64,000 nucleotides of DNA from Apostichopus japonicus (taxonomy: Eukaryota > Echinodermata > Holothuroidea > Aspidochirotida > Stichopodidae): positions 18,560,554 through 18,624,553 of the forward strand of contig NC_092562.1 of the NCBI RefSeq assembly GCF_037975245.1. The letters run 5' to 3'. Positions within the stretch are counted from its first letter, which is position 1. Every line of letters begins with the position of its first letter. The translations under genes and the position numbers were made by a program. Below, piece after piece: positions 1 through 64,000 of this stretch. The notes under the pieces are model-generated. The model did not search any database, was not told where the DNA came from, and worked only from the letters and a program-made list of their open reading frames with translations.

Positions 1-761
1 CATGGTCAACAACAAAGTACAACAATCTGAGGCTTCCATGGGACACATAACATAGTCAAAGGTTACCAGTATCGGCCCCCAAGTTTTAGCAAATTAACAT
101 CCTTGAAAACTTCCAAAAGTATTTCTCGCAGGTGTCTGATCTCTCACGTTATTCTCCTGCAGATACGATTGATAAGTGTTTCAATAGATAGTTAAATGTC
201 TAAGTAAGGAAGACTGCTAAAAGCGTGTCAGTTAAAAGTATGTTAAGATGGTCAGTCTTAGTGCACAAACAAGGTTTTGGTTGTTACATATACTACTATA
301 CCAGCTCCCTCATGATAAACCATGTCATTATGAAATCGCCTTCACGCTGATGAAGTGAAATTGTATATGAAGAATGCATGCATCTGTGATATCGGTGACC
401 TCATGTTCGAAGGTCAAGTACAAATGAGACAAAAACAAAAGAGGAAAAATGCAACAATTTTAACAACGACTGAAATTATAACATCTATTCTTTTAACGGA
501 ATTAGCTGTGGGTCCGGTGGACAAAACAAGAAACGGTTATCCCTTTTACTATACCTATGATTTTGAAATAGCCTACATGGTGAAAAAGTGACTTCGTGAG
601 TTAGGGTGTATCTGTAATCTCATTGTAGAAGGAAGGTCAAAAAGGCAACAATAAACCACTATAACAACTTTAACAACGACTGAACGACGACGCCTATTTC
701 GTTTACTGTAACAGTGGTGTGCGCAAGAGTAGGGGGCGGGGAATGTCAGTCGGGGGAAATG
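1..761. other. Unassigned AT-rich sequence
   Basis: No exon, RNA gene or mobile element could be supported here. The open frames on both strands are short, lack recognisable domains and have no convincing splice context. The right border is where homology to the inverted repeat described next begins. Confidence 0.4.
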
Positions 762-2055
762 TTCGATAATTGCGATAGATGATTGCGCTTGTTCCAACAT
801 AGTTGTCTTGTATGAAAATTTCAGCGAGCAGTGAGCTATGTTCAGGTTCCTAGAACAAGTAAAATCCATATTTTGAAAGTGTCGAGATGAATGACATTGA
901 AAGCCCTTTTAACTGGAATACCCTTCCTCAGGTGTGTAAAATGCCATCTGTCGACTCTAAAAACATGTAATCGACACATGATTTAGCCACAGAAACCCCT
1001 TTTAGATCCGGGTTTTATTTAATGAAAAATAATCATTGTCATCATTATATTCAATCCACGTTAAAGTTTCTATAGGTTCTAGAGTTAGGTCACTGAGGTT
1101 AGCGATAGATAATAGTAGGTTAGCAGGAATACATTACAGTAACGTGCAAAGAGGCAGACCCTGGTTTGATGAATTAGGCGATGTGGCCTTGGGGTCGTTT
1201 AAGTAGACCTTCACTTGCAGAAAGGGGAATGTTTGGGGTCTTTAGAAAGGGGAAAATATAAAATTAATGGTTAGACTTCCAATGGAAAGGATAAAAGGAG
1301 CTGGGATGGTGACTTGGACATAATAAACGCGCCACCTACGCTGACAATTTCTTACCGTTTACTTACGAACAACACTTGCACAATCGCTATTAATAATAAT
1401 ATATTCATGACTCTTATATATCTCATTGTGTCATATCGACAAAAGGACATGCGGTTTAAACTAGTTGACGCCCCCATTTGTGTAGCGGATAACAGCTGTA
1501 TTTAGTAACAAGATGTTTTGTATGTCTATAGTACCGGTGACCTTTGGTGGTTCTTTTGCCTGAAAATTGTAAAACTATTTTCCAGGGGCATTTCGTGACG
1601 TTAATGGTATACCAGGGTCGAATACAAGTCTGGCTATTTTGAAATAATTTATTTTATCATAATATGTGTTTCTATAGGTCCCAGGTACCCAGCTAGCGTC
1701 ATCAAACCTTTAATAAAAACTTTAAAATCTTGAAAACTAATTGTAAGACGGATCCGGTCCTTTGTTAAACCTTTAAGTCAGTGACACGTGTAACTATGAT
1801 TTTAAGAGAAAAGTAAGCTTCAAGCCAACTCACAGCGTCGTAGATTTATGTTCTTAACCACTTGGATCAGCGTTAAACATAGCGAGTAATGCTTTTTGGA
1901 TTAAGAAACGTTTTCGTCGTCCAGACATTTTATCAGTGTCATAATCAACACTTGTAAATTCAAATCTGGAATAGTTACTAGTTTACTCAATATTTTACAT
2001 AGAACTTGACAAGTAAAGTTGGTGAATTGCATTAATTAGGGATTTCTTTGTCAAT
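762..2055 (+). repeat. Inverted duplicate of the gene 2 promoter region, exon 1 deleted
   Basis: This stretch is the diverged reverse complement of 38918-40493, the region around the first exon of the second BRICHOS gene. Matching blocks run from a segment starting near 762 (opposite about 40493) through 1290-1560 (opposite 39670-39950) to 1860-2050 (opposite 38920-39110). A segment corresponding to 39154-39430 is missing at 1820/1821. That missing piece contains exon 1 and the TATA box of gene 2. The CRE-like site is also altered, reading AAGTCAGTGACA at about 1790-1800. With the broken exons at 6258-6791 it may be the 5' end of an inverted, dead BRICHOS gene copy. Confidence 0.7.
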
Positions 2056-2058
2056 GAA

Positions 2059-2076
2059 ATATATATATATATATAC

Positions 2077-2122
<46 letters not shown>
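2059..2122. repeat. (TA)n microsatellite
   Basis: Almost pure TA repeat with one CATTT interruption. It lies between two inverted copies of the same repeat family (762-2055 and 2123-2715), so the locus could form a large cruciform. Confidence 0.9.
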
Positions 2123-2126
<4 letters not shown>

Positions 2127-2715
2127 CATAAATATATTATTATTAATACCGGTTGTGCCAAGGGTTGTTCGTAACTAATCGGTTAGAAATAGAAGTGTAG
2201 GTGGCGTTTATTATGTCCTAGTCATCATCCCAGCTCCTTCTATCATTTCCATTGGACGTATAAACATTTATCCTCCCCCCCCCCTTTCCCCTGTATAAAG
2301 TCCCCAAAAATCCCCAGTCCCCTTTCTTCAAGGGAAAGACTGCTTAAACGACCCCAAGGCAACATCACCTAATTCATCAAACCAGGATCTCTCTGTCTCT
2401 TTAATAAATCTTCCTGCCCTTGTCAAATCAATCTGGGATTTTGGAATAGTGCCCCCCCCCCCCAACCTTTTTATTTGAAATCATTTGCACGTTACGTTAA
2501 TGAAAAAAAAACATTGCACAAACAAGTTATCGGGTATTCCTGGTAACCTATAATATTGTACTATTGCTATCCTCAGCGACCTCACTCTGAACCTATAGAA
2601 ACTGTTACGTGGATTGAATACAATGATTGTGATAATGAGTATTTTCTTTTCTTTAAACTCGGATTTAAAAGGGGGTTTTCTGGCTAAATCCCGCGTCGAT
2701 TACACCTTTTTAAAT
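2123..2715 (-). repeat. Second copy of the 39.8-40.3 kb repeat, opposite orientation to 762-2055
   Basis: Reads in the same direction as 39800-40300: the CCAGCTCCTT block, the C-rich stretch, the CCCAAGGCAACATC block and the final AATCCACG region occur in the same order. It is therefore inverted relative to the copy at 762-2055 and forms the right arm of a palindrome centred on the TA microsatellite. Poly-C tracts at about 2273-2284 and 2453-2463 interrupt the match. Confidence 0.6.
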
Positions 2716-3930
2716 TATGGGTTTTTTTCTTATAGGTATCGGAGAGGTATTTCATAAGCATTTCTACAGTTAGGTTAGGTATAAAGTTAAAAGTTGAGGT
2801 TGCTTTCGTTTAAAATTAAAGTAGATGTTGCTGATAGGTTCATCTGAATTAACATTACATTTAATTAATTTGTAGGACTAGGTTCTTTGAGTTATGTTAA
2901 TCATATATTGTTTAATTGATAACGACTCCATCTAATTCTTGGAAATTATGGTAATTCGCCAAACTGTGCGGTCTTCGTAAAATCAACTAAATAGATGCCA
3001 TGCGTAACATTCCATCCCTACTACAGCTAAGAATCAGCATTTGATATGTAACTGTTGCACTGTTGATGTGTTGCGTACTCTTCTTTATAGTTATGTATAG
3101 GTATTTTAACACTCTTGGTATGTTTTCACACTACAGGGTGAAGTTTAATTTACCCGCCAAGCTCTTGTATAATAGAAGATGCATCGACGCTGATAAGAGA
3201 CTGTTGAGGCCAAAACACAGTCAATAATTTCTGATTTTTTTAAATGATTTTTTAGGATTGTGTTTGCAATCAAGTAGAGAAAAGAGGAGGAAGCAAGTAA
3301 CTCCAATGCGCAATATTCACCAAAACTCTTCCCATTACTCTTAGTCATATCGAAGAAACTCAACATTATATATACATAGTCATTAATGTACTTTAGATGG
3401 AACGTAAGATCAGGGAGTTTTATGGAACAACTCCCTGTTTAGACGTGATTGACAATAATATGTTCAAACGATAGTTTCACGATCTTTATATTTTTCCGAA
3501 GTCTCGCTGAAGAAACAAGCAAAAACTCAAATGGTAATCATGTGGGGGCATAGAAAAATAAAACAGAGATACAAATTGGTGATCACGCAAAACTTAACAA
3601 CTACAATTTATCAGGATCAATTCAAGGTCGTTTACAGAGGATTTGTACGTGGGAAGATATTGTTTAACATATCAATGAATTCCAAGGAAATCCATTTTTG
3701 TGTAATGTGAAAGCAAACACTACAGCAGATCACAATAGCCATTTTTTCGGGCTTAAGATAAACGCTCCTCGCCGTCAGTCTGTTTACGAACCAATCAAGT
3801 ATCAATCATGACTTCGTGGTGAACCTAGCTAACGTGTTGACTAGGCTTGCATGTAAATAATATTCTAGAAAATATTTGGTGTTTTATTCGAAGGTAGGGC
3901 TAATTATAAAGTGCATCAACCATGCTTAAA
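2716..3930. other. Unassigned intergenic sequence
   Basis: No gene or element recognised. The only open frame of note (minus strand, 3145-3366) has no domain and no exon context. Confidence 0.4.
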
Positions 3931-3933
3931 CGT

Positions 3934-4135
3934 GATGTGTATGTATGTATGTATTTTAGATCCTCCTGCAAGCAGGAACTCGCGAAGAAGCCTCATTGGC
4001 TTATCAAAGCCGCAAGCTGACCGAAGTCAGTCTCTTGGATTTATGTTTAACGTCCATGATTATGAATTGTCAATTGTCAACAACTCTGAAACTGGACGAC
4101 ATACATTAATCTTGGAGTGACTCGAACCGGGGACC
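3934..4135 (-). mobile_element. tRNA-derived SINE, 5'-truncated copy
   Basis: Minus-strand copy of the SINE seen in full at 49396-49643. It keeps the body (GATCCTCCTGCAAGCAGG block and the AACGTCCATGATTATGAATT block) and the B-box part of the tRNA head, but stops before the A box. An ATGT microsatellite lies at the SINE 3' end (3934-3956). Confidence 0.75.
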
Positions 4136-4869
4136 TGTGCAGTGATAAGTTTCATTTTGATGTCCAATGACATTATTGGTTCTCCAATGAAGTGGTGTGC
4201 GTAGTCGGGGAAAATGATTCAGTCGGAATAAATTTCACATCAGCAGGGGGAGAACTTTCAACCACACACAAACAATCCAGGGTGCTTATTAGCAGAACCT
4301 TTGAGATGCTTCCTATGGACCAATTTATAGTCTTAATATGCCTCAGGACACCCCCATTTAACGTCTCATTGTTTTACTCTGCAGTATATTTCACAGTTCA
4401 TTGCTCTTGTTGCAATTTTGATAGAAATAAATAATATATGATGTTTTAGTAATGTAGGCCTCCTTTCGTTTCTTTCAACCATGGTTTAGGAATTAAGAGA
4501 ATAATGCCTTTTTTATATACAGTTTTACAGTTTTCAACTATATCTTACCCACCCAAAAAGATTTACAAACATAATCAGCCCAAAATTACATTCCAATAAA
4601 CTATTAAGTATCAACAGGACAAGTGTATAACTCTATTGCATCTGTCATATATTTTATTCATTCTTTGACATTCTGTCTTAACATTTCGTTACCTCTTAGA
4701 TTAACTCATTAAATTAAAAAACAAGAACCCTCAACATTAATACAATTATAAAATCAAGTCCAATTTCTTAAATTTTTCTGTAATTTGTTAGAGATCAGAA
4801 GTACCATAAAATGATAAAGAATATTCAACATTTTTACATCAAACTTATAGGCATTGAAGACCTGCGCGT

Positions 4870-5042
4870 CTGATGCTGATAATCTGACCTAGTTTAGAAT
4901 GAGGTGTAAGAGAAGTGTTAGCCTACACCACCATCGATCCCAGAAAATACACACACAGCTTGCTACCGATGGTAATTAGACTATAGTGTAGAGTCAAAAC
5001 ATGCAGCTACGGTCATTACCCACAACACAGTGTACATAGCAA
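4870..5042. repeat. Dispersed repeat shared with 57660-57832
   Basis: About 170 bp that matches 57660-57832 in the same orientation, including the blocks CACCACCATCGAT and ACACACACAGCTTGCTACCG. Divergence with several small indels indicates an old dispersed family. Type unknown. Confidence 0.65.
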
Positions 5043-5282
5043 AGTTTCAGCTGTTTACAAAGGAAGTGTAAACATTACCAATGTCGTCCTTAGTTTGTCA
5101 TTATATTTTGTCATAAAAACCATCTTCGATTGCAAAAGAAGGTATTGTGTTTTGGACCTTCCTTCAATGATCTCAGCAGTACTAGATTCTCACACTCTAT
5201 GAGAATGCCCTGCAGTCGCACAGGCTAGTTCATTAGACTAACATTATTGTTTTTTAATATACTTCTGGCAGTATTAGGGGTA

Positions 5283-5530
5283 TGTATGTATTTGTATTGT
5301 TAGATCCTCCTGCAAGCAGGAACTCGCGTAGAAGCCTCGTTGGCTTATCAAAGCCGAAAGCTGACCGAAGTCAGTCTCTTACATTCATATTTAACGTCCA
5401 CGATTATGAATTGTCAACTGTCAACAACTCTGTAACAGGACGACATATATTAATCTTGGGGTGACTCCAACTCGGGACCTTATGATTGAAAGACCGGCGA
5501 TAACCACTGAGCTCACACTCCTCGGGCTAA
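5283..5530 (-). mobile_element. tRNA-derived SINE, near full length
   Basis: Minus-strand copy of the same family as 3934-4135 and 49396-49643. Read on the minus strand it begins with a tRNA-like head containing an A box (AGCTCAGTGGTTA) and a degenerate B box, followed by the shared body and an ATAC-rich tail. The 60-aa open frame inside it comes from the SINE body and is not a gene. Confidence 0.8.
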
Positions 5531-6257
5531 AACTACCGTGGTAATGATTAAAACAAATTATAGTCAGTTTTCCTATTTAGCTGTTTCTCCATATCAGGGA
5601 TGTCACACATACTTCATATTTCTCAACAATTTGCAGTCAATAAGGATGCATGCCAAGTCAAGATTTATCATCACATGGAATAAGACCCTACAAAATAATA
5701 AGACTCTAAATAGTTTACAGTGACATAGCAAATTAGAAATACGTAGACTGCTTTGGTTCTTGGTACAGACTCGTACAGATATAGAAAAACAAATTTTAAG
5801 TTAAAAATGCTTACCCGGACTTGCGGGAGTGGAATAGATTGTGATCTGTTTTCCTGCATTATTAACACCTAAAGCAAACATAAATTTTTCAATGCTTTCA
5901 ATTGAAGCCTTTACCAATATATAATATGGTTCCTAGGTACAATATTTCGCTTCAATGACTATGAGTTAACAGCCGAATTGACTGAAGGAACAATACCAGA
6001 GTAAAATCCGCTTCTTTGTTAAGTTTTGGTTTAACTACAATTCTGGTTTTGACTTGTTCCATTAAAAGAGTTCAAACATATATCATAGAGATTTTTGCGA
6101 TTAAGCTAAATCTATGAACTCAATGAATTGTCCCCCCCCCCCCCCACCCTGCCTCTTTCCATTAATTTTGTTAATGATTTGGATTTGCCCAGCATAATAA
6201 AAGTAACATGTCAACTGCATAATAAATGAATTTCACGTCTTTTCACTCTCCATATAG

Positions 6258-6791
6258 TAACAGGAGCTGAGTAAGACAAAACACTATGTTATGGCCGTAA
6301 CAGTGACAATTGTCACTCTGTTGGTGTTATCGTTTGGCGTGTTCTACCTAGTGTTCTCTGCGCAGAATCCAAAGGTTGTGAACAATTGACGACGGGAGAT
6401 GGAGATCAAGTAGTTATAATCAGGGTATATATAAGTTAAGGAACGGTAGCTTCGGCCAATTCGATGAAAAACAATTAAAAAAAGCCGAAAGCAATGTAGG
6501 GCTTTCGTCATTTGCTGTGTTATTTTTTTTATCAATAGTTACCTTTACATTGCTCGATGAATAAATTCTGGTGGTATGGATGTGGGAATGTACAATACAT
6601 GGGTTATTTCGTGCCGAAACATAGTAGATATCATTTCCAATCTGAATACACAAAAAATATGTTATTTTCACATGAAGTGGATTTTGAATGTATGATGGTA
6701 TACCATGAAAGAGAAAATGATGGCTGAGGGAAATATTCTGACCAAAGAGAATGTTTATGACGGATACACCGCCACCATAGACTATGACAAG
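6258..6791 (+). pseudogene. Broken BRICHOS gene copy, exons 2 and 3
   Basis: Two blocks match exons 2 and 3 of the BRICHOS gene at 20791-25001, in the opposite orientation. Exon 2 equivalent (6258-6424) keeps most of the membrane-span coding sequence ([19 protein letters not shown]), but its first codon is TAA instead of TAT, and one base lost after GTTGTGAACAA creates a TGA. Exon 3 equivalent (6674-6791) keeps the MAEGNILT and DGYTATIDYDK regions and the donor GT, but has lost two bases and its acceptor AG. The 249-bp intron between them shows it is an unprocessed duplicate, not a retrocopy. No counterparts of exons 4 and 5 were found downstream. Exon 1 may have been lost with the deletion at 1820. 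Confidence 0.85.
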
Positions 6792-9700
6792 GTAAATAAA
6801 CGTTGAAGATGCTTCATGTTTTGTTCGGTCGGTATCTTTACCGAACATAGCGATATAACTCAAAATAAGATTCAATTGATACAACTAGGATACTCGATCA
6901 GAAGTTGAATTCATATTATATTGAATGGAAATCGATCCTCAACATGTCGTCGATTAGAGACTTTGTTATCAGTCAGTTTAGCGGAATCCTGGTAAGGTGG
7001 AGCAAGGAGAATAGGAATCTCCACTCACCCCCCCCCCCCCCCCGCCTGTTTTGTTAAATCTCACAAGTTTCCCTTTTTCGAAAATTACATGTGTTTCGCG
7101 GATTTTATGTATCTCAATAGCGGAAAACATGCTGTTAATCAGAAATAACCTTTCACTTCATCACACCTTTGCCATCCGTCTGACATTAATTCTGAAGGCG
7201 CACAATTTCCTATCACGGGACACCTTCCTACCAAAGTTGACGTTCGATATATTTGGTAAAGTTGTAAACAAGATTGTTTACATATATTAGCACATATATT
7301 AAGTGATGCATTTTGGCATTTGACGTCAGTGAGCATGGCATCTACATATTTACACACGCAAGGTCCCACCACGTGATACCTTCCAAAACACCGACTGAGT
7401 CGTTTAAGACGGGTTTTGACACAAAATTGCACAGAAGTTATATGTTTGATCTTTGACCCGTGACCTTTGACCTCATATATCATGGTAGCCATATGTTGCT
7501 GTAGTTCTTTGTATTCCTATTTAACTCGTGAAGGTTGCAGGTCAATTTTAGTAAAGTACAAACATCCCTTTCACTTAATTTGACCTTTGACCTTTCGTTT
7601 TGCAAGTCTGCCAGACACAAGTTCCTTAGCATAGGTTGTCTATCTACCACCGTGTGAAGAGAATATACAACAACATTGGAGATCTAACAGAAGCACGCGC
7701 AAAACTCAACTACACAAACGCACAAACGGGCAGCTTTTCACCTCTCCTGCAGACTTTTCAGCAAGGCAATCGTTGCTATTGTAACTGAGATAACCATAAA
7801 AAAGCTTCAACAACCAAAACATAACAATGCATCATTTTCCATATAGAGGTGGTGAGATAACAAATAGGGTAGATGAGAATTATTTGTTCATCAGCCTAGA
7901 GTATACATAATCCCTGGTCCACATGATCACATCTGCAATGAAACTGTTGGAGACGTACGGCCATATGTTCACATTGTTTTAATGTATGTAATATTATGTA
8001 ATTTTATCAACATTCATGCACCATTCGTTTTTTTTTTATCCTGTACACCCTGCATGCTCCGAAAAGTGTGGGTTGGACAGCCAACAGTGGTTTAAATAGA
8101 GGGCGGGCTGGTAGATATTCGAGATCATGAGTTTATACTGAAAACAGGTACCCGCGGTTTTGAACAAGACTAGACCGAACACGGTTGACATTCATAATGG
8201 CAAAAAAATTACCCCCGCGCTCAGTTGTTATAAATACGTACAAGAGCACACGTACCATGCTATTCAGCAGCAGGTGATATGCGTTGCCTTTGTGCTGGAA
8301 GAGGGAGACATACACTTATTACCAATATTTATATGCTCTTTTAATGATATTTGGCTGGCAAGATATCATTAGTAAGTGGAAGTAAACCTGAAGCAGTATG
8401 GTGATGCTATTCGATAAATGCAAAAATGAATTCTCAAATTGTAAACCAGGAAGTTTAACGTGAACTCCAGTTTTGTATTCATACATATATGTTTGATCAG
8501 TGATTAATGCCTAACGCCGCCATCAGTGTTATTGTCTGTCACAATCACTTGTTGATATCACGTTATCATAGTAGTTAAAGTGTTCAAAGGAGATACAAAC
8601 CCAACTGCAGTTATTGGAATATTTCATTGACACTTCCACGCACAGCTAGATAAAAATCTTATTCTATTTGGGAGATTTAAAAGAATGAAATTATTCCTGC
8701 ACAATCCAGGTTGAAGACTTGATCAAGTCTTAATACAACATTATCGGTCCACACGTGCTTCAAATTTTTTCCTTTTTTAATAGTTATTTACACTGTTTGC
8801 TATATTTAATGGGGAGGACTTTGCAAATGCTGAATCTAAGATATTGCAACTTTTTACGTGACATAATCATGTCATTGGTGCCAGTCTCATCACTGTTACC
8901 ACTCTACCTTAAAAGGGCAAAACAATGAATCCAGCCGAGCAATTAATGTCAGACGCCCTCCACTTTATCCAACTTCTGATTCCTACATACAACATCTGAC
9001 AACAAAAACAAAGAGAAAGTCAAATGTGTCAGAATACGGTGAAGTTTAACATCACAGATTCAGAAAATGATAGCTCGCAGACAAGACGTTTTAAACTACG
9101 ATATCTCCTCAAGGTAATAATATGATTTCTAACTTCTTGGGGATTTTTTGTTCACAGAGATCTCTGTCAATTCGGACAAATTTAATTATTCCAATTAAGT
9201 AATAAGTCTGCTCACCTTGTTTTAGCTTGTTTTCCCAATTTTTTTATATTGTGGAAGGGGAATTTGTGAGAGGGGGGAGGTTGCAGGTGTTTGTCCCTGC
9301 TCTACCGCTCCAACCCACCCCCCCCCCCCACTGATTACGTCTCTGGCGGATGGTGGATGATAATTGCGTTGTTTGAATTGCGTTATACACCCCCAAAAGA
9401 TGGAGTAATTCTTATTTTTGACAACAACAGAGAAAACAACTTCATGCTTAATTAATACGAGGTAACAATAAATGTCCAAAGTAGGTGCATATTTACTGGT
9501 ACTACAGTTAGTAATCTGAGAAAACACGCGCGAATTTGTTTCTTTACTAATAGAAAGAAGATCAAGAGGGAAATTATAATCCCTGTCACAGACCATATAC
9601 GAAAGAAACTAAACAAAGAAACTGCAAATCGGGCGGAATTCTAAAAATAACCCTCCAAAGCATTCGAAAAAGCTATGATAGGTCACTGCTGTTTTTTGGT

Positions 9701-10471
9701 TTTTTTGTTGTTGTTTTTTGCAGTAGAGCGAGAACACGGATAGTCCTGGTCAAGACGTTTGTAATGTTCGTTTCTCTTGCGTATTTTGATCTCTCACGAA
9801 GCTTCCACGATACCGTTACATGTTAGCAAGATCGGAGGCGCTCCTCCGCTCCATCGTATCAGCTTATTTCCATACAGAGCTAAAGTCTCTATGCATTGTA
9901 TGGTGTTTCTACACAGCTCTGGGTTTACGTATGTTGCGAGGGCGCTTGTCCACTAAATTAAACTTGCCCGAGGATCTGTCCGTAACACACCAGTATCGAA
10001 AAGACTCCGAGGAAAATTGGGAGCGCACTTAAAGCATACACCACATAGCCAACGTAAAGGTGCTTTCGGCCTATACTGAAGTAGTTGCTTATAGTATACT
10101 AGGGTATTAACAAGACTAGAACACGCAGTATACACAAGGACTTAACGATTATCAATTTTTTGTGTACCAACTTCACGTGTTTGTGTTTAAGAAGTAAAGT
10201 GGTCATCCATTGTGCTATACAAAATCTTTGATTAGGCCATACAGACCAGTCCGCTGGCGCCAACAGATTTTTCACTATACCGAGGAAGTACCGGTGCGTC
10301 ACGAGAAGAGATGTGTGACACCTTATATTGTTTCATTGTTTGGGCCCGTAGAATTCTCCATGGAACAGAGCCTAATGCTGCTCGACGGGAATATAGCTAT
10401 CACGTTAGGCTACATGCACGGTTATTGCTAGGTAACGGGTGTCGTCTGCTGCCTTAAGCACGCAAACACAT
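6792..10471. other. Gene-poor stretch with dispersed repeats
   Basis: No supported gene. Contains a poly-C tract at 7027-7044, two TGACCTTTGACCT blocks at about 7459 and 7579 that fit the short AGGTCAAAGGTCA-type dispersed repeats of this genome, and a G/C-rich segment at 9250-9330. The longest frame (minus, 9222-9596) crosses that repeat and shows no domain. Confidence 0.4.
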
Positions 10472-10475
10472 TTAA

Positions 10476-10942
10476 GGTAGCATACGCCCATTAAAAGCCC
10501 CATTGACTTACACACTAAATCACAAAAGTAATGTGGTCTCTAAGTCTAGATAGAAGTTTTCACTAGCTTAACGCTACCCATCACCGGATAGCTGACGAGT
10601 TGGCCTTTCATGGCACCATCAATTTTCCGTACCATGACCGTGAAAATTTTTTGCTATCCGAGCCGGAAGTTTTCGTCACTTGTAAACAAACCTCTTCACT
10701 CAGTGGTAAACAAATTTCCTACGCTGCTCCTGGGAAGCCTAAAGGGGTCTAAAATTGCCTCAATTGACCCAATGTTTTCACCACATGTACTTCCATTCAT
10801 GCTCTTCAACATGAAAGCCACAAAAAACTAGATTATGATTGATAACAGGTCACAAAAGATGTTCTCCTGCTGCTTTTTGGCACTTTTCCTGAAGGAGAAC
10901 AATCGAGCGGATTGATATAGACTCTAATAGGAGTATGCCACC
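10476..10942. mobile_element. TTAA-flanked MITE, copy 1
   Basis: 467 bp with imperfect terminal inverted repeats: GGTAGCATACGCCCATT at the left end and AATAGGAGTATGCCACC at the right. TTAA flanks both sides (10472-10475 and 10943-10946), the target duplication expected of piggyBac-type elements. There is no transposase frame, so it is non-autonomous. The superfamily call rests on TTAA and size. Confidence 0.8.
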
Positions 10943-10946
10943 TTAA

Positions 10947-12739
10947 GTGAGAGTTGAATTTTTTTTTTTTTTCCAAAATGATACTTTTCATAGTCGTCAC
11001 AATATAAACCACAACAGAATTATATGCAATTATCATTTTAGGTCCATAAAGATGTATTTTCAGAGATTTCAGTATGCACGGTGCAGTGTGTAAATACACA
11101 TATGAGCAATACTGTGTAAGCAGTAACCAGGTCTATGTCTGCAACAACACTTCCAGTCACCAATTTTGATAAGCTTGACCAATTTGGGTGCATCTATGAT
11201 TCTTGCAGGTATTATTGGTATCCCTGATCACAATCCACTTGGTCTGGCTTGCCCTACCTGCAGAAACATCATCCATAGAAGGGTTAGCGGTGAGGGCTTT
11301 TTCGTCTCTGGCTCTGAAAAGTGATGAAAACTACTTTTGTTTAGCTCAGCAGATTCCTCACAAACTGACCCACAGGACATACCCCAATGTATTCCTGAAC
11401 TGTTTGGAACATGTTAAACTGATATTGTATGTCACTCCAGTGCAACTGTTAAGTTACTAAGAATAAAAGAAGAGAATTGAAGGTGTTCTTTGCCAAAACT
11501 GGATCATCGGGATTTGTAAACAACAGCCTCACTGTAACAGTATTACAGCAGTCAAAAGGAAAGCTTACTGGAATGCTATCTAGATACACTGTTCACCTCA
11601 ATAGCATATCCAGTCCATTTAAAGGTTTGTGCATAGGTTGTTACAATGTATTAAAGACAGTTATAAGAGAAGAGAGGTGGATAGGGGGGCATATTTCATG
11701 ATAAAACATTCAAATTTGTTGCTCGGCAGAGAACAACGACGTCAAATTACCTTATTCTCCATTGGTGGCAAGCACTGGTTCCTATAGTTACTACAGTAGA
11801 TCTCCCATGGAAGCATCAGGATATCTCTTTCTGCTGTCAGAGTTGTTTGGGATTTGTTGTTACCTCATCTAACCAGTTGAGTCCATTGATACCACACCCA
11901 TTCAAAGTATATCGCTGTGCATGCTGAGGACTTAGCACATCAACTTTCTCTGAAATTGACAAAACAACAGAAAACTAATGAGGAGTGAATAGGCTCAAAA
12001 ACCCCATGATGCACATTGGCAGAAGCAGAATATGCATACCTTTGTGGATTATTTGCTAAATAAGACTCAAAACATTCTCTGTGCAAGGTATTAGCCCTCA
12101 GCAGCCACTCCACTTAGGATACAGACCTCATACAACATTGTGCTACAGCTGGTGTAGACTTGGTCTAGGATACTAACGTAGCGCCATTATGAACCTGAGG
12201 CCTAGGCCTAAGCTAACAACATTAGGGGTATTTCATGCATTGAAACTGAGTTTTTGTCCTTAGTTAAACACCAGGTGCTTCCAGCTTTAGCAAAAATAAC
12301 CTAAAGTATGATTACCATGTAATTTAGGTGCCCACAGATGTCAAATTTCACTGAACTTAGTCGTTCACGTCACACACACTGCAGGCTTTTTGGTCTGATT
12401 CTGAAGGATTTTGAATTTCGTGCATTTGGCACCTACTTAGCAGATTCAAGGTAGGAATCATACTACGGAAGCTTTGGTAGGTCAAGGCTTAATGACCCAA
12501 TAGTTTATTGGGGAGGAAAACTGGTTAGAAATGCTCAGAAGGCTGTTCTAGTCTAATGTATGGACACGCACATGCTCTTTGTGGTACTTTAAGGCTGTAA
12601 TACTAATTTATGCGTAAAAATCACCCAAGCGTGAAATTTTCTGACGTTTGCTTGAAAACCATTTTTACACACCATAGCAACTACTTTGATCCAAAATTGG
12701 GACTTCTAGCACTTAAAATGAAAAATTTGGCATTTTTGC
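10947..12739. other. Array spacer, copy 1
   Basis: About 1.8 kb between successive MITEs, repeated at 13215-15007 and 15483-17275. It encodes no recognisable full protein. On the minus strand a 90-bp stretch near 11861-11950 is open, preceded by a pyrimidine-rich AG and followed by GTAACA. Nearby 11750-11850 is also open on the minus strand in another frame. The plus-strand frames at 11203-11460 and 11477-11701 have no domain. It could be a relic of host gene or transposon sequence. Confidence 0.5.
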
Positions 12740-12743
12740 TTAA

Positions 12744-13210
12744 GGTAGCATACGCCCATTAAAAGCCCCATTGACTTACACACTAAATCACAAAAGTAAT
12801 GTGGTCTCTAAGTCTAGATAGAAGTTTTCACTAGCTTAACGCTACCCATCACCGGATAGCTGACGAGTTGGCCTTTCATGGCACCATCAATTTTCCGTAC
12901 CATGACCGTGAAAATTTTTTGCTATCCGAGCCGGAAGTTTTCGTCACTTGTAAACAAACCTCTTCACTCAGTGGTAAACAAATTTCCTACGCTGCTCCTG
13001 GGAAGCCTAAAGGGGTCTAAAATTGCCTCAATTGACCCAATGTTTTCACCACATGTACTTCCATTCATGCTCTTCAACATGAAAGCCACAAAAAACTAGA
13101 TTATGATTGATAACAGGTCACAAAAGATGTTCTCCTGCTGCTTTTTGGCACTTTTCCTGAAGGAGAACAATCGAGCGGATTGATATAGACTCTAATAGGA
13201 GTATGCCACC
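12744..13210. mobile_element. TTAA-flanked MITE, copy 2
   Basis: Identical, as far as I compared, to the copy at 10476-10942, with TTAA on both sides. Confidence 0.8.
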
Positions 13211-15011
13211 TTAAGTGAGAGTTGAATTTTTTTTTTTTTTCCAAAATGATACTTTTCATAGTCGTCACAATATAAACCACAACAGAATTATATGCAATTA
13301 TCATTTTAGGTCCATAAAGATGTATTTTCAGAGATTTCAGTATGCACGGTGCAGTGTGTAAATACACATATGAGCAATACTGTGTAAGCAGTAACCAGGT
13401 CTATGTCTGCAACAACACTTCCAGTCACCAATTTTGATAAGCTTGACCAATTTGGGTGCATCTATGATTCTTGCAGGTATTATTGGTATCCCTGATCACA
13501 ATCCACTTGGTCTGGCTTGCCCTACCTGCAGAAACATCATCCATAGAAGGGTTAGCGGTGAGGGCTTTTTCGTCTCTGGCTCTGAAAAGTGATGAAAACT
13601 ACTTTTGTTTAGCTCAGCAGATTCCTCACAAACTGACCCACAGGACATACCCCAATGTATTCCTGAACTGTTTGGAACATGTTAAACTGATATTGTATGT
13701 CACTCCAGTGCAACTGTTAAGTTACTAAGAATAAAAGAAGAGAATTGAAGGTGTTCTTTGCCAAAACTGGATCATCGGGATTTGTAAACAACAGCCTCAC
13801 TGTAACAGTATTACAGCAGTCAAAAGGAAAGCTTACTGGAATGCTATCTAGATACACTGTTCACCTCAATAGCATATCCAGTCCATTTAAAGGTTTGTGC
13901 ATAGGTTGTTACAATGTATTAAAGACAGTTATAAGAGAAGAGAGGTGGATAGGGGGGCATATTTCATGATAAAACATTCAAATTTGTTGCTCGGCAGAGA
14001 ACAACGACGTCAAATTACCTTATTCTCCATTGGTGGCAAGCACTGGTTCCTATAGTTACTACAGTAGATCTCCCATGGAAGCATCAGGATATCTCTTTCT
14101 GCTGTCAGAGTTGTTTGGGATTTGTTGTTACCTCATCTAACCAGTTGAGTCCATTGATACCACACCCATTCAAAGTATATCGCTGTGCATGCTGAGGACT
14201 TAGCACATCAACTTTCTCTGAAATTGACAAAACAACAGAAAACTAATGAGGAGTGAATAGGCTCAAAAACCCCATGATGCACATTGGCAGAAGCAGAATA
14301 TGCATACCTTTGTGGATTATTTGCTAAATAAGACTCAAAACATTCTCTGTGCAAGGTATTAGCCCTCAGCAGCCACTCCACTTAGGATACAGACCTCATA
14401 CAACATTGTGCTACAGCTGGTGTAGACTTGGTCTAGGATACTAACGTAGCGCCATTATGAACCTGAGGCCTAGGCCTAAGCTAACAACATTAGGGGTATT
14501 TCATGCATTGAAACTGAGTTTTTGTCCTTAGTTAAACACCAGGTGCTTCCAGCTTTAGCAAAAATAACCTAAAGTATGATTACCATGTAATTTAGGTGCC
14601 CACAGATGTCAAATTTCACTGAACTTAGTCGTTCACGTCACACACACTGCAGGCTTTTTGGTCTGATTCTGAAGGATTTTGAATTTCGTGCATTTGGCAC
14701 CTACTTAGCAGATTCAAGGTAGGAATCATACTACGGAAGCTTTGGTAGGTCAAGGCTTAATGACCCAATAGTTTATTGGGGAGGAAAACTGGTTAGAAAT
14801 GCTCAGAAGGCTGTTCTAGTCTAATGTATGGACACGCACATGCTCTTTGTGGTACTTTAAGGCTGTAATACTAATTTATGCGTAAAAATCACCCAAGCGT
14901 GAAATTTTCTGACGTTTGCTTGAAAACCATTTTTACACACCATAGCAACTACTTTGATCCAAAATTGGGACTTCTAGCACTTAAAATGAAAAATTTGGCA
15001 TTTTTGCTTAA

Positions 15012-15478
15012 GGTAGCATACGCCCATTAAAAGCCCCATTGACTTACACACTAAATCACAAAAGTAATGTGGTCTCTAAGTCTAGATAGAAGTTTTCACT
15101 AGCTTAACGCTACCCATCACCGGATAGCTGACGAGTTGGCCTTTCATGGCACCATCAATTTTCCGTACCATGACCGTGAAAATTTTTTGCTATCCGAGCC
15201 GGAAGTTTTCGTCACTTGTAAACAAACCTCTTCACTCAGTGGTAAACAAATTTCCTACGCTGCTCCTGGGAAGCCTAAAGGGGTCTAAAATTGCCTCAAT
15301 TGACCCAATGTTTTCACCACATGTACTTCCATTCATGCTCTTCAACATGAAAGCCACAAAAAACTAGATTATGATTGATAACAGGTCACAAAAGATGTTC
15401 TCCTGCTGCTTTTTGGCACTTTTCCTGAAGGAGAACAATCGAGCGGATTGATATAGACTCTAATAGGAGTATGCCACC
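15012..15478. mobile_element. TTAA-flanked MITE, copy 3
   Basis: Identical, as far as I compared, to the copy at 10476-10942, with TTAA on both sides. Confidence 0.8.
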
Positions 15479-17279
15479 TTAAGTGAGAGTTGAATTTTTT
15501 TTTTTTTTCCAAAATGATACTTTTCATAGTCGTCACAATATAAACCACAACAGAATTATATGCAATTATCATTTTAGGTCCATAAAGATGTATTTTCAGA
15601 GATTTCAGTATGCACGGTGCAGTGTGTAAATACACATATGAGCAATACTGTGTAAGCAGTAACCAGGTCTATGTCTGCAACAACACTTCCAGTCACCAAT
15701 TTTGATAAGCTTGACCAATTTGGGTGCATCTATGATTCTTGCAGGTATTATTGGTATCCCTGATCACAATCCACTTGGTCTGGCTTGCCCTACCTGCAGA
15801 AACATCATCCATAGAAGGGTTAGCGGTGAGGGCTTTTTCGTCTCTGGCTCTGAAAAGTGATGAAAACTACTTTTGTTTAGCTCAGCAGATTCCTCACAAA
15901 CTGACCCACAGGACATACCCCAATGTATTCCTGAACTGTTTGGAACATGTTAAACTGATATTGTATGTCACTCCAGTGCAACTGTTAAGTTACTAAGAAT
16001 AAAAGAAGAGAATTGAAGGTGTTCTTTGCCAAAACTGGATCATCGGGATTTGTAAACAACAGCCTCACTGTAACAGTATTACAGCAGTCAAAAGGAAAGC
16101 TTACTGGAATGCTATCTAGATACACTGTTCACCTCAATAGCATATCCAGTCCATTTAAAGGTTTGTGCATAGGTTGTTACAATGTATTAAAGACAGTTAT
16201 AAGAGAAGAGAGGTGGATAGGGGGGCATATTTCATGATAAAACATTCAAATTTGTTGCTCGGCAGAGAACAACGACGTCAAATTACCTTATTCTCCATTG
16301 GTGGCAAGCACTGGTTCCTATAGTTACTACAGTAGATCTCCCATGGAAGCATCAGGATATCTCTTTCTGCTGTCAGAGTTGTTTGGGATTTGTTGTTACC
16401 TCATCTAACCAGTTGAGTCCATTGATACCACACCCATTCAAAGTATATCGCTGTGCATGCTGAGGACTTAGCACATCAACTTTCTCTGAAATTGACAAAA
16501 CAACAGAAAACTAATGAGGAGTGAATAGGCTCAAAAACCCCATGATGCACATTGGCAGAAGCAGAATATGCATACCTTTGTGGATTATTTGCTAAATAAG
16601 ACTCAAAACATTCTCTGTGCAAGGTATTAGCCCTCAGCAGCCACTCCACTTAGGATACAGACCTCATACAACATTGTGCTACAGCTGGTGTAGACTTGGT
16701 CTAGGATACTAACGTAGCGCCATTATGAACCTGAGGCCTAGGCCTAAGCTAACAACATTAGGGGTATTTCATGCATTGAAACTGAGTTTTTGTCCTTAGT
16801 TAAACACCAGGTGCTTCCAGCTTTAGCAAAAATAACCTAAAGTATGATTACCATGTAATTTAGGTGCCCACAGATGTCAAATTTCACTGAACTTAGTCGT
16901 TCACGTCACACACACTGCAGGCTTTTTGGTCTGATTCTGAAGGATTTTGAATTTCGTGCATTTGGCACCTACTTAGCAGATTCAAGGTAGGAATCATACT
17001 ACGGAAGCTTTGGTAGGTCAAGGCTTAATGACCCAATAGTTTATTGGGGAGGAAAACTGGTTAGAAATGCTCAGAAGGCTGTTCTAGTCTAATGTATGGA
17101 CACGCACATGCTCTTTGTGGTACTTTAAGGCTGTAATACTAATTTATGCGTAAAAATCACCCAAGCGTGAAATTTTCTGACGTTTGCTTGAAAACCATTT
17201 TTACACACCATAGCAACTACTTTGATCCAAAATTGGGACTTCTAGCACTTAAAATGAAAAATTTGGCATTTTTGCTTAA

Positions 17280-17746
17280 GGTAGCATACGCCCATTAAAA
17301 GCCCCATTGACTTACACACTAAATCACAAAAGTAATGTGGTCTCTAAGTCTAGATAGAAGTTTTCACTAGCTTAACGCTACCCATCACCGGATAGCTGAC
17401 GAGTTGGCCTTTCATGGCACCATCAATTTTCCGTACCATGACCGTGAAAATTTTTTGCTATCCGAGCCGGAAGTTTTCGTCACTTGTAAACAAACCTCTT
17501 CACTCAGTGGTAAACAAATTTCCTACGCTGCTCCTGGGAAGCCTAAAGGGGTCTAAAATTGCCTCAATTGACCCAATGTTTTCACCACATGTACTTCCAT
17601 TCATGCTCTTCAACATGAAAGCCACAAAAAACTAGATTATGATTGATAACAGGTCACAAAAGATGTTCTCCTGCTGCTTTTTGGCACTTTTCCTGAAGGA
17701 GAACAATCGAGCGGATTGATATAGACTCTAATAGGAGTATGCCACC
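17280..17746. mobile_element. TTAA-flanked MITE, copy 4 (array end)
   Basis: Same 467-bp element. The left flank is TTAA, but the right flank reads TTAC, after which sequence departs from the other units. The array border therefore coincides with the element end. Confidence 0.8.
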
Positions 17747-17958
17747 TTACGTACTAGTTGGGTGAAATCATCATGCGTAATAGGGAGAGTAGTATATTAG
17801 TACCACCCTGGAACACATCACATGACCCTCCATACATGGTACGCGCGTACGCGCTTATTTACTGTGTGATAGTTTCTCCAGATTCATTTACCTCGTTGAA
17901 ACTTGCATTAAAGAGGAGCACCAAATTTAGATGTTCACCCTTCGAACCGTAATCATAC

Positions 17959-18299
17959 ACTGAAGTCGAGAGCCGCTCATACTTTCTCACGTTAGACCGT
18001 AGTGTAGTGGAATGGCGAGGTAGAATCGCCAAATTGAACGAATCCCTAGGATGAAGTTTGATTAAGATTCTACCGAGACATTACACAAACGGAGGGATTA
18101 CGTGCCCTCCCACTTATTATTAAGATTACTCACATTATCTTACAGCCCTCCCTGATATAATGTGTTCTATAGCATGACAGCCTTTAAAAACTGAAGTCGA
18201 GAGCCGCTCATACTTTCTCACGTAATCCCTCCGTTTGTGTAATGTCTCGGTAGAATCTTAATCAAACTTCATCCTAGGGATTCGTTCAATTTGGCGATT
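17959..18299. repeat. Foldback structure with 81-bp perfect arms
   Basis: The arms 18024-18104 and 18219-18299 are perfect reverse complements over 81 bp, separated by 114 bp. In addition a 34-bp direct repeat (ACTGAAGTCGAGAGCCGCTC and 14 more bases) occurs at 17959-17992 and 18190-18223, the second copy overlapping the right arm by 5 bp. No coding capacity. Perfect arms imply recent formation or active homogenisation. Confidence 0.9.
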
Positions 18300-18324
18300 T
18301 TCTTTTATACAACACGGATAGGAT

Positions 18325-18766
18325 GGTGGCATACTCCTATTAGAGTCTATGTCAATCCGCCCGGATGTTCTCCTTCAGGAAAAGTGCGAAAATGAAATAG
18401 GAGAACATTTCTTTTGACATGATATCAATCGGGATTTTTGGTGGCTTGCATGTTGAAGTGCATGAATGGAAGTACATGTGGGTCAGTTGAAGCAATTTTA
18501 GACCCACTTAAGGCCTCCCATGAGCAGCGTATGAAAACTGTTTACTACTGAGTGAAGAGGTTTGTTTACAAGTGACGAAAACTTCAGGCTCTGATAGCAA
18601 ACAATCTTCACGGTCATGATACGGAATATTGATGGTGCCATGAAAGGCCAACTTGTCAGCTATCCAGTGATGGGAATAGCGTTTAGCTAGTGAGAACTTC
18701 TGTCTAGACTTAGAGATGTACATTTAGTGTGAAAATCAATGGGGCTTTAAATGGTCGTATGCTACC
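18325..18766. mobile_element. Diverged, inverted copy of the array MITE
   Basis: 442 bp, the reverse complement of the 467-bp MITE with many substitutions and small deletions. Ends read GGTGGCATACTCCTATT and ATGGTCGTATGCTACC. TTAA is not preserved on either side (GGAT left, AGAT right). It shows that the family was present locally before the identical copies in the array arose. Confidence 0.85.
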
Positions 18767-19297
18767 AGATACATAACTGCAAATAAATTGGGATAATATT
18801 TGTAATTGAATTGTGACTCCCCGGGGATCTGGGAGATCGTGGAGGTGGGAAGTTCCGCCTTAAAGAAAGGTATGTATGTATACAGGTAACATACAGACTA
18901 AAGCTGTGAAATTGTTACCATCCAGAATGTGCCGTATTCATCCTTCAACAAGACTTCATGTAAGACAGTGGTGTAAGAGGTTTTTTTTACAACAATTAAG
19001 CGCTAAAATATACTACCTGGTGTCTACCCTCCTAACGCGTAATCTCAACATGAATCACTTGTTAGGCTAGTATTATGACCATTTTTTTTCTCTCAAAAGG
19101 TAAGCGAGCTACAGGGCCACCTAAAAGCTAGCTTAACGTAGGGATGGGTCAGAGGGGGTCTTCAGCCACCACGAGGACCGGGGTCAAGTAGGGGGCCCGG
19201 GAAATAAGGAGGGCCCTGAGAAATATCAAATGAAGAATAAGGTATTCTGAAATTCAAAATGTAAGTGTGGTTCAGGTGACACAACTGCCCACGTGGC

Positions 19298-19751
19298 CAA
19301 GGGCGGCGGAACCGGGGGGGCACAGGGGGCACGTGCCCCCCCACTTTTCCTCAGGGTTAAAAATGTGCCCTTTTTCTACATAAAAATTGAGGTGTCTCAA
19401 GTTAGCAAGAGGCCAGGGAACCGGAATGAACACTCGGGAAGGGCCGTTTCTGGCCATCTGAGGGGTTTGTAAAACCAAAAATTTTCTTGTACGCTCCGCG
19501 CCAACCGATGGTGGCGCTCGGCTCAGATAGTCGTGCATACAACTTTGGATATTGCAGAGCTAGTATGCATATTTTCTATGAAAGGGGTGGGGGGGGGGCG
19601 TTGATGGAGTGATGTGTATACGCAAGAAAGATAATATAATAAGAGTTATAAAGGGTACTAAATATAAGGCTACATCAGTCCAATCGAATTTCTGCAAAGT
19701 GCCCTTTGATGTCTGTGCCCCCCCAGATTAAAAGTGCTTCCGCCGCCCTTG
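19298..19751. mobile_element. hAT-like MITE with perfect 8-bp target duplication
   Basis: 454 bp bounded by terminal inverted repeats CAAGGGCGGCGGAA and its reverse complement. The sequence CACGTGGC is present on both sides (19290-19297 and 19752-19759), an exact 8-bp target-site duplication as expected of hAT transposons. No transposase. Its interior (about 19425-19530) holds a module with CTTGTACGCT and CCGATGGTGGCGCT that recurs at 48155-48265, 58965-59075 and 60115-60225. Confidence 0.85.
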
Positions 19752-19759
19752 CACGTGGC

Positions 19760-20770
19760 TCGATCTGGCTCACAAGTCCTTTGCCTATAAGTGTTAATAA
19801 TGTAGCGCTACTACTGCACAAGGGGAATGAAAATAAATGCGTACACATGTGAGTTGAAAAATCTAAGGAAAATATATTCATTCAAACGGTAGTAAAATAT
19901 TCATTGTGCATTGGTACATGAAAGTAAGTATGCACATTTATAAATCGAGAAAAAACCCACAACCCGTTAGACTCCATTATTAATGGCGATAATGATATGT
20001 AAAATACACTGAATATTCACTATTTTCCCCATAATGATAACCCACTAGTTATTCTTCATAAAGACTACATCATAGCAAATAAGTGTCAAGAGAACAAGAA
20101 ATTAATCTTCAAACATACATAAATACATACACGCATACATACACACTGAGAGATGAATGAATTCTTAAAAAATATTATGCTTCCGTTAAGTTTTCAGTCA
20201 GTTCGAACAATTTCGCTATGCACTATATTACGTACTCTCAAATTACGCTTCAGAGCACTTGTACTGACAGCATTAACAGGTCCTATAACCTTTATCTGCT
20301 AGAAACCGGATTCATACTTATCATACGTCGATACAAGTGCTTTGAAGCATGACAAGAAAACTCACTATATAACAATTGTCTATAATTTCCTCCCTCATTA
20401 CTGTGAGGAAGTGAAAAGAATTCTGAGAAAAGTAAATGTTATCAAAAGTCCCATTAGGGTGGCAACGACTGTGGTACTTCGTGGCATCAACTTAAAAATA
20501 ATTTAACAGTTACAAGGGCTGGCAATATTTGTTATATGGAGATGTAACAGGTCAACACAGCAATAAGAATTCTGACTTTTAGTAACGTCACTATTTTAGT
20601 TTACGTATAGTACAGAAAGGAGTTATAAACAACCTGTAACTAAACTTTATTGTAAGAAGCCCCAATACACACCGATTCCTGTTAGTTGTAAGACAACACT
20701 ATTATAAATTTTAAAAAGGGATTACAATGGTATTGTTTTAAAATAATTTTACATATGATTTCAACGAGCT
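19760..20770. other. Intergenic sequence downstream of BRICHOS gene 1
   Basis: AT-rich, no gene or element recognised. It would contain any longer 3' untranslated region of the gene ending at 20791; a second AATAAA on the minus strand lies near 20647-20652. Confidence 0.4.
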
Positions 20771-20776
20771 TTTATT
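20771..20776 (-). terminator. Possible polyadenylation signal of BRICHOS gene 1
   Basis: AATAAA on the minus strand, only about 15 bp after the TAA stop codon of the gene. It would give a very short 3' untranslated region; the alternative near 20647 may be the one used. Confidence 0.35.
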
Positions 20777-20790
20777 GTTAACTCCTCCGA

Positions 20791-21666
20791 TTAACAAACA
20801 GTAATAAAGTATGTTTCGCAATCTGTTACTATCACCCAAAGTTCACATGGTACTACTGGTTCTACATTCGCTTGTTGTCTTACTGCCGCTCGCACAATCC
20901 GTGTATCTTGGTTGTTCATTGGCTCAATCCAGAAGGATAAACTATCAATACATTGATCAGCTGCATTGATTAACTTGAGGAAACCAGCTGGTATCGGTTC
21001 TAATTGTTCTGCATACATCCTTGCATTGGAATGATTCAGTACCTACATCGAAAACAATAATTCACTTTAAAGTTATATCGATTAAAGGCAGTCGCCTGTT
21101 CAAAGGTTTAGAAACCTAAGAAATAAAAACATGTAAATACTGTCCAAATTAACATTCCTATCAGAAAACAAGATGAACAATGTATTAACTTGAAATGATA
21201 CATAGTAAAATTATTGCCTATGCAAGTTTCTAAAGTACAATTGACAATGATGAAATATTTCTGCTTTTAAGTTGACATCAACATATTGCGGTCATCTCAC
21301 AAAAGTTTTGTTTTTCCTTCAGGGAGAGGGGTATTTATTGAGATAATTCATTATCGGACTATCAAGGCATAAAGAGAAGAAAATTTAAACAATGAGTTAA
21401 ATTAGCAATTATTACAATAAATACAAATATCTTAAAGTAATCTTACGTGTTCAAATATTAATACATGACTGTAATTTATACATATCAGTTATTTAAAGGT
21501 GTTTTATTTTCTCTACTAACTTGACATTCGGGACAGTTAAAATCTGGAGATATTCGGTACTGAGATAACCCCAATCAATCTCTCTACATGTATGGGGTCT
21601 GACGGAAGATCATTAAGACATACCGTCCTCGGGAATTTCCCTAGTGGGATGTTTCAATCCACATCA

Positions 21667-21720
<54 letters not shown>

Positions 21721-21735
21721 CTATCACCTATATCA

Positions 21736-21801
<66 letters not shown>

Positions 21802-24800
21802 CAGTCAATATACATTATAGGTGAGATATTTCATCTTAACGCGTTTTGATTGGTCTCAAAGTTATTGTTTCGACAAACAAAGAAGATGAGCTTTATTAAA
21901 AATAGTTCTTTGGGGTCGCTGCATATGATGACGAATTATGACGACCAGCCTAGATCATTCGCATGAGCGAAGAGAGACCTGTGTGATAACATATATGCAT
22001 ATACCTATTTAGGAAAATGATTTTTAAAATGTTTTCCATCCTCATAATAGCAATGATCATATCATTCGAACAACCGAAAGACGAAACCAGTTACCTTCCC
22101 CCCTCCCTCCCTCCCTCCCTCTCCAACCAGCTTGGTGAGGGGAAATGCAAACACCTCCTGATGATGTTGGTTTGATTAGTCTCTGACCCAGTCTCTTGTT
22201 TTCGTAACAAAGAAATGGTGGCATATTTCTAATTTATCACTTTTTCGCGTCAGCAACAACTGGTTTAGTTTTACAAACAAACGAAGGTCGTCATCATGAA
22301 TATATCAACATCCCACCCTCTCTCACCCTAAACCTCTCTCTACCTCCACCTCTCTCTCCACCTATCTCTCTCTCGCACTCTCTCTGTCTCTCCACCCACC
22401 ACGCCCTCCTCCCTGATCCCCTCCTTAACGAAAAGGATATCTTTCTTACCTTATCGGAAGATGAATCAGCCTCTCGAAAGAAGAAGGGGAGAATATTGTC
22501 TAAATTATCCACAGACATATCTCCAGGGTAGTCTTCGAGTGGAGTGAAGTAGCAATTGTTGTTTTTCAGATCTTTAATCATGATGATGTTCTAAATCAAA
22601 AAGAGAAAGACAAAAGTAGAAATAAAGAATTCATAAAAGCTCTTGCGTTTCAGTCCTTAAAAGTAGCTGGATACCATGGAAACTCTACGCTCCCTATCCC
22701 TTCCCATGAAAAAACGCGAAATATCTGTAATAAATGCTTCAAGCTGATATTGATGCTTCAGTAGGTCTTATGGTTTGTTAAATTGTGTGGTAAGTTTGAG
22801 TCTTTAAATTTGATAATTTTGATAAAATGTTGCTACATGAAAAATTCATAATAAAAAAAAGCTATAAGTATTACCTTGTCATGGTCAAATGTGGCAGTAT
22901 ATCCGTCGTTCAAATTCTCTATGATCAGAATATTTCCCTCGACCATCATTTTTTCGTTTCTTGGAACGCCATCGAACATTTCAAAAGCCACTTCCTGTAA
23001 ACAGAATAAGACAACATTCTTGTCAGTTTTCATTCATTAATTTACACCGACGATTAATTTACGCCGAGGTAACAACTGCATACATCGACACTTAATACAT
23101 GTGCAAACAATGCACCCATTCTCCCTCACCACATCCAGTCCCACCATGAATCGTTGCCCACTCTTTTTCATCCTTCGTGCACCCTTGCCCACCCATATTC
23201 ATCCTTCTTCACCCCAAGCCCCACCCTGTCACCGTAATATTTTGATAGTAAAACTCATATCGGTTTATGGTAATAATCAATCTTTCAATCAAAATTGTAG
23301 TCTTTCATCTGTGTGAAGTTTATTTTAATATCCGAAGTATATGCATAGCTTTCCTTTACCTTTCATATTGTTTTGAACTTAATTCTCGTTAGGTTCCTTT
23401 ACTTTTACTTACCCTGATTATAACTACTTGATCTCCATCTCCCGTCGTCAAGTTGTTCACAACCTTTGGATTCTGCGCAGAAAACACTAGGTAGAACACT
23501 CCAAACGATAGCACCAACAGAGTGACAATTGTCACTGTTACGGCGATAACATAGAGTTTCGTCTTACTCGGCTGCTGATACTATATACAGTAAAAGGACA
23601 TTTAAATTATTTAATGCATTCAATTGACCTTTTATATGTATATTATACTTGCGAAATAGGCAAATCAAATCAAGCCAAATCAAAAACATCATTTATGGGA
23701 AACTAGTGGGGTCAGGATGGCGAGTGGGTAAGGTATATATACTGTATTTACAACGTGTCCCATTTCTTCATATACTATTGTTCATGAAATATCGGTCAAA
23801 CAGAAGGTATTAACATCCGTGTGTCTGTACGGTCCTAACCATGACGACCCGCCAACTTTCAAGTTCCATTTTCCAATGTCTGTAAGACTCAACGGGATTC
23901 CCTTGTTGTGGGAAGGGATCTTGATTTTGTCTTTATCTTAAATCCTAAATTATAGATGGTCAGGACAAGTACTTCGAGTTAATGCCAAGTTCATACTTAG
24001 AAGATATTTGACGAGAATTGAACCCCCAAATAAGGAGTCAAATATTTCCCAATTCATTGTAGGCTGATTTTTCTTTTCTCGAAGTTTTCTCTCACAATTT
24101 TTGGTAGGATTACCCGCAGGGTCACACATTTCTTCAATTAAATCTGATTAAGGAAGGGTTCTGGGTTGTTGTTTTTTATTGGTAGTTTAATAACTCCCTC
24201 CTTTTATTTATACTTTTTCGATTAAAAACTTTTATTGCGTCGTAAACAATCATTTTCGGTAGGATTACCCTCAGGGTCACGCACTTGTAAAATTAAATCT
24301 GATTAAAGAAGAGGTCTGGGGTTTTTTGTGGTAGTTTAATAAATCCCTCTTTTTATTTATACTTCTTCGATTAAAACTTGTATTGCGGAGTAATCTAATA
24401 GTATCAAGGATTTGAACCTGCCGCTTTTAGTGGGAATTCATAAAGCTTTCGATTCGTAAGGTTAAGAGCATCACATATGGTTCAGAAAAAGGCAAGTGCT
24501 AGTCGTTTACACACATGCATGGTATTTTACATCCATATATGACGTCAGATATATCAGACATCCAAAATAATTTCAAACTGTATGTAAACTAGTTTTACTT
24601 TCAAACCTAAACAACTGTCTTAACTTAATGAGTTACAATCAAGCTGTTTGATAACGTTGTGCCAGCCAAATGGTAGACATAAATCTCATAAGTTTTTAGT
24701 TAATTAGATTGAGACTATATACAAGTTTTAAATAAAATAATGGAGTAAAATACCGAACTTCAAGCTCTTGATTTTACAATACGTAGTTTATATATAAACG

Positions 24801-25001
24801 ACTTTAATTATACAAAACCCTCATATGTTACAGACTATTCATTAAGTAAAATTGTTGATGATAAGGAAGAGTAACGTTGATCTAATACCGAGCAGCAGAA
24901 ATAACGAAAAAGCTATTTGTTAAGCATTAACTTACCGTATATGCAGGAGGTGGGCTCATGGCCACTGGAATATCACCTTTAACTTGCATTTCTTGAGCCA
25001 T
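20791..25001 (-). CDS. BRICHOS gene 1: type II membrane protein, 248 aa, five exons
   Basis: Exons (minus strand): 24936-25001, 23413-23580, 22875-22994, 22450-22590, 20791-21042. All junctions are GT-AG and all introns are phase 0. The protein starts [10 protein letters not shown], has a PPAY motif at residues 18-21, one membrane span at about 31-57 without a cleavable signal, an N-glycosylation sequon NLT at 65, and a BRICHOS domain over roughly residues 85-205. BRICHOS hallmarks are FDHDK at the exon 3/4 border with the conserved Asp, CYFTPL with Cys131, and DQC with Cys196 as its likely disulfide partner. The tail (residues 197-248) has three more cysteines (231, 240, 248) in a beta-prone stretch. 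BRICHOS domains act as intramolecular chaperones for aggregation-prone C-terminal segments in the secretory pathway. Substrate here is unknown. The domain call is by eye. Confidence 0.85.
21669..21796. repeat. (TA)n microsatellite in BRICHOS gene 1 intron 4
   Basis: Two TA runs separated by a short block repeating CACCTAT. The open frame across it is a repeat artefact. Confidence 0.9.
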
Positions 25002-25107
25002 CTTGATGAAACTTGCGGTCGAATTCTTGCAGAAGAACTGTAACTTTGGTGAGATGGAACGTCAGATGTCGTTTTCGAAATTGTCTTGAAGAGTCCATTT
25101 CGTGGCC

Positions 25108-25171
25108 CTTTTTATGCAAGTTTTCCCGGTCTGAACACAGTACCCTAAACCTCAAAAATGCTGCTGACGTA
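25108..25171 (-). promoter_or_regulatory. Core promoter of BRICHOS gene 1: TATA box and CRE-like site
   Basis: On the minus strand a TATA box (GCATAAAAAG, 25117-25108) lies about 107-116 bp before the ATG. A CRE-like TGACGTA (25165-25171 on the plus strand) lies 48 bp farther upstream. Gene 2 has the same two sites at nearly the same spacing, although the surrounding sequence has diverged. CREB/ATF or bZIP factor binding is an inference from the motif. Confidence 0.6.
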
Positions 25172-26520
25172 GGTAACGCTATCAAAGGGCTGGATCTTTT
25201 TATTTCTTAATAATATAACGCATAGTAGAAAGGCTTATTAAGAGTTTGGTTACCTGGGAATTTAGACGATGGTTATTGACGTAAACTACGATAATTACGA
25301 TAATTTGCTATAGAAGAAGGTCATTTTTTGTGTGTTTTTATTATATTTTTGGCCTTGGTTTGTTGTATTTGCTTCATCCTTGAACCGTAACGAAATTACG
25401 GTACTCAGGCAACGCGTTTATGACTGTACGGAAGTGTAGAAAGGCCATCATTGTGATTAGTGTCACTGTCGTTTTAATGAGACAAAGATTCTTCAAGTTC
25501 AATTTCTTCATAACATTTATTGTATGAATAATGTCATGTTGAAGTTTGACCATTTGACCTTCGCCCCCCACCCACCCCACACCCACGTCTTTGTCAGCCT
25601 ACTGCCTAGAATATGCCCCTTGAACATCCCTGAACCCAGGCAACTTACAGTGGTGGCCCAGGATGTTTGTGTTTAAGTCTGTTAGCGTCACTGCAGTAAA
25701 GTAAATCAAACCCCTCAATGTCCTAAACTCTTTGAAACAACCCTTACAGCAGGATTTTATCTTTGATTTTTTTTAAAGAGTTTGTCTCTGATTTACATAG
25801 AGCTAAGACAGCCAAGTAGAACCACTCAATTCCCTGTATACTAAATAATTATCCAAACAACATTTTGTTTGATTTCACAGGTTTAAGACGGCCAATTCAA
25901 AAAATATTACTCAACTCCCATTATTAGTTCATCGCTGCTATATGGGGAGGATGCTATACTAGTTGGTCAGTTGAGCCTACAATGGCATGTTAATTCCGTT
26001 GCCATGACAAATGTGGTCATGGTAATATTTAATGTCCCCAAGTAGCTAGTTTCAGGGATGCATCGGTGATAGGGTGACCAAGAGTGGTAGGGGTAAAACG
26101 TGTCAATGTGTGTGTGTCTGTTACATCTGCCATCTAAACGACTTTCTTCAAACTTGGTAGGTAGTAACCAATGAAGGGAACTTGTTTCAAAGGTCAAAGG
26201 ATAAAGGCCAAATTAATTGAAGAGGATTTTGCCCTATATTTCCAAGGGGGAACATTGATTTTACTTGCAACCTTCACAACTAGGTGAGTCAATGTAAACG
26301 GTATAACCATTGCAACAATGTCCTGCAGACGGCTTTACCTTTCTATATTATTGTTGATTTAACCTTGTAAGGTGATTCAGTTGAAATGCTTGCTTCGTTA
26401 TCAATGTTTTCTTCAATATATGCTACATGTTTGTAAAATTTATTATTTTCCTCATGCAGTGGATCAATAAATTGCTCAGTCATATAACTGACAGCGTATT
26501 ATGCATGTATATATATATTT
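25172..26520. other. Intergenic sequence upstream of BRICHOS gene 1
   Basis: No exon recognised. Around 26100-26230 there is an AGGTCAAAGG-containing stretch that resembles the short dispersed repeats near 47.7 and 52.5 kb. The remainder is unassigned. Confidence 0.35.
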
Positions 26521-26524
26521 TTTC

Positions 26525-26965
26525 ACTGTTCTTGATTTTCCAACTCATTACGATTTTCATTTATATATATATATATTCATTTGCCTTTGTCGTTTACCTC
26601 CATTTCATTAACATAAAGTATGTTCAAAGTAACTCTTTCGAGACCCGGCTTTAGGAATCACAAATGATTTTCGAGTTGATTAGCATCATGTTTGATCTCT
26701 AGAGTAAGGCAAAATATGTCACAAAAAACAGAACTAGTATTGTTCGATACAGGTGACAAAGGCCTACAGTGGAATTACGACCTTCCTTACCGGTTTAGAA
26801 CTTCTGGACATACAATCAGCGTACATGGCCTAGTTGGTTAGGGTGTCCACGTACAAAGCGGGAGGCCCGGGTTCGAATCCCGGCGGAGGCTGGAAGTTTT
26901 TTCACTGTTCTTGATTTTCCAACTCATTACGATTTTCATATTCATATATATATATATATATATAA
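26525..26965 (+). mobile_element. tRNA-derived SINE, about 1.1 tandem units
   Basis: The block CACTGTTCTTGATTTTCC occurs at 26525 and again at 26905, about 380 bp apart, each followed by a TA-rich stretch. Between them lies a body ending in a tRNA-like head (26819-26890). The same unit occurs inverted and also in tandem at 60285-60838. Tandem SINE units could come from head-to-tail insertion or unequal exchange. Confidence 0.75.
26819..26890 (+). promoter_or_regulatory. tRNA-like SINE head with A and B boxes
   Basis: About 72 bp with an A box (TGGCCTAGTTGGTTAGGG) and a perfect B box (GGGTTCGAATCCC), matching an internal RNA polymerase III promoter. Acceptor ends (GCGTACA against CGGAGGC) do not pair, so this is not a functional tRNA gene but the promoter of a SINE. 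Confidence 0.75.
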
Positions 26966-27195
26966 TTTGGAGAAATGCTTCAGAAAGCCAGATTTACTAC
27001 TGTGAATAATATTATATGATTAAAAAAATAAAAACCTATATTGGACGACGAATCATCTTAACCGAAATATCCCATTAACGTTTACAGCTAAATAACCTTC
27101 ATGCGCTAGTGAGAAAATATTTAATTTTTTTTTTTAAATAATCGATTGCAACAAATCTTATTTTTGGTACTAATTCAGACAACTGGCAAGCATCC

Positions 27196-27640
27196 ATTTA
27201 TCCCCTACCCGCCCCCCCCCCACACATACATAAGAAATGTATAACCTTGTCGCTGACGTAAGTAAATGACAAAAGAACGGATCTCTTTTACCGTTTATTT
27301 TCAAAATTTTACAGGGGTAGTTAAACTTTTCGTGACGCAAGGTCAGTACCTGGGACCTAAAACAAAAAGTTATCGTAAATCTAATAATAGCCGAGTTAGT
27401 ATAAAAAAAGATTAAATTTAATGCCTTACTGCTTTTAAGCAATTTATAACCTTGTCACTGACGTAGGTTATTGACAAAAGAACGGATCTCTTTTACCGTT
27501 TATTTTTAATATTTTACAGGGGTAGTTTAACTTTTCGTGACGCAAAGTTAGTACCTGGGACCCAAAACAAAAAGTTATCGAAAATCTAATAATAGCCGAG
27601 ATGGTATTAAAAAAAAAAGTTAAAACAATTTCCTATACCG
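27196..27640 (-). promoter_or_regulatory. Tandem promoter-like relics related to the BRICHOS promoters
   Basis: Two tandem units about 205 bp apart (from 27240 and 27447) share the blocks CTGACGTARGT, GACAAAAGAACGGATCTC and GTGACGCAA. They are related to the gene 2 promoter region at 39463-39620, including GTACCTGRGACC. In the first unit the CRE-like TGACGTA (27254-27260) lies 49 bp from a TATA-like GGGGATAAA (27205-27197, minus strand), the same spacing as in both BRICHOS genes. No first exon follows within 150 bp. These look like remnants of further duplicated gene copies. Confidence 0.5.
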
Positions 27641-28940
27641 TTCAATGCTACGTATTCCATGCTAGAATACGAACGAGTATGGACTCACAATAAACACACG
27701 TCTGTTTAAAACATATATATCTCATTTATCCACAGTGGTACGAAATAAGCATGTTTAATGACATATGCATGTTATTGAAGCCTTGTAATCAAAGTACGAG
27801 TAACCAGATGGTTGTAACTTCAAGTACGCGTAACCATAAGCCGCCGCACACAATATAAGACAGAGCCCGACGCAACTCAATTCGACCCGGTCGTAAAATA
27901 TTTAGTCGTGATGACTTATAGTATAGAATATTGGTGCCATACCACAATTATAGTAGTGTACGTCCGCCTGAATATAGTCCTAAATTGACATACTGTAGTT
28001 ACTTCTTAAATTGAGGGCACTTTCTGATTCATCATCATTGTTTTTAATGCTTGGATGTTGAAGAGGATGAACAAACTACTGATGGTCTTAAAATCTGGAG
28101 GATTGAAGGTGATGTATCGCATTTTAGGAAATCCTGGGTGATAGAAGCGAGAGCTGTCAGATGGGTTGGGGCAACTTTGCTAACCGTTGACCTCTTCTGG
28201 CTCAAGATCTGAACGGTCATCATGGTTGCAAAAATTGTATGTGTTGTAAAAGCCGAAGCTATCAGCTATCATATGGTGAGTTGAAAACTCTGATCTATGC
28301 TCTAGCGGCCTAGTCGGAAAGTGATGAATTTGCGTCGGTTTGTGATCAGTCGTATAGTGTACGGTGGGCCGTTTAAGATGATAACACAAGTACTGTGACT
28401 TGCATTGACAGCAATATATCACGTTGCACCTTGTACAAATTATGATGCCAAAATGCCATATTAAACTGATGTCATAATTCTAATTTTAACTTTCGTCTCG
28501 ATTGACTGAACATTAAAAGCTACCTCGGTACCGCATTCGTATTTTTTTCACTAACTTTTAAGTCATTGTGTGGCTAATACCACGGCTTGAAGTTTTTTTT
28601 ATAGCGTTATTAACGATGATAAGTTCAGGTTGCTTAATTGTACACAGGCAAGAATACCTGTGGGATTCTTGGTTGGCGATGATATTTAAGATGTTGTGTA
28701 AAGTACAACTTGGGTGGATTTTGTAACCTATCGTGACCCCACTGCATCAGAAAAACATGACCTAAGCTAAAATCAAATATTAATAGAATAAAATAAACTT
28801 CGATAGGCTACAAATGAAAAAAGTGTCCAGTGTGGCTTTGAAGGAAGACAAAGCTCTTAAAAGTGTGTTGCCACATATTTGCAGAGGTAACATATTTATA
28901 ATGGGAGTTGGATATTTTTGATTGACGTGGCTACTTTAAC
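27641..28940. other. Unassigned intergenic sequence
   Basis: No gene or mobile element recognised; only short open frames without domains. Confidence 0.4.
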
Positions 28941-28949
28941 TTTTACCAC

Positions 28950-29770
28950 AATCAGACAAAAATCCTGCTTTATGTGTAATTCTTGTAGAGTAAGATATTG
29001 AGTGTTTTCACTTGGTTACTTAAACAAAAGCATAAATCCTGAATCAAACATAAATGTTATTGCAGGATTCATGCTTCAATTCTTATACGAGAAGTGTGAT
29101 TGTTTGATTTGGCTGAATTAATCTCTAAGAAAATCAAACACCAAATCCCGGTTTTACTGTGTTATTCTTTAAGTAGGATATTGAGTGGTATGAAAAGGCT
29201 GCGTTAACTCTATCAGAGATACAAAACGACTGCGAAGCGACTATTGATATTGTGAGAGCAGAACGAATATATCCCAAAAGACACAATAGGTTTTCACAGC
29301 CGATTCACACAGAGATTACAGTAACTACTGAAAATCTTAAAGATTTGTACCACAGTAAATACTGGATCGTGCTGACAAATATGTGTAATCCCAATAAATT
29401 CCAACAACTGGATTTGTTGGAACGACACATTTCCTCAGTTCTAACTGCAATCCTTGAGCACATGCTACAGAATTATAGCACGATCCAGTTTTTACTGTGG
29501 TACAAAACTGTAAGATTTACAGTAGTAACTGTGTAATTCTCTATGTGTATCGTGTGGTGTTCAACTTTTCAGACAGGTCTTTGAGTTTGTACGATGAGTC
29601 CCTCCTCAGTAAAGGTGTGAAGGCTGGTTTAACGGTCAAAGAACCAAACATAAGTCCTACTGCAGGTTTCCATTTTCAGTTCTAGGAGCGGGAGAGTATG
29701 GAAATCAACAAGAAAAAATCCTGCTTCGTGCGTATACTAAGAGCAGGATATTGAGTGGTTTATACTTTTA
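28950..29770. repeat. Degenerate repeats with an internal foldback
   Basis: The phrase GATATTGAGTG recurs near 28995, 29177 and 29747, usually after AATCCTGCTT or similar. Inside lies an imperfect inverted repeat: 29318-29372 against 29478-29534, roughly nine in ten bases matching, with a smaller hairpin (TTCCAACAACTGGATTTGTTGGAA) at its centre. The 94-aa open frame across it is a by-product. Probably an old foldback-type element. Confidence 0.55.
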
Positions 29771-31970
29771 CCCTGTTATGGCCTGGGTGAATGGGTATGC
29801 CAAGGGGGAGTAGGTGAAGGGCTTGTGGGTTACTCATGTTTAAACTTCAACATTCATACAAAAGACATTATTCCTCACAAAATTGAATTTAATAGAAGAC
29901 TCATCAAGTGTCCGAAGAATTACTTGAAAGGTCAGAAACATGCACAATCGGGACCAATATTGGTGACCCGTAAAATGTATACGTCCCATTGAGACTGCAG
30001 CTGTGTACGCTATTATAGTGTTGACCATTTCCGATAAGCGGTGAATATGATGTCCCTTCTACACTTCCCTAAATACATGAACACGTTGGTTCAGCATTCG
30101 TTTGTTTCATTAATGGGCAAAATATGAATAAAAAAGTTGAGGAGAAGTTTGCTGGGAGACGAGAACAGCAGGACCTAACACTTTGACTACTTCTGAATTT
30201 GATATTTTGGAATTTCTCACCTTGTTACAAACTACATCAAAGCTGATTATTCAAGAATATTTATAATAATTTAACATAGTCATGACCGAATTTCCAAAAC
30301 GTCAACAGCTGAAGTTATATTCGATGCAGAAGAAATTTAAAGACTTAAATTTCTGAGTGGTTTTGTCGTTTTATATATTCTTTTTGTTTTCTTTTTTATG
30401 ATTATTGTTGTTGTTTCTTTGTCCTTAGTTTGCCTGCAAAACCGACACTTGCCTTGAATAGGCTATCACTAACTGAACTCATGCAGGCTGCAGACGGAAG
30501 AAACTAACGTATGCAACACAGATCGGGAGCCTTTTCTACGTCAGTGGCCTCTGTATGGGATCTTGTTCTGTCCTTGTAAATCAACCAGAGGTGGTTGTGT
30601 GTATTGGGGGAAGGGGGTGTTACCTGCAACTGTAAATGGACAGGGGTGGGGCAATCAAAGATAGGATCTTGACCCGAGTGACAACATCTGAAGATTAGAA
30701 CGATACATTGCGACGGAGGTGAGGTATACTGCCATTGACCAGGAGTGCAAGAGCCGACAAGGGGCAAGCCTCTCTTGAGGACCCTAGGGATATTTATTGT
30801 TCTCTCCTAGTGATTTCCAAGCACAATTATATACATATATATATATGTGTTAAAAGGAGGTATTACTCTGAAATGACTTTTGTTCACCAATCAGAGCTGT
30901 GGTCATTCCTCAGGCTCAGGATCTGCTTGGAATTCTTTGATGGGGGCTTCTTCACTATCACAACATTTAGGAAATTGTGAAATGTGAAAAAAAAGTGTGG
31001 CTTGAGTATACACGGGAATTTTTAGCATATTTTATTACAAAGGGTGAATGGAATCGTGCGCAATGTGAACAGATAAAACTGTAGCTTAGATGCAAACTCA
31101 AGAAAGACATGTATAACAACAAATTTCAATGAAAATGTTTTTTTGGGGGGGAGGGGGAATGTATTACTTTAAGTAAAACCCACCACCTCTTACTATTATC
31201 AATTTCATGTTAGACCTAAACCCGCTCAATATTATCACTGATTAGGTCTTAAAGTTTCAAAATTGGGACAAACTATTTAAAATCAAAATAAAAGCATTTC
31301 GAAATGCGTAACTTACCATAAAACTGTGGTTAAAGGGTACACGAGTGCAAGACTTTGTGAGTCTTTTGTGATATTTGTGATTGATTGATGATCTAAAGTT
31401 AACTTGAGCGAACATTAATTTTTTGAAAATCCAAAACGCAAGAACTACAATAACTCATTGTTGAAGAACGTATAGTTCACAATGTGCTCCTTCTGAATAT
31501 AAGATGTGCACGGTCGAAAATTTTATGTAAGAGATGGTAAAACTAAAAGATTCCCTTTACCAATTTTTATTGAGGCTTTTCTTCTTTACATTTCACAGCC
31601 TAACATAATAGTTTTAAGACTTAAAACAACACCTCTTTCATTGCTATACACTGTATATGCTAGGCGTAATAGAGTCACTCTAGCAGAGGACATGTTCATA
31701 TATGTCCTCATATGAAAATAAAAACAGAAAGAGAATGAAGTAAATGTATCATATTCCATCTTATTAGTTACCACCGTTTCAAGATGTATGAATTATCATA
31801 TGTGTTAATCTTATGTGAGTCGAAATTCAAGTTTTAGAAATGTTGGCTGGTTAGGTGACAAGAAATACAAAATGTTCCTTTAAAGTAGCTAATGTGAGTA
31901 ATTTATCTTAACCACTCTTAAATGCTGATATAACTTATTTAATCGAAATATATCTGGATGTTTTAGTCGC
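29771..31970. other. Intergenic sequence between the repeats and BRICHOS gene 2
   Basis: No supported gene. A G-rich block lies at 31144-31157. Open frames are short and unsupported. Confidence 0.4.
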
Positions 31971-31974
31971 GAGA

Positions 31975-34900
31975 CTAACGACCGAACGAAATGCTAATAC
32001 AGATTTTGATCCGTATTCTAAAGTGCATTTTTCGTTTCACCAATCCGCTCTCTTGTGGTGTCAACCAATACGAATCGCCGTTGGAACACTGGCTTGACAC
32101 AGCAGGGCTGTTAGTCAACTTGATGTAACCCGCAGGGATGAGATCTGATTGGCTAAAGACGATGACGTCAACGGTTTCATCAACTGGCACCTACAGGAGA
32201 CATAGAGAACACGTTAAATGTCGTTGAGAATTAATCATCAGAAAAATACATAAAAATCGAAGTACATCCCTGGTGGAAATTCCAGTTGAACTGGGTTCAA
32301 CTGGAATTTTCTATACGGAAATTGACCCAAATTTGAACTAGGTTGAAATGGGTGAACTGGGGTTCCCAACTGGTTCAACTATGTTTTACTGGGTCCAACT
32401 GGTTCAACTATGTTTTACTGGGTCCAACTGGTTCAACTATGTTTTACTGGGTCCAACAGGTTCAAATATGTTTACTGGGTCCAGCTGGTTCAACTATGTT
32501 TTACTGGGTCCAACTGGTTGAACTATGTTTTACTGGGTCAACTATGTTTTGCTGGGTCCAACTGGGTCAACAATCTACACAATATAACACCACATTATAA
32601 GAAGTTTTCATTCTTTTACAGTAGACCTACTGTATGTAAGGGTGTTAGCCACTGAAAATAAATGTTTGTTCTTGATCAGAGAACTCTGGGTTTGGTGTGA
32701 TGACCAAACACAGAGCAAGACACATCAAAAAAATGGAGAATTCAACTGGATTGGATCAAAAGAAATTATAATTATGAATAACAAACAATGTACAGCTGAT
32801 CTGGGCCCAGTCAAAGAATTAAATGAAACAACTTACAGTCGTGAGGTGCGCACCCAAAATATAAAGAAATACGCTTAATTTAAAGTCTGTTCTGGTGAGT
32901 TGGCCTGCTGGTGACATCAAGTATTCTACGACCTCAGATCTTCCACGACATCATATATACTACGACATCAGTATAGTTGAACCCAATAAATGGTATTATG
33001 AATGTCCGATCCCAACAAAATAGTATCCTTTAATTTATATGAAATATTGTTCCAGGGTATCCTTACAGTAAAATATTGTCAATATCCTTTGTAGTAAAAT
33101 AATGTCCTTTATACTGTAAGTGATGGTGTCATGGAATATCCTTTATTGTAAAGTAATATCCTTTATAGTAAATAATATCCTTTATAATAAATAGTGGTCC
33201 AGACTGTCAGTTGAATATCACAACTTCCATAAAAAGTAAGGTCTACAGTAACTTGAACTATGTAAATTAAGGTTTAAAACAAACTGTTCTGCTTTTAAAC
33301 TATCTTTCTCTTCTTTTACAACTGCCTTGCTCAGATACTCATAGCCAACTGCCTAACTCCCTATGTTCAGTGTAGGGCATCTTCACATTTGTAGCATATA
33401 TGTGTATGCTGTACACTTCACTAATGACTTTTGCAAAGCAAAATATGTTGTAATGCCAATAGGACACCTCATGTTTGGAACAACAGTCAAGGCAATTGCG
33501 TAAATTTTGAAATTGCTATTATGTTTGCTAAAATCATGCGGCTAAATATAGGTGTTAACTTGAGTATAACTAGGTTAGGCCCCTATAAGCTAGGCAACTA
33601 TAACGTTAGGATATGTCTAACGTTAGTAAATGTAGCATGTGGTATACCTAGTAGGGAACCGGTTTGTTAGGCCTAGCCTATACTATAGTCCTAGGCCACT
33701 ATATGTAAAGTTTCTGTTCAATTCAAATATTTATGATAAAGAGCACGTTTACAATCAATTATAATGTTACAAGTATGTGTCAATAATATAAAGATACTGC
33801 AAGATCACAAAGGAGGGAACTTAGCCGCGGTAATAATTTGAAATTGTTGGAAAAATCGGTTACAAATGCGATTATTCTGCGAAGCTTCTGTTGGCGTATG
33901 TGGTTTGCGGATTCGGAATTTATAAATTTAGCGCTAACGCAAGACAAATGTCGAAGTTCAAATTTAGTCGGATCATACTATTTTGCACTAGGAAGGCATT
34001 TTGCCTACCAATTATTCATATCAACGAACAAAGTATAACATAATTTTTTTCAAATTTATTATATAGTAAATATTTCATATTTTTAATCATTGCGGTACAA
34101 AAATGTAATCGTTTAATCATAACTGTGATAAATATGACAAAGATTTATTTTACACCCCTCATAAGTTGGCTAATTTAGCATTTTCAATATATTACGATAC
34201 GGTTACTGCTTACGACTTACATTATAATATTCTCGATAATTACGCCTAAAATAAAAGCAGTCAACATAGTCCAAACCCAGTTGGGCCAGTGTGAAACCTA
34301 GTTCAACCCCAACAGGGCAAGTTCACCAGTAAACATAGTTCAAACCCAGTTGGGCTTGTGCAAACCAGTGAATAAAACCTAGTTAAACCCCAGCTGGGTC
34401 AGTTCATCAGCCAATAGTCCAAACCCAGTTGGGCCAGTGCAAAACCAATGAAACCTAGTTCAACCCCAACAGGGCAAGTTCACCAGTCAACATAGTTCAA
34501 ACCCAGTTGGGCTAGTGCAAAAACCAGTGAAACCTAGTTGAAGCCCAACTGGATCAGTTCAAACATAGTTCAAACTCAGTTGGGCCTGAACAAACCCAGT
34601 TGAACATTGTGTAAACCCTGTTGAAACTAGCTTATGTACAGCATAGCCCAGTTGTAACCCAGTAAGACCCAGTTAAACACAGTTATAAACAAGTTAAACA
34701 TAGTAGGCCCTAGTAGAACCTAGTTGGTTTTTTTAATGGGTTCTACTGGAATTTCTACCAGGGATTGTTTAAACACATTCTTAGATATACGCGTCACACT
34801 TGGCCGAAAGGAATTGTTTTTTTCATTTTGATGCGATTGGTTGAAGATATAAGCGTATTTTGTCGCAAATTTCTGATAACGTTATGCTTCTGTTCTTTTC

Positions 34901-37900
34901 TCTCTGCTTTGCTACGTTGTTTCACTCACCAGGTCTGATCCGGGTTGTATTTCTTGGAAGTAGAAGGGAGGAACGTTATCCATATCTTCCATTCCCATGT
35001 CAGGAATTTCTTGCAATCGGGTAAAGTAGCAGGTCGAAGAAGTCTGGTTTTTAATCATCACAATTTCCTGAAATATAAAATAATTCATAAAATGTCATTT
35101 AAAGTATGAAGCAGATGGGTGACGAGTAAATACAATAAAATGCACTTTCAATTGGTGCTGAGTAAATAGTATGATAGCCTGTTATCGCCGTACAGAAAAT
35201 GGAACTTTCTTATTATATATGGCTGGTTTACCAAAATTCAATAACCATCCGCTTAGAAGAGGTTTGAGCATGTGCATCCGGTACGAAGAGTACAAGATTC
35301 AACACACTAAGAAGTACAATCATTATTTCTGTCAGCGTCCTCCCTGCCCCCCCCCCCAAAAAAAAATCATCCCACCCTATATACCCCTAAATAACGAAAT
35401 TAACCATGTTCTGCTGTCAAATAATTCGCCTCTTCTGTTATAATATGTTGAAGTATGGCTTGTCCATTTCTCCCCATCCGAGCTTCAGTTATTGCTTTGG
35501 GGAGGTTGGAAGGGTAGAGTGTTGTTTTAAGACCAAGGTAAACTTGCTCTTCATAAATGGGCTTACCCTTCCATGATCAAAGATGGCCACAAAACCATCG
35601 CCGATACTTTTAATGGTGAGAACGTCACCCTCGGCCGTCATGACTTCGTGATGTTGCACGCCATCACCAATCTCGTAGGATACACTCTACAAAGAATTAA
35701 ATTCACCATTTGACAACTATCTGTATAATGTTGCGTTGAAGTAGTTTTTAGGAATCAAATGACTAAAATCGAATCATCATAACTACTGTGACATTTACAA
35801 CTAACAAAATTAGTCTTCCAGGGTAGAAATATCCAAGTTTAAAAGTTCCTTAAGCCATGTTTGTCCATTACGTGAATAAACTTTGTTTGTATTTCTGCGA
35901 TAAAAACGCGAAAATAGTTTTAAACATGTTCTCAGTCGTGTGGTATGCAAATGTATTGAAGGATTAACACTTTTGCTTCTTAGTACTTTTACATTAGATC
36001 TGTTAATTACTTTAGAACGACTTATTGCACAAAAAGCAATGATAGTAACCTGTTATAACTCATTTAATTTCAGGTTTTATTTATTGAGCAACGAATCCTT
36101 AAAGATTTCAGATCCATTATGATATAAGTAGCTGAATAACTTGCAGCTTACATGAAGCGGCCGAATTTTCCAGGTCCGCATAACAATTCAAATATCAATG
36201 GGAAACTATTAGACTTGTGATCTTAAGTAACAGACAAACTCGTCTCATCTAAACTGCACTCATCTAAACTGCATCATTATATCGCCTGGAAGGGTAATTA
36301 TCTTACGTAGCTAAACAGCCTCTTGTTCATATGGGAAAAGCCGAATTGCTTACAACTCACACTTCACGTCGAATGGCTATCCAATTTAAAGTGTAAGCTC
36401 GCGTTGGGTTTGTTCTCTTACAATTTCTGGTGTGTTCCTGGTATGAACTGGAAATAATTATTCAGTGCCCACTAAAACTATAAGATAACATCAACTATAT
36501 GACAACCATTATCGCTTCAGCTTGTACTTACCCGAGTAATGACGATCGGATCTTTCGCTTCGACTTCGCTTGATAAGTTGTTTACAATCGTTGCTTCTGG
36601 GGCTGACAACAACATGAAAAGTACACCAAAGAATCCTACCAGGATGGTCACAACAATGACTGATATGGCCACCACGTACAGCGTGGTCTTATCCTTACCC
36701 TATCGGATCAAGAAATATTAGATCAAATTAACAGTTCAGATGGGAAAAAGTTAGTATTTGACAAAGTGACTAACGGAGATATGAAATATTGACAAGCCCT
36801 GCAGAAGATTTCTTGAGTATTGCAATATTGTAGTGCGAGTCACAAGTCATAGAAAGTTGCATAATGTATGACGTAATATCAGTTTACCCGTTTCCAACCC
36901 GGCAAAATGCAGGGAAAGACATCAAAGAAACATATTTTAAAAGCACATATAAAACTGCTAACTTCATTTCGTTAGCAAACCCACCACGATTAATTTCTCC
37001 ACTGGCGTTTGCAACGTTTAAAATATAACATCTCCCAAATAAAGTACAGTTTTTTATAGCTGTTGGCGTCGTTGCTCAAGAATTATGGATCGCCAAAAGG
37101 GTAAATGCTGTCGAAGATGACAGCTATCTTGATTAAGATGACCACTTTCTTGATGATAGAGAGAACTATTTCGTGTGTGACGGCTATTACTCTCACGACT
37201 ATGTCCATTTATTTGATGATGACGACAACCTTTTGGAAAATGTTGGCCACAGTGTCATCACTTAGATAATTGTTAACTTGAACTCAAATTTCCAGATAAT
37301 AGTATGCAATTCGAATACTGTGCAAATGTAAGGTACATTCACGTTTGAAAATTTGGAAACTGAGTCTAATGTATTTTCGAATGAATATGAATTGATATAA
37401 ATTAATAGTATCGATGTTAATTTACTTTCAAATCGCAGAATGCGAGTTGTGAAATATTGAGGCAATATCACTTGTATGCTTTAGGTATAAGGTTACGAGT
37501 AACTATATTCAATAATGTCTCAAAATCGAACGAAGAATTGAAGATGTTTCAATGAATGAAATATTGTTGGTAATAAACAATGTAATATTTCTGTCTGGTT
37601 AGAATTATGTTATATTTCATAAACAGACCGTTAAAAGTAAAAAGGTATCAATTGATCATGTTAATCATACGAATTTCAATTAATTCATGCATTTGTCCAT
37701 TCACTGGGGTGCAGAACGTAGGACAAATAAAAAAGGATACATCTTCACAATTGATTAAATATAACACTAAGAGCACATGGCCACGATGCAGGATACACGA
37801 TCATTTAAGACAAGTTCCGTCAAAATACTGGTTACTGAGCCGATGAATACCTTTGCACCAGAGAGTTTCGAGTTTGTATACACATGGTCGTAAAGATCAG

Positions 37901-39310
37901 TTTCAGAGCAGGGCGATGCGGGGGAAAGGGTCGGCAACGGTTATATAACATTCATGAATTAATTTCGGATATGTTACTGCTGATGAATTTCTTTAGAGGT
38001 GTTTTTGCAATGAAACAGTGCCGTGGATTGTTTTCATACATAGAATAGGATAGCAGTATTAATTAACTAAATTTTGAAGTGTTTTTCAACTTCTTCATTT
38101 ACTTAGCAACCGGCTCTCCTTGCCTTCGCTATCCACTCTCCTCAACCTATTCGACCCCCTCCATGCCACCCAAGAAAAACTTCATAAAACACGACATGAA
38201 GAAAATGACATGATATTACGAAGAATACATTTGCGATTATATTATAGCTTTGTAATATATTTTTCGATGGGCAACAAAATATGAGAACTCAACATTCTAT
38301 TTGTTATATATCCTATGTTGGCAACTTGCGGTAAAAGAGACAATATTGGGTACGATATACTGAAGTCAAAATTTTGAAACCTTTAGAGCGCGTTGTTTCA
38401 AAACACACTTTGTTCAATTTCGTAAAGACGCAAGAACGTGGAAGAATTATGGTATATCACCCATATTGTTGTTCTGTTTATTTAATAAGTTTGGTTTGGG
38501 TAACATTACTCTAAGATCTGTTTGTTGTATAATAAAGTACCCTATATTTATATATTTATTGATAAGAAAAAGTGCTGTTATTATCAACAGAACATGACTA
38601 AATGAAGGGGGAAATCGGTATCAGTTTAGGACCTGCAGCTCTGATGAACCGCATGCCTCTCAAATAACTAACGATGTTTTCAGATTACTACTCAATTAAT
38701 TGCTTTAATCTAGTCTCCTGAAAAGACACAATCAGATGATATAATCTGATCTACTAATGACAACACAATGAGGTACAATTATGCAAAAGCAAAGTACTAA
38801 CACTTTGTCTTAACGAATATTAATCATTCAAACGGCATAGCAAATACCGACTTTAGGTTGCCGTGAGTTTAAAAACATTTCCATGACGGGAATGAAGGAT
38901 TAGACAAACTGACCTGACATGGAAATCCCTAATAATTGCAATTCATTAACTTACTTGTCAAGTTTTATGTAACATATCGAGTAAACTTGTAAATATTCCA
39001 CATTTGACTTTGCAAGTGTTGATTATGACACTGATAAAATGTCTGGACGACGAAAACGTTTCTTAATCGAAAAAGTATACATTCATTACTCGTTATATTT
39101 AACGATCATCCAAGTGGTGAAAGAAACCTACAAAAGGCTGTGAGTTGGCTTGATCAATTGAAATAAAATTTCGAATGAGCTTTAAAATAGTTATTTGCAA
39201 TTGAAACAACAACGAAAATAAGAGGAAAGCTTAAGTGATTTCCTTACCTGATACGCAGGAGGTAAATCCATCACCATGGAAAGATCTTTTCCTCGCATCT
39301 CTTGAGCCAT
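31975..39310 (-). CDS. BRICHOS gene 2: type II membrane precursor with cationic C-terminal peptide, 234 aa, five exons
   Basis: Exons (minus strand): 39248-39310, 36532-36699, 35567-35686, 34930-35067, 31975-32190; all GT-AG, all introns phase 0, with exon lengths nearly the same as gene 1. The protein starts MAQEMRGKDL, has PPAY at residues 17-20, a membrane span at about 29-54, sequons NLS at 62 and NQT at 124, and a BRICHOS domain with FDHG, CYFTRL (Cys130) and SSQC (Cys198). The tail differs completely from gene 1: after ESGLVKR comes KMHFRIRIKICISISFGR and the stop. This is a dibasic site, then alternating basic and hydrophobic residues typical of a cationic beta-strand, then Gly-Arg, a potential C-terminal amidation signal. 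Annelid arenicin-type antimicrobial peptides are likewise made from BRICHOS precursors. Peptide release and activity are inference. Confidence 0.85.
32372..32568. repeat. 29-bp minisatellite, about 7 units
   Basis: Unit GGTTCAACTATGTTTTACTG plus GGTCCAACT, repeated about seven times with few changes. The two overlapping open frames here are translations of the repeat and are not genes. Confidence 0.9.
34263..34690. repeat. Minisatellite, about 70-85 bp units
   Basis: Repeats of AAACCCAGTTGGGCCAGTG, AAACCTAGTTCAACCCC and GTTCACCAGTCAACATAGTT blocks, about five units with variable deletions. Its words are related, in inverted orientation, to the 29-bp array at the other end of the same element. 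Confidence 0.8.
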
Positions 39311-40493
39311 AGCGATGAAATAACTTGCAGCGGTGTTTGGCACAACTGTTTATCAGGCAAAGAAATTGTAAGTGTAGCTGGAGCTTATTGGGTTCTAGTC
39401 ACCATCCTGGCTCCTTTTATCCTTTCTGGGAAGCTTACTTTTCTCTTAAAATCCTAGTTACATGTGTCACTGACGTAAGTGATTAACAGATGACCGGATC
39501 CATGATACAATTAGTTTTCAAGATTTTAAAGGTTTTATTAAAGAATTGATGACGCTGGCTGGGTACCTGAGACCTATAAAAACACATAATATAATAAAGT
39601 AAATAATATAAATATAGCCAAATCGACCCTGGTATCTTCACACCATTTACTTCAGGGAAATCCCCAAAATCAACCAATGGTCACCGGTACCATAGAAATA
39701 CCAAACATGTTGTTACTAAATACAGCTGCTATCCGCTACACCAATGGGGGCGTCAACTACTTTAAACCGCGTGACCTTTTGTCGATATGACACCATCAAT
39801 GAGATATATAAGAGACATAAATATACTATTTATTAATAGCGATTGTGCAAAGGGTTGTTCGTAAGTAAACGGTAAGAAATTGTAAACGTAGGTGGCTTTT
39901 ATTATGTGCGAGTCACCATCCCAGCTCCTTTCATCCTTTCCATTGGACGTCTAAACATTCATTTTTTTTCTCTTTCTAAAGACACCAAACATTCCCATTC
40001 CCTTTTCTTCAAGTGAAGGTCTGCTTAAACGACCCCAAGGCAACATCGCCTTATTCATCAAACCAGGGTCTGTCTCTTTGCACGTTACTGTAATGTCTTC
40101 CCTTTAACCTACTGTAATGTATTCCTGTTAACCTTCTATTGTACTATTGCTAAAATCAGTGACCTTACTCTAAAACCATTGAAACTTTACCGTGGTTTGA
40201 ATATAATGATTTTGACTATAATTATTTTTCATTTAATAAAACCAGGATTTAAAAAGGGGTTTGTGTGGCTAAATCATGTGTCGATTACATGTTTTCGAAG
40301 TCGACAGATGACTTTTTACACACATAAGGAAGGGTATTCCAGTTAAAATGGTTTCCAATGTCATTCATCTCGACATTTTTAAAATATGGAGTTTACTCTT
40401 TCAAGGAACCTAAACATAGCTCACTACTCGCATAAATTTGCATACAAGACAACTGTGTTGGAACAAGCGCAATTATCTACCGCAATTATCTAA
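38918..40493 (-). repeat. Inverted-repeat partner of 762-2055, spanning the gene 2 first exon
   Basis: Reverse-complement homologue of 762-2055; it covers the start of intron 1, exon 1, the promoter and about 1 kb upstream of BRICHOS gene 2. The part from about 39800 to 40300 is also repeated at 2123-2715. The exon 1 and TATA part (39154-39430) has no counterpart at 762-2055. Confidence 0.7.
39413..39478 (-). promoter_or_regulatory. Core promoter of BRICHOS gene 2: TATA box and CRE-like site
   Basis: TATA box GGATAAAAGG (39422-39413, minus strand), about 103-112 bp before the ATG, and CRE-like TGACGTAA (39471-39478) 49 bp beyond it. The arrangement matches gene 1. A similar GGATGAAAGGAGCTGGGATGG block without a CRE lies farther upstream near 39912-39935. 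Confidence 0.6.
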
Positions 40494-40976
40494 AAACATC
40501 AGTGAAAGCGGCTGAAAAACAAGTGTATAGCAACTATTAACAAAGTTACACAGAAACTCAAACAAGCCCACCCAAGTTTATTCAGGGTTCTTTTTTCGAA
40601 AAGGAAAAAGAAAAACTAATAATTGTTTCCGAATACAGAATAATCTAATTTCAAATGTTAAACTTTGGCACTGCGCCGATGATAAAAGAAATTAAAGAAG
40701 AAGCACACCCAGCTATTATCACTAACTTTGAGTAAGGAACCGATTGTGATGAACACCTGAACAAATGGAAACATCACTGATCTAAATGTTAATTCATATG
40801 CAGAACTTAAGAGGTTACAACTTGAGCCACATTAAGCTGAAGTTTGGAATGTTTTTTTTTTCTTTTTATTAAACTTGCTTTGTTCATATTTCTGATGAAG
40901 CTTTACTATTAGAAGGGACACTTACTCAAAACGCTGTTTCTTTTCCATATTACAAGGTGGAATGTTAACAGATTTG
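40494..40976. other. Unassigned sequence
   Basis: No gene or recognisable element in this AT-rich stretch. Confidence 0.35.
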
Positions 40977-41246
40977 ACCCTGAAAACAATGCCAGCATAA
41001 GGTAATATCAACTAAGTCAATATGTTAGATTCTACATTTGCAAAACCCATAACTTTAAAAACGTGTAATCGACGCGGGATTTAGCCACAAAACCCCCTTT
41101 CAAATCCGGATTGGTGCCAGCATAAGGTTATATCAACTAGCTCCAATAATTTAGATTCTACATTTGCAAAACCCATTACTTTAAAAACGTGTAATCGACG
41201 CGGGATTTAGCCACAAAACCCCCTTTCAAATCCGGATTGGTGCCAG
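40977..41246 (+). repeat. About 123-bp satellite units, left part
   Basis: Two units of roughly 123 bp containing GCCAGCATAAGGTTATATCA, TTAGATTCTACATTTGCAAA and GTAATCGACGCGGGATTTAG. The last unit stops at GGTGCCAG, where the Ginger-like element begins, and the unit continues at 55444. Further units lie at 57880-58230. Confidence 0.85.
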
Positions 41247-41804
41247 TGTGGCAGTAATGAGTGTCCGGGCGTCCGTAGGACACATATTACTAGGAAATAG
41301 TGTCTCATTTGCGTGAATAGTGTCTCAGGGACACTTTCCCTTGCTTTCTACGCCACCGTGAAAAGTGTCCGGGTTCTCTTAAAATAGCTTTAACGTGGTT
41401 CTGTTGAGTGACAAAAGTTTCTGGCCCTATCTACGTTCCCTTATGACCTTTAAGGAGGAGGTAATTTACCAGCAAAGACCAAGTTGACAATGTTATATCG
41501 GTCAGCATGCACCCTCAAAACTCGGTTAAAGCATAACTAATACTCCGAGTGTCGACAGTTGTGGGAAGGAGGCGGCAAATGTTATTATTCTCGTGGAGAC
41601 TACACCCAGAGGGGCGCTGTCCGCTATATTTCGATTGTCGACTGTCAGTGTCAGAAGGCTGCATAATGTTAAATTTATCTTCTGAACTAATTATAGTCAT
41701 GTCTGTCTGACTCTGCTGCTTATCAATCGTTACTACCATTAGGGTAGTTGTTTTGAAGGTCGGAATTTCTAAACGTTGGAGAGAGATCACCATGTAGGTT
41801 GAAG

Positions 41805-41835
41805 CATGGAGGTAAAATCTGTTTTTACCTCCATG
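41805..41835. repeat. 13-bp stem hairpin
   Basis: CATGGAGGTAAAA at 41805-41817 pairs with TTTTACCTCCATG at 41823-41835 across a 5-base loop. A further CATGGAGGT occurs near 41897. Function unknown. Confidence 0.7.
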
Positions 41836-42242
41836 GTTGAAGGTTAATGTATTTCAACCGGTACGCGGCGGCGGAAAGTTCCCCGCCATCCGGAGCATGG
41901 AGGTCAAATCCGGGGTCAGAGCAGGAAGTTGTTATGGAAAAACTCCCTGGTCAGAGTCAATATATTTTATTCAGTACGCGGGAAATGTGGAAATCTCCCG
42001 CTCTACGTTCTAGGTGTGACAAATTTTTTATTTCACGAATGCGTATTTGCATTCTACTGTAAAATGTATAGGCTACTGCTGTTTACTCAGTGAAGAAAGC
42101 CGAATGTGCCGTCTACGTCGTGAACGTTACATGTCGCAGGCCCAAAATTTCTAAGTAGTTGCATATTTGCACGCACAGTAATTGCATTAAGAGTTGAGAC
42201 CGTTAACTTACTAAGTTACTTAGCCCGATCTGATATTACAAG

Positions 42243-42476
42243 ATGACTTCTCCTAAGCTGGATACCGATGACGAGTACATTATCATTGGAAAATATCTTT
42301 CGTCAGGACTGTACCCTGAAAAGTCTACGTTAAATCTAGAAAGATCGATAAGGGGAAGATCGAAGATTTTTAGACTGACGGGAGATGCCGATCTAGTTTA
42401 CGTCGGCCCACATGGCAACGAAGATAGGCCCTTGGCCAAAGCCCACAAAATTAAAGCTTACGAGAAGGGTTTGGCG
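42243..42476 (+). pseudogene. Ginger-like transposase, N-terminal exon
   Basis: Open for 78 codons from ATG to a donor GTAAGT at 42477. It begins MTSPKLDTDDEYIIIGKYLS. The layout YLSSGLYPEKSTLN, RSIRGRSKIFRL, LVYV resembles the region just before the zinc-binding H2C2 module in gypsy/Ginger-type integrases. No H2C2 exon could be found between here and 45383, so the protein may lack that module or it may be too decayed to see. It is open itself; the pseudogene label follows from the damaged downstream exons. Confidence 0.55.
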
Positions 42477-43462
42477 GTAAGTGTTTTATTTGTTTATTTG
42501 TATAAAACTTTTAGGAATTATTCCCACTGAAGAAAATGATTCCATAGATATGCATATAACTTGAACTAAGTGCATTGGCCATTTGGGCCTTGCAGATTAT
42601 AGGTATATTTTATTATTTGTAAACACCTAAGAGTAGAACTGAAAAGTCTAAACTTTATTAGTGTAAGAGAATATCGTGATGCATAATTAGTCGGCAAGAC
42701 ACGAATAGTATTAGGCTACTATAGGCTAGCCTTACTGCAGCATAGGAGTAAGACTTCGAGAGTTAACCCTTTTTGCAAATAATTTGCTTTATTCAAATTT
42801 AAGCCACTCCGATTGGCAATCTCTGAAATAAAGCCTACTTGGTATAATTTATGTTACTGTGGTAGCTGCCAAAACTTCCAGATCGGCTGTCAGTTACATA
42901 TCAGCTGTGTAGTGTGTACCCATGCTACCATGAGTATACAAGCTTTTAATTTCAATAATGATTATGTGTTTGAAATTGCTAGGTTACAAACAAAAAGAAA
43001 TCATCAGGATAGGACTTTTCAGATTTTCTGAAAGATATGTCCTGGCCTCCTGGGATTAGTCCCCTTACTAGTTAAAACACAAGGTAGCAAGGGAGAGGGG
43101 GGGGGGTCCCTGTATTGTCCATATTGGAGGATCAATTAAATTAATGAGTGTTACTTTATTATCTCTTTCTTTTAGAGGTTTTCCCATATTTTTTTAAAAT
43201 ATTGGTGCCGGGATGTGCACAGACACTGCAGCAGGTCGAATATATGCTATAGGTAATCAGTTGGCCACCTGCCCATCACTTCATTGTCAGGAGGTTAGCT
43301 GTGTTGGCTAATAATGTACGGTTTAATGGTCCTTTTTGCTGGTGATATTTTAATTATGCAAACATGTACATGGTTATGGTATGAATATTCATTAAACATT
43401 CTTCCACAGTAATTAAGGTTGTTAATATATGCACAAAACAATGTTGCAATTAAATAAGTGCA

Positions 43463-43512
43463 GGTTAAACCATGGAGCTATAAACCTGGGATTATAGCTC
43501 CATGGTTAAACC
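43463..43512. repeat. Perfect 21-bp hairpin
   Basis: GGTTAAACCATGGAGCTATA plus A at 43463-43483 is followed after 8 bases by its exact complement at 43492-43512. It lies in an intron of the Ginger-like transposase. It could be a small inverted-repeat element or a structure in the transcript. Confidence 0.85.
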
Positions 43513-45382
43513 AAGTTTATATCATTTATATTAAATTTGCAATGTATTATCACATGTAGACACTGCTTGGTGATATACTGTAGTATTGCTAGAATGGTGA
43601 CCAGAATGGACCTAAAAACTAATATAGTGTAATCTCTTTGACAAATTTGAGGGTGGGTGAATACATTTCTATTCAGGAGGATAGCTGCAGGTGTTGAGAG
43701 AAACAATTGAAAAAAGAGCAAATAAAAATGCACAACAATTTGCTTTTGTTTTATCCCACATGTTATCATGAACTTATTTGACCAAATGATAGGAGTATTT
43801 GGTATAAGACCCTAATTTGAAAGAAAGGGATCCGAGAAGGTGGCTTAATCAATAGAAATATCAGGTTCATTTCAATTTCTGTAAGAGTCCTTGTAGGACA
43901 CGAGTGGTGACAATTTTATCACCTAAGTATTTTTTTCATCGGCATTTCAGCAGGAGGCACTGATTATGATGGAATCTGCAATGGAAGTTGTGTAACATGT
44001 TTTTTAGATCCTAGCTCATAGGCCTTACATGTTAATGGAATACATATGGACCATCTTATGCGTTGAGCTTATAAATGCTAGGCCTGGGTCGAAAATACTG
44101 TTCACAAGCAGCACAGTTATCACTAAATCATTTTGTTTTTGTCATCTAAAAGCAATATTTGTTTGCATGATTGTAACTGCAAAGTCATTCACCATATGCA
44201 TATCAAGTTATCAACCGATGCTTAAAGTTTGCATCCCTTTGTTGGCCAGTGCAAGAGTATAAGGAGTATGTGTGGAGATTGCCCAGAGAATGAAAGATCT
44301 AGCTCATTCATTTGTTCTCAAATTTATAATTTACTAAGCATATATTAAAGATGATCATGATGGTGGTACATTCAGTAGACTTAATGACTCGCAGTACTGT
44401 CAGGAATTTTCATGTACTGCAGCCATAAACACAAATTCCGCTAAGAACACATCTTGGTATTTTTTTTTAGCTGCGTATAATTAAAGCAACAGGAAAACCT
44501 TTACATAGGATTATCTGATATGAATTTCAAAATGAAAAGAAAACTGAATTGTGATATGAAGCAAGAATGACACATGAACATAACAGAGTTCAGTAGTTGA
44601 ATTGTTGTCATAAAGAAGTATCCGAGAAAATGTCCTAGGTACGTACATTCATATGCAGTTCATAACTAAAGTACAAACAAAGCCATAGCCTTTTGTCCAA
44701 AATTCATCACCAATGAACCCATATGCTTATTTCAACATCTGTTTAAGTAAAATTTGCTACTTGGTTAATAACCAAGAAGTCTTTCCTTCCATATACTGTA
44801 ACTCTACAGTGTGAATTTCTGTCATTAATATAAAAAAATTCTGCAAATTCCCTTCAAAGATTAATTTGTAACATTTCTAAATGGATTACAATATGGATAC
44901 CAAAGTATAGGTTGTACCAATGTATGCTTCCTACATCAGTTAGGTGTAACCCTGTCATCTCACTGACAGATTCCAAGGCAATTTTCGGACTAACTATCAA
45001 TCACTCATCCAGTTACTTATACATCTGTCCCCCCCCCACCCCACATTCAAAGGTGATGAAAATGGTTACCCAGGCCTATGATAGTCCCTAGTGACAATTA
45101 CCATCTAGATTGTCAGCTAGATGGATCACTGCATGTGACTTGCATCTCACTTCAGAGATTTCCCATTGCATATAACAGTTGGGTTTGACAAGTCAGTAAG
45201 TATATAATAGGTTTGGTAATGAAGAAAAAACTTGGTAACAGAGTCTTCCAGTGTGAGTTACAATAAAAAAAAAACAATTGAATGTTTAGCATTTTACAAA
45301 ACTCAGATAAAAATCACTTGAACATCAGTTCGTATGATAAGATTGTGTATGGTTCTGAATGCTATTTTACTTCTCTTTTTAG

Positions 45383-47244
45383 ATGGGTGTGGATATGATT
45401 GGACCCCTTCCAGAGACCATCAATGGAAATAAGTACATCATATAAACCCTATGTGACTATTTTTCAAAATGGCCAGAGGCTGTTGCTGTAAGAAACAAAA
45501 CAGCAAAAACTGTTGCAAACTTTCTGTTTGAAACCATGGCCAGGTAAATATCCATCTACTTTTGTTGCTACTTTACATAGCATACATATGAAATTAATTA
45601 CGTAGACCTACAATTTGCACTGTTTTAACTGTAACCCAGAAAGCGGCCAAATGGTTACAGGAATTTATAGAAGTTGATTGTTCAGTTAATGTCAATAAAA
45701 TGTTAGTGGGATATGGTCAGTGCTTTTAACTTACTTTTTTTTTAAATCAGTGCTGAAATGATTTCCTGATTAAACCATGCAGCCATTCTGCAGATGCCAG
45801 TAGTTCATTACATTACTCGTAATCAATACTTTAACAATAGTTATTTGAATGTTTCCATTTATTTAGATTTGGGTGCATGAAAATTGTCATCTCGGACCAG
45901 AAAGGAGAATTTGTTAATGCTCTGAACAAGTCCCTGTTTATCATGATAGGGGTAGACCACAGAGAATCCTCTAGCTACCACCCACAGACCAATGGGCTTG
46001 ATGAAAGATTCAACCAAACTCTGCAAAGGTCACTCATCAATGTTGTCAATGAAGACCAACATGACTGAGATGAAATGCTGTCTTCAATTCTCATGGGGTA
46101 CCATACAGCAAACATGGTTCAATAGGTCTTTCACCTTTTGCTGTGATGTTTGGAAGGTTTGTAATAATTTAAACCTACCATTGCTGAATAGATATTTACA
46201 TTTGCTAAGGCCATATACAGAGAAAAAGCAATCAGGGATAAGAGAGTTTGGACAAATCTTGCATAGCTACACCAGTCCTCTGTACGATAAAATCTAATTT
46301 GACACATCCCAGGTCCTGGGAAAAACCGCTAAATAGAGGACCATCAATAACCTAATTTAAGTTACAATATCTAAACAAATAAATATTAACCCTGTATATG
46401 GTACACTCTGCAGCAAGTACAAAATATGAACATTAATTAAACTGTAAATGCATGCCCATTAATTTAAAAGATACATGCAATTAATGCCACTGACATTGGT
46501 TTTGTTTTGCATATACTATACTATATTTATCATAATTGACTGGTATGCAAGTTGGACCTATAACAGCACATAAGGGTGTTATATTTGTGCTGGTTTGAGT
46601 ATGTGATGTGACTCAAATTTCTGGTCAAATGGTCTTAATAGTAAAAATAAAATATATAAAAATTTGTTTATTCTTCAGTCAATGAAGTGTTGTGAATAAT
46701 TGAATGTTAATTTATCTTCATATATCCAGAGAGCCATTGCGACCAGTCGACATGGAAGACTCCATTGTCCAACAAGAAGCTCCTACTACAGACTGCAGCG
46801 ATGCACAGCGGGAGAGGGTTGTTCAACTCATGTCACAGTCGTGGGACATAATCAAAAAGTGTTGTAAAAGACAATATTGGCAAAGCCCAAGAACGGCAAA
46901 AAAAGAATTTGGATAATAGGCACCAAAAAAGGTAATTATATAATGCCATGTTGTACATTGAAGTTGTAGTTAAATGAATGGCAACATGTGCATTGTATTA
47001 TGATGTTTACGTATATCTGCTGGATTTTATTTTATTCAGAGCTTCGAAGTTGGTTCCAGTGTTCTCGTACAGAATGCTAGAAAGGATGCCCGAATAGGAG
47101 GGAAGCTTGAAAACTCTTGGCTAATTGGGCCGTATGAAGTGAAGGCTGTGAATGAGAAAGGACTGTACACACTTATTAACAGTACCACAGGCCTTCCTCA
47201 GAAGAAGAAATTCAATTCAAATTTACTTAAAGAATTTTGCACAA
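45383..47244 (+). pseudogene. Ginger-like integrase (transposase), four decayed exons
   Basis: Exons by splice signals: 45383-45543, 45867-46156, 46730-46931, 47040-47244. Exon 1 begins MGVDMIGPLPE with GNKYII and YFSKWPEA, holding the first Asp region of a DDE integrase core. Exon 2 carries the second Asp (VISDQKGEFV) and the Glu motif YHPQTNGLDERFNQTLQ, ending SPFAVMFG after a frameshift. Exon 3 begins REPLRPVDMED. Exon 4 has LVQNARKDARIGGKLENSWL then GPYEV, the GPY-type C-terminal module. Damage: TAA right after KYII (about 45443), TGA after DQHD (46066-46068), a frameshift near 46115, another near 46858. The exon 1/2 and 2/3 junctions keep consistent phase. Catalytic Asp and Glu motifs remain, but the reading frame cannot give a full protein. 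Confidence 0.8.
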
Positions 47245-47639
47245 GTAAGATTTCTTTGCAGTATTTTTTTTTGGAGGGGGGGGGGGGTGGGGGGGGAGGA
47301 TTGGCATGATTCCTTCAGAATTTCCTTAAAAATAATCAGCAACTTAATCAGTTCTGAGTATTTGATGGCTTATGTGAGGGTAAAGGACTGTAGTGGTCTT
47401 TACACAATAAATCAGTTTCGACTTAATGGCCTAACAAATTAACCATTATTGCCAACAATAATAAAGACAGGAATAAGTTAATTAGAAGAAAACTTCAGTT
47501 TCCTGACAATTGTTTTCAGAAATTAAATTTCATTTGTTTTCGTTTCGAGAAGATAATTTTATTTGATGTCAGTTTGAAACTCTGCAATTTAATGTTCAAC
47601 TTCTGAAGAGCAGCTTTCCTGGCTTTGATAATAATCATA

Positions 47640-48081
47640 ACCTATTCATTGATGCTGGCGTGTGTGTGCGTGTCTTTGTACCGCCCACATTGTAAACACT
47701 ATATCTCAAGAATCGAAGCTTAGACTGATCCCATAGTTTGTGCAAAAGAGTACATTGTTGAGTACAAGAAGCGTATTGTATTGTTTGAGGTCAAAGGTCA
47801 AATTGTGAAACCTTGTAAACATGGTATCTCAATATTGGAAGCTTGGGCAGATCTCGTACTTGGTAAGATAGTGCATAACATTGACTAAAAGAAACTGTTT
47901 GATTTTGTCGGAGGTCATAAAGGTCATTTGAAGTCAAAAAATGCCAAACAGTTACCTCACTCCCCTCTAACCTGTCCCTACACTAACGCACCTTCCTAAA
48001 CATAATATCTCAGAAGCTTGGAACGATCGCATATATGATATGTAATTGTACCACATTGAGTACAGAAGCCTAATGTTGTGG
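47640..48081. repeat. Dispersed repeat with AGGTCAAAGGTCA, left part
   Basis: About 3.5 units of a roughly 120-bp repeat: words such as TATCTCA, AGCTTGG, AGATCTCGTA, CATTGAGTACA and GAGGTCAAAGGTCAAATTG recur. The hAT-like MITE at 48090-49052 splits it; it continues at 49061-49290. Related copies lie at 52440-52870. I associate this style of repeat with echinoderm genomes, from general familiarity only. Confidence 0.65.
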
Positions 48082-48089
48082 GCCAAGGT

Positions 48090-49052
<963 letters not shown>

Positions 49053-49060
49053 GCCGAGGT

Positions 49061-49290
49061 CAATGGATCGTTTGAGGGTTCAAATTGTGAAAACCATGTT
49101 TTACACAATATTTCAAAAGGACAGATGTCATATTTAGTATGTTGATGTATCACATTTAGTAAATGAAACCTGTTGTTGAGGTCATCATCATTTCAGGATA
49201 GCCTGTGATATTGCAAATTTATTGTTTGTCACATCACACTGCTTTACTAAGATCGAATATGTTCTACACCCTAACTATAAATTATGTCAG
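49061..49290. repeat. Dispersed repeat with AGGTCAAAGGTCA, right part
   Basis: Continuation of the repeat interrupted at 48081, beginning CAATGGATCGTTTGAGGG. Its end (TTTGTCACATCACACTGCTT and onward) matches the end of the copy near 52850-52880. Confidence 0.6.
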
Positions 49291-49395
49291 ATTCATGAAA
49301 AAAAACTGCTCATGTTACATCATTGAATTAATGCTATTTGAAAGAAGTACATGGCATTGCTCACAATATTGCTAGTAATATTGGAGTGTTAGCTT

Positions 49396-49643
49396 GGAGT
49401 GTTAGCTCAGTGGTTAACGCCGGTGCCTTTCAATCATAAGGTCCCCGGTTCGAGTCACTCCCAGATTAATGTATGTCGTCCAGTTACAGAGTTGTTGACA
49501 ATTAACAATTCATAATTATGGACGTTAAATATGAATGTAAGAGACTGACTTCGGTCAGCTTGCAGCTTTGATAAGCCTATGAGGCTTCTTCGCGAGTTCC
49601 TGCTTGCAGAGGATCTAATATACATACATACACACACACACAC
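49396..49643 (+). mobile_element. tRNA-derived SINE, full length
   Basis: Begins with a tRNA-like head (49396-49460) carrying the A box TAGCTCAGTGGTTAACGC and the B box GGTTCGAGTCACTCC. The head is followed by a body with GTCGTCCAGTTACAGAGTTG and GAGACTGACTTCGGTCAGCT, then an ATAC/AC microsatellite tail. Copies in the other orientation lie at 3934-4135 and 5283-5530. The 88-aa minus-strand frame overlapping it is not a gene. Confidence 0.85.
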
Positions 49644-49825
49644 AATATTATTATAATATTCCCATGGAATTTTCTGTGCTATGATAGCTGAAGGAGAGAG
49701 GGAATCCCTTACACTGGCCAAGTGGCGAGTTTTTCACAAAAAAAATCGTAAGGCCTATTTTTACAATTCATGGTTAAGTAAGTTTCCAGTGTGCTATTAT
49801 TGTGTTATTTGCTTTGATTCAACAG

Positions 49826-51396
49826 AGATCTGTGTGCAACAGTTTTTCTTCAAGTTCTACGAAGCAGTTGTATGACCAATTGAAGAAACTCAAAAAGTTT
49901 GAAGTACAGTAAGTGTTAAATATTTCATTAAAGTGGGATTATATGCACTCCATAATCATGCAGTTACTGATACCAACCTCAGTGGTATACATTAGCAGTT
50001 ACAAGCAAAATTTTGTAGTGCTTAAGCAACTCTCAAAATTCAAGCAGAAGCAAATATTGATTAATATTAATGATAAAGGTGCTCTACCTGTTACCTATCA
50101 TCATCGCTCGGCCAAACGCTTTTAGATGTTTCGCTACTTGTTGCAAACTTTTGTTGTGCTATATAGTAATGATATGTATACTTTCAATGGTTAAGCACTG
50201 CATTTAAAGAAAAAATTATTGAAAAATGGGATCCAGTCCTTCTGGTCATATCATTGTTTGTAAGTTTATCGCCCTAAGCCTTGCCTTGTCATGAATTTTA
50301 CTTTCTGTGATTGAGTGCTTGAACTGTTGGCCCGTCCTGCCAGAAAATTTGAATCTAACACTGACTTACGTCGAGACGTGACCTTAGTGCCGCACATAGG
50401 TCACACTTGATCAGATCTCACTCTAAGCTTGGACTTGATACAATACACAGGAATGCGTACAGACTTCAATAGGCTATCAACTTGCCATACTGTATATCTG
50501 AATACTCGCATGCTCAAGGAGGATCAGATCCCACACTTGGGGATTCAAGTTGCTATACTCTGAATAATCGCATGCTTAAGGAGGATCAAGCAGACCCCAC
50601 AAATGAGGTGATCAACTTGCTAGTCTGAATCTCACATGCTCAAGTAGGACGAGACCTACAAGGGCGATCAACTTGCCAAAGTTTGCATTCTCGCATGCTC
50701 AAGGATGATCAGACCCTACAATTTGGGTGATCAACTTCCTATAGTATAAATTATTGCATGGTTAAGGAGGATCAGACCCACAAGGGCGAACAACATGCTA
50801 GTCTGAATATACTCCATACATGCTCATGTTGGATCAGACCCACAATTGGGGGATCAATTTGCTACAGTCTGAATGCTGGCATGCTCATGGAGGATCAGAT
50901 CTGCATTTGTGGCAATAAACAATATTGCTAGTCTAAATGCTTCACCTTGTTATTACCGAATGCTGCAACATACATTAATTTGAAGTACCCATTTTGTAAT
51001 GATTTTCACAGTAATATTTACTTTGTATTTAATTTCTGTAACTTTGAAGCAATGCTTACTATTCATGCGTCCTTTTTTTGCAGGCTGAGTTACCTCAATG
51101 ACGTTCTTGTCTCTCATGCTGTGGACCATCTCTACCACCTTGTCACAGGTTGCACCGAAACAGAAGCTGAAGCAGCCTGTAGTCAACTTCGCAAAAGCTT
51201 ACCAAAGTAATGATCCTGATGCACAATTATCTTTTCAATATGATATGTGGTGTAAACATGCATTTTTTAGCTTGAATGTGGTTACTTATTAACTTCTCTA
51301 TTTAGTCAATAATTTTAAACTTTTATGTATAGGTATAGGTTGGTGCCAAGGGTCAGAGCATTTCACCAGGATATGAAGGGAGGCTATCCAAGCTGA
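49826..51396 (+). CDS. Unknown multi-exon reading frame inside the Ginger-like element, partial
   Basis: Three exons join in one open frame with good splice sites: 49826-49908 (acceptor CAACAG, donor GTAAGT), 51084-51206 (acceptor TTTTTTTGCAG, donor GTAATG) and 51333-51396 ending in TGA. The frame reads RSVCNSFSSSSTKQLYDQLK, then LSYLNDVLVSHAVDHLYHLV and TETEAEAACSQLRKSLPK, then YRLVPRVRAFHQDMK. The phases fit at both junctions. No family is recognised. It may be the C-terminal part of the transposase gene, an accessory protein of the element, or an unrelated captured gene. A possible earlier exon ends at the GTAAGG at 49749. The 5' end is not defined. Confidence 0.45.
50470..50940. repeat. 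Minisatellite of about 65 bp units
   Basis: About seven imperfect units built from CGCATGCTCAAGGAGGATCA, GACCCACAA and GATCAACTTGCTA. It lies in an intron of the reading frame at 49826-51396. Units vary by indels, so it is not a recent array. It is not a CRISPR array: the spacing is irregular, and no constant repeat alternates with unique spacers. Confidence 0.8.
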
Positions 51397-52439
51397 ATAT
51401 GATGAGGTTGGAGATGATCAGGTGTTTGAGTATAACAACCAGTGGTTAAGACAAGAACTTGATAATTTATGATAAAAAGGTTTCTTTCTTTCATGCATAT
51501 CGTTATTGTTTGTCCCCAGCCCCACTGATAGACAATTCCAGAAAAAAATCCTGCTTAAAGTGTAAGTATGTTTATATGTGCAAGATAGATTAAAAACAGC
51601 AAGCAACAAGAAAAACAAAGCATAAATGCCGTCAGATAGCACTTTTTGGAACCGACAAGTGTCCTTATATTAAACAATATTTAATTCACACATTCCCTCT
51701 GCTCAAACCACACTAGATTGGTTTCAATTCAATTCATAACCCCCCCCCCCCCCTCCCTCACACACTTCCTCCCCCTCCATATATATCAATGGGTCTGTTT
51801 TTCTCCCCCTGGCAAGGAGAAAATGTGCACACAATTAGTATACTAAATAGAATTAGTAATTCTATTATCTTATAATGCATAAATAATGTCATTGTAAGGT
51901 TGAATCAAGAGCAATGTTCCCAGAGAACTCCAGTCAGAATGATAGGTATAAGTAAATCCTGGGATTGTTTTTGTTGATTGTGAAGTTCAAAGGACTCTAA
52001 GGTGACAAAATTCTAACAAAAGTCTCACATAACAAGCATATATTTTACCACACGTTGAAATTAAGTTGTTGTATTGGTAGTTGTAATCTATAAACTCGTG
52101 TGTCACATCCAGGACAGTAAATGGCAGTTAGTTCGTCTTTCTTCAGGTAAATGGAATTTTTACATTCACCATCTAATTTGTTAAATTCTGTTCTGCTATG
52201 CTTTGCTTTGGTCACACGAGTAGGTACTAATTAACAGAAAACTGGCTAAAACAAGCAGAACAATTATCTTTCCAAGATGAGGGAAGCAAGCTCACTTGAT
52301 ATAGCATACATTCATTGTTAGTTCTAAGCATAACCTTAGAGTCGTGACGGTATGGGTTAGAAAAATATGATTTGTCATATTGCGTCATCTCAATATCAAT
52401 GCTTAATTTGTTTGCTGATTTAATAAACCTATGCGTTAA

Positions 52440-52880
52440 TACTTGTGTGTGCGGTATGACACCTGGCTTCAAACACGCTATCTCAAGAAGGGAAGCTTGG
52501 AAAATGTAAGATGTATGTGAATCATATTGATTATATCCTATATTTTTGGGGTGGATGTCAAAGGGTAAACAGGGTTCAAGTTGTGAAAACCTTGTAAAAA
52601 TTATAAGTTCAAGAAAGGAACCTGAACAGATATCATATTTAGTCTGTAAGTATACCACATGGCTAAAAGGGGCCTTTGTTATTGTGGAGATTAACAGTGG
52701 TCAAATTTTGTAAACCTTTAAAACTTGATATCTCAAGATGAGGAAGCTGCAGGAAATCTCATATTTACTGTAGTATGTATCACATTGAGTGAGTACAAGC
52801 AGGCTATCAGTGGTCATTTGTGTCAGCATCTGTCATTGTGAATGTACTGTTTGTCACTTCTTGCTGTATTACTAAGATCA
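52440..52880. repeat. Dispersed AGGTCA-type repeat, second copy
   Basis: Same family as 47640-48081 and 49061-49290, with ATCTCAAGA, AAGCTTGG, AGATATCATATTTAGT and CATTGAGTGAGTACAAG words. More diverged. Confidence 0.6.
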
Positions 52881-53045
52881 AGTGTGTCAGTATGTCCCAT
52901 TCATATGAAATGATACTCATGTTGGATCATAGAAACCACAGTCTGGTTTATGCATACATGCTACTTGACAGCTGTCCTCATATGCCATTCAAGTATATCA
53001 AGGCAAGTAACAACTGGGATATAGTTTCTTTATCTGTGATGCATT

Positions 53046-53663
53046 ATGCAGTTGTTGCAACTGAATAAGCGTTTTCGTAGAAAAGGTCTTGTATCATGTA
53101 AGTTAACTAAAAACTCAATTAAAGATGCAGAAGTAGAACGCACTCATCATACAGTATATCTAGGTGTTTGTATTGATGACAAACTCAGTTTCACTGGTCA
53201 TATAAGCAGAATACTTAAACGGGTGTACTTCATAGTCTCAACTCTATCGTATATAGTTCCATATTTTCATGTTGATGTAAGGAAAAGAGTTTTTACTGCC
53301 AATATCTTACCACACCTAATATATGCTGTTTCTGCTTGGTATCACGTTTTACTGATTAAAGATAATAAGAGATTTTTTTTTTTAAAGTATTGTACTAGAA
53401 TTTTTAATATAGATTTTAACTTTCTTAAGAGTACTGTAAACAATGCTGCTAAAAATGAGTTCATTAGAAGTGTAAATTGCATACAGAGAAATGACAGACA
53501 TTCTTTGCATACCGAACTTAACTCTCTACTTCGAGAAACTACTAAGTATAATCTGAGAAACAAAGCAATAACACCAAAATTCAGAATTAATGTGTATAAA
53601 AATAGTTTTATTTATCGTGCTGCTATTTATTTACAAAATGGTAATCTGGATAATTTATTGTAG
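53046..53663 (+). pseudogene. Non-LTR retrotransposon (LINE), 3' end of the reverse transcriptase ORF
   Basis: A 205-aa open frame that matches the region after the reverse transcriptase palm of CR1/L2-type LINEs: YLGVCIDDKLSFTGHI, then a KRVYFIVSTL helix and PHLIYAVSAWY. The catalytic motifs are absent because the copy is 5'-truncated, as usual for target-primed insertion. The tail after the stop is a TATATG-type microsatellite (about 53685-53735), like the simple tails of such LINEs. It is nested in the Ginger-like element. Clade assignment is tentative. Confidence 0.75.
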
Positions 53664-55199
53664 ACAGCTGCACTTGTACGTTTTGTATATCTATATATGT
53701 ATATGTGTATATGTATGTGTATATGTATGTGTTAGGAAAAGGTGGGCCAAATATGTAGACAAAAGCAAGAGAAATGTTAACTGATACCAAGTTGTCTGAA
53801 TTGTGTACAAATATGATTTCACTGGCTTCAGCTTGCATTTCCCAATTAGCCCTAATTCATTTTTTTCTTTTCCAACATTTGAACAATAGTCATTGAGATA
53901 CTTTGACTAACACTAAACAATCTGAGTGTAGTAGAGCTGGTTTTCACACAGCCTCCTTTCCCAGTATTTATGTTAAGCCTGATACTTAGTGTGACCAGCA
54001 GCATGTCATTTGAAGGTAGTCTGTATAGGCCACAAAGTTGTATTGTGACATCAAGAAGTACTTTCCTTGAAGTCTTTATAATCTCCAAATTTTTCTCAGA
54101 CATTTTAAAAGAACATGCAAAAGGACAGAATGTCCCAGTGAGGTAAATTTCCTACAGGTGGTACAAAAGCAGTTTAATAATTTTGACCATAGGTGACCAT
54201 ATTTTAGTATCTGGCATATTTGAAGCCAATGCAACATAACTTTCAGCTGATTTTTGTTGAAAATAAATGATATAGCTTAGAGGCCTTTATGCCCATTAAC
54301 AATACATCGTAGCAACGTTTTTGGTGTTTATCAATACCAGTTGTGCATGGTGAGATATTCGTTTGGAAATACCTTCCATAATGAATAATGCACTGCCTGA
54401 CTGTGCAGGCAATATATCATGATTCGATCGTTGACATGTCATGAACACACGAAAACACCCTACAAAAACCCTCTGCTCCTATACCATATGATTTTATATT
54501 GCTTCCCAAGTACCATTTCCAACCAGCTAGGCATTGCCCAATCTTAAAATATATCACATGAAAAGGAATTCCCAAGTATTTTTCACCATGGTTCATATTC
54601 ATAGCCTGTCGATAATTGGATTAACAGTAGTCTACCTTTAATTGATTGCCTGACCAACAATCATTGCTAGGCTACAACTGTGGACGCCAAAGCATGGTTT
54701 ACTTTGATTTATGTAACCTTTTTTTTCCATGTGAATGTCATTTTGTCTTGAGATCCCCAAGATTTCAAAAGTTACTAGATGTGAGGCTATCTGTTATTGT
54801 CAATGGTTTTCAAGCATTAGTATTTAAAGTAGAAGGGAAATTGGATGATTTTCTATAAAACAAAGTATTTGAAACAGCTTGTACTAAAAATAAAGAAACA
54901 GATACAGTTGTTCTATGTCACAATAGACGTAGGATGTTGCACGAGTCTTGCAGCACTTTTGTCATTTTATAGAAATGTATTTATCTAATGCAGCAGAGAA
55001 CATGAAGGAGAATTAAATTTGCAATAAATTTTAAATTAAATTGATATTTCCATTCATTTGTGTCTGTCCAAATAGTATCATGCAAGAAATCATTAATGAC
55101 CATATATTTCAGCCGTTCATCATGTAGTGAAATTGGTCTAAGTTCCCCTATAAATCTTATAAATTTGAAAGGGCATACTCCAAAGAGGCCTTGCTGTCC

Positions 55200-55443
55200 T
55201 GATGTTTTTGCACTACGTTTCCATGCAGAAGAGCTTGTAGGACACATTTATCCGTACTATTCTCTCATCCTGTCCGCGCGGACAGAAAATCACCACACAC
55301 GGACGTTTTTTCCTAGTTAATAGTGTCCGTCCGGACAGATAATACTGTCCGCCGGACACAATTCCCCCCGAGAAAGTTGTCCTACGGACACAATTCCCGT
55401 GGAATAGTGTCCGTGAGACGCCCGGACACTATTCCCTGTCACA
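55200..55443 (-). repeat. Right end of the Ginger-like element with nested palindromes
   Basis: Carries short palindromes TGTCCGCGCGGACA (55271-55284), TGTCCGTCCGGACA (55324-55337) and TGTCCGCCGGACA (55347-55359), plus several GTGTCCG words. The left end (41247-41400) has the same GTGTCC theme with fewer palindromes. These are candidate transposase-binding sites. Confidence 0.65.
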
Positions 55444-55690
55444 GCATAAGGTTATATCAACAAGCTCCAATATTTTAGATTCTACATTTACAAAACCCAT
55501 TACATTAAAAACGTGTAATCGACGCGGGATTTAGCATCAAGACCCCCATTTAATTCCGGATTTGATGCCAGCATAAGGTCATATCAACTAGCTTCAATAT
55601 TTTAGATTCTACATTTGCAAAACCCATTACTTTACAAAGTGAACGTGTAATCGACACGGGATTTAGCTACAAAACCCCCATTTAATTTAA
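55444..55690 (+). repeat. About 123-bp satellite units, right part
   Basis: Continues the unit cut at 41246, then one more unit. Words shared with 40977-41246: CATAAGGTTATATCAAC, TTTAGATTCTACATTT and GTAATCGACGCGGGATTTAG. Confidence 0.85.
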
Positions 55691-55740
55691 AGAAAAGAAA
55701 AAACTCATTGTCATAATCATTGAATTCAATCCACGTAACA

Positions 55741-55826
55741 GTTTCTTTATATATATAAAGATATAGATATAGATAAAGATATATATATATATATATATAT
55801 GTGTATATATATGTATATATATATAT
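55741..55826. repeat. TA/GATA microsatellite
   Basis: Mixed TATA and GATATA repeat between the satellite and the duplicated segment; the second copy of that segment is also preceded by a TA repeat. Confidence 0.85.
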
Positions 55827-57003
55827 AAATCCTTGTTGAATAATTGAAGTCAACAATGCAAAAACAACTCCAGAGATCAAAATGATCCAATGAAAAATGA
55901 AAATTAACATTAGGTCATTTCATTACAATAAATCAATACAATTCAATATAATATAATAATTCAAATTTTAGAATGAAGACAGCTTTACTGGTGATAATTA
56001 GCTTCAGTGACAAGAGTCTCAACATAACATATGCAGACACTTTTGATTAACAAACAAGAGCCAAAATAAGTGTCTTACAATAGGGTATCGATTATTATTG
56101 GTTTTATCGAATTGACAGATTTGGTTTCTCGCCGTTAGTACAGCAAATTCCAATGAAATTTGTTTCAAACTGTTGTGACTTAAATGATAAACACAGCAGG
56201 AGCCTTTACTGCTTTCTATTGTATAAACTTGTAAGTATCTTGTTGAATGTTGTGACTTATAACAGTGACTGTTATTCAACAACTTGCTAAACTTTTTTTT
56301 TTCTTGTTTACTTCTTTTTAAAGTCTCTTTTCTTATATTCCAATGTGGCATATTCATTCCACTATTAAGAAGGGAAAATAAACAAAACTCTCTAAGAAAA
56401 ATATGTTGTGTGAATATTGTGTGTTGAAAACTAAGTCTATTTTAATAAATAATTTGGAAAACTGGCAATGAACAGTCACATAACAACAAGAGAACAGCTA
56501 GAGTAAAAAGGATTTATTCTCTGAAAGAAGGAAGATTGTCCTGATGATCAGATATACACATTTTAATGAATCACCCATGGTACAATGTTTGCAATGTGCA
56601 TCGTGTAACAACAATGTATCATGATGATATATTGATCTAAAACTAAGCTGATTAGTAAAGCCTGTGAATTTGACTTTAACTATTATTTGAGTTTCATCCA
56701 AATGAGCATCACATTAAAAGTAGACTGTCAATTTTGCTTTATTAAACATAAAAGTTTGTACTGATAAGAAATTAAATTTCACATTAAAGAATCAATGGAG
56801 GTAAAGTGATAGAAATGAACAGTGTATCCAAGGTATGCTCTAGTGGCCCCAAATATGCAATATATTCAAATATGGTCACTTTAGGTCAGAATTCTCAATG
56901 GAAATTGTTCTTGATTTATTTTTGTCGAGAAAGCTGAGATCCAGCCAAGGTCTTTGAACAGAATGGGCACTGTGACAATCTCTGAGGACCTCCTTGTCTT
57001 TGC
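55827..57003 (-). repeat. 1.18-kb direct repeat, copy 1
   Basis: Matches 62822-64000 base for base with scattered differences (several percent by eye), same orientation, about 6995 bp apart. Read on the minus strand it comprises a short coding exon and a long AT-rich non-coding tail. The minus-strand 67-aa frame at 56498-56701 is present in both copies but differs by two amino acids, so it is probably not under constraint. Confidence 0.9.
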
Positions 57004-57019
57004 TGAAGCGGTTTATGAG
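56916..57019 (-). CDS. Terminal exon with CPFC zinc-finger-like motif, copy 1, partial
   Basis: On the minus strand an acceptor (TAATTTACAG) at 57022-57020 is followed by 33 codons and a TAA at 56918-56916. The translation includes HKPLQQRQGGPQRLSQ and CPFCSKTLAGSQLSRQK. CPFC looks like the first half of a zinc-binding finger. No upstream exons are visible before 57.9 kb, so this copy may be orphaned. Copy 2 at 63916-64000 has one change over 85 bp, and it is synonymous. Family not identified. Confidence 0.45.
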
Positions 57020-57659
57020 CTGTAAATTAGAAGTAAAAGAAATTTCGAATTGCACTTAAATCAGGGTTACAAATGCATTGGTAACACACACGGTCACCAC
57101 AAACTGCCAAATTACATTCACTGTACACAGAGCCAATCATTACTGATATAGACATTGATGTCTTCTTTAATTAAAAAGAAATATATATTTCAATAAATTC
57201 AGACGAAGACACTTTCACACCTTTCACGAAGTGTTCCCAGAACATTCTTCTTTCATCAGATTCTGGAGTAAATTTTCCTGTGGTGTATATGATAACAGCT
57301 TAAATTACTTATGAACTCTGGTTGGATTATTCATCAACATTAGCCATATTGTGGTCCAGAATGATTTAAGGGACAAGGAGTTTTACAGTGTAGTTAGTCC
57401 AGGCTTGTCCATTGTGTGTGTTTCATCACTTGATTTCACATTGCAAGTAAACCAATATGACATGTGAGTGACAGATTAGCAATGTTGTGTAGCAACGGTA
57501 AGTAACGATAAAGTGTATGAATAATACAGGCTTCTACATTTTAAAGGAAAAACAAAATACTTAATTTCTGTTTTACTACACTAAGCTTTTTCAAACTTTT
57601 ATTCTTGCTGACCCCAAAAAAAACTCGAATGGCAATTAAAGGGTGTGAAGACTCGCGCA

Positions 57660-57832
57660 AAAAGAAACGTATAATGCCGGTAATCTGACATAGTTTCGAA
57701 TGGGGTGTAACAGAAGTGTTAGACACCACCATCGATGCCAGAATATACACACACAGCTTGCTACCGTCGGTAATAAGACGCTAGTGTACACTCAGTGTAT
57801 ACAGCTGCGGTCAATACCCACGGCATAGTGTA
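57660..57832. repeat. Dispersed repeat shared with 4870-5042
   Basis: Second copy of the unclassified ~170-bp repeat, same orientation. Confidence 0.65.
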
Positions 57833-57879
57833 TAGACGATACAGCGATTGACATCTCAGGTCCAGCTAAAGATAACAAG

Positions 57880-58230
57880 GTATCACATTTGCAAAACCCA
57901 TTACTTTATTAACGTGTAGTCGACGCGGGATTTGGCCACAAAACCCCCCTTTTAAATCCGGATTTGACCCTGAAGCCAATGCCAGCATAAAGTCATATCA
58001 ACTAGCTTCAATATTTTAGATTCTACATTTGCAAAACCCATTACATTAAAAACATGTTCGACGCGGGATTTAGCAACAAAACCCCCTTTAAAATCCGGAT
58101 TTGATGCCAGCATAAGGTCATATCAACTAGCTTCAATATTTTAGATTCTACATTTGCAAAACCCATTACTTGACAAAGTGAACGTGTAATCGACGCGGGA
58201 TTTAGCCACAAAACCCCCATTTAAATCCGT
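57880..58230 (+). repeat. About 123-bp satellite, three units
   Basis: Three tandem units of the family seen at 40977-41246 and 55444-55690. Its right edge leads into AATCCACGTAGATATAG, an edge also seen near 55730, suggesting that satellite and neighbouring sequence were duplicated together or belong to one element. Confidence 0.85.
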
Positions 58231-58282
58231 GTTTAAAGACAAGAAAATACTCATTGTCTTTATCATTGAATTCAATCCACGT

Positions 58283-58371
58283 AGATATAGATATAGATAT
58301 AGAAATAGATATCGATATAGATATAGATATAGATATAGATATAGATAAAGATAAAGATATAGATATAGACA
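58283..58371. repeat. (ATAGAT)n microsatellite
   Basis: Imperfect ATAGAT/GATATA repeat; open frames on both strands across it are artefacts. Confidence 0.9.
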
Positions 58372-58417
58372 TCAGGCGCGTATCCAAGGGGGTGTTGGGG
58401 GCGCACGCCCCCCGGAT

Positions 58418-58526
58418 AAGAAAAGAGGAGAGGAAAAAAAGAGAAGAAAAAGGGGGAAAGAGGGGGGGGGGGAAAGAGGAGGAGGAGAGGAAGGAAGGAA
58501 AAGAAAAAAAAAAGAAAGAGAGAAAA
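58418..58526 (+). repeat. 109-bp homopurine tract
   Basis: Uninterrupted A/G on the plus strand over 109 bases, with a poly-G block in the middle. Such tracts can form intramolecular triplexes. The overlapping long frames (a Lys/Glu/Gly-rich one on plus, a Phe/Leu/Ser/Pro-rich one on minus) are compositional. Confidence 0.9.
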
Positions 58527-58964
58527 CGGAGAAAAGGAGGGAGTAAACTAAAAACTGCCAAGACACCGGGAAGAGAAAGAGGAACAGTGACATCATTACA
58601 GCGCTGATCCCTATTATATACACATGGCCGGGTAGCCAGTGAAGGATCGAGGACTTCGGAAGGGGCGTGGGCCTCACCCTACCCCTTACACTGACAACTC
58701 CATTTTTGACGTTTCTATTTTTCCTCTCTCACTAATGTATCTATATAAATACTATATATGGTCTATCATAACGCGTGTGTGTGTATGGACGCCTTAAACA
58801 ATTGTGCTATGAAACCAACTGTGGGTGGTCTCGAACTCGACCGAGCCGTCGGGGAACATGACGCATTTCGGGAAGGGGCGACAGCCCCCCCCCCCCCCCG
58901 AGCATATTTTTTTTATGATATCGCTAGTAATTTCAAAATAGAAAATGCTTTGATGCAATTTACA

Positions 58965-59075
58965 AGGCATGGGAAGTGTCATTTCCAGCGATCTGGGAGG
59001 TATTTTCGGCCAAAACTTTCTTGTACGCTTCGCGCCAACTCGTGGTGGCGCTACGCTTAGATAGTTTGCCTACAG
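58965..59075 (+). repeat. Shared CTTGTACGCT / GGTGGCGCT module
   Basis: Same module as inside the hAT-like MITEs at 19298-19751 and 48090-49052, and at 60115-60225. Preceded by a poly-C tract at about 58886-58899. Probably part of another, disrupted hAT-like MITE. Confidence 0.65.
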
Positions 59076-59215
59076 ACTTCGCCCCTCCCTTGACAAATTA
59101 TTCGCTGCGCACATGTTCGAATTTGTAAAGCAAACAGCAGATATCACATCATTTCAGTCGGCATGAAAATGGCGGTTCCAGGATGAACAGCCTAAAAACT
59201 GTCGATGTGTGTAGT

Positions 59216-59613
59216 CATAGGAACCCGATTTGATTTGGGGGGCTGTGATGACTTGCCCGATAAATATAACCTAAAATTTTCGCGCGCGTTCAACAACTTA
59301 ATATCAATTATCATGCAAGCATCGGTTATTACATCGCATACCATCGTGTACCGTACGGTCCGTGGAAATTGCGCAGTATACCGCGGGATGTTAATGCAAA
59401 CAACGAAATGTCTTATGTAGATGGAGAAAAAGCATGCAGGTCCAATTATGTCAAATTCTCTTTTACATTAGTAATGGCGAATTAGTCGACCAAGCTTAGA
59501 ACTTTATTTTAATTATCAAGGAGATATTTTTTTTCATTTCCTTTAGCTATGCATAATTGCAATTTATTTTTCTTTCAGGAGGAACCCCCCCCCCCCCGCC
59601 TCCTACGCCTATG
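59216..59613. mobile_element. hAT-like MITE, 398 bp, with perfect 8-bp target duplication
   Basis: Begins CATAGGAACCCGATTTG, ends TCCTACGCCTATG. TGTGTAGT is present on both sides (59208-59215 and 59614-59621). The left end resembles the element at 48090 (GGGGGGC and TTGCCCGA words at matching positions). No coding capacity. Confidence 0.8.
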
Positions 59614-60114
59614 TGTGTAGTGTTCGGTTTCGGCAATGTCTGGTATTATTTCATTTCCTTCAATTAAGTTTAAAAATAATTGTTATAAGAGGGTTTAATA
59701 TTTCTACACCAATAAATTAACTGTGTCTGAGTTTTCGAAAATTTCCTTACCAACATTCTTCATCATATTTCCCTCTACTCGTGTAATTTTGACCGGTCTG
59801 TTAGGGGTTCAAGGAGGTTTTTCTATATTGGTTGTCCATAGATGACATATTTTTCAACATTATGGGTATGTTTTGAAGTGAATTTTCAAATTCTGAACGA
59901 ATAATGGGCTGAAAAACCTTGAAAAGTGGGGCTGTCGGGTATTGTGGGTCGCGACGTAGAATCACCTACAAAAGCAATGATCCACAGGAATATGCGATGA
60001 GTTCGAACATGATTTGTGACTGAAGAAAATCTTTAAAAAGTTTATGGATGGAAAAAAAAACTATTGGAAAATACTTGGTTCTCAGGCAAAAGTGTACATC
60101 TGGTTGGTCATTTT

Positions 60115-60260
60115 CAAGCCCAAGAAGTGCCATTTCCGGTGATCTGTGGGGTATAAAAACCAGATTTTTCCTTGTACGCTGCGCGCCAACCAATGGTGGC
60201 GCTCCGCTTAGATAGTAATTCGCGCCCCCCGGATAGAAAATCCTGCATACGCCCCTGGAT
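60115..60260 (+). repeat. Shared module and element end
   Basis: Another copy of the CTTGTACGCT / CCAATGGTGGCGCT module, followed by a C-rich segment and CCTGCATACGCCCCTG. An opposing CAGGCGCGTATCC occurs at 58372, so 58372-60259 may be a larger disrupted element in the GATATA microsatellite, but the flanks do not give a clear target duplication. Confidence 0.5.
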
Positions 60261-60284
60261 ATAGATAGATATAGATATATAGAT

Positions 60285-60838
60285 GAGGTTCGAAACCGGT
60301 AAGGAAGGTCGTAATTCCACTTTAAGCGTATGTCACCTGTATCGAACAATAATAGTTCTGTTTTTTTGTGACATATTTTGCCTTACTCTAGAGATCAAAC
60401 ATGATGCTAACCAACTCGAAAATCATTGTGATTCCTAAAGCCGGATCTCGAAAGAGATACTTTGAACAGACTTTATGTTAATGCAATGGAGGTAAACGAC
60501 AAAGGCAAATGAAACTATATAAATGAAAATCGTAATGAGTTGGAAAATCAAGAACAGTGAATAAACTTTCAGCCTCCACCGGGATTCCAACCACGGGCCT
60601 CCCGCTCTGTACGCGGACACCCTAACCACTAGGCTATGGACGCTGATTGTATGTCCAGAGGTTCAAAACCGGTAAGGAAGGTCGTATTTCCACTGTAGGC
60701 GTTTGTCACCTGTATCGAACAATACTAGTTCTGTTTTTGGTAACATATTTTGCCTTACTCTAGAGATCAAACATGATGCTAACCAACTCGAAATCATTTG
60801 TGATTCCTAAAGCAGTCAGTTCAAAGTATCTCTTTATA
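60285..60838 (-). mobile_element. tRNA-derived SINE, tandem units
   Basis: Reverse-orientation copy of the family at 26525-26965. The body with TAAGGCAAAATATGT and CCTTCCTTACCGGTTT occurs twice (about 60290-60480 and 60660-60830), with a tRNA-like head and TTCACTGTTCTTGATTTTCC between. Tandem arrangement as in the 26-kb copy. Confidence 0.75.
60572..60643 (-). promoter_or_regulatory. tRNA-like SINE head with A and B boxes
   Basis: Minus-strand A box TAGCCTAGTGGTTAGGG and a degenerate B box GGTTGGAATCCC. Acceptor ends GCGTCCA and TGGAGGC pair poorly; not a functional tRNA gene. Confidence 0.7.
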
Positions 60839-60839
60839 A

Positions 60840-60927
<88 letters not shown>
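60838..60927. repeat. (TA)n microsatellite
   Basis: About 90 bp of TA at the left border of the Penelope-like element. Confidence 0.95.
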
Positions 60928-60930
<3 letters not shown>

Positions 60931-60958
60931 ATAATATACTTAACTAAACTATCATCAT

Positions 60959-61010
60959 ACTGCTACTCGGAGTTTCACGTGTGCGGCTCGCGCACCGATC
61001 ATCAGGCAAC
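60959..61010 (-). ncRNA. Hammerhead ribozyme-like motif, left arm
   Basis: Read on the minus strand: stem I strand GTTGC, core CTGATGA, stem II GTGCG...CGCAC with loop CGAGC, core GAAA, a three-pair stem III (ACT/AGT, loop CCG), cleavage context GTA, then stem I strand GCAGT. It is compatible with a minimal type I hammerhead, as known in Penelope-like elements, but the usual G-C pair at the base of stem II is U-U and there is one bulged A. Activity untested. Confidence 0.6.
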
Positions 61011-61023
61011 TGAACAACATAGG

Positions 61024-62299
61024 CTATCTCGGCTTCAGGCGTGTGTGTTTACGGTTGCCATGGCGACAGTGCGATAACAGCTCGGTTCTTTTGTTGATGC
61101 ATCTGTCATTCGATTGTATTATGGCCAGCTTCTCTTCCATGCATAGCTTGCATGATCCTGATTCGCGTTGGTGTGTGTCGGATTTCTTCAATATGTTCCA
61201 TTCAATAGTGTAGTCTCTCCCCTTGCTTTTCAGTGCCCAGATATGCTTTGATAGTTCTGTCTCCTTTTCATATTTTTTGTTGCGAAACGACTTCGTGTGG
61301 TTGCGGTACCTAGATTTGAAGTCACTCCCGGTGAGCCCAACGTATGACCGCGAGTCGGAACCGGAAGTGACGGTAGCTTCGTTCACAATTGAGTTGGCTA
61401 AGCACTCTCCACGCAGGGGGCAGGCTCCTTTATCTCTACAGTTGCAGGATTTGGTGGCGTTTGTTGTTGTGTTGTTTTGCCGCATTATTCTGGCGTTGTG
61501 GGACTTGATGATGGAATCCATGTTTTTCATGCAACTGTAGCTCACTTTCATGGTGTTTCTGTTGAAGATCTTCCTCAGCTTACTCCCACGTGGAAAGTGC
61601 CTATCTATGAGCTTGAGCAACTGTGACCCCACGTTGGTTTCCACGTTCCTACTAAATGGTGGGTTGAACCATGTGATTTTCCTCTGGCGGTTCTTTCTTT
61701 TTTTTTCTTGAGTATTGTTGGTGCGCCCCCGTCGTCGTATGTAATGGTACGTTCGTATCCGCTTTTCTTTAGCGCTGCGTTGTAAGGCGGTGCTGCCATG
61801 CTGAATACTCTCTCATTCGGCGAGAGTTCCCTGATCCTCTTTTCAATGGCTGTAGGAATGTGTTTGGTGATGGTGGGTGGGTGGTTAGATTTGACATGTA
61901 TGTATAGCGGTTCATCGTTGGGCTTCCTGTATGGTTTGTGGGTTCCAGATTCTAGGTCCATGGTTGTGTCAAGGAAGTTAGTCGACTTTAGGTTCGTCTG
62001 GGCCGTGATGCTGAGACCATGTGCCTGGAAAATCTTGACTAGCTCTTTGCGGGTGCGGTCTGCCTGTCTGCCGGAGTAACCTCGCATGACGGCAAGGCCG
62101 TCATCTCTGTAAAGACCGACGCTGGCCACCTCTAACTTCGCTTCTAGTTGGTGTAGTATGTGGAGGCCTACCAACTCACATATTTCTGCGCCGTCGTAAG
62201 CCCCCATCGTTACGTCAAATTCCTTTGTGGTGTCTCTCTTCACCCAGGGTTTGCCATCATGGTCGTACAGTACTGATCTTCTCGCATGGATTATCGTTT
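61024..62299 (-). pseudogene. Penelope-like reverse transcriptase and GIY-YIG endonuclease, truncated and frameshifted
   Basis: The upstream part (62299 to about 61707) has reverse transcriptase regions: FDVTMGAYDGAEICELVG, then GLYRDDGLAV, the YxDD catalytic box as YRDD, and STNFLDTTMDL. Fingers and early palm motifs are missing because the arm junction cuts the gene. A frameshift in a 9-base T run (61698-61706) separates this from the rest, which resumes in another frame: KITWFNPPFSRNVETNVG, a Cys cluster CNCRDKGACPLRGEC, then the endonuclease with SYVGLTG and FKSRYRNHTKSF, stop at 61026-61024. In the first endonuclease motif, SIVNEATV has Asn where Tyr is expected. The element copy is not autonomous. 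Confidence 0.85.
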
Positions 62300-62729
62300 C
62301 GCGGTCATACGTTGGGCTCACCGGGGGTGACTTCAAATCTAGGTACCGCAACCACACGAAGTCGTTTCGCAACAAAAACTATGAAAAAGGAGACAGAACT
62401 ATCCAAGCATATCTGGGCACTGAAAAGCAAGGGGAGAGACTACACTATTGAATGGAACATATTGAAGAAATCCGACACACACCAACGCGAATCAGGATCA
62501 TGCAATCTATGCATGGAAGAGAAGCTGGCCATAATACAATCGAATGACAGATGCATCAACAAAAGAACCGAGCTGTTATCGCACTGTCGCCATGGCAACC
62601 GTAAACACACACGCCTGAAGCCGAGATAGCCTATGTTGTTCAGTTGCCTGATGATCGGTGCGCGAGCCGCACACGTGAAACTCCGAGTAGCAGTATGATG
62701 ATAGTTTAGTTAAGTATATTATGTGATAT
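62300..62729 (+). repeat. Inverted arm of the Penelope-like element
   Basis: Reverse complement of 60924-61352 with few differences. Its plus-strand frame encodes the endonuclease from GGDFKSRYRNHTKSF onward and ends at the same stop (62629); one extra or missing base near 62380 shifts frame. Confidence 0.9.
62643..62694 (+). ncRNA. Hammerhead ribozyme-like motif, right arm
   Basis: Plus-strand copy of the motif at 60959-61010 with the same core, stems and GTA cleavage context. The two copies face outward from the element. Confidence 0.6.
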
Positions 62730-62786
62730 TCTAGCTCTGCCTTGGCATAGAGCACTCTTTGTGAATATTGACCAACATTCTATGTG

Positions 62787-62789
62787 ATA

Positions 62790-62822
<33 letters not shown>
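62787..62822. repeat. (TA)n microsatellite
   Basis: Short TA repeat between the Penelope-like element and copy 2 of the 1.18-kb repeat. Confidence 0.9.
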
Positions 62823-62826
<4 letters not shown>

Positions 62827-64000
62827 CCTTGTTGAATAATTGAAGTCAGCAATGCAAAAACAACTCCAGAGATCAAAATGATCCAATGAAAAATGAAGAT
62901 TGACATTAGGTCATATCATTACAATAAATCAATACAATTCAATATAATATAATAATTCATATTTAAGAATGAAGACAACTATACTGGGGATAATTAGCTT
63001 CAGTGAAAAGAGACTCAACATAACACATGCAGACACTTATGATTAACAAACAAAAGCCAAAATAAGTGTACAATAGGGTATCGATTATTATTGGTTTTAT
63101 CGAGTTGACAGATTTGGTTTCTCGCCGTTAATAGAGCAAATTCCAATGAAATCTGTTTCAACCTGTTGTGACTTAAATGATAAACACAGCAGGAGCCTTT
63201 TCTGCTTTCTATTGTATAAACTTGTTAGTATCTTGTTGAATGTTGTGACTTATAACAGTCAATTGTGTTGACTGTTATTCAACAACTTGCTAAACCTTTT
63301 TTTCTTGTTTACTTCTTTTTAAAGTCTATTTTCTTATATTCCAATGTGGCATATTCATTCCACTATTAAGAAGGGAAATAAACAAAACTCTCCAAGAAAA
63401 ATATGTTGTGTGAATATTGTGTGTTGAAAAATAAGTCAATTTTAATAAATAATTTGAAAAATTTCAATGAACAGTCACATAGCAACAAGAGAACAGCTAG
63501 AGTAAAAAGGATTTATTCGCTGAAAGAAGGAAGATTGTCCTGATGATCAGATATACACATTTTAATGAATCACCCATGGTACAATGTTTGCAATGTGCAT
63601 CGTATAACAACAATGTATCATGATGATATATTGATCTAAAACTAAGCTGATTAGTAAAGCCTGTGAATTTGACTTTAACTATTATTTGAGTTTCATCCAA
63701 ATGAGCATCACATTAAAAGTAGACTGTCAATTTTGCTTTTATTAAACATGAAAGTTTGTACTGATAAGAAATTAAATTTCACATTAATGAATCAATGGAG
63801 GTAAAGTGATAGAAATGAACAGTGTATCCAAGGTATGCTCTAGTGGCCCCAAATATGCAATATATTCAAATATGGTCACCTTTGGTCAAAATTTTTAATG
63901 GAAATTGTTCTTGATTTATTTTTGTCGAGAAAGCTGAGATCCAGCCAAGGTCTTTGAACAGAATGGGCACTGTGACAATCTCTGTGGACCTCCTTGTCTT
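62822..64000 (-). repeat. 1.18-kb direct repeat, copy 2, runs off the window
   Basis: Second copy of 55827-57003; homology continues to the window edge. It has an additional CAATTGTGTTGACTGTTATTC block near 63261 that copy 1 lacks in part. Confidence 0.9.
63916..64000 (-). CDS. Terminal exon with CPFC zinc-finger-like motif, copy 2, partial
   Basis: Minus-strand coding end with RQGGPQRLSQ and CPFCSKTLAGSQLSRQK, stop TAA at 63918-63916. The sole difference from copy 1 over 85 bp is CCA for CCT, both proline. The upstream part of the exon and any earlier exons lie beyond 64000, so this may be the 3' end of a live gene. Confidence 0.45.
   Translation of the reverse strand, partial: RQGGPQRLSQCPFCSKTLAGSQLSRQK

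Follow-up and report, generated by a model that had tools for sequence, protein, structure and literature searches.

The window, by which we mean the whole stretch of 64,000 nucleotides of Apostichopus japonicus DNA analysed here, positions 18560554-18624553 of contig C2, carries two paralogous genes, gene 1 and gene 2, together with a degenerate third copy that runs opposite to both of them (Table 1). Gene 2 was read in the window as five exons on the minus strand, with all introns in phase 0 and bounded by GT-AG ends, and its product of 234 residues comprises a cytosolic end with a PPAY motif, a membrane anchor, a BRICHOS-like domain and a tail after a KR pair. Exon 5 encodes VPVDETVDVIVFSQSDLIPAGYIKLTNSPAVSSQCSNGDSYWLTPQESGLVKR followed by KMHFRIRIKICISISFGR and a stop codon, the context of the KR pair being SGLVKR directly ahead of KMHFRIRIKICISISFGR. 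The sequence-only reading, an earlier annotation of this DNA, had placed the KR pair, tail and stop codon at the end of the last exon, and its coordinates and residues are confirmed, with clean splice sites upstream. The product of exon 1 closely resembles the N-termini of the A. japonicus database proteins P0001 and P0006, and the anchor helix spans residues 25-53 in the AlphaFold2 model of the paralogue P0001. Gene 1, once assembled, gives a protein with 100% identity to the A. japonicus database protein P0004. No entry for the exact gene 2 protein was seen in a protein database clustered at 90% identity, which, given that clustering, does not show that gene 2 is unannotated.

Several repeats were also noted. 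Intron 4 of gene 2 holds a minisatellite (32366-32543, six copies of a unit of about 29 bases) and another tandem array (34292-34586). At 10472-17575 a sampled stretch of 300 bases occurs four times without a difference, at intervals of exactly 2268 bases, as would result from a tandem duplication of very recent date or from an artefact of assembly. Matches to tRNA-like Rfam families lie at 26819-26891 and 60570-60644, the second also called a tRNA by ARAGORN, and may be repeat-derived.

Table 1. Features of the two genes and the degenerate copy, in window coordinates.
Feature	Position	Strand	Content
Gene 2 exon 1	39248..39310	-	MAQEMRGKDLSMVMDLPPAYQ; cytosolic end, PPxY motif (PPAY, aa 17-20); GT donor
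Gene 2 exon 2	36532..36699	-	One transmembrane signal anchor and start of lumenal linker; predicted orientation
Gene 2 exon 3	35567..35686	-	First half of BRICHOS; conserved Asp D114 (FDHGR)
Gene 2 exon 4	34930..35067	-	BRICHOS; first conserved Cys, C130, invariant in alignments A3 and A4
Gene 2 exon 5	31975..32190	-	End of BRICHOS (second Cys, C198), KR, tail, stop codon included
KR codons of gene 2, putative convertase site (aa 215-216)	32032..32037	-	Conserved in clade-2 relatives
Cargo peptide of gene 2, KMHFRIRIKICISISFGR	31978..32031	-	Alternating beta-strand pattern; differs between paralogues
Gene 1 exon 1	24936..25001	-	Paralogue of gene 2; PPPAY motif
Gene 1 exon 2	23413..23580	-	Transmembrane
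Gene 1 exon 3	22875..22994	-	BRICHOS
Gene 1 exon 4	22450..22590	-	BRICHOS
Gene 1 exon 5	20791..21042	-	RIVR site, then 32-residue hydrophobic hairpin-like cargo
Degenerate third copy	6261..6791	+	Exon 2-like piece with internal stop; exon 3-like piece

A gene cluster in sea cucumbers

Three protein searches returned 16 related proteins, from A. japonicus, from Holothuria leucospilota and from two contigs of a source labelled lgn; these word-seeded searches (E 0.01, E 0.01 and E 1) returned no relatives from other echinoderm classes or other animals. Compared with its own genome, gene 2 gives at least 50 exon matches, all on contig C2 between 17.93 and 18.69 Mb. Twelve copies in this cluster could be read with exons 2-5. 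Four belong to clade 2 (gene 2, L031, L034 and L035, with exon 1 of the last two lacking confident placement) and eight to clade 1 (gene 1, L033, L036, L037, L038, L040, L043 and L044, where the splice ends of exons 1-2 in L036 and L037 lack clear boundaries). Fragments are found at L039, L042 and 6261-6791 of the window. Since L034 and L035 are very alike, as are L036 and L037, some of the copies could be unmerged assembly haplotypes.

Two loci depart from the common layout. L032 is a lone clade-2 exon 5 with an intact frame (4239-4018, minus strand, at about 18.686 Mb of C2), in whose vicinity no recognisable exons 1-4 were found; it could be a relic or, because the introns read are in phase 0, it could serve an upstream clade-1 gene as an alternative last exon. 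At L038 (5795-5442, minus strand) two exon 2-like copies follow one another within one gene, possibly as alternative membrane-anchor exons. Genes 1 and 2 both have a cytosolic N-terminal PPxY motif, as do 11 of the 16 database relatives (P0001, P0002 and P0004-P0012); P0003, P0013 and the trio of H. leucospilota models lack it.

Evidence for a BRICHOS-like domain

The earlier claim that gene 2 encodes a BRICHOS precursor holds in the sense of a BRICHOS-like protein, as judged by signature residues and a moderate fold match. An Asp and two Cys of the kind described as a BRICHOS criterion in the available part of PMC10182729 are invariant in all eight sequences of alignment A3 (D114, C130 and C198 in gene 2). 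The AlphaFold2 model of P0001 gives a moderate BRICHOS fold match to the proSP-C structure 2yad, which we count as supportive only; the model of the gene 1 protein (P0004) has a mean pLDDT of 57.6 and was left out of the fold search. Five database relatives bear a BRICHOS name.

Profile searches were silent or below threshold. The Pfam family PF04089 did not match gene 2 and scored 15.4 bits against gene 1, relative to a 25-bit cut-off used here as a sensitivity criterion, while among 10 relatives seven fell below the cut-off (best 18.0 bits) and three had no match. Pfam likewise returned no matches for three single exons and nothing near the cut-off for seven other open frames in the window, and a profile run against PDB sequences returned no BRICHOS chain, only an unrelated receptor at E 2.1. 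Applied exon by exon, PF04089 had no match in the A. japonicus genome; it was equally silent in 14 control genomes, so this particular search is uninformative.

A conserved cleavage site and a patterned tail

A basic cleavage site precedes the tail in all 17 of the examined sequences that reach it. It is KR or RR in all nine clade-2 sequences (gene 2, L031/P0001, L032, L034, L035, P0003, P0014, P0015 and P0016), three of which are from H. leucospilota, and RIVR, RNVR, RKVR(R) or RSKR in all eight clade-1 database proteins that extend into exon 5. The latter count covers P0004-P0010 and P0012, including P0005 with an apparent unspliced insert, P0008 with an aberrant end and P0012 without exon 3; P0002, P0011 and the fragment-like P0013 stop short of the site and were excluded. 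The P0001 model shows a linker predicted to be disordered around the cleavage site and a tail modelled as a strand.

The tail of gene 2 has a net charge of +5, one Cys and an unbroken alternation of polar and hydrophobic residues over 17 positions (p 1.5e-4 against shuffles of its own letters). Among the 2179 stop-terminated frames of at least 20 aa in the window, 11 (gene 2 included) close with 18 residues that hold an alternating run of at least 12. Ends of the Gly, Gly-Lys or Gly-Arg type occur in 82 of the 2179, which makes such an end weak evidence on its own.

The clade-2 tails are KMHFRIRIKICISISFGR, GWWPKITVCIHIKITF, DVTVEIDLTVVGVHVNIKIQWD, DVTIEIDVTVVGVHVHIKIQWD, DVTVEIDLTVVGVHVNIKVQWG and GSFDINFKIFLILVKVTFTW in A. 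japonicus and GEIDVRVRILQVQVEINISW, GEIHIRVRIFCIRIEIHISW and KEIRIRLRVLCLHIEIDTSGD in H. leucospilota, with net charges (KR minus DE), in this order, of +5, +2, -3, -3, -2, +1, -1, +1 and 0. Their length is 16-22 residues, also in H. leucospilota, and the alternating pattern is kept while the letters change. Of the six tails compared with shuffles of their own letters, five alternate with p between 1e-4 and 0.009; p is 0.044 for P0016, where the longest-run measure misses (0.051). In the eight tails measured for periodicity the moments are 0.53-0.83 at 170 degrees vs. 0.07-0.21 at the helical 100 degrees. Eight of the nine have an aromatic residue at or near the end, the exception being P0016. 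The earlier proposal of a beta-prone C-terminal cargo is supported. The five clade-1 tails examined are longer (24-38 residues), acidic (net -2 to -6) and partly very hydrophobic, and none of them alternates; three share a VIVTDC or IIVTDC core. The gene 1 tail has three Cys and two strands predicted at low confidence (232-237 and 242-247, block pLDDT 54-58).

Two other properties named in the sequence-only reading, a strongly basic tail and an amidation end, find no support as family traits. The condition it set for its own refutation, a KR pair or basic tail absent from orthologues, comes out divided, with KR or RR kept in relatives and the basic tail not kept; the eight other clade-2 tails range from +2 to -3, and strong cationicity as a family hallmark is therefore rejected by the paralogues and H. 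leucospilota alike. An amidation end is no general property either, as Gly-type ends among the nine clade-2 tails are confined to gene 2, to which FGR is private, and the P0003 model, whose WG is replaced by WD in its two genomic counterparts.

Tail divergence between copies

The proteins of gene 2 and its closest paralogue, L031, are identical at 201 of 216 body positions (93%) and at 4 of 16 tail positions, with pS of 0.076 and pN of 0.031 in the coding body. At the DNA level there are 6 differences in the 159 bases before the cleavage end and 28 in the 48 aligned tail bases, compared with 411 in 4163 over the alignable locus including introns and flank. Identity per 30 alignment columns is 96, 96, 96, 96 and 96 before the cleavage codons, 46, 52 and 26 from these codons to the stop, and 80, 20 (an indel in the 3' flank), 66, 86, 90, 100 and 96 after it; the divergence sets in with the KR codons and wanes close to the stop.

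The three H. leucospilota proteins are identical pairwise at 203, 200 and 196 of 218 body positions and at 12, 8 and 10 of 20 tail positions. Between gene 1 and L033 there are 23 nucleotide differences in 582 vs. 30 in 96 in the tail, and the 3' flank has diverged too. The tail excess of L034/L035 is non-significant (3/66 vs. 11/588, p 0.16), the tails of L036 and L037 differ by one substitution and one gap, and gene 1, L040, L043 and L044 have nearly one common tail.

Residue class is conserved at 12-20 positions per tail pair, a likeness that the scoring matrix partly favours, and comparison with the alternation pattern held fixed is the cleaner test. Under it none of six other tails resembles that of gene 2 beyond the pattern itself, the L031 tail is weakly similar to P0016 (p 0.026 in one of 21 pairs), and the L032 tail resembles P0014 and P0015 (p 5e-4 and 1.5e-3) and not P0016. 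On the strength of this L032 likeness, an older tail form seems common to both species, from which gene 2 and L031 appear to have departed. A donor of tail cassettes elsewhere in the genome was considered and rejected: a 91-base stretch around the gene 2 tail matched only itself in the genome search, a result that is no proof of rarity. Since synonymous sites of the tail have changed as much as nonsynonymous ones, selection on it is not proven; nor is selection separated from gene conversion.

Comparison with known BRICHOS proproteins

The proSP-C precursor gives the moderate fold match (2yad) and has, like members of this family, a PPxY motif in its cytosolic end, and by analogy the motif is a possible trafficking signal. 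The SP-C peptide lies N-terminal to BRICHOS (PMC9714404, available part), whereas the gene 2 cargo is C-terminal. The same text describes BRICHOS proproteins as generally convertase-cut, freeing an aggregation-prone peptide, and ITM2/Bri2 and other human type II members as consisting of an anchor, BRICHOS, a convertase site and a released C-terminal peptide. Both a predicted type II anchor (helix 25-53) and a putative convertase site (KR/RR or RxxR) before a C-terminal peptide are present here. The P0001 model also places two predicted strands (74-82 and 88-96) before the stretch aligned to proSP-C, where ITM2/Bri2 has extra strands absent from proSP-C (PMC9714404); in contrast to ITM2/Bri2, the cargo of the gene 2 family is variable and multigenic.

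Annelid BRICHOS antimicrobial precursors (arenicin, alvinellacin, nicomicin, capitellacin and HfBRI) likewise have BRICHOS, a dibasic or RxxR site and a short C-terminal peptide. According to the part of PMC10745061 at hand, five Heteromastus HfBRI precursors are transmembrane too, and HfBRI-20 and -23 have predicted beta-hairpins likened to (VR)n peptides. Most of the annelid peptides are cationic, with HfBRI-75 and -91 described as exceptions, and activity is on record for several of them, whereas the sea cucumber tails, known from sequence alone, range from +5 to -3 in clade 2 and are negative in five of five in clade 1. A peptide of the annelid type would be expected to form a disulfide-closed hairpin or another compact mature fold; the gene 2 tail has one Cys and that of gene 1 three. 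Alvinella has a monomorphic peptide and a diversifying chaperone (PMC5431198, in part); gene 2 and L031 show the reverse split, with a conserved body and a variable peptide. We file gene 2 as a variant BRICHOS proprotein, apparently annelid-like in its working and not proven antimicrobial.

Hedlund and others mentioned echinoderm sequences within a divergent BRICHOS group (PMC2751770, available part), so the presence of BRICHOS proteins in echinoderms is in itself no novelty. The BRICHOS peptides named in the available parts of PMC11767717 and PMC12466427 are annelid only, and one general sentence of the latter groups polychaetes, molluscs, cnidarians and tunicates. Holothuroidins, the only characterised sea cucumber antimicrobial peptides according to a 2025 review (PMC11767717), are small, cationic and alpha-helical, and are not tied to BRICHOS in that part of the review. 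The titles and abstract openings of the literature searched, which is not the whole literature, contained no report of a holothurian BRICHOS peptide, and no mention of the locus tag was found.

Proposed mechanism and alternatives

We lean towards reading the gene 2 tail as a convertase-released, self-associating beta-strand peptide with a probable role in host defence. The architecture, signature residues, conserved cleavage site and alternation are read from sequence, as is the sharp cargo variability between gene 2 and L031. Gene 2 would encode a type II membrane proprotein in which a short PPxY end and an anchor are followed by a BRICHOS chaperone in the lumen, then by a flexible linker with the dibasic site and a strongly beta-prone cargo. 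The BRICHOS domain would hold the aggregation-prone strand during secretion, guarding it in cis, until cleavage after KR by a furin-like convertase; once released, the strand may pair with itself into membrane-active or fibril-like assemblies, with the single Cys perhaps contributing to strand pairing. The strongly cationic cargo of gene 2 could act as a classical antimicrobial peptide. Defence is preferred because of the tandem copies, the variable cargo beside a conserved propiece and the annelid precedent. Such a variable cargo beside a conserved propiece is a habit of other antimicrobial gene families. That some copies join the same chaperone to a different strand of one pattern makes host defence, in which diversity is an advantage, likelier than hormone signalling, and the lack of conserved tail residues argues against a receptor-binding hormone.

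A structural or surface-active role is a realistic though unlikely alternative, in which the released strands form fibrils or films in mucus, cuticle or the lining of gut or respiratory tree, as with SP-C or gastrokine, and have no antimicrobial purpose. Variability would then express a loose constraint on letters and a firm one on pattern, which agrees with a tail pattern kept while letters drift, with the non-cationic character of the five gene 1-type tails, and with the PPxY motif that genes 1 and 2 and, P0013, P0010 and H. leucospilota aside, 10 of 12 A. japonicus database proteins carry, as proSP-C does; the 28 mismatches in 48 tail bases of gene 2/L031 against 411 in 4163 elsewhere are, however, more than mere relaxation predicts. 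Concerted evolution seems less plausible still, with gene conversion homogenising bodies and 3' flanks around old, unconverted tails and the divergent island marking conversion boundaries. Synonymous and nonsynonymous tail changes are indeed both near saturation, the gene 1/L033 divergence runs on into the 3' flank, and the alignment of the L032 tail with H. leucospilota tails (p 5e-4 and 1.5e-3) indicates that tail lineages can be old. Yet the gene 2/L031 island, of about 80 alignment columns, starts at the cleavage codons with conserved sequence on both sides, and H. leucospilota has a similar contrast of body and tail at the protein level.

The FGR end also suggested an amidated signalling peptide (a hormone or neuropeptide), with the KR site and terminal Gly-Arg of gene 2 and the WG end of P0003 in its favour. 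We now regard this as very improbable: there is one peptide per precursor, the gene 2 tail shares no residue motif with other clade-2 tails beyond the pattern, and these tails lack a Gly-type end outside gene 2 and the P0003 model. With neither Gly end nor motif conserved, an amidated hormone was dropped as the main reading. It would be more surprising still if the true last exon lay elsewhere and the tail were read-through, not translated as such. The structure of gene 2 is known here from genomic DNA, which leaves room for this, but the second BRICHOS Cys and the tail share one exon, the same kind of end is seen in P0001 and P0003 of A. japonicus and in three models from H. leucospilota, and P0010, a 235-aa frame on a 1,475-base contig whose size makes it probably a spliced message, reads straight into the tail.

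Extending the defence reading from gene 2 to the family, we tentatively raise the possibility of an innate arsenal defined by pattern. The conserved BRICHOS chaperone would present interchangeable, fast-changing alternating strands of any net charge, which convertases would free to self-assemble on microbes, with selection keeping only the alternation, the cleavage site and usually the aromatic end.

Implications

In vertebrates, BRICHOS proteins keep watch over amyloid-prone peptides with links to dementia and lung disease, and a chaperone whose cargo keeps its pattern while changing its letters would offer a natural experiment on BRICHOS recognition. Release of C-terminal peptides from vertebrate BRICHOS precursors is known already (PMC9714404, available part), so the novelty lies in the echinoderm family and the variability of its cargo. 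The sequence-only reading had assigned the gene to a deuterostome, and its host is indeed the sea cucumber A. japonicus. If the defence reading is true, BRICHOS-guarded peptide defence would not be an annelid speciality and would extend to echinoderms, which stand with the vertebrates in the animal tree, and sea cucumbers would have a second family of antimicrobial peptides, in a farmed species.
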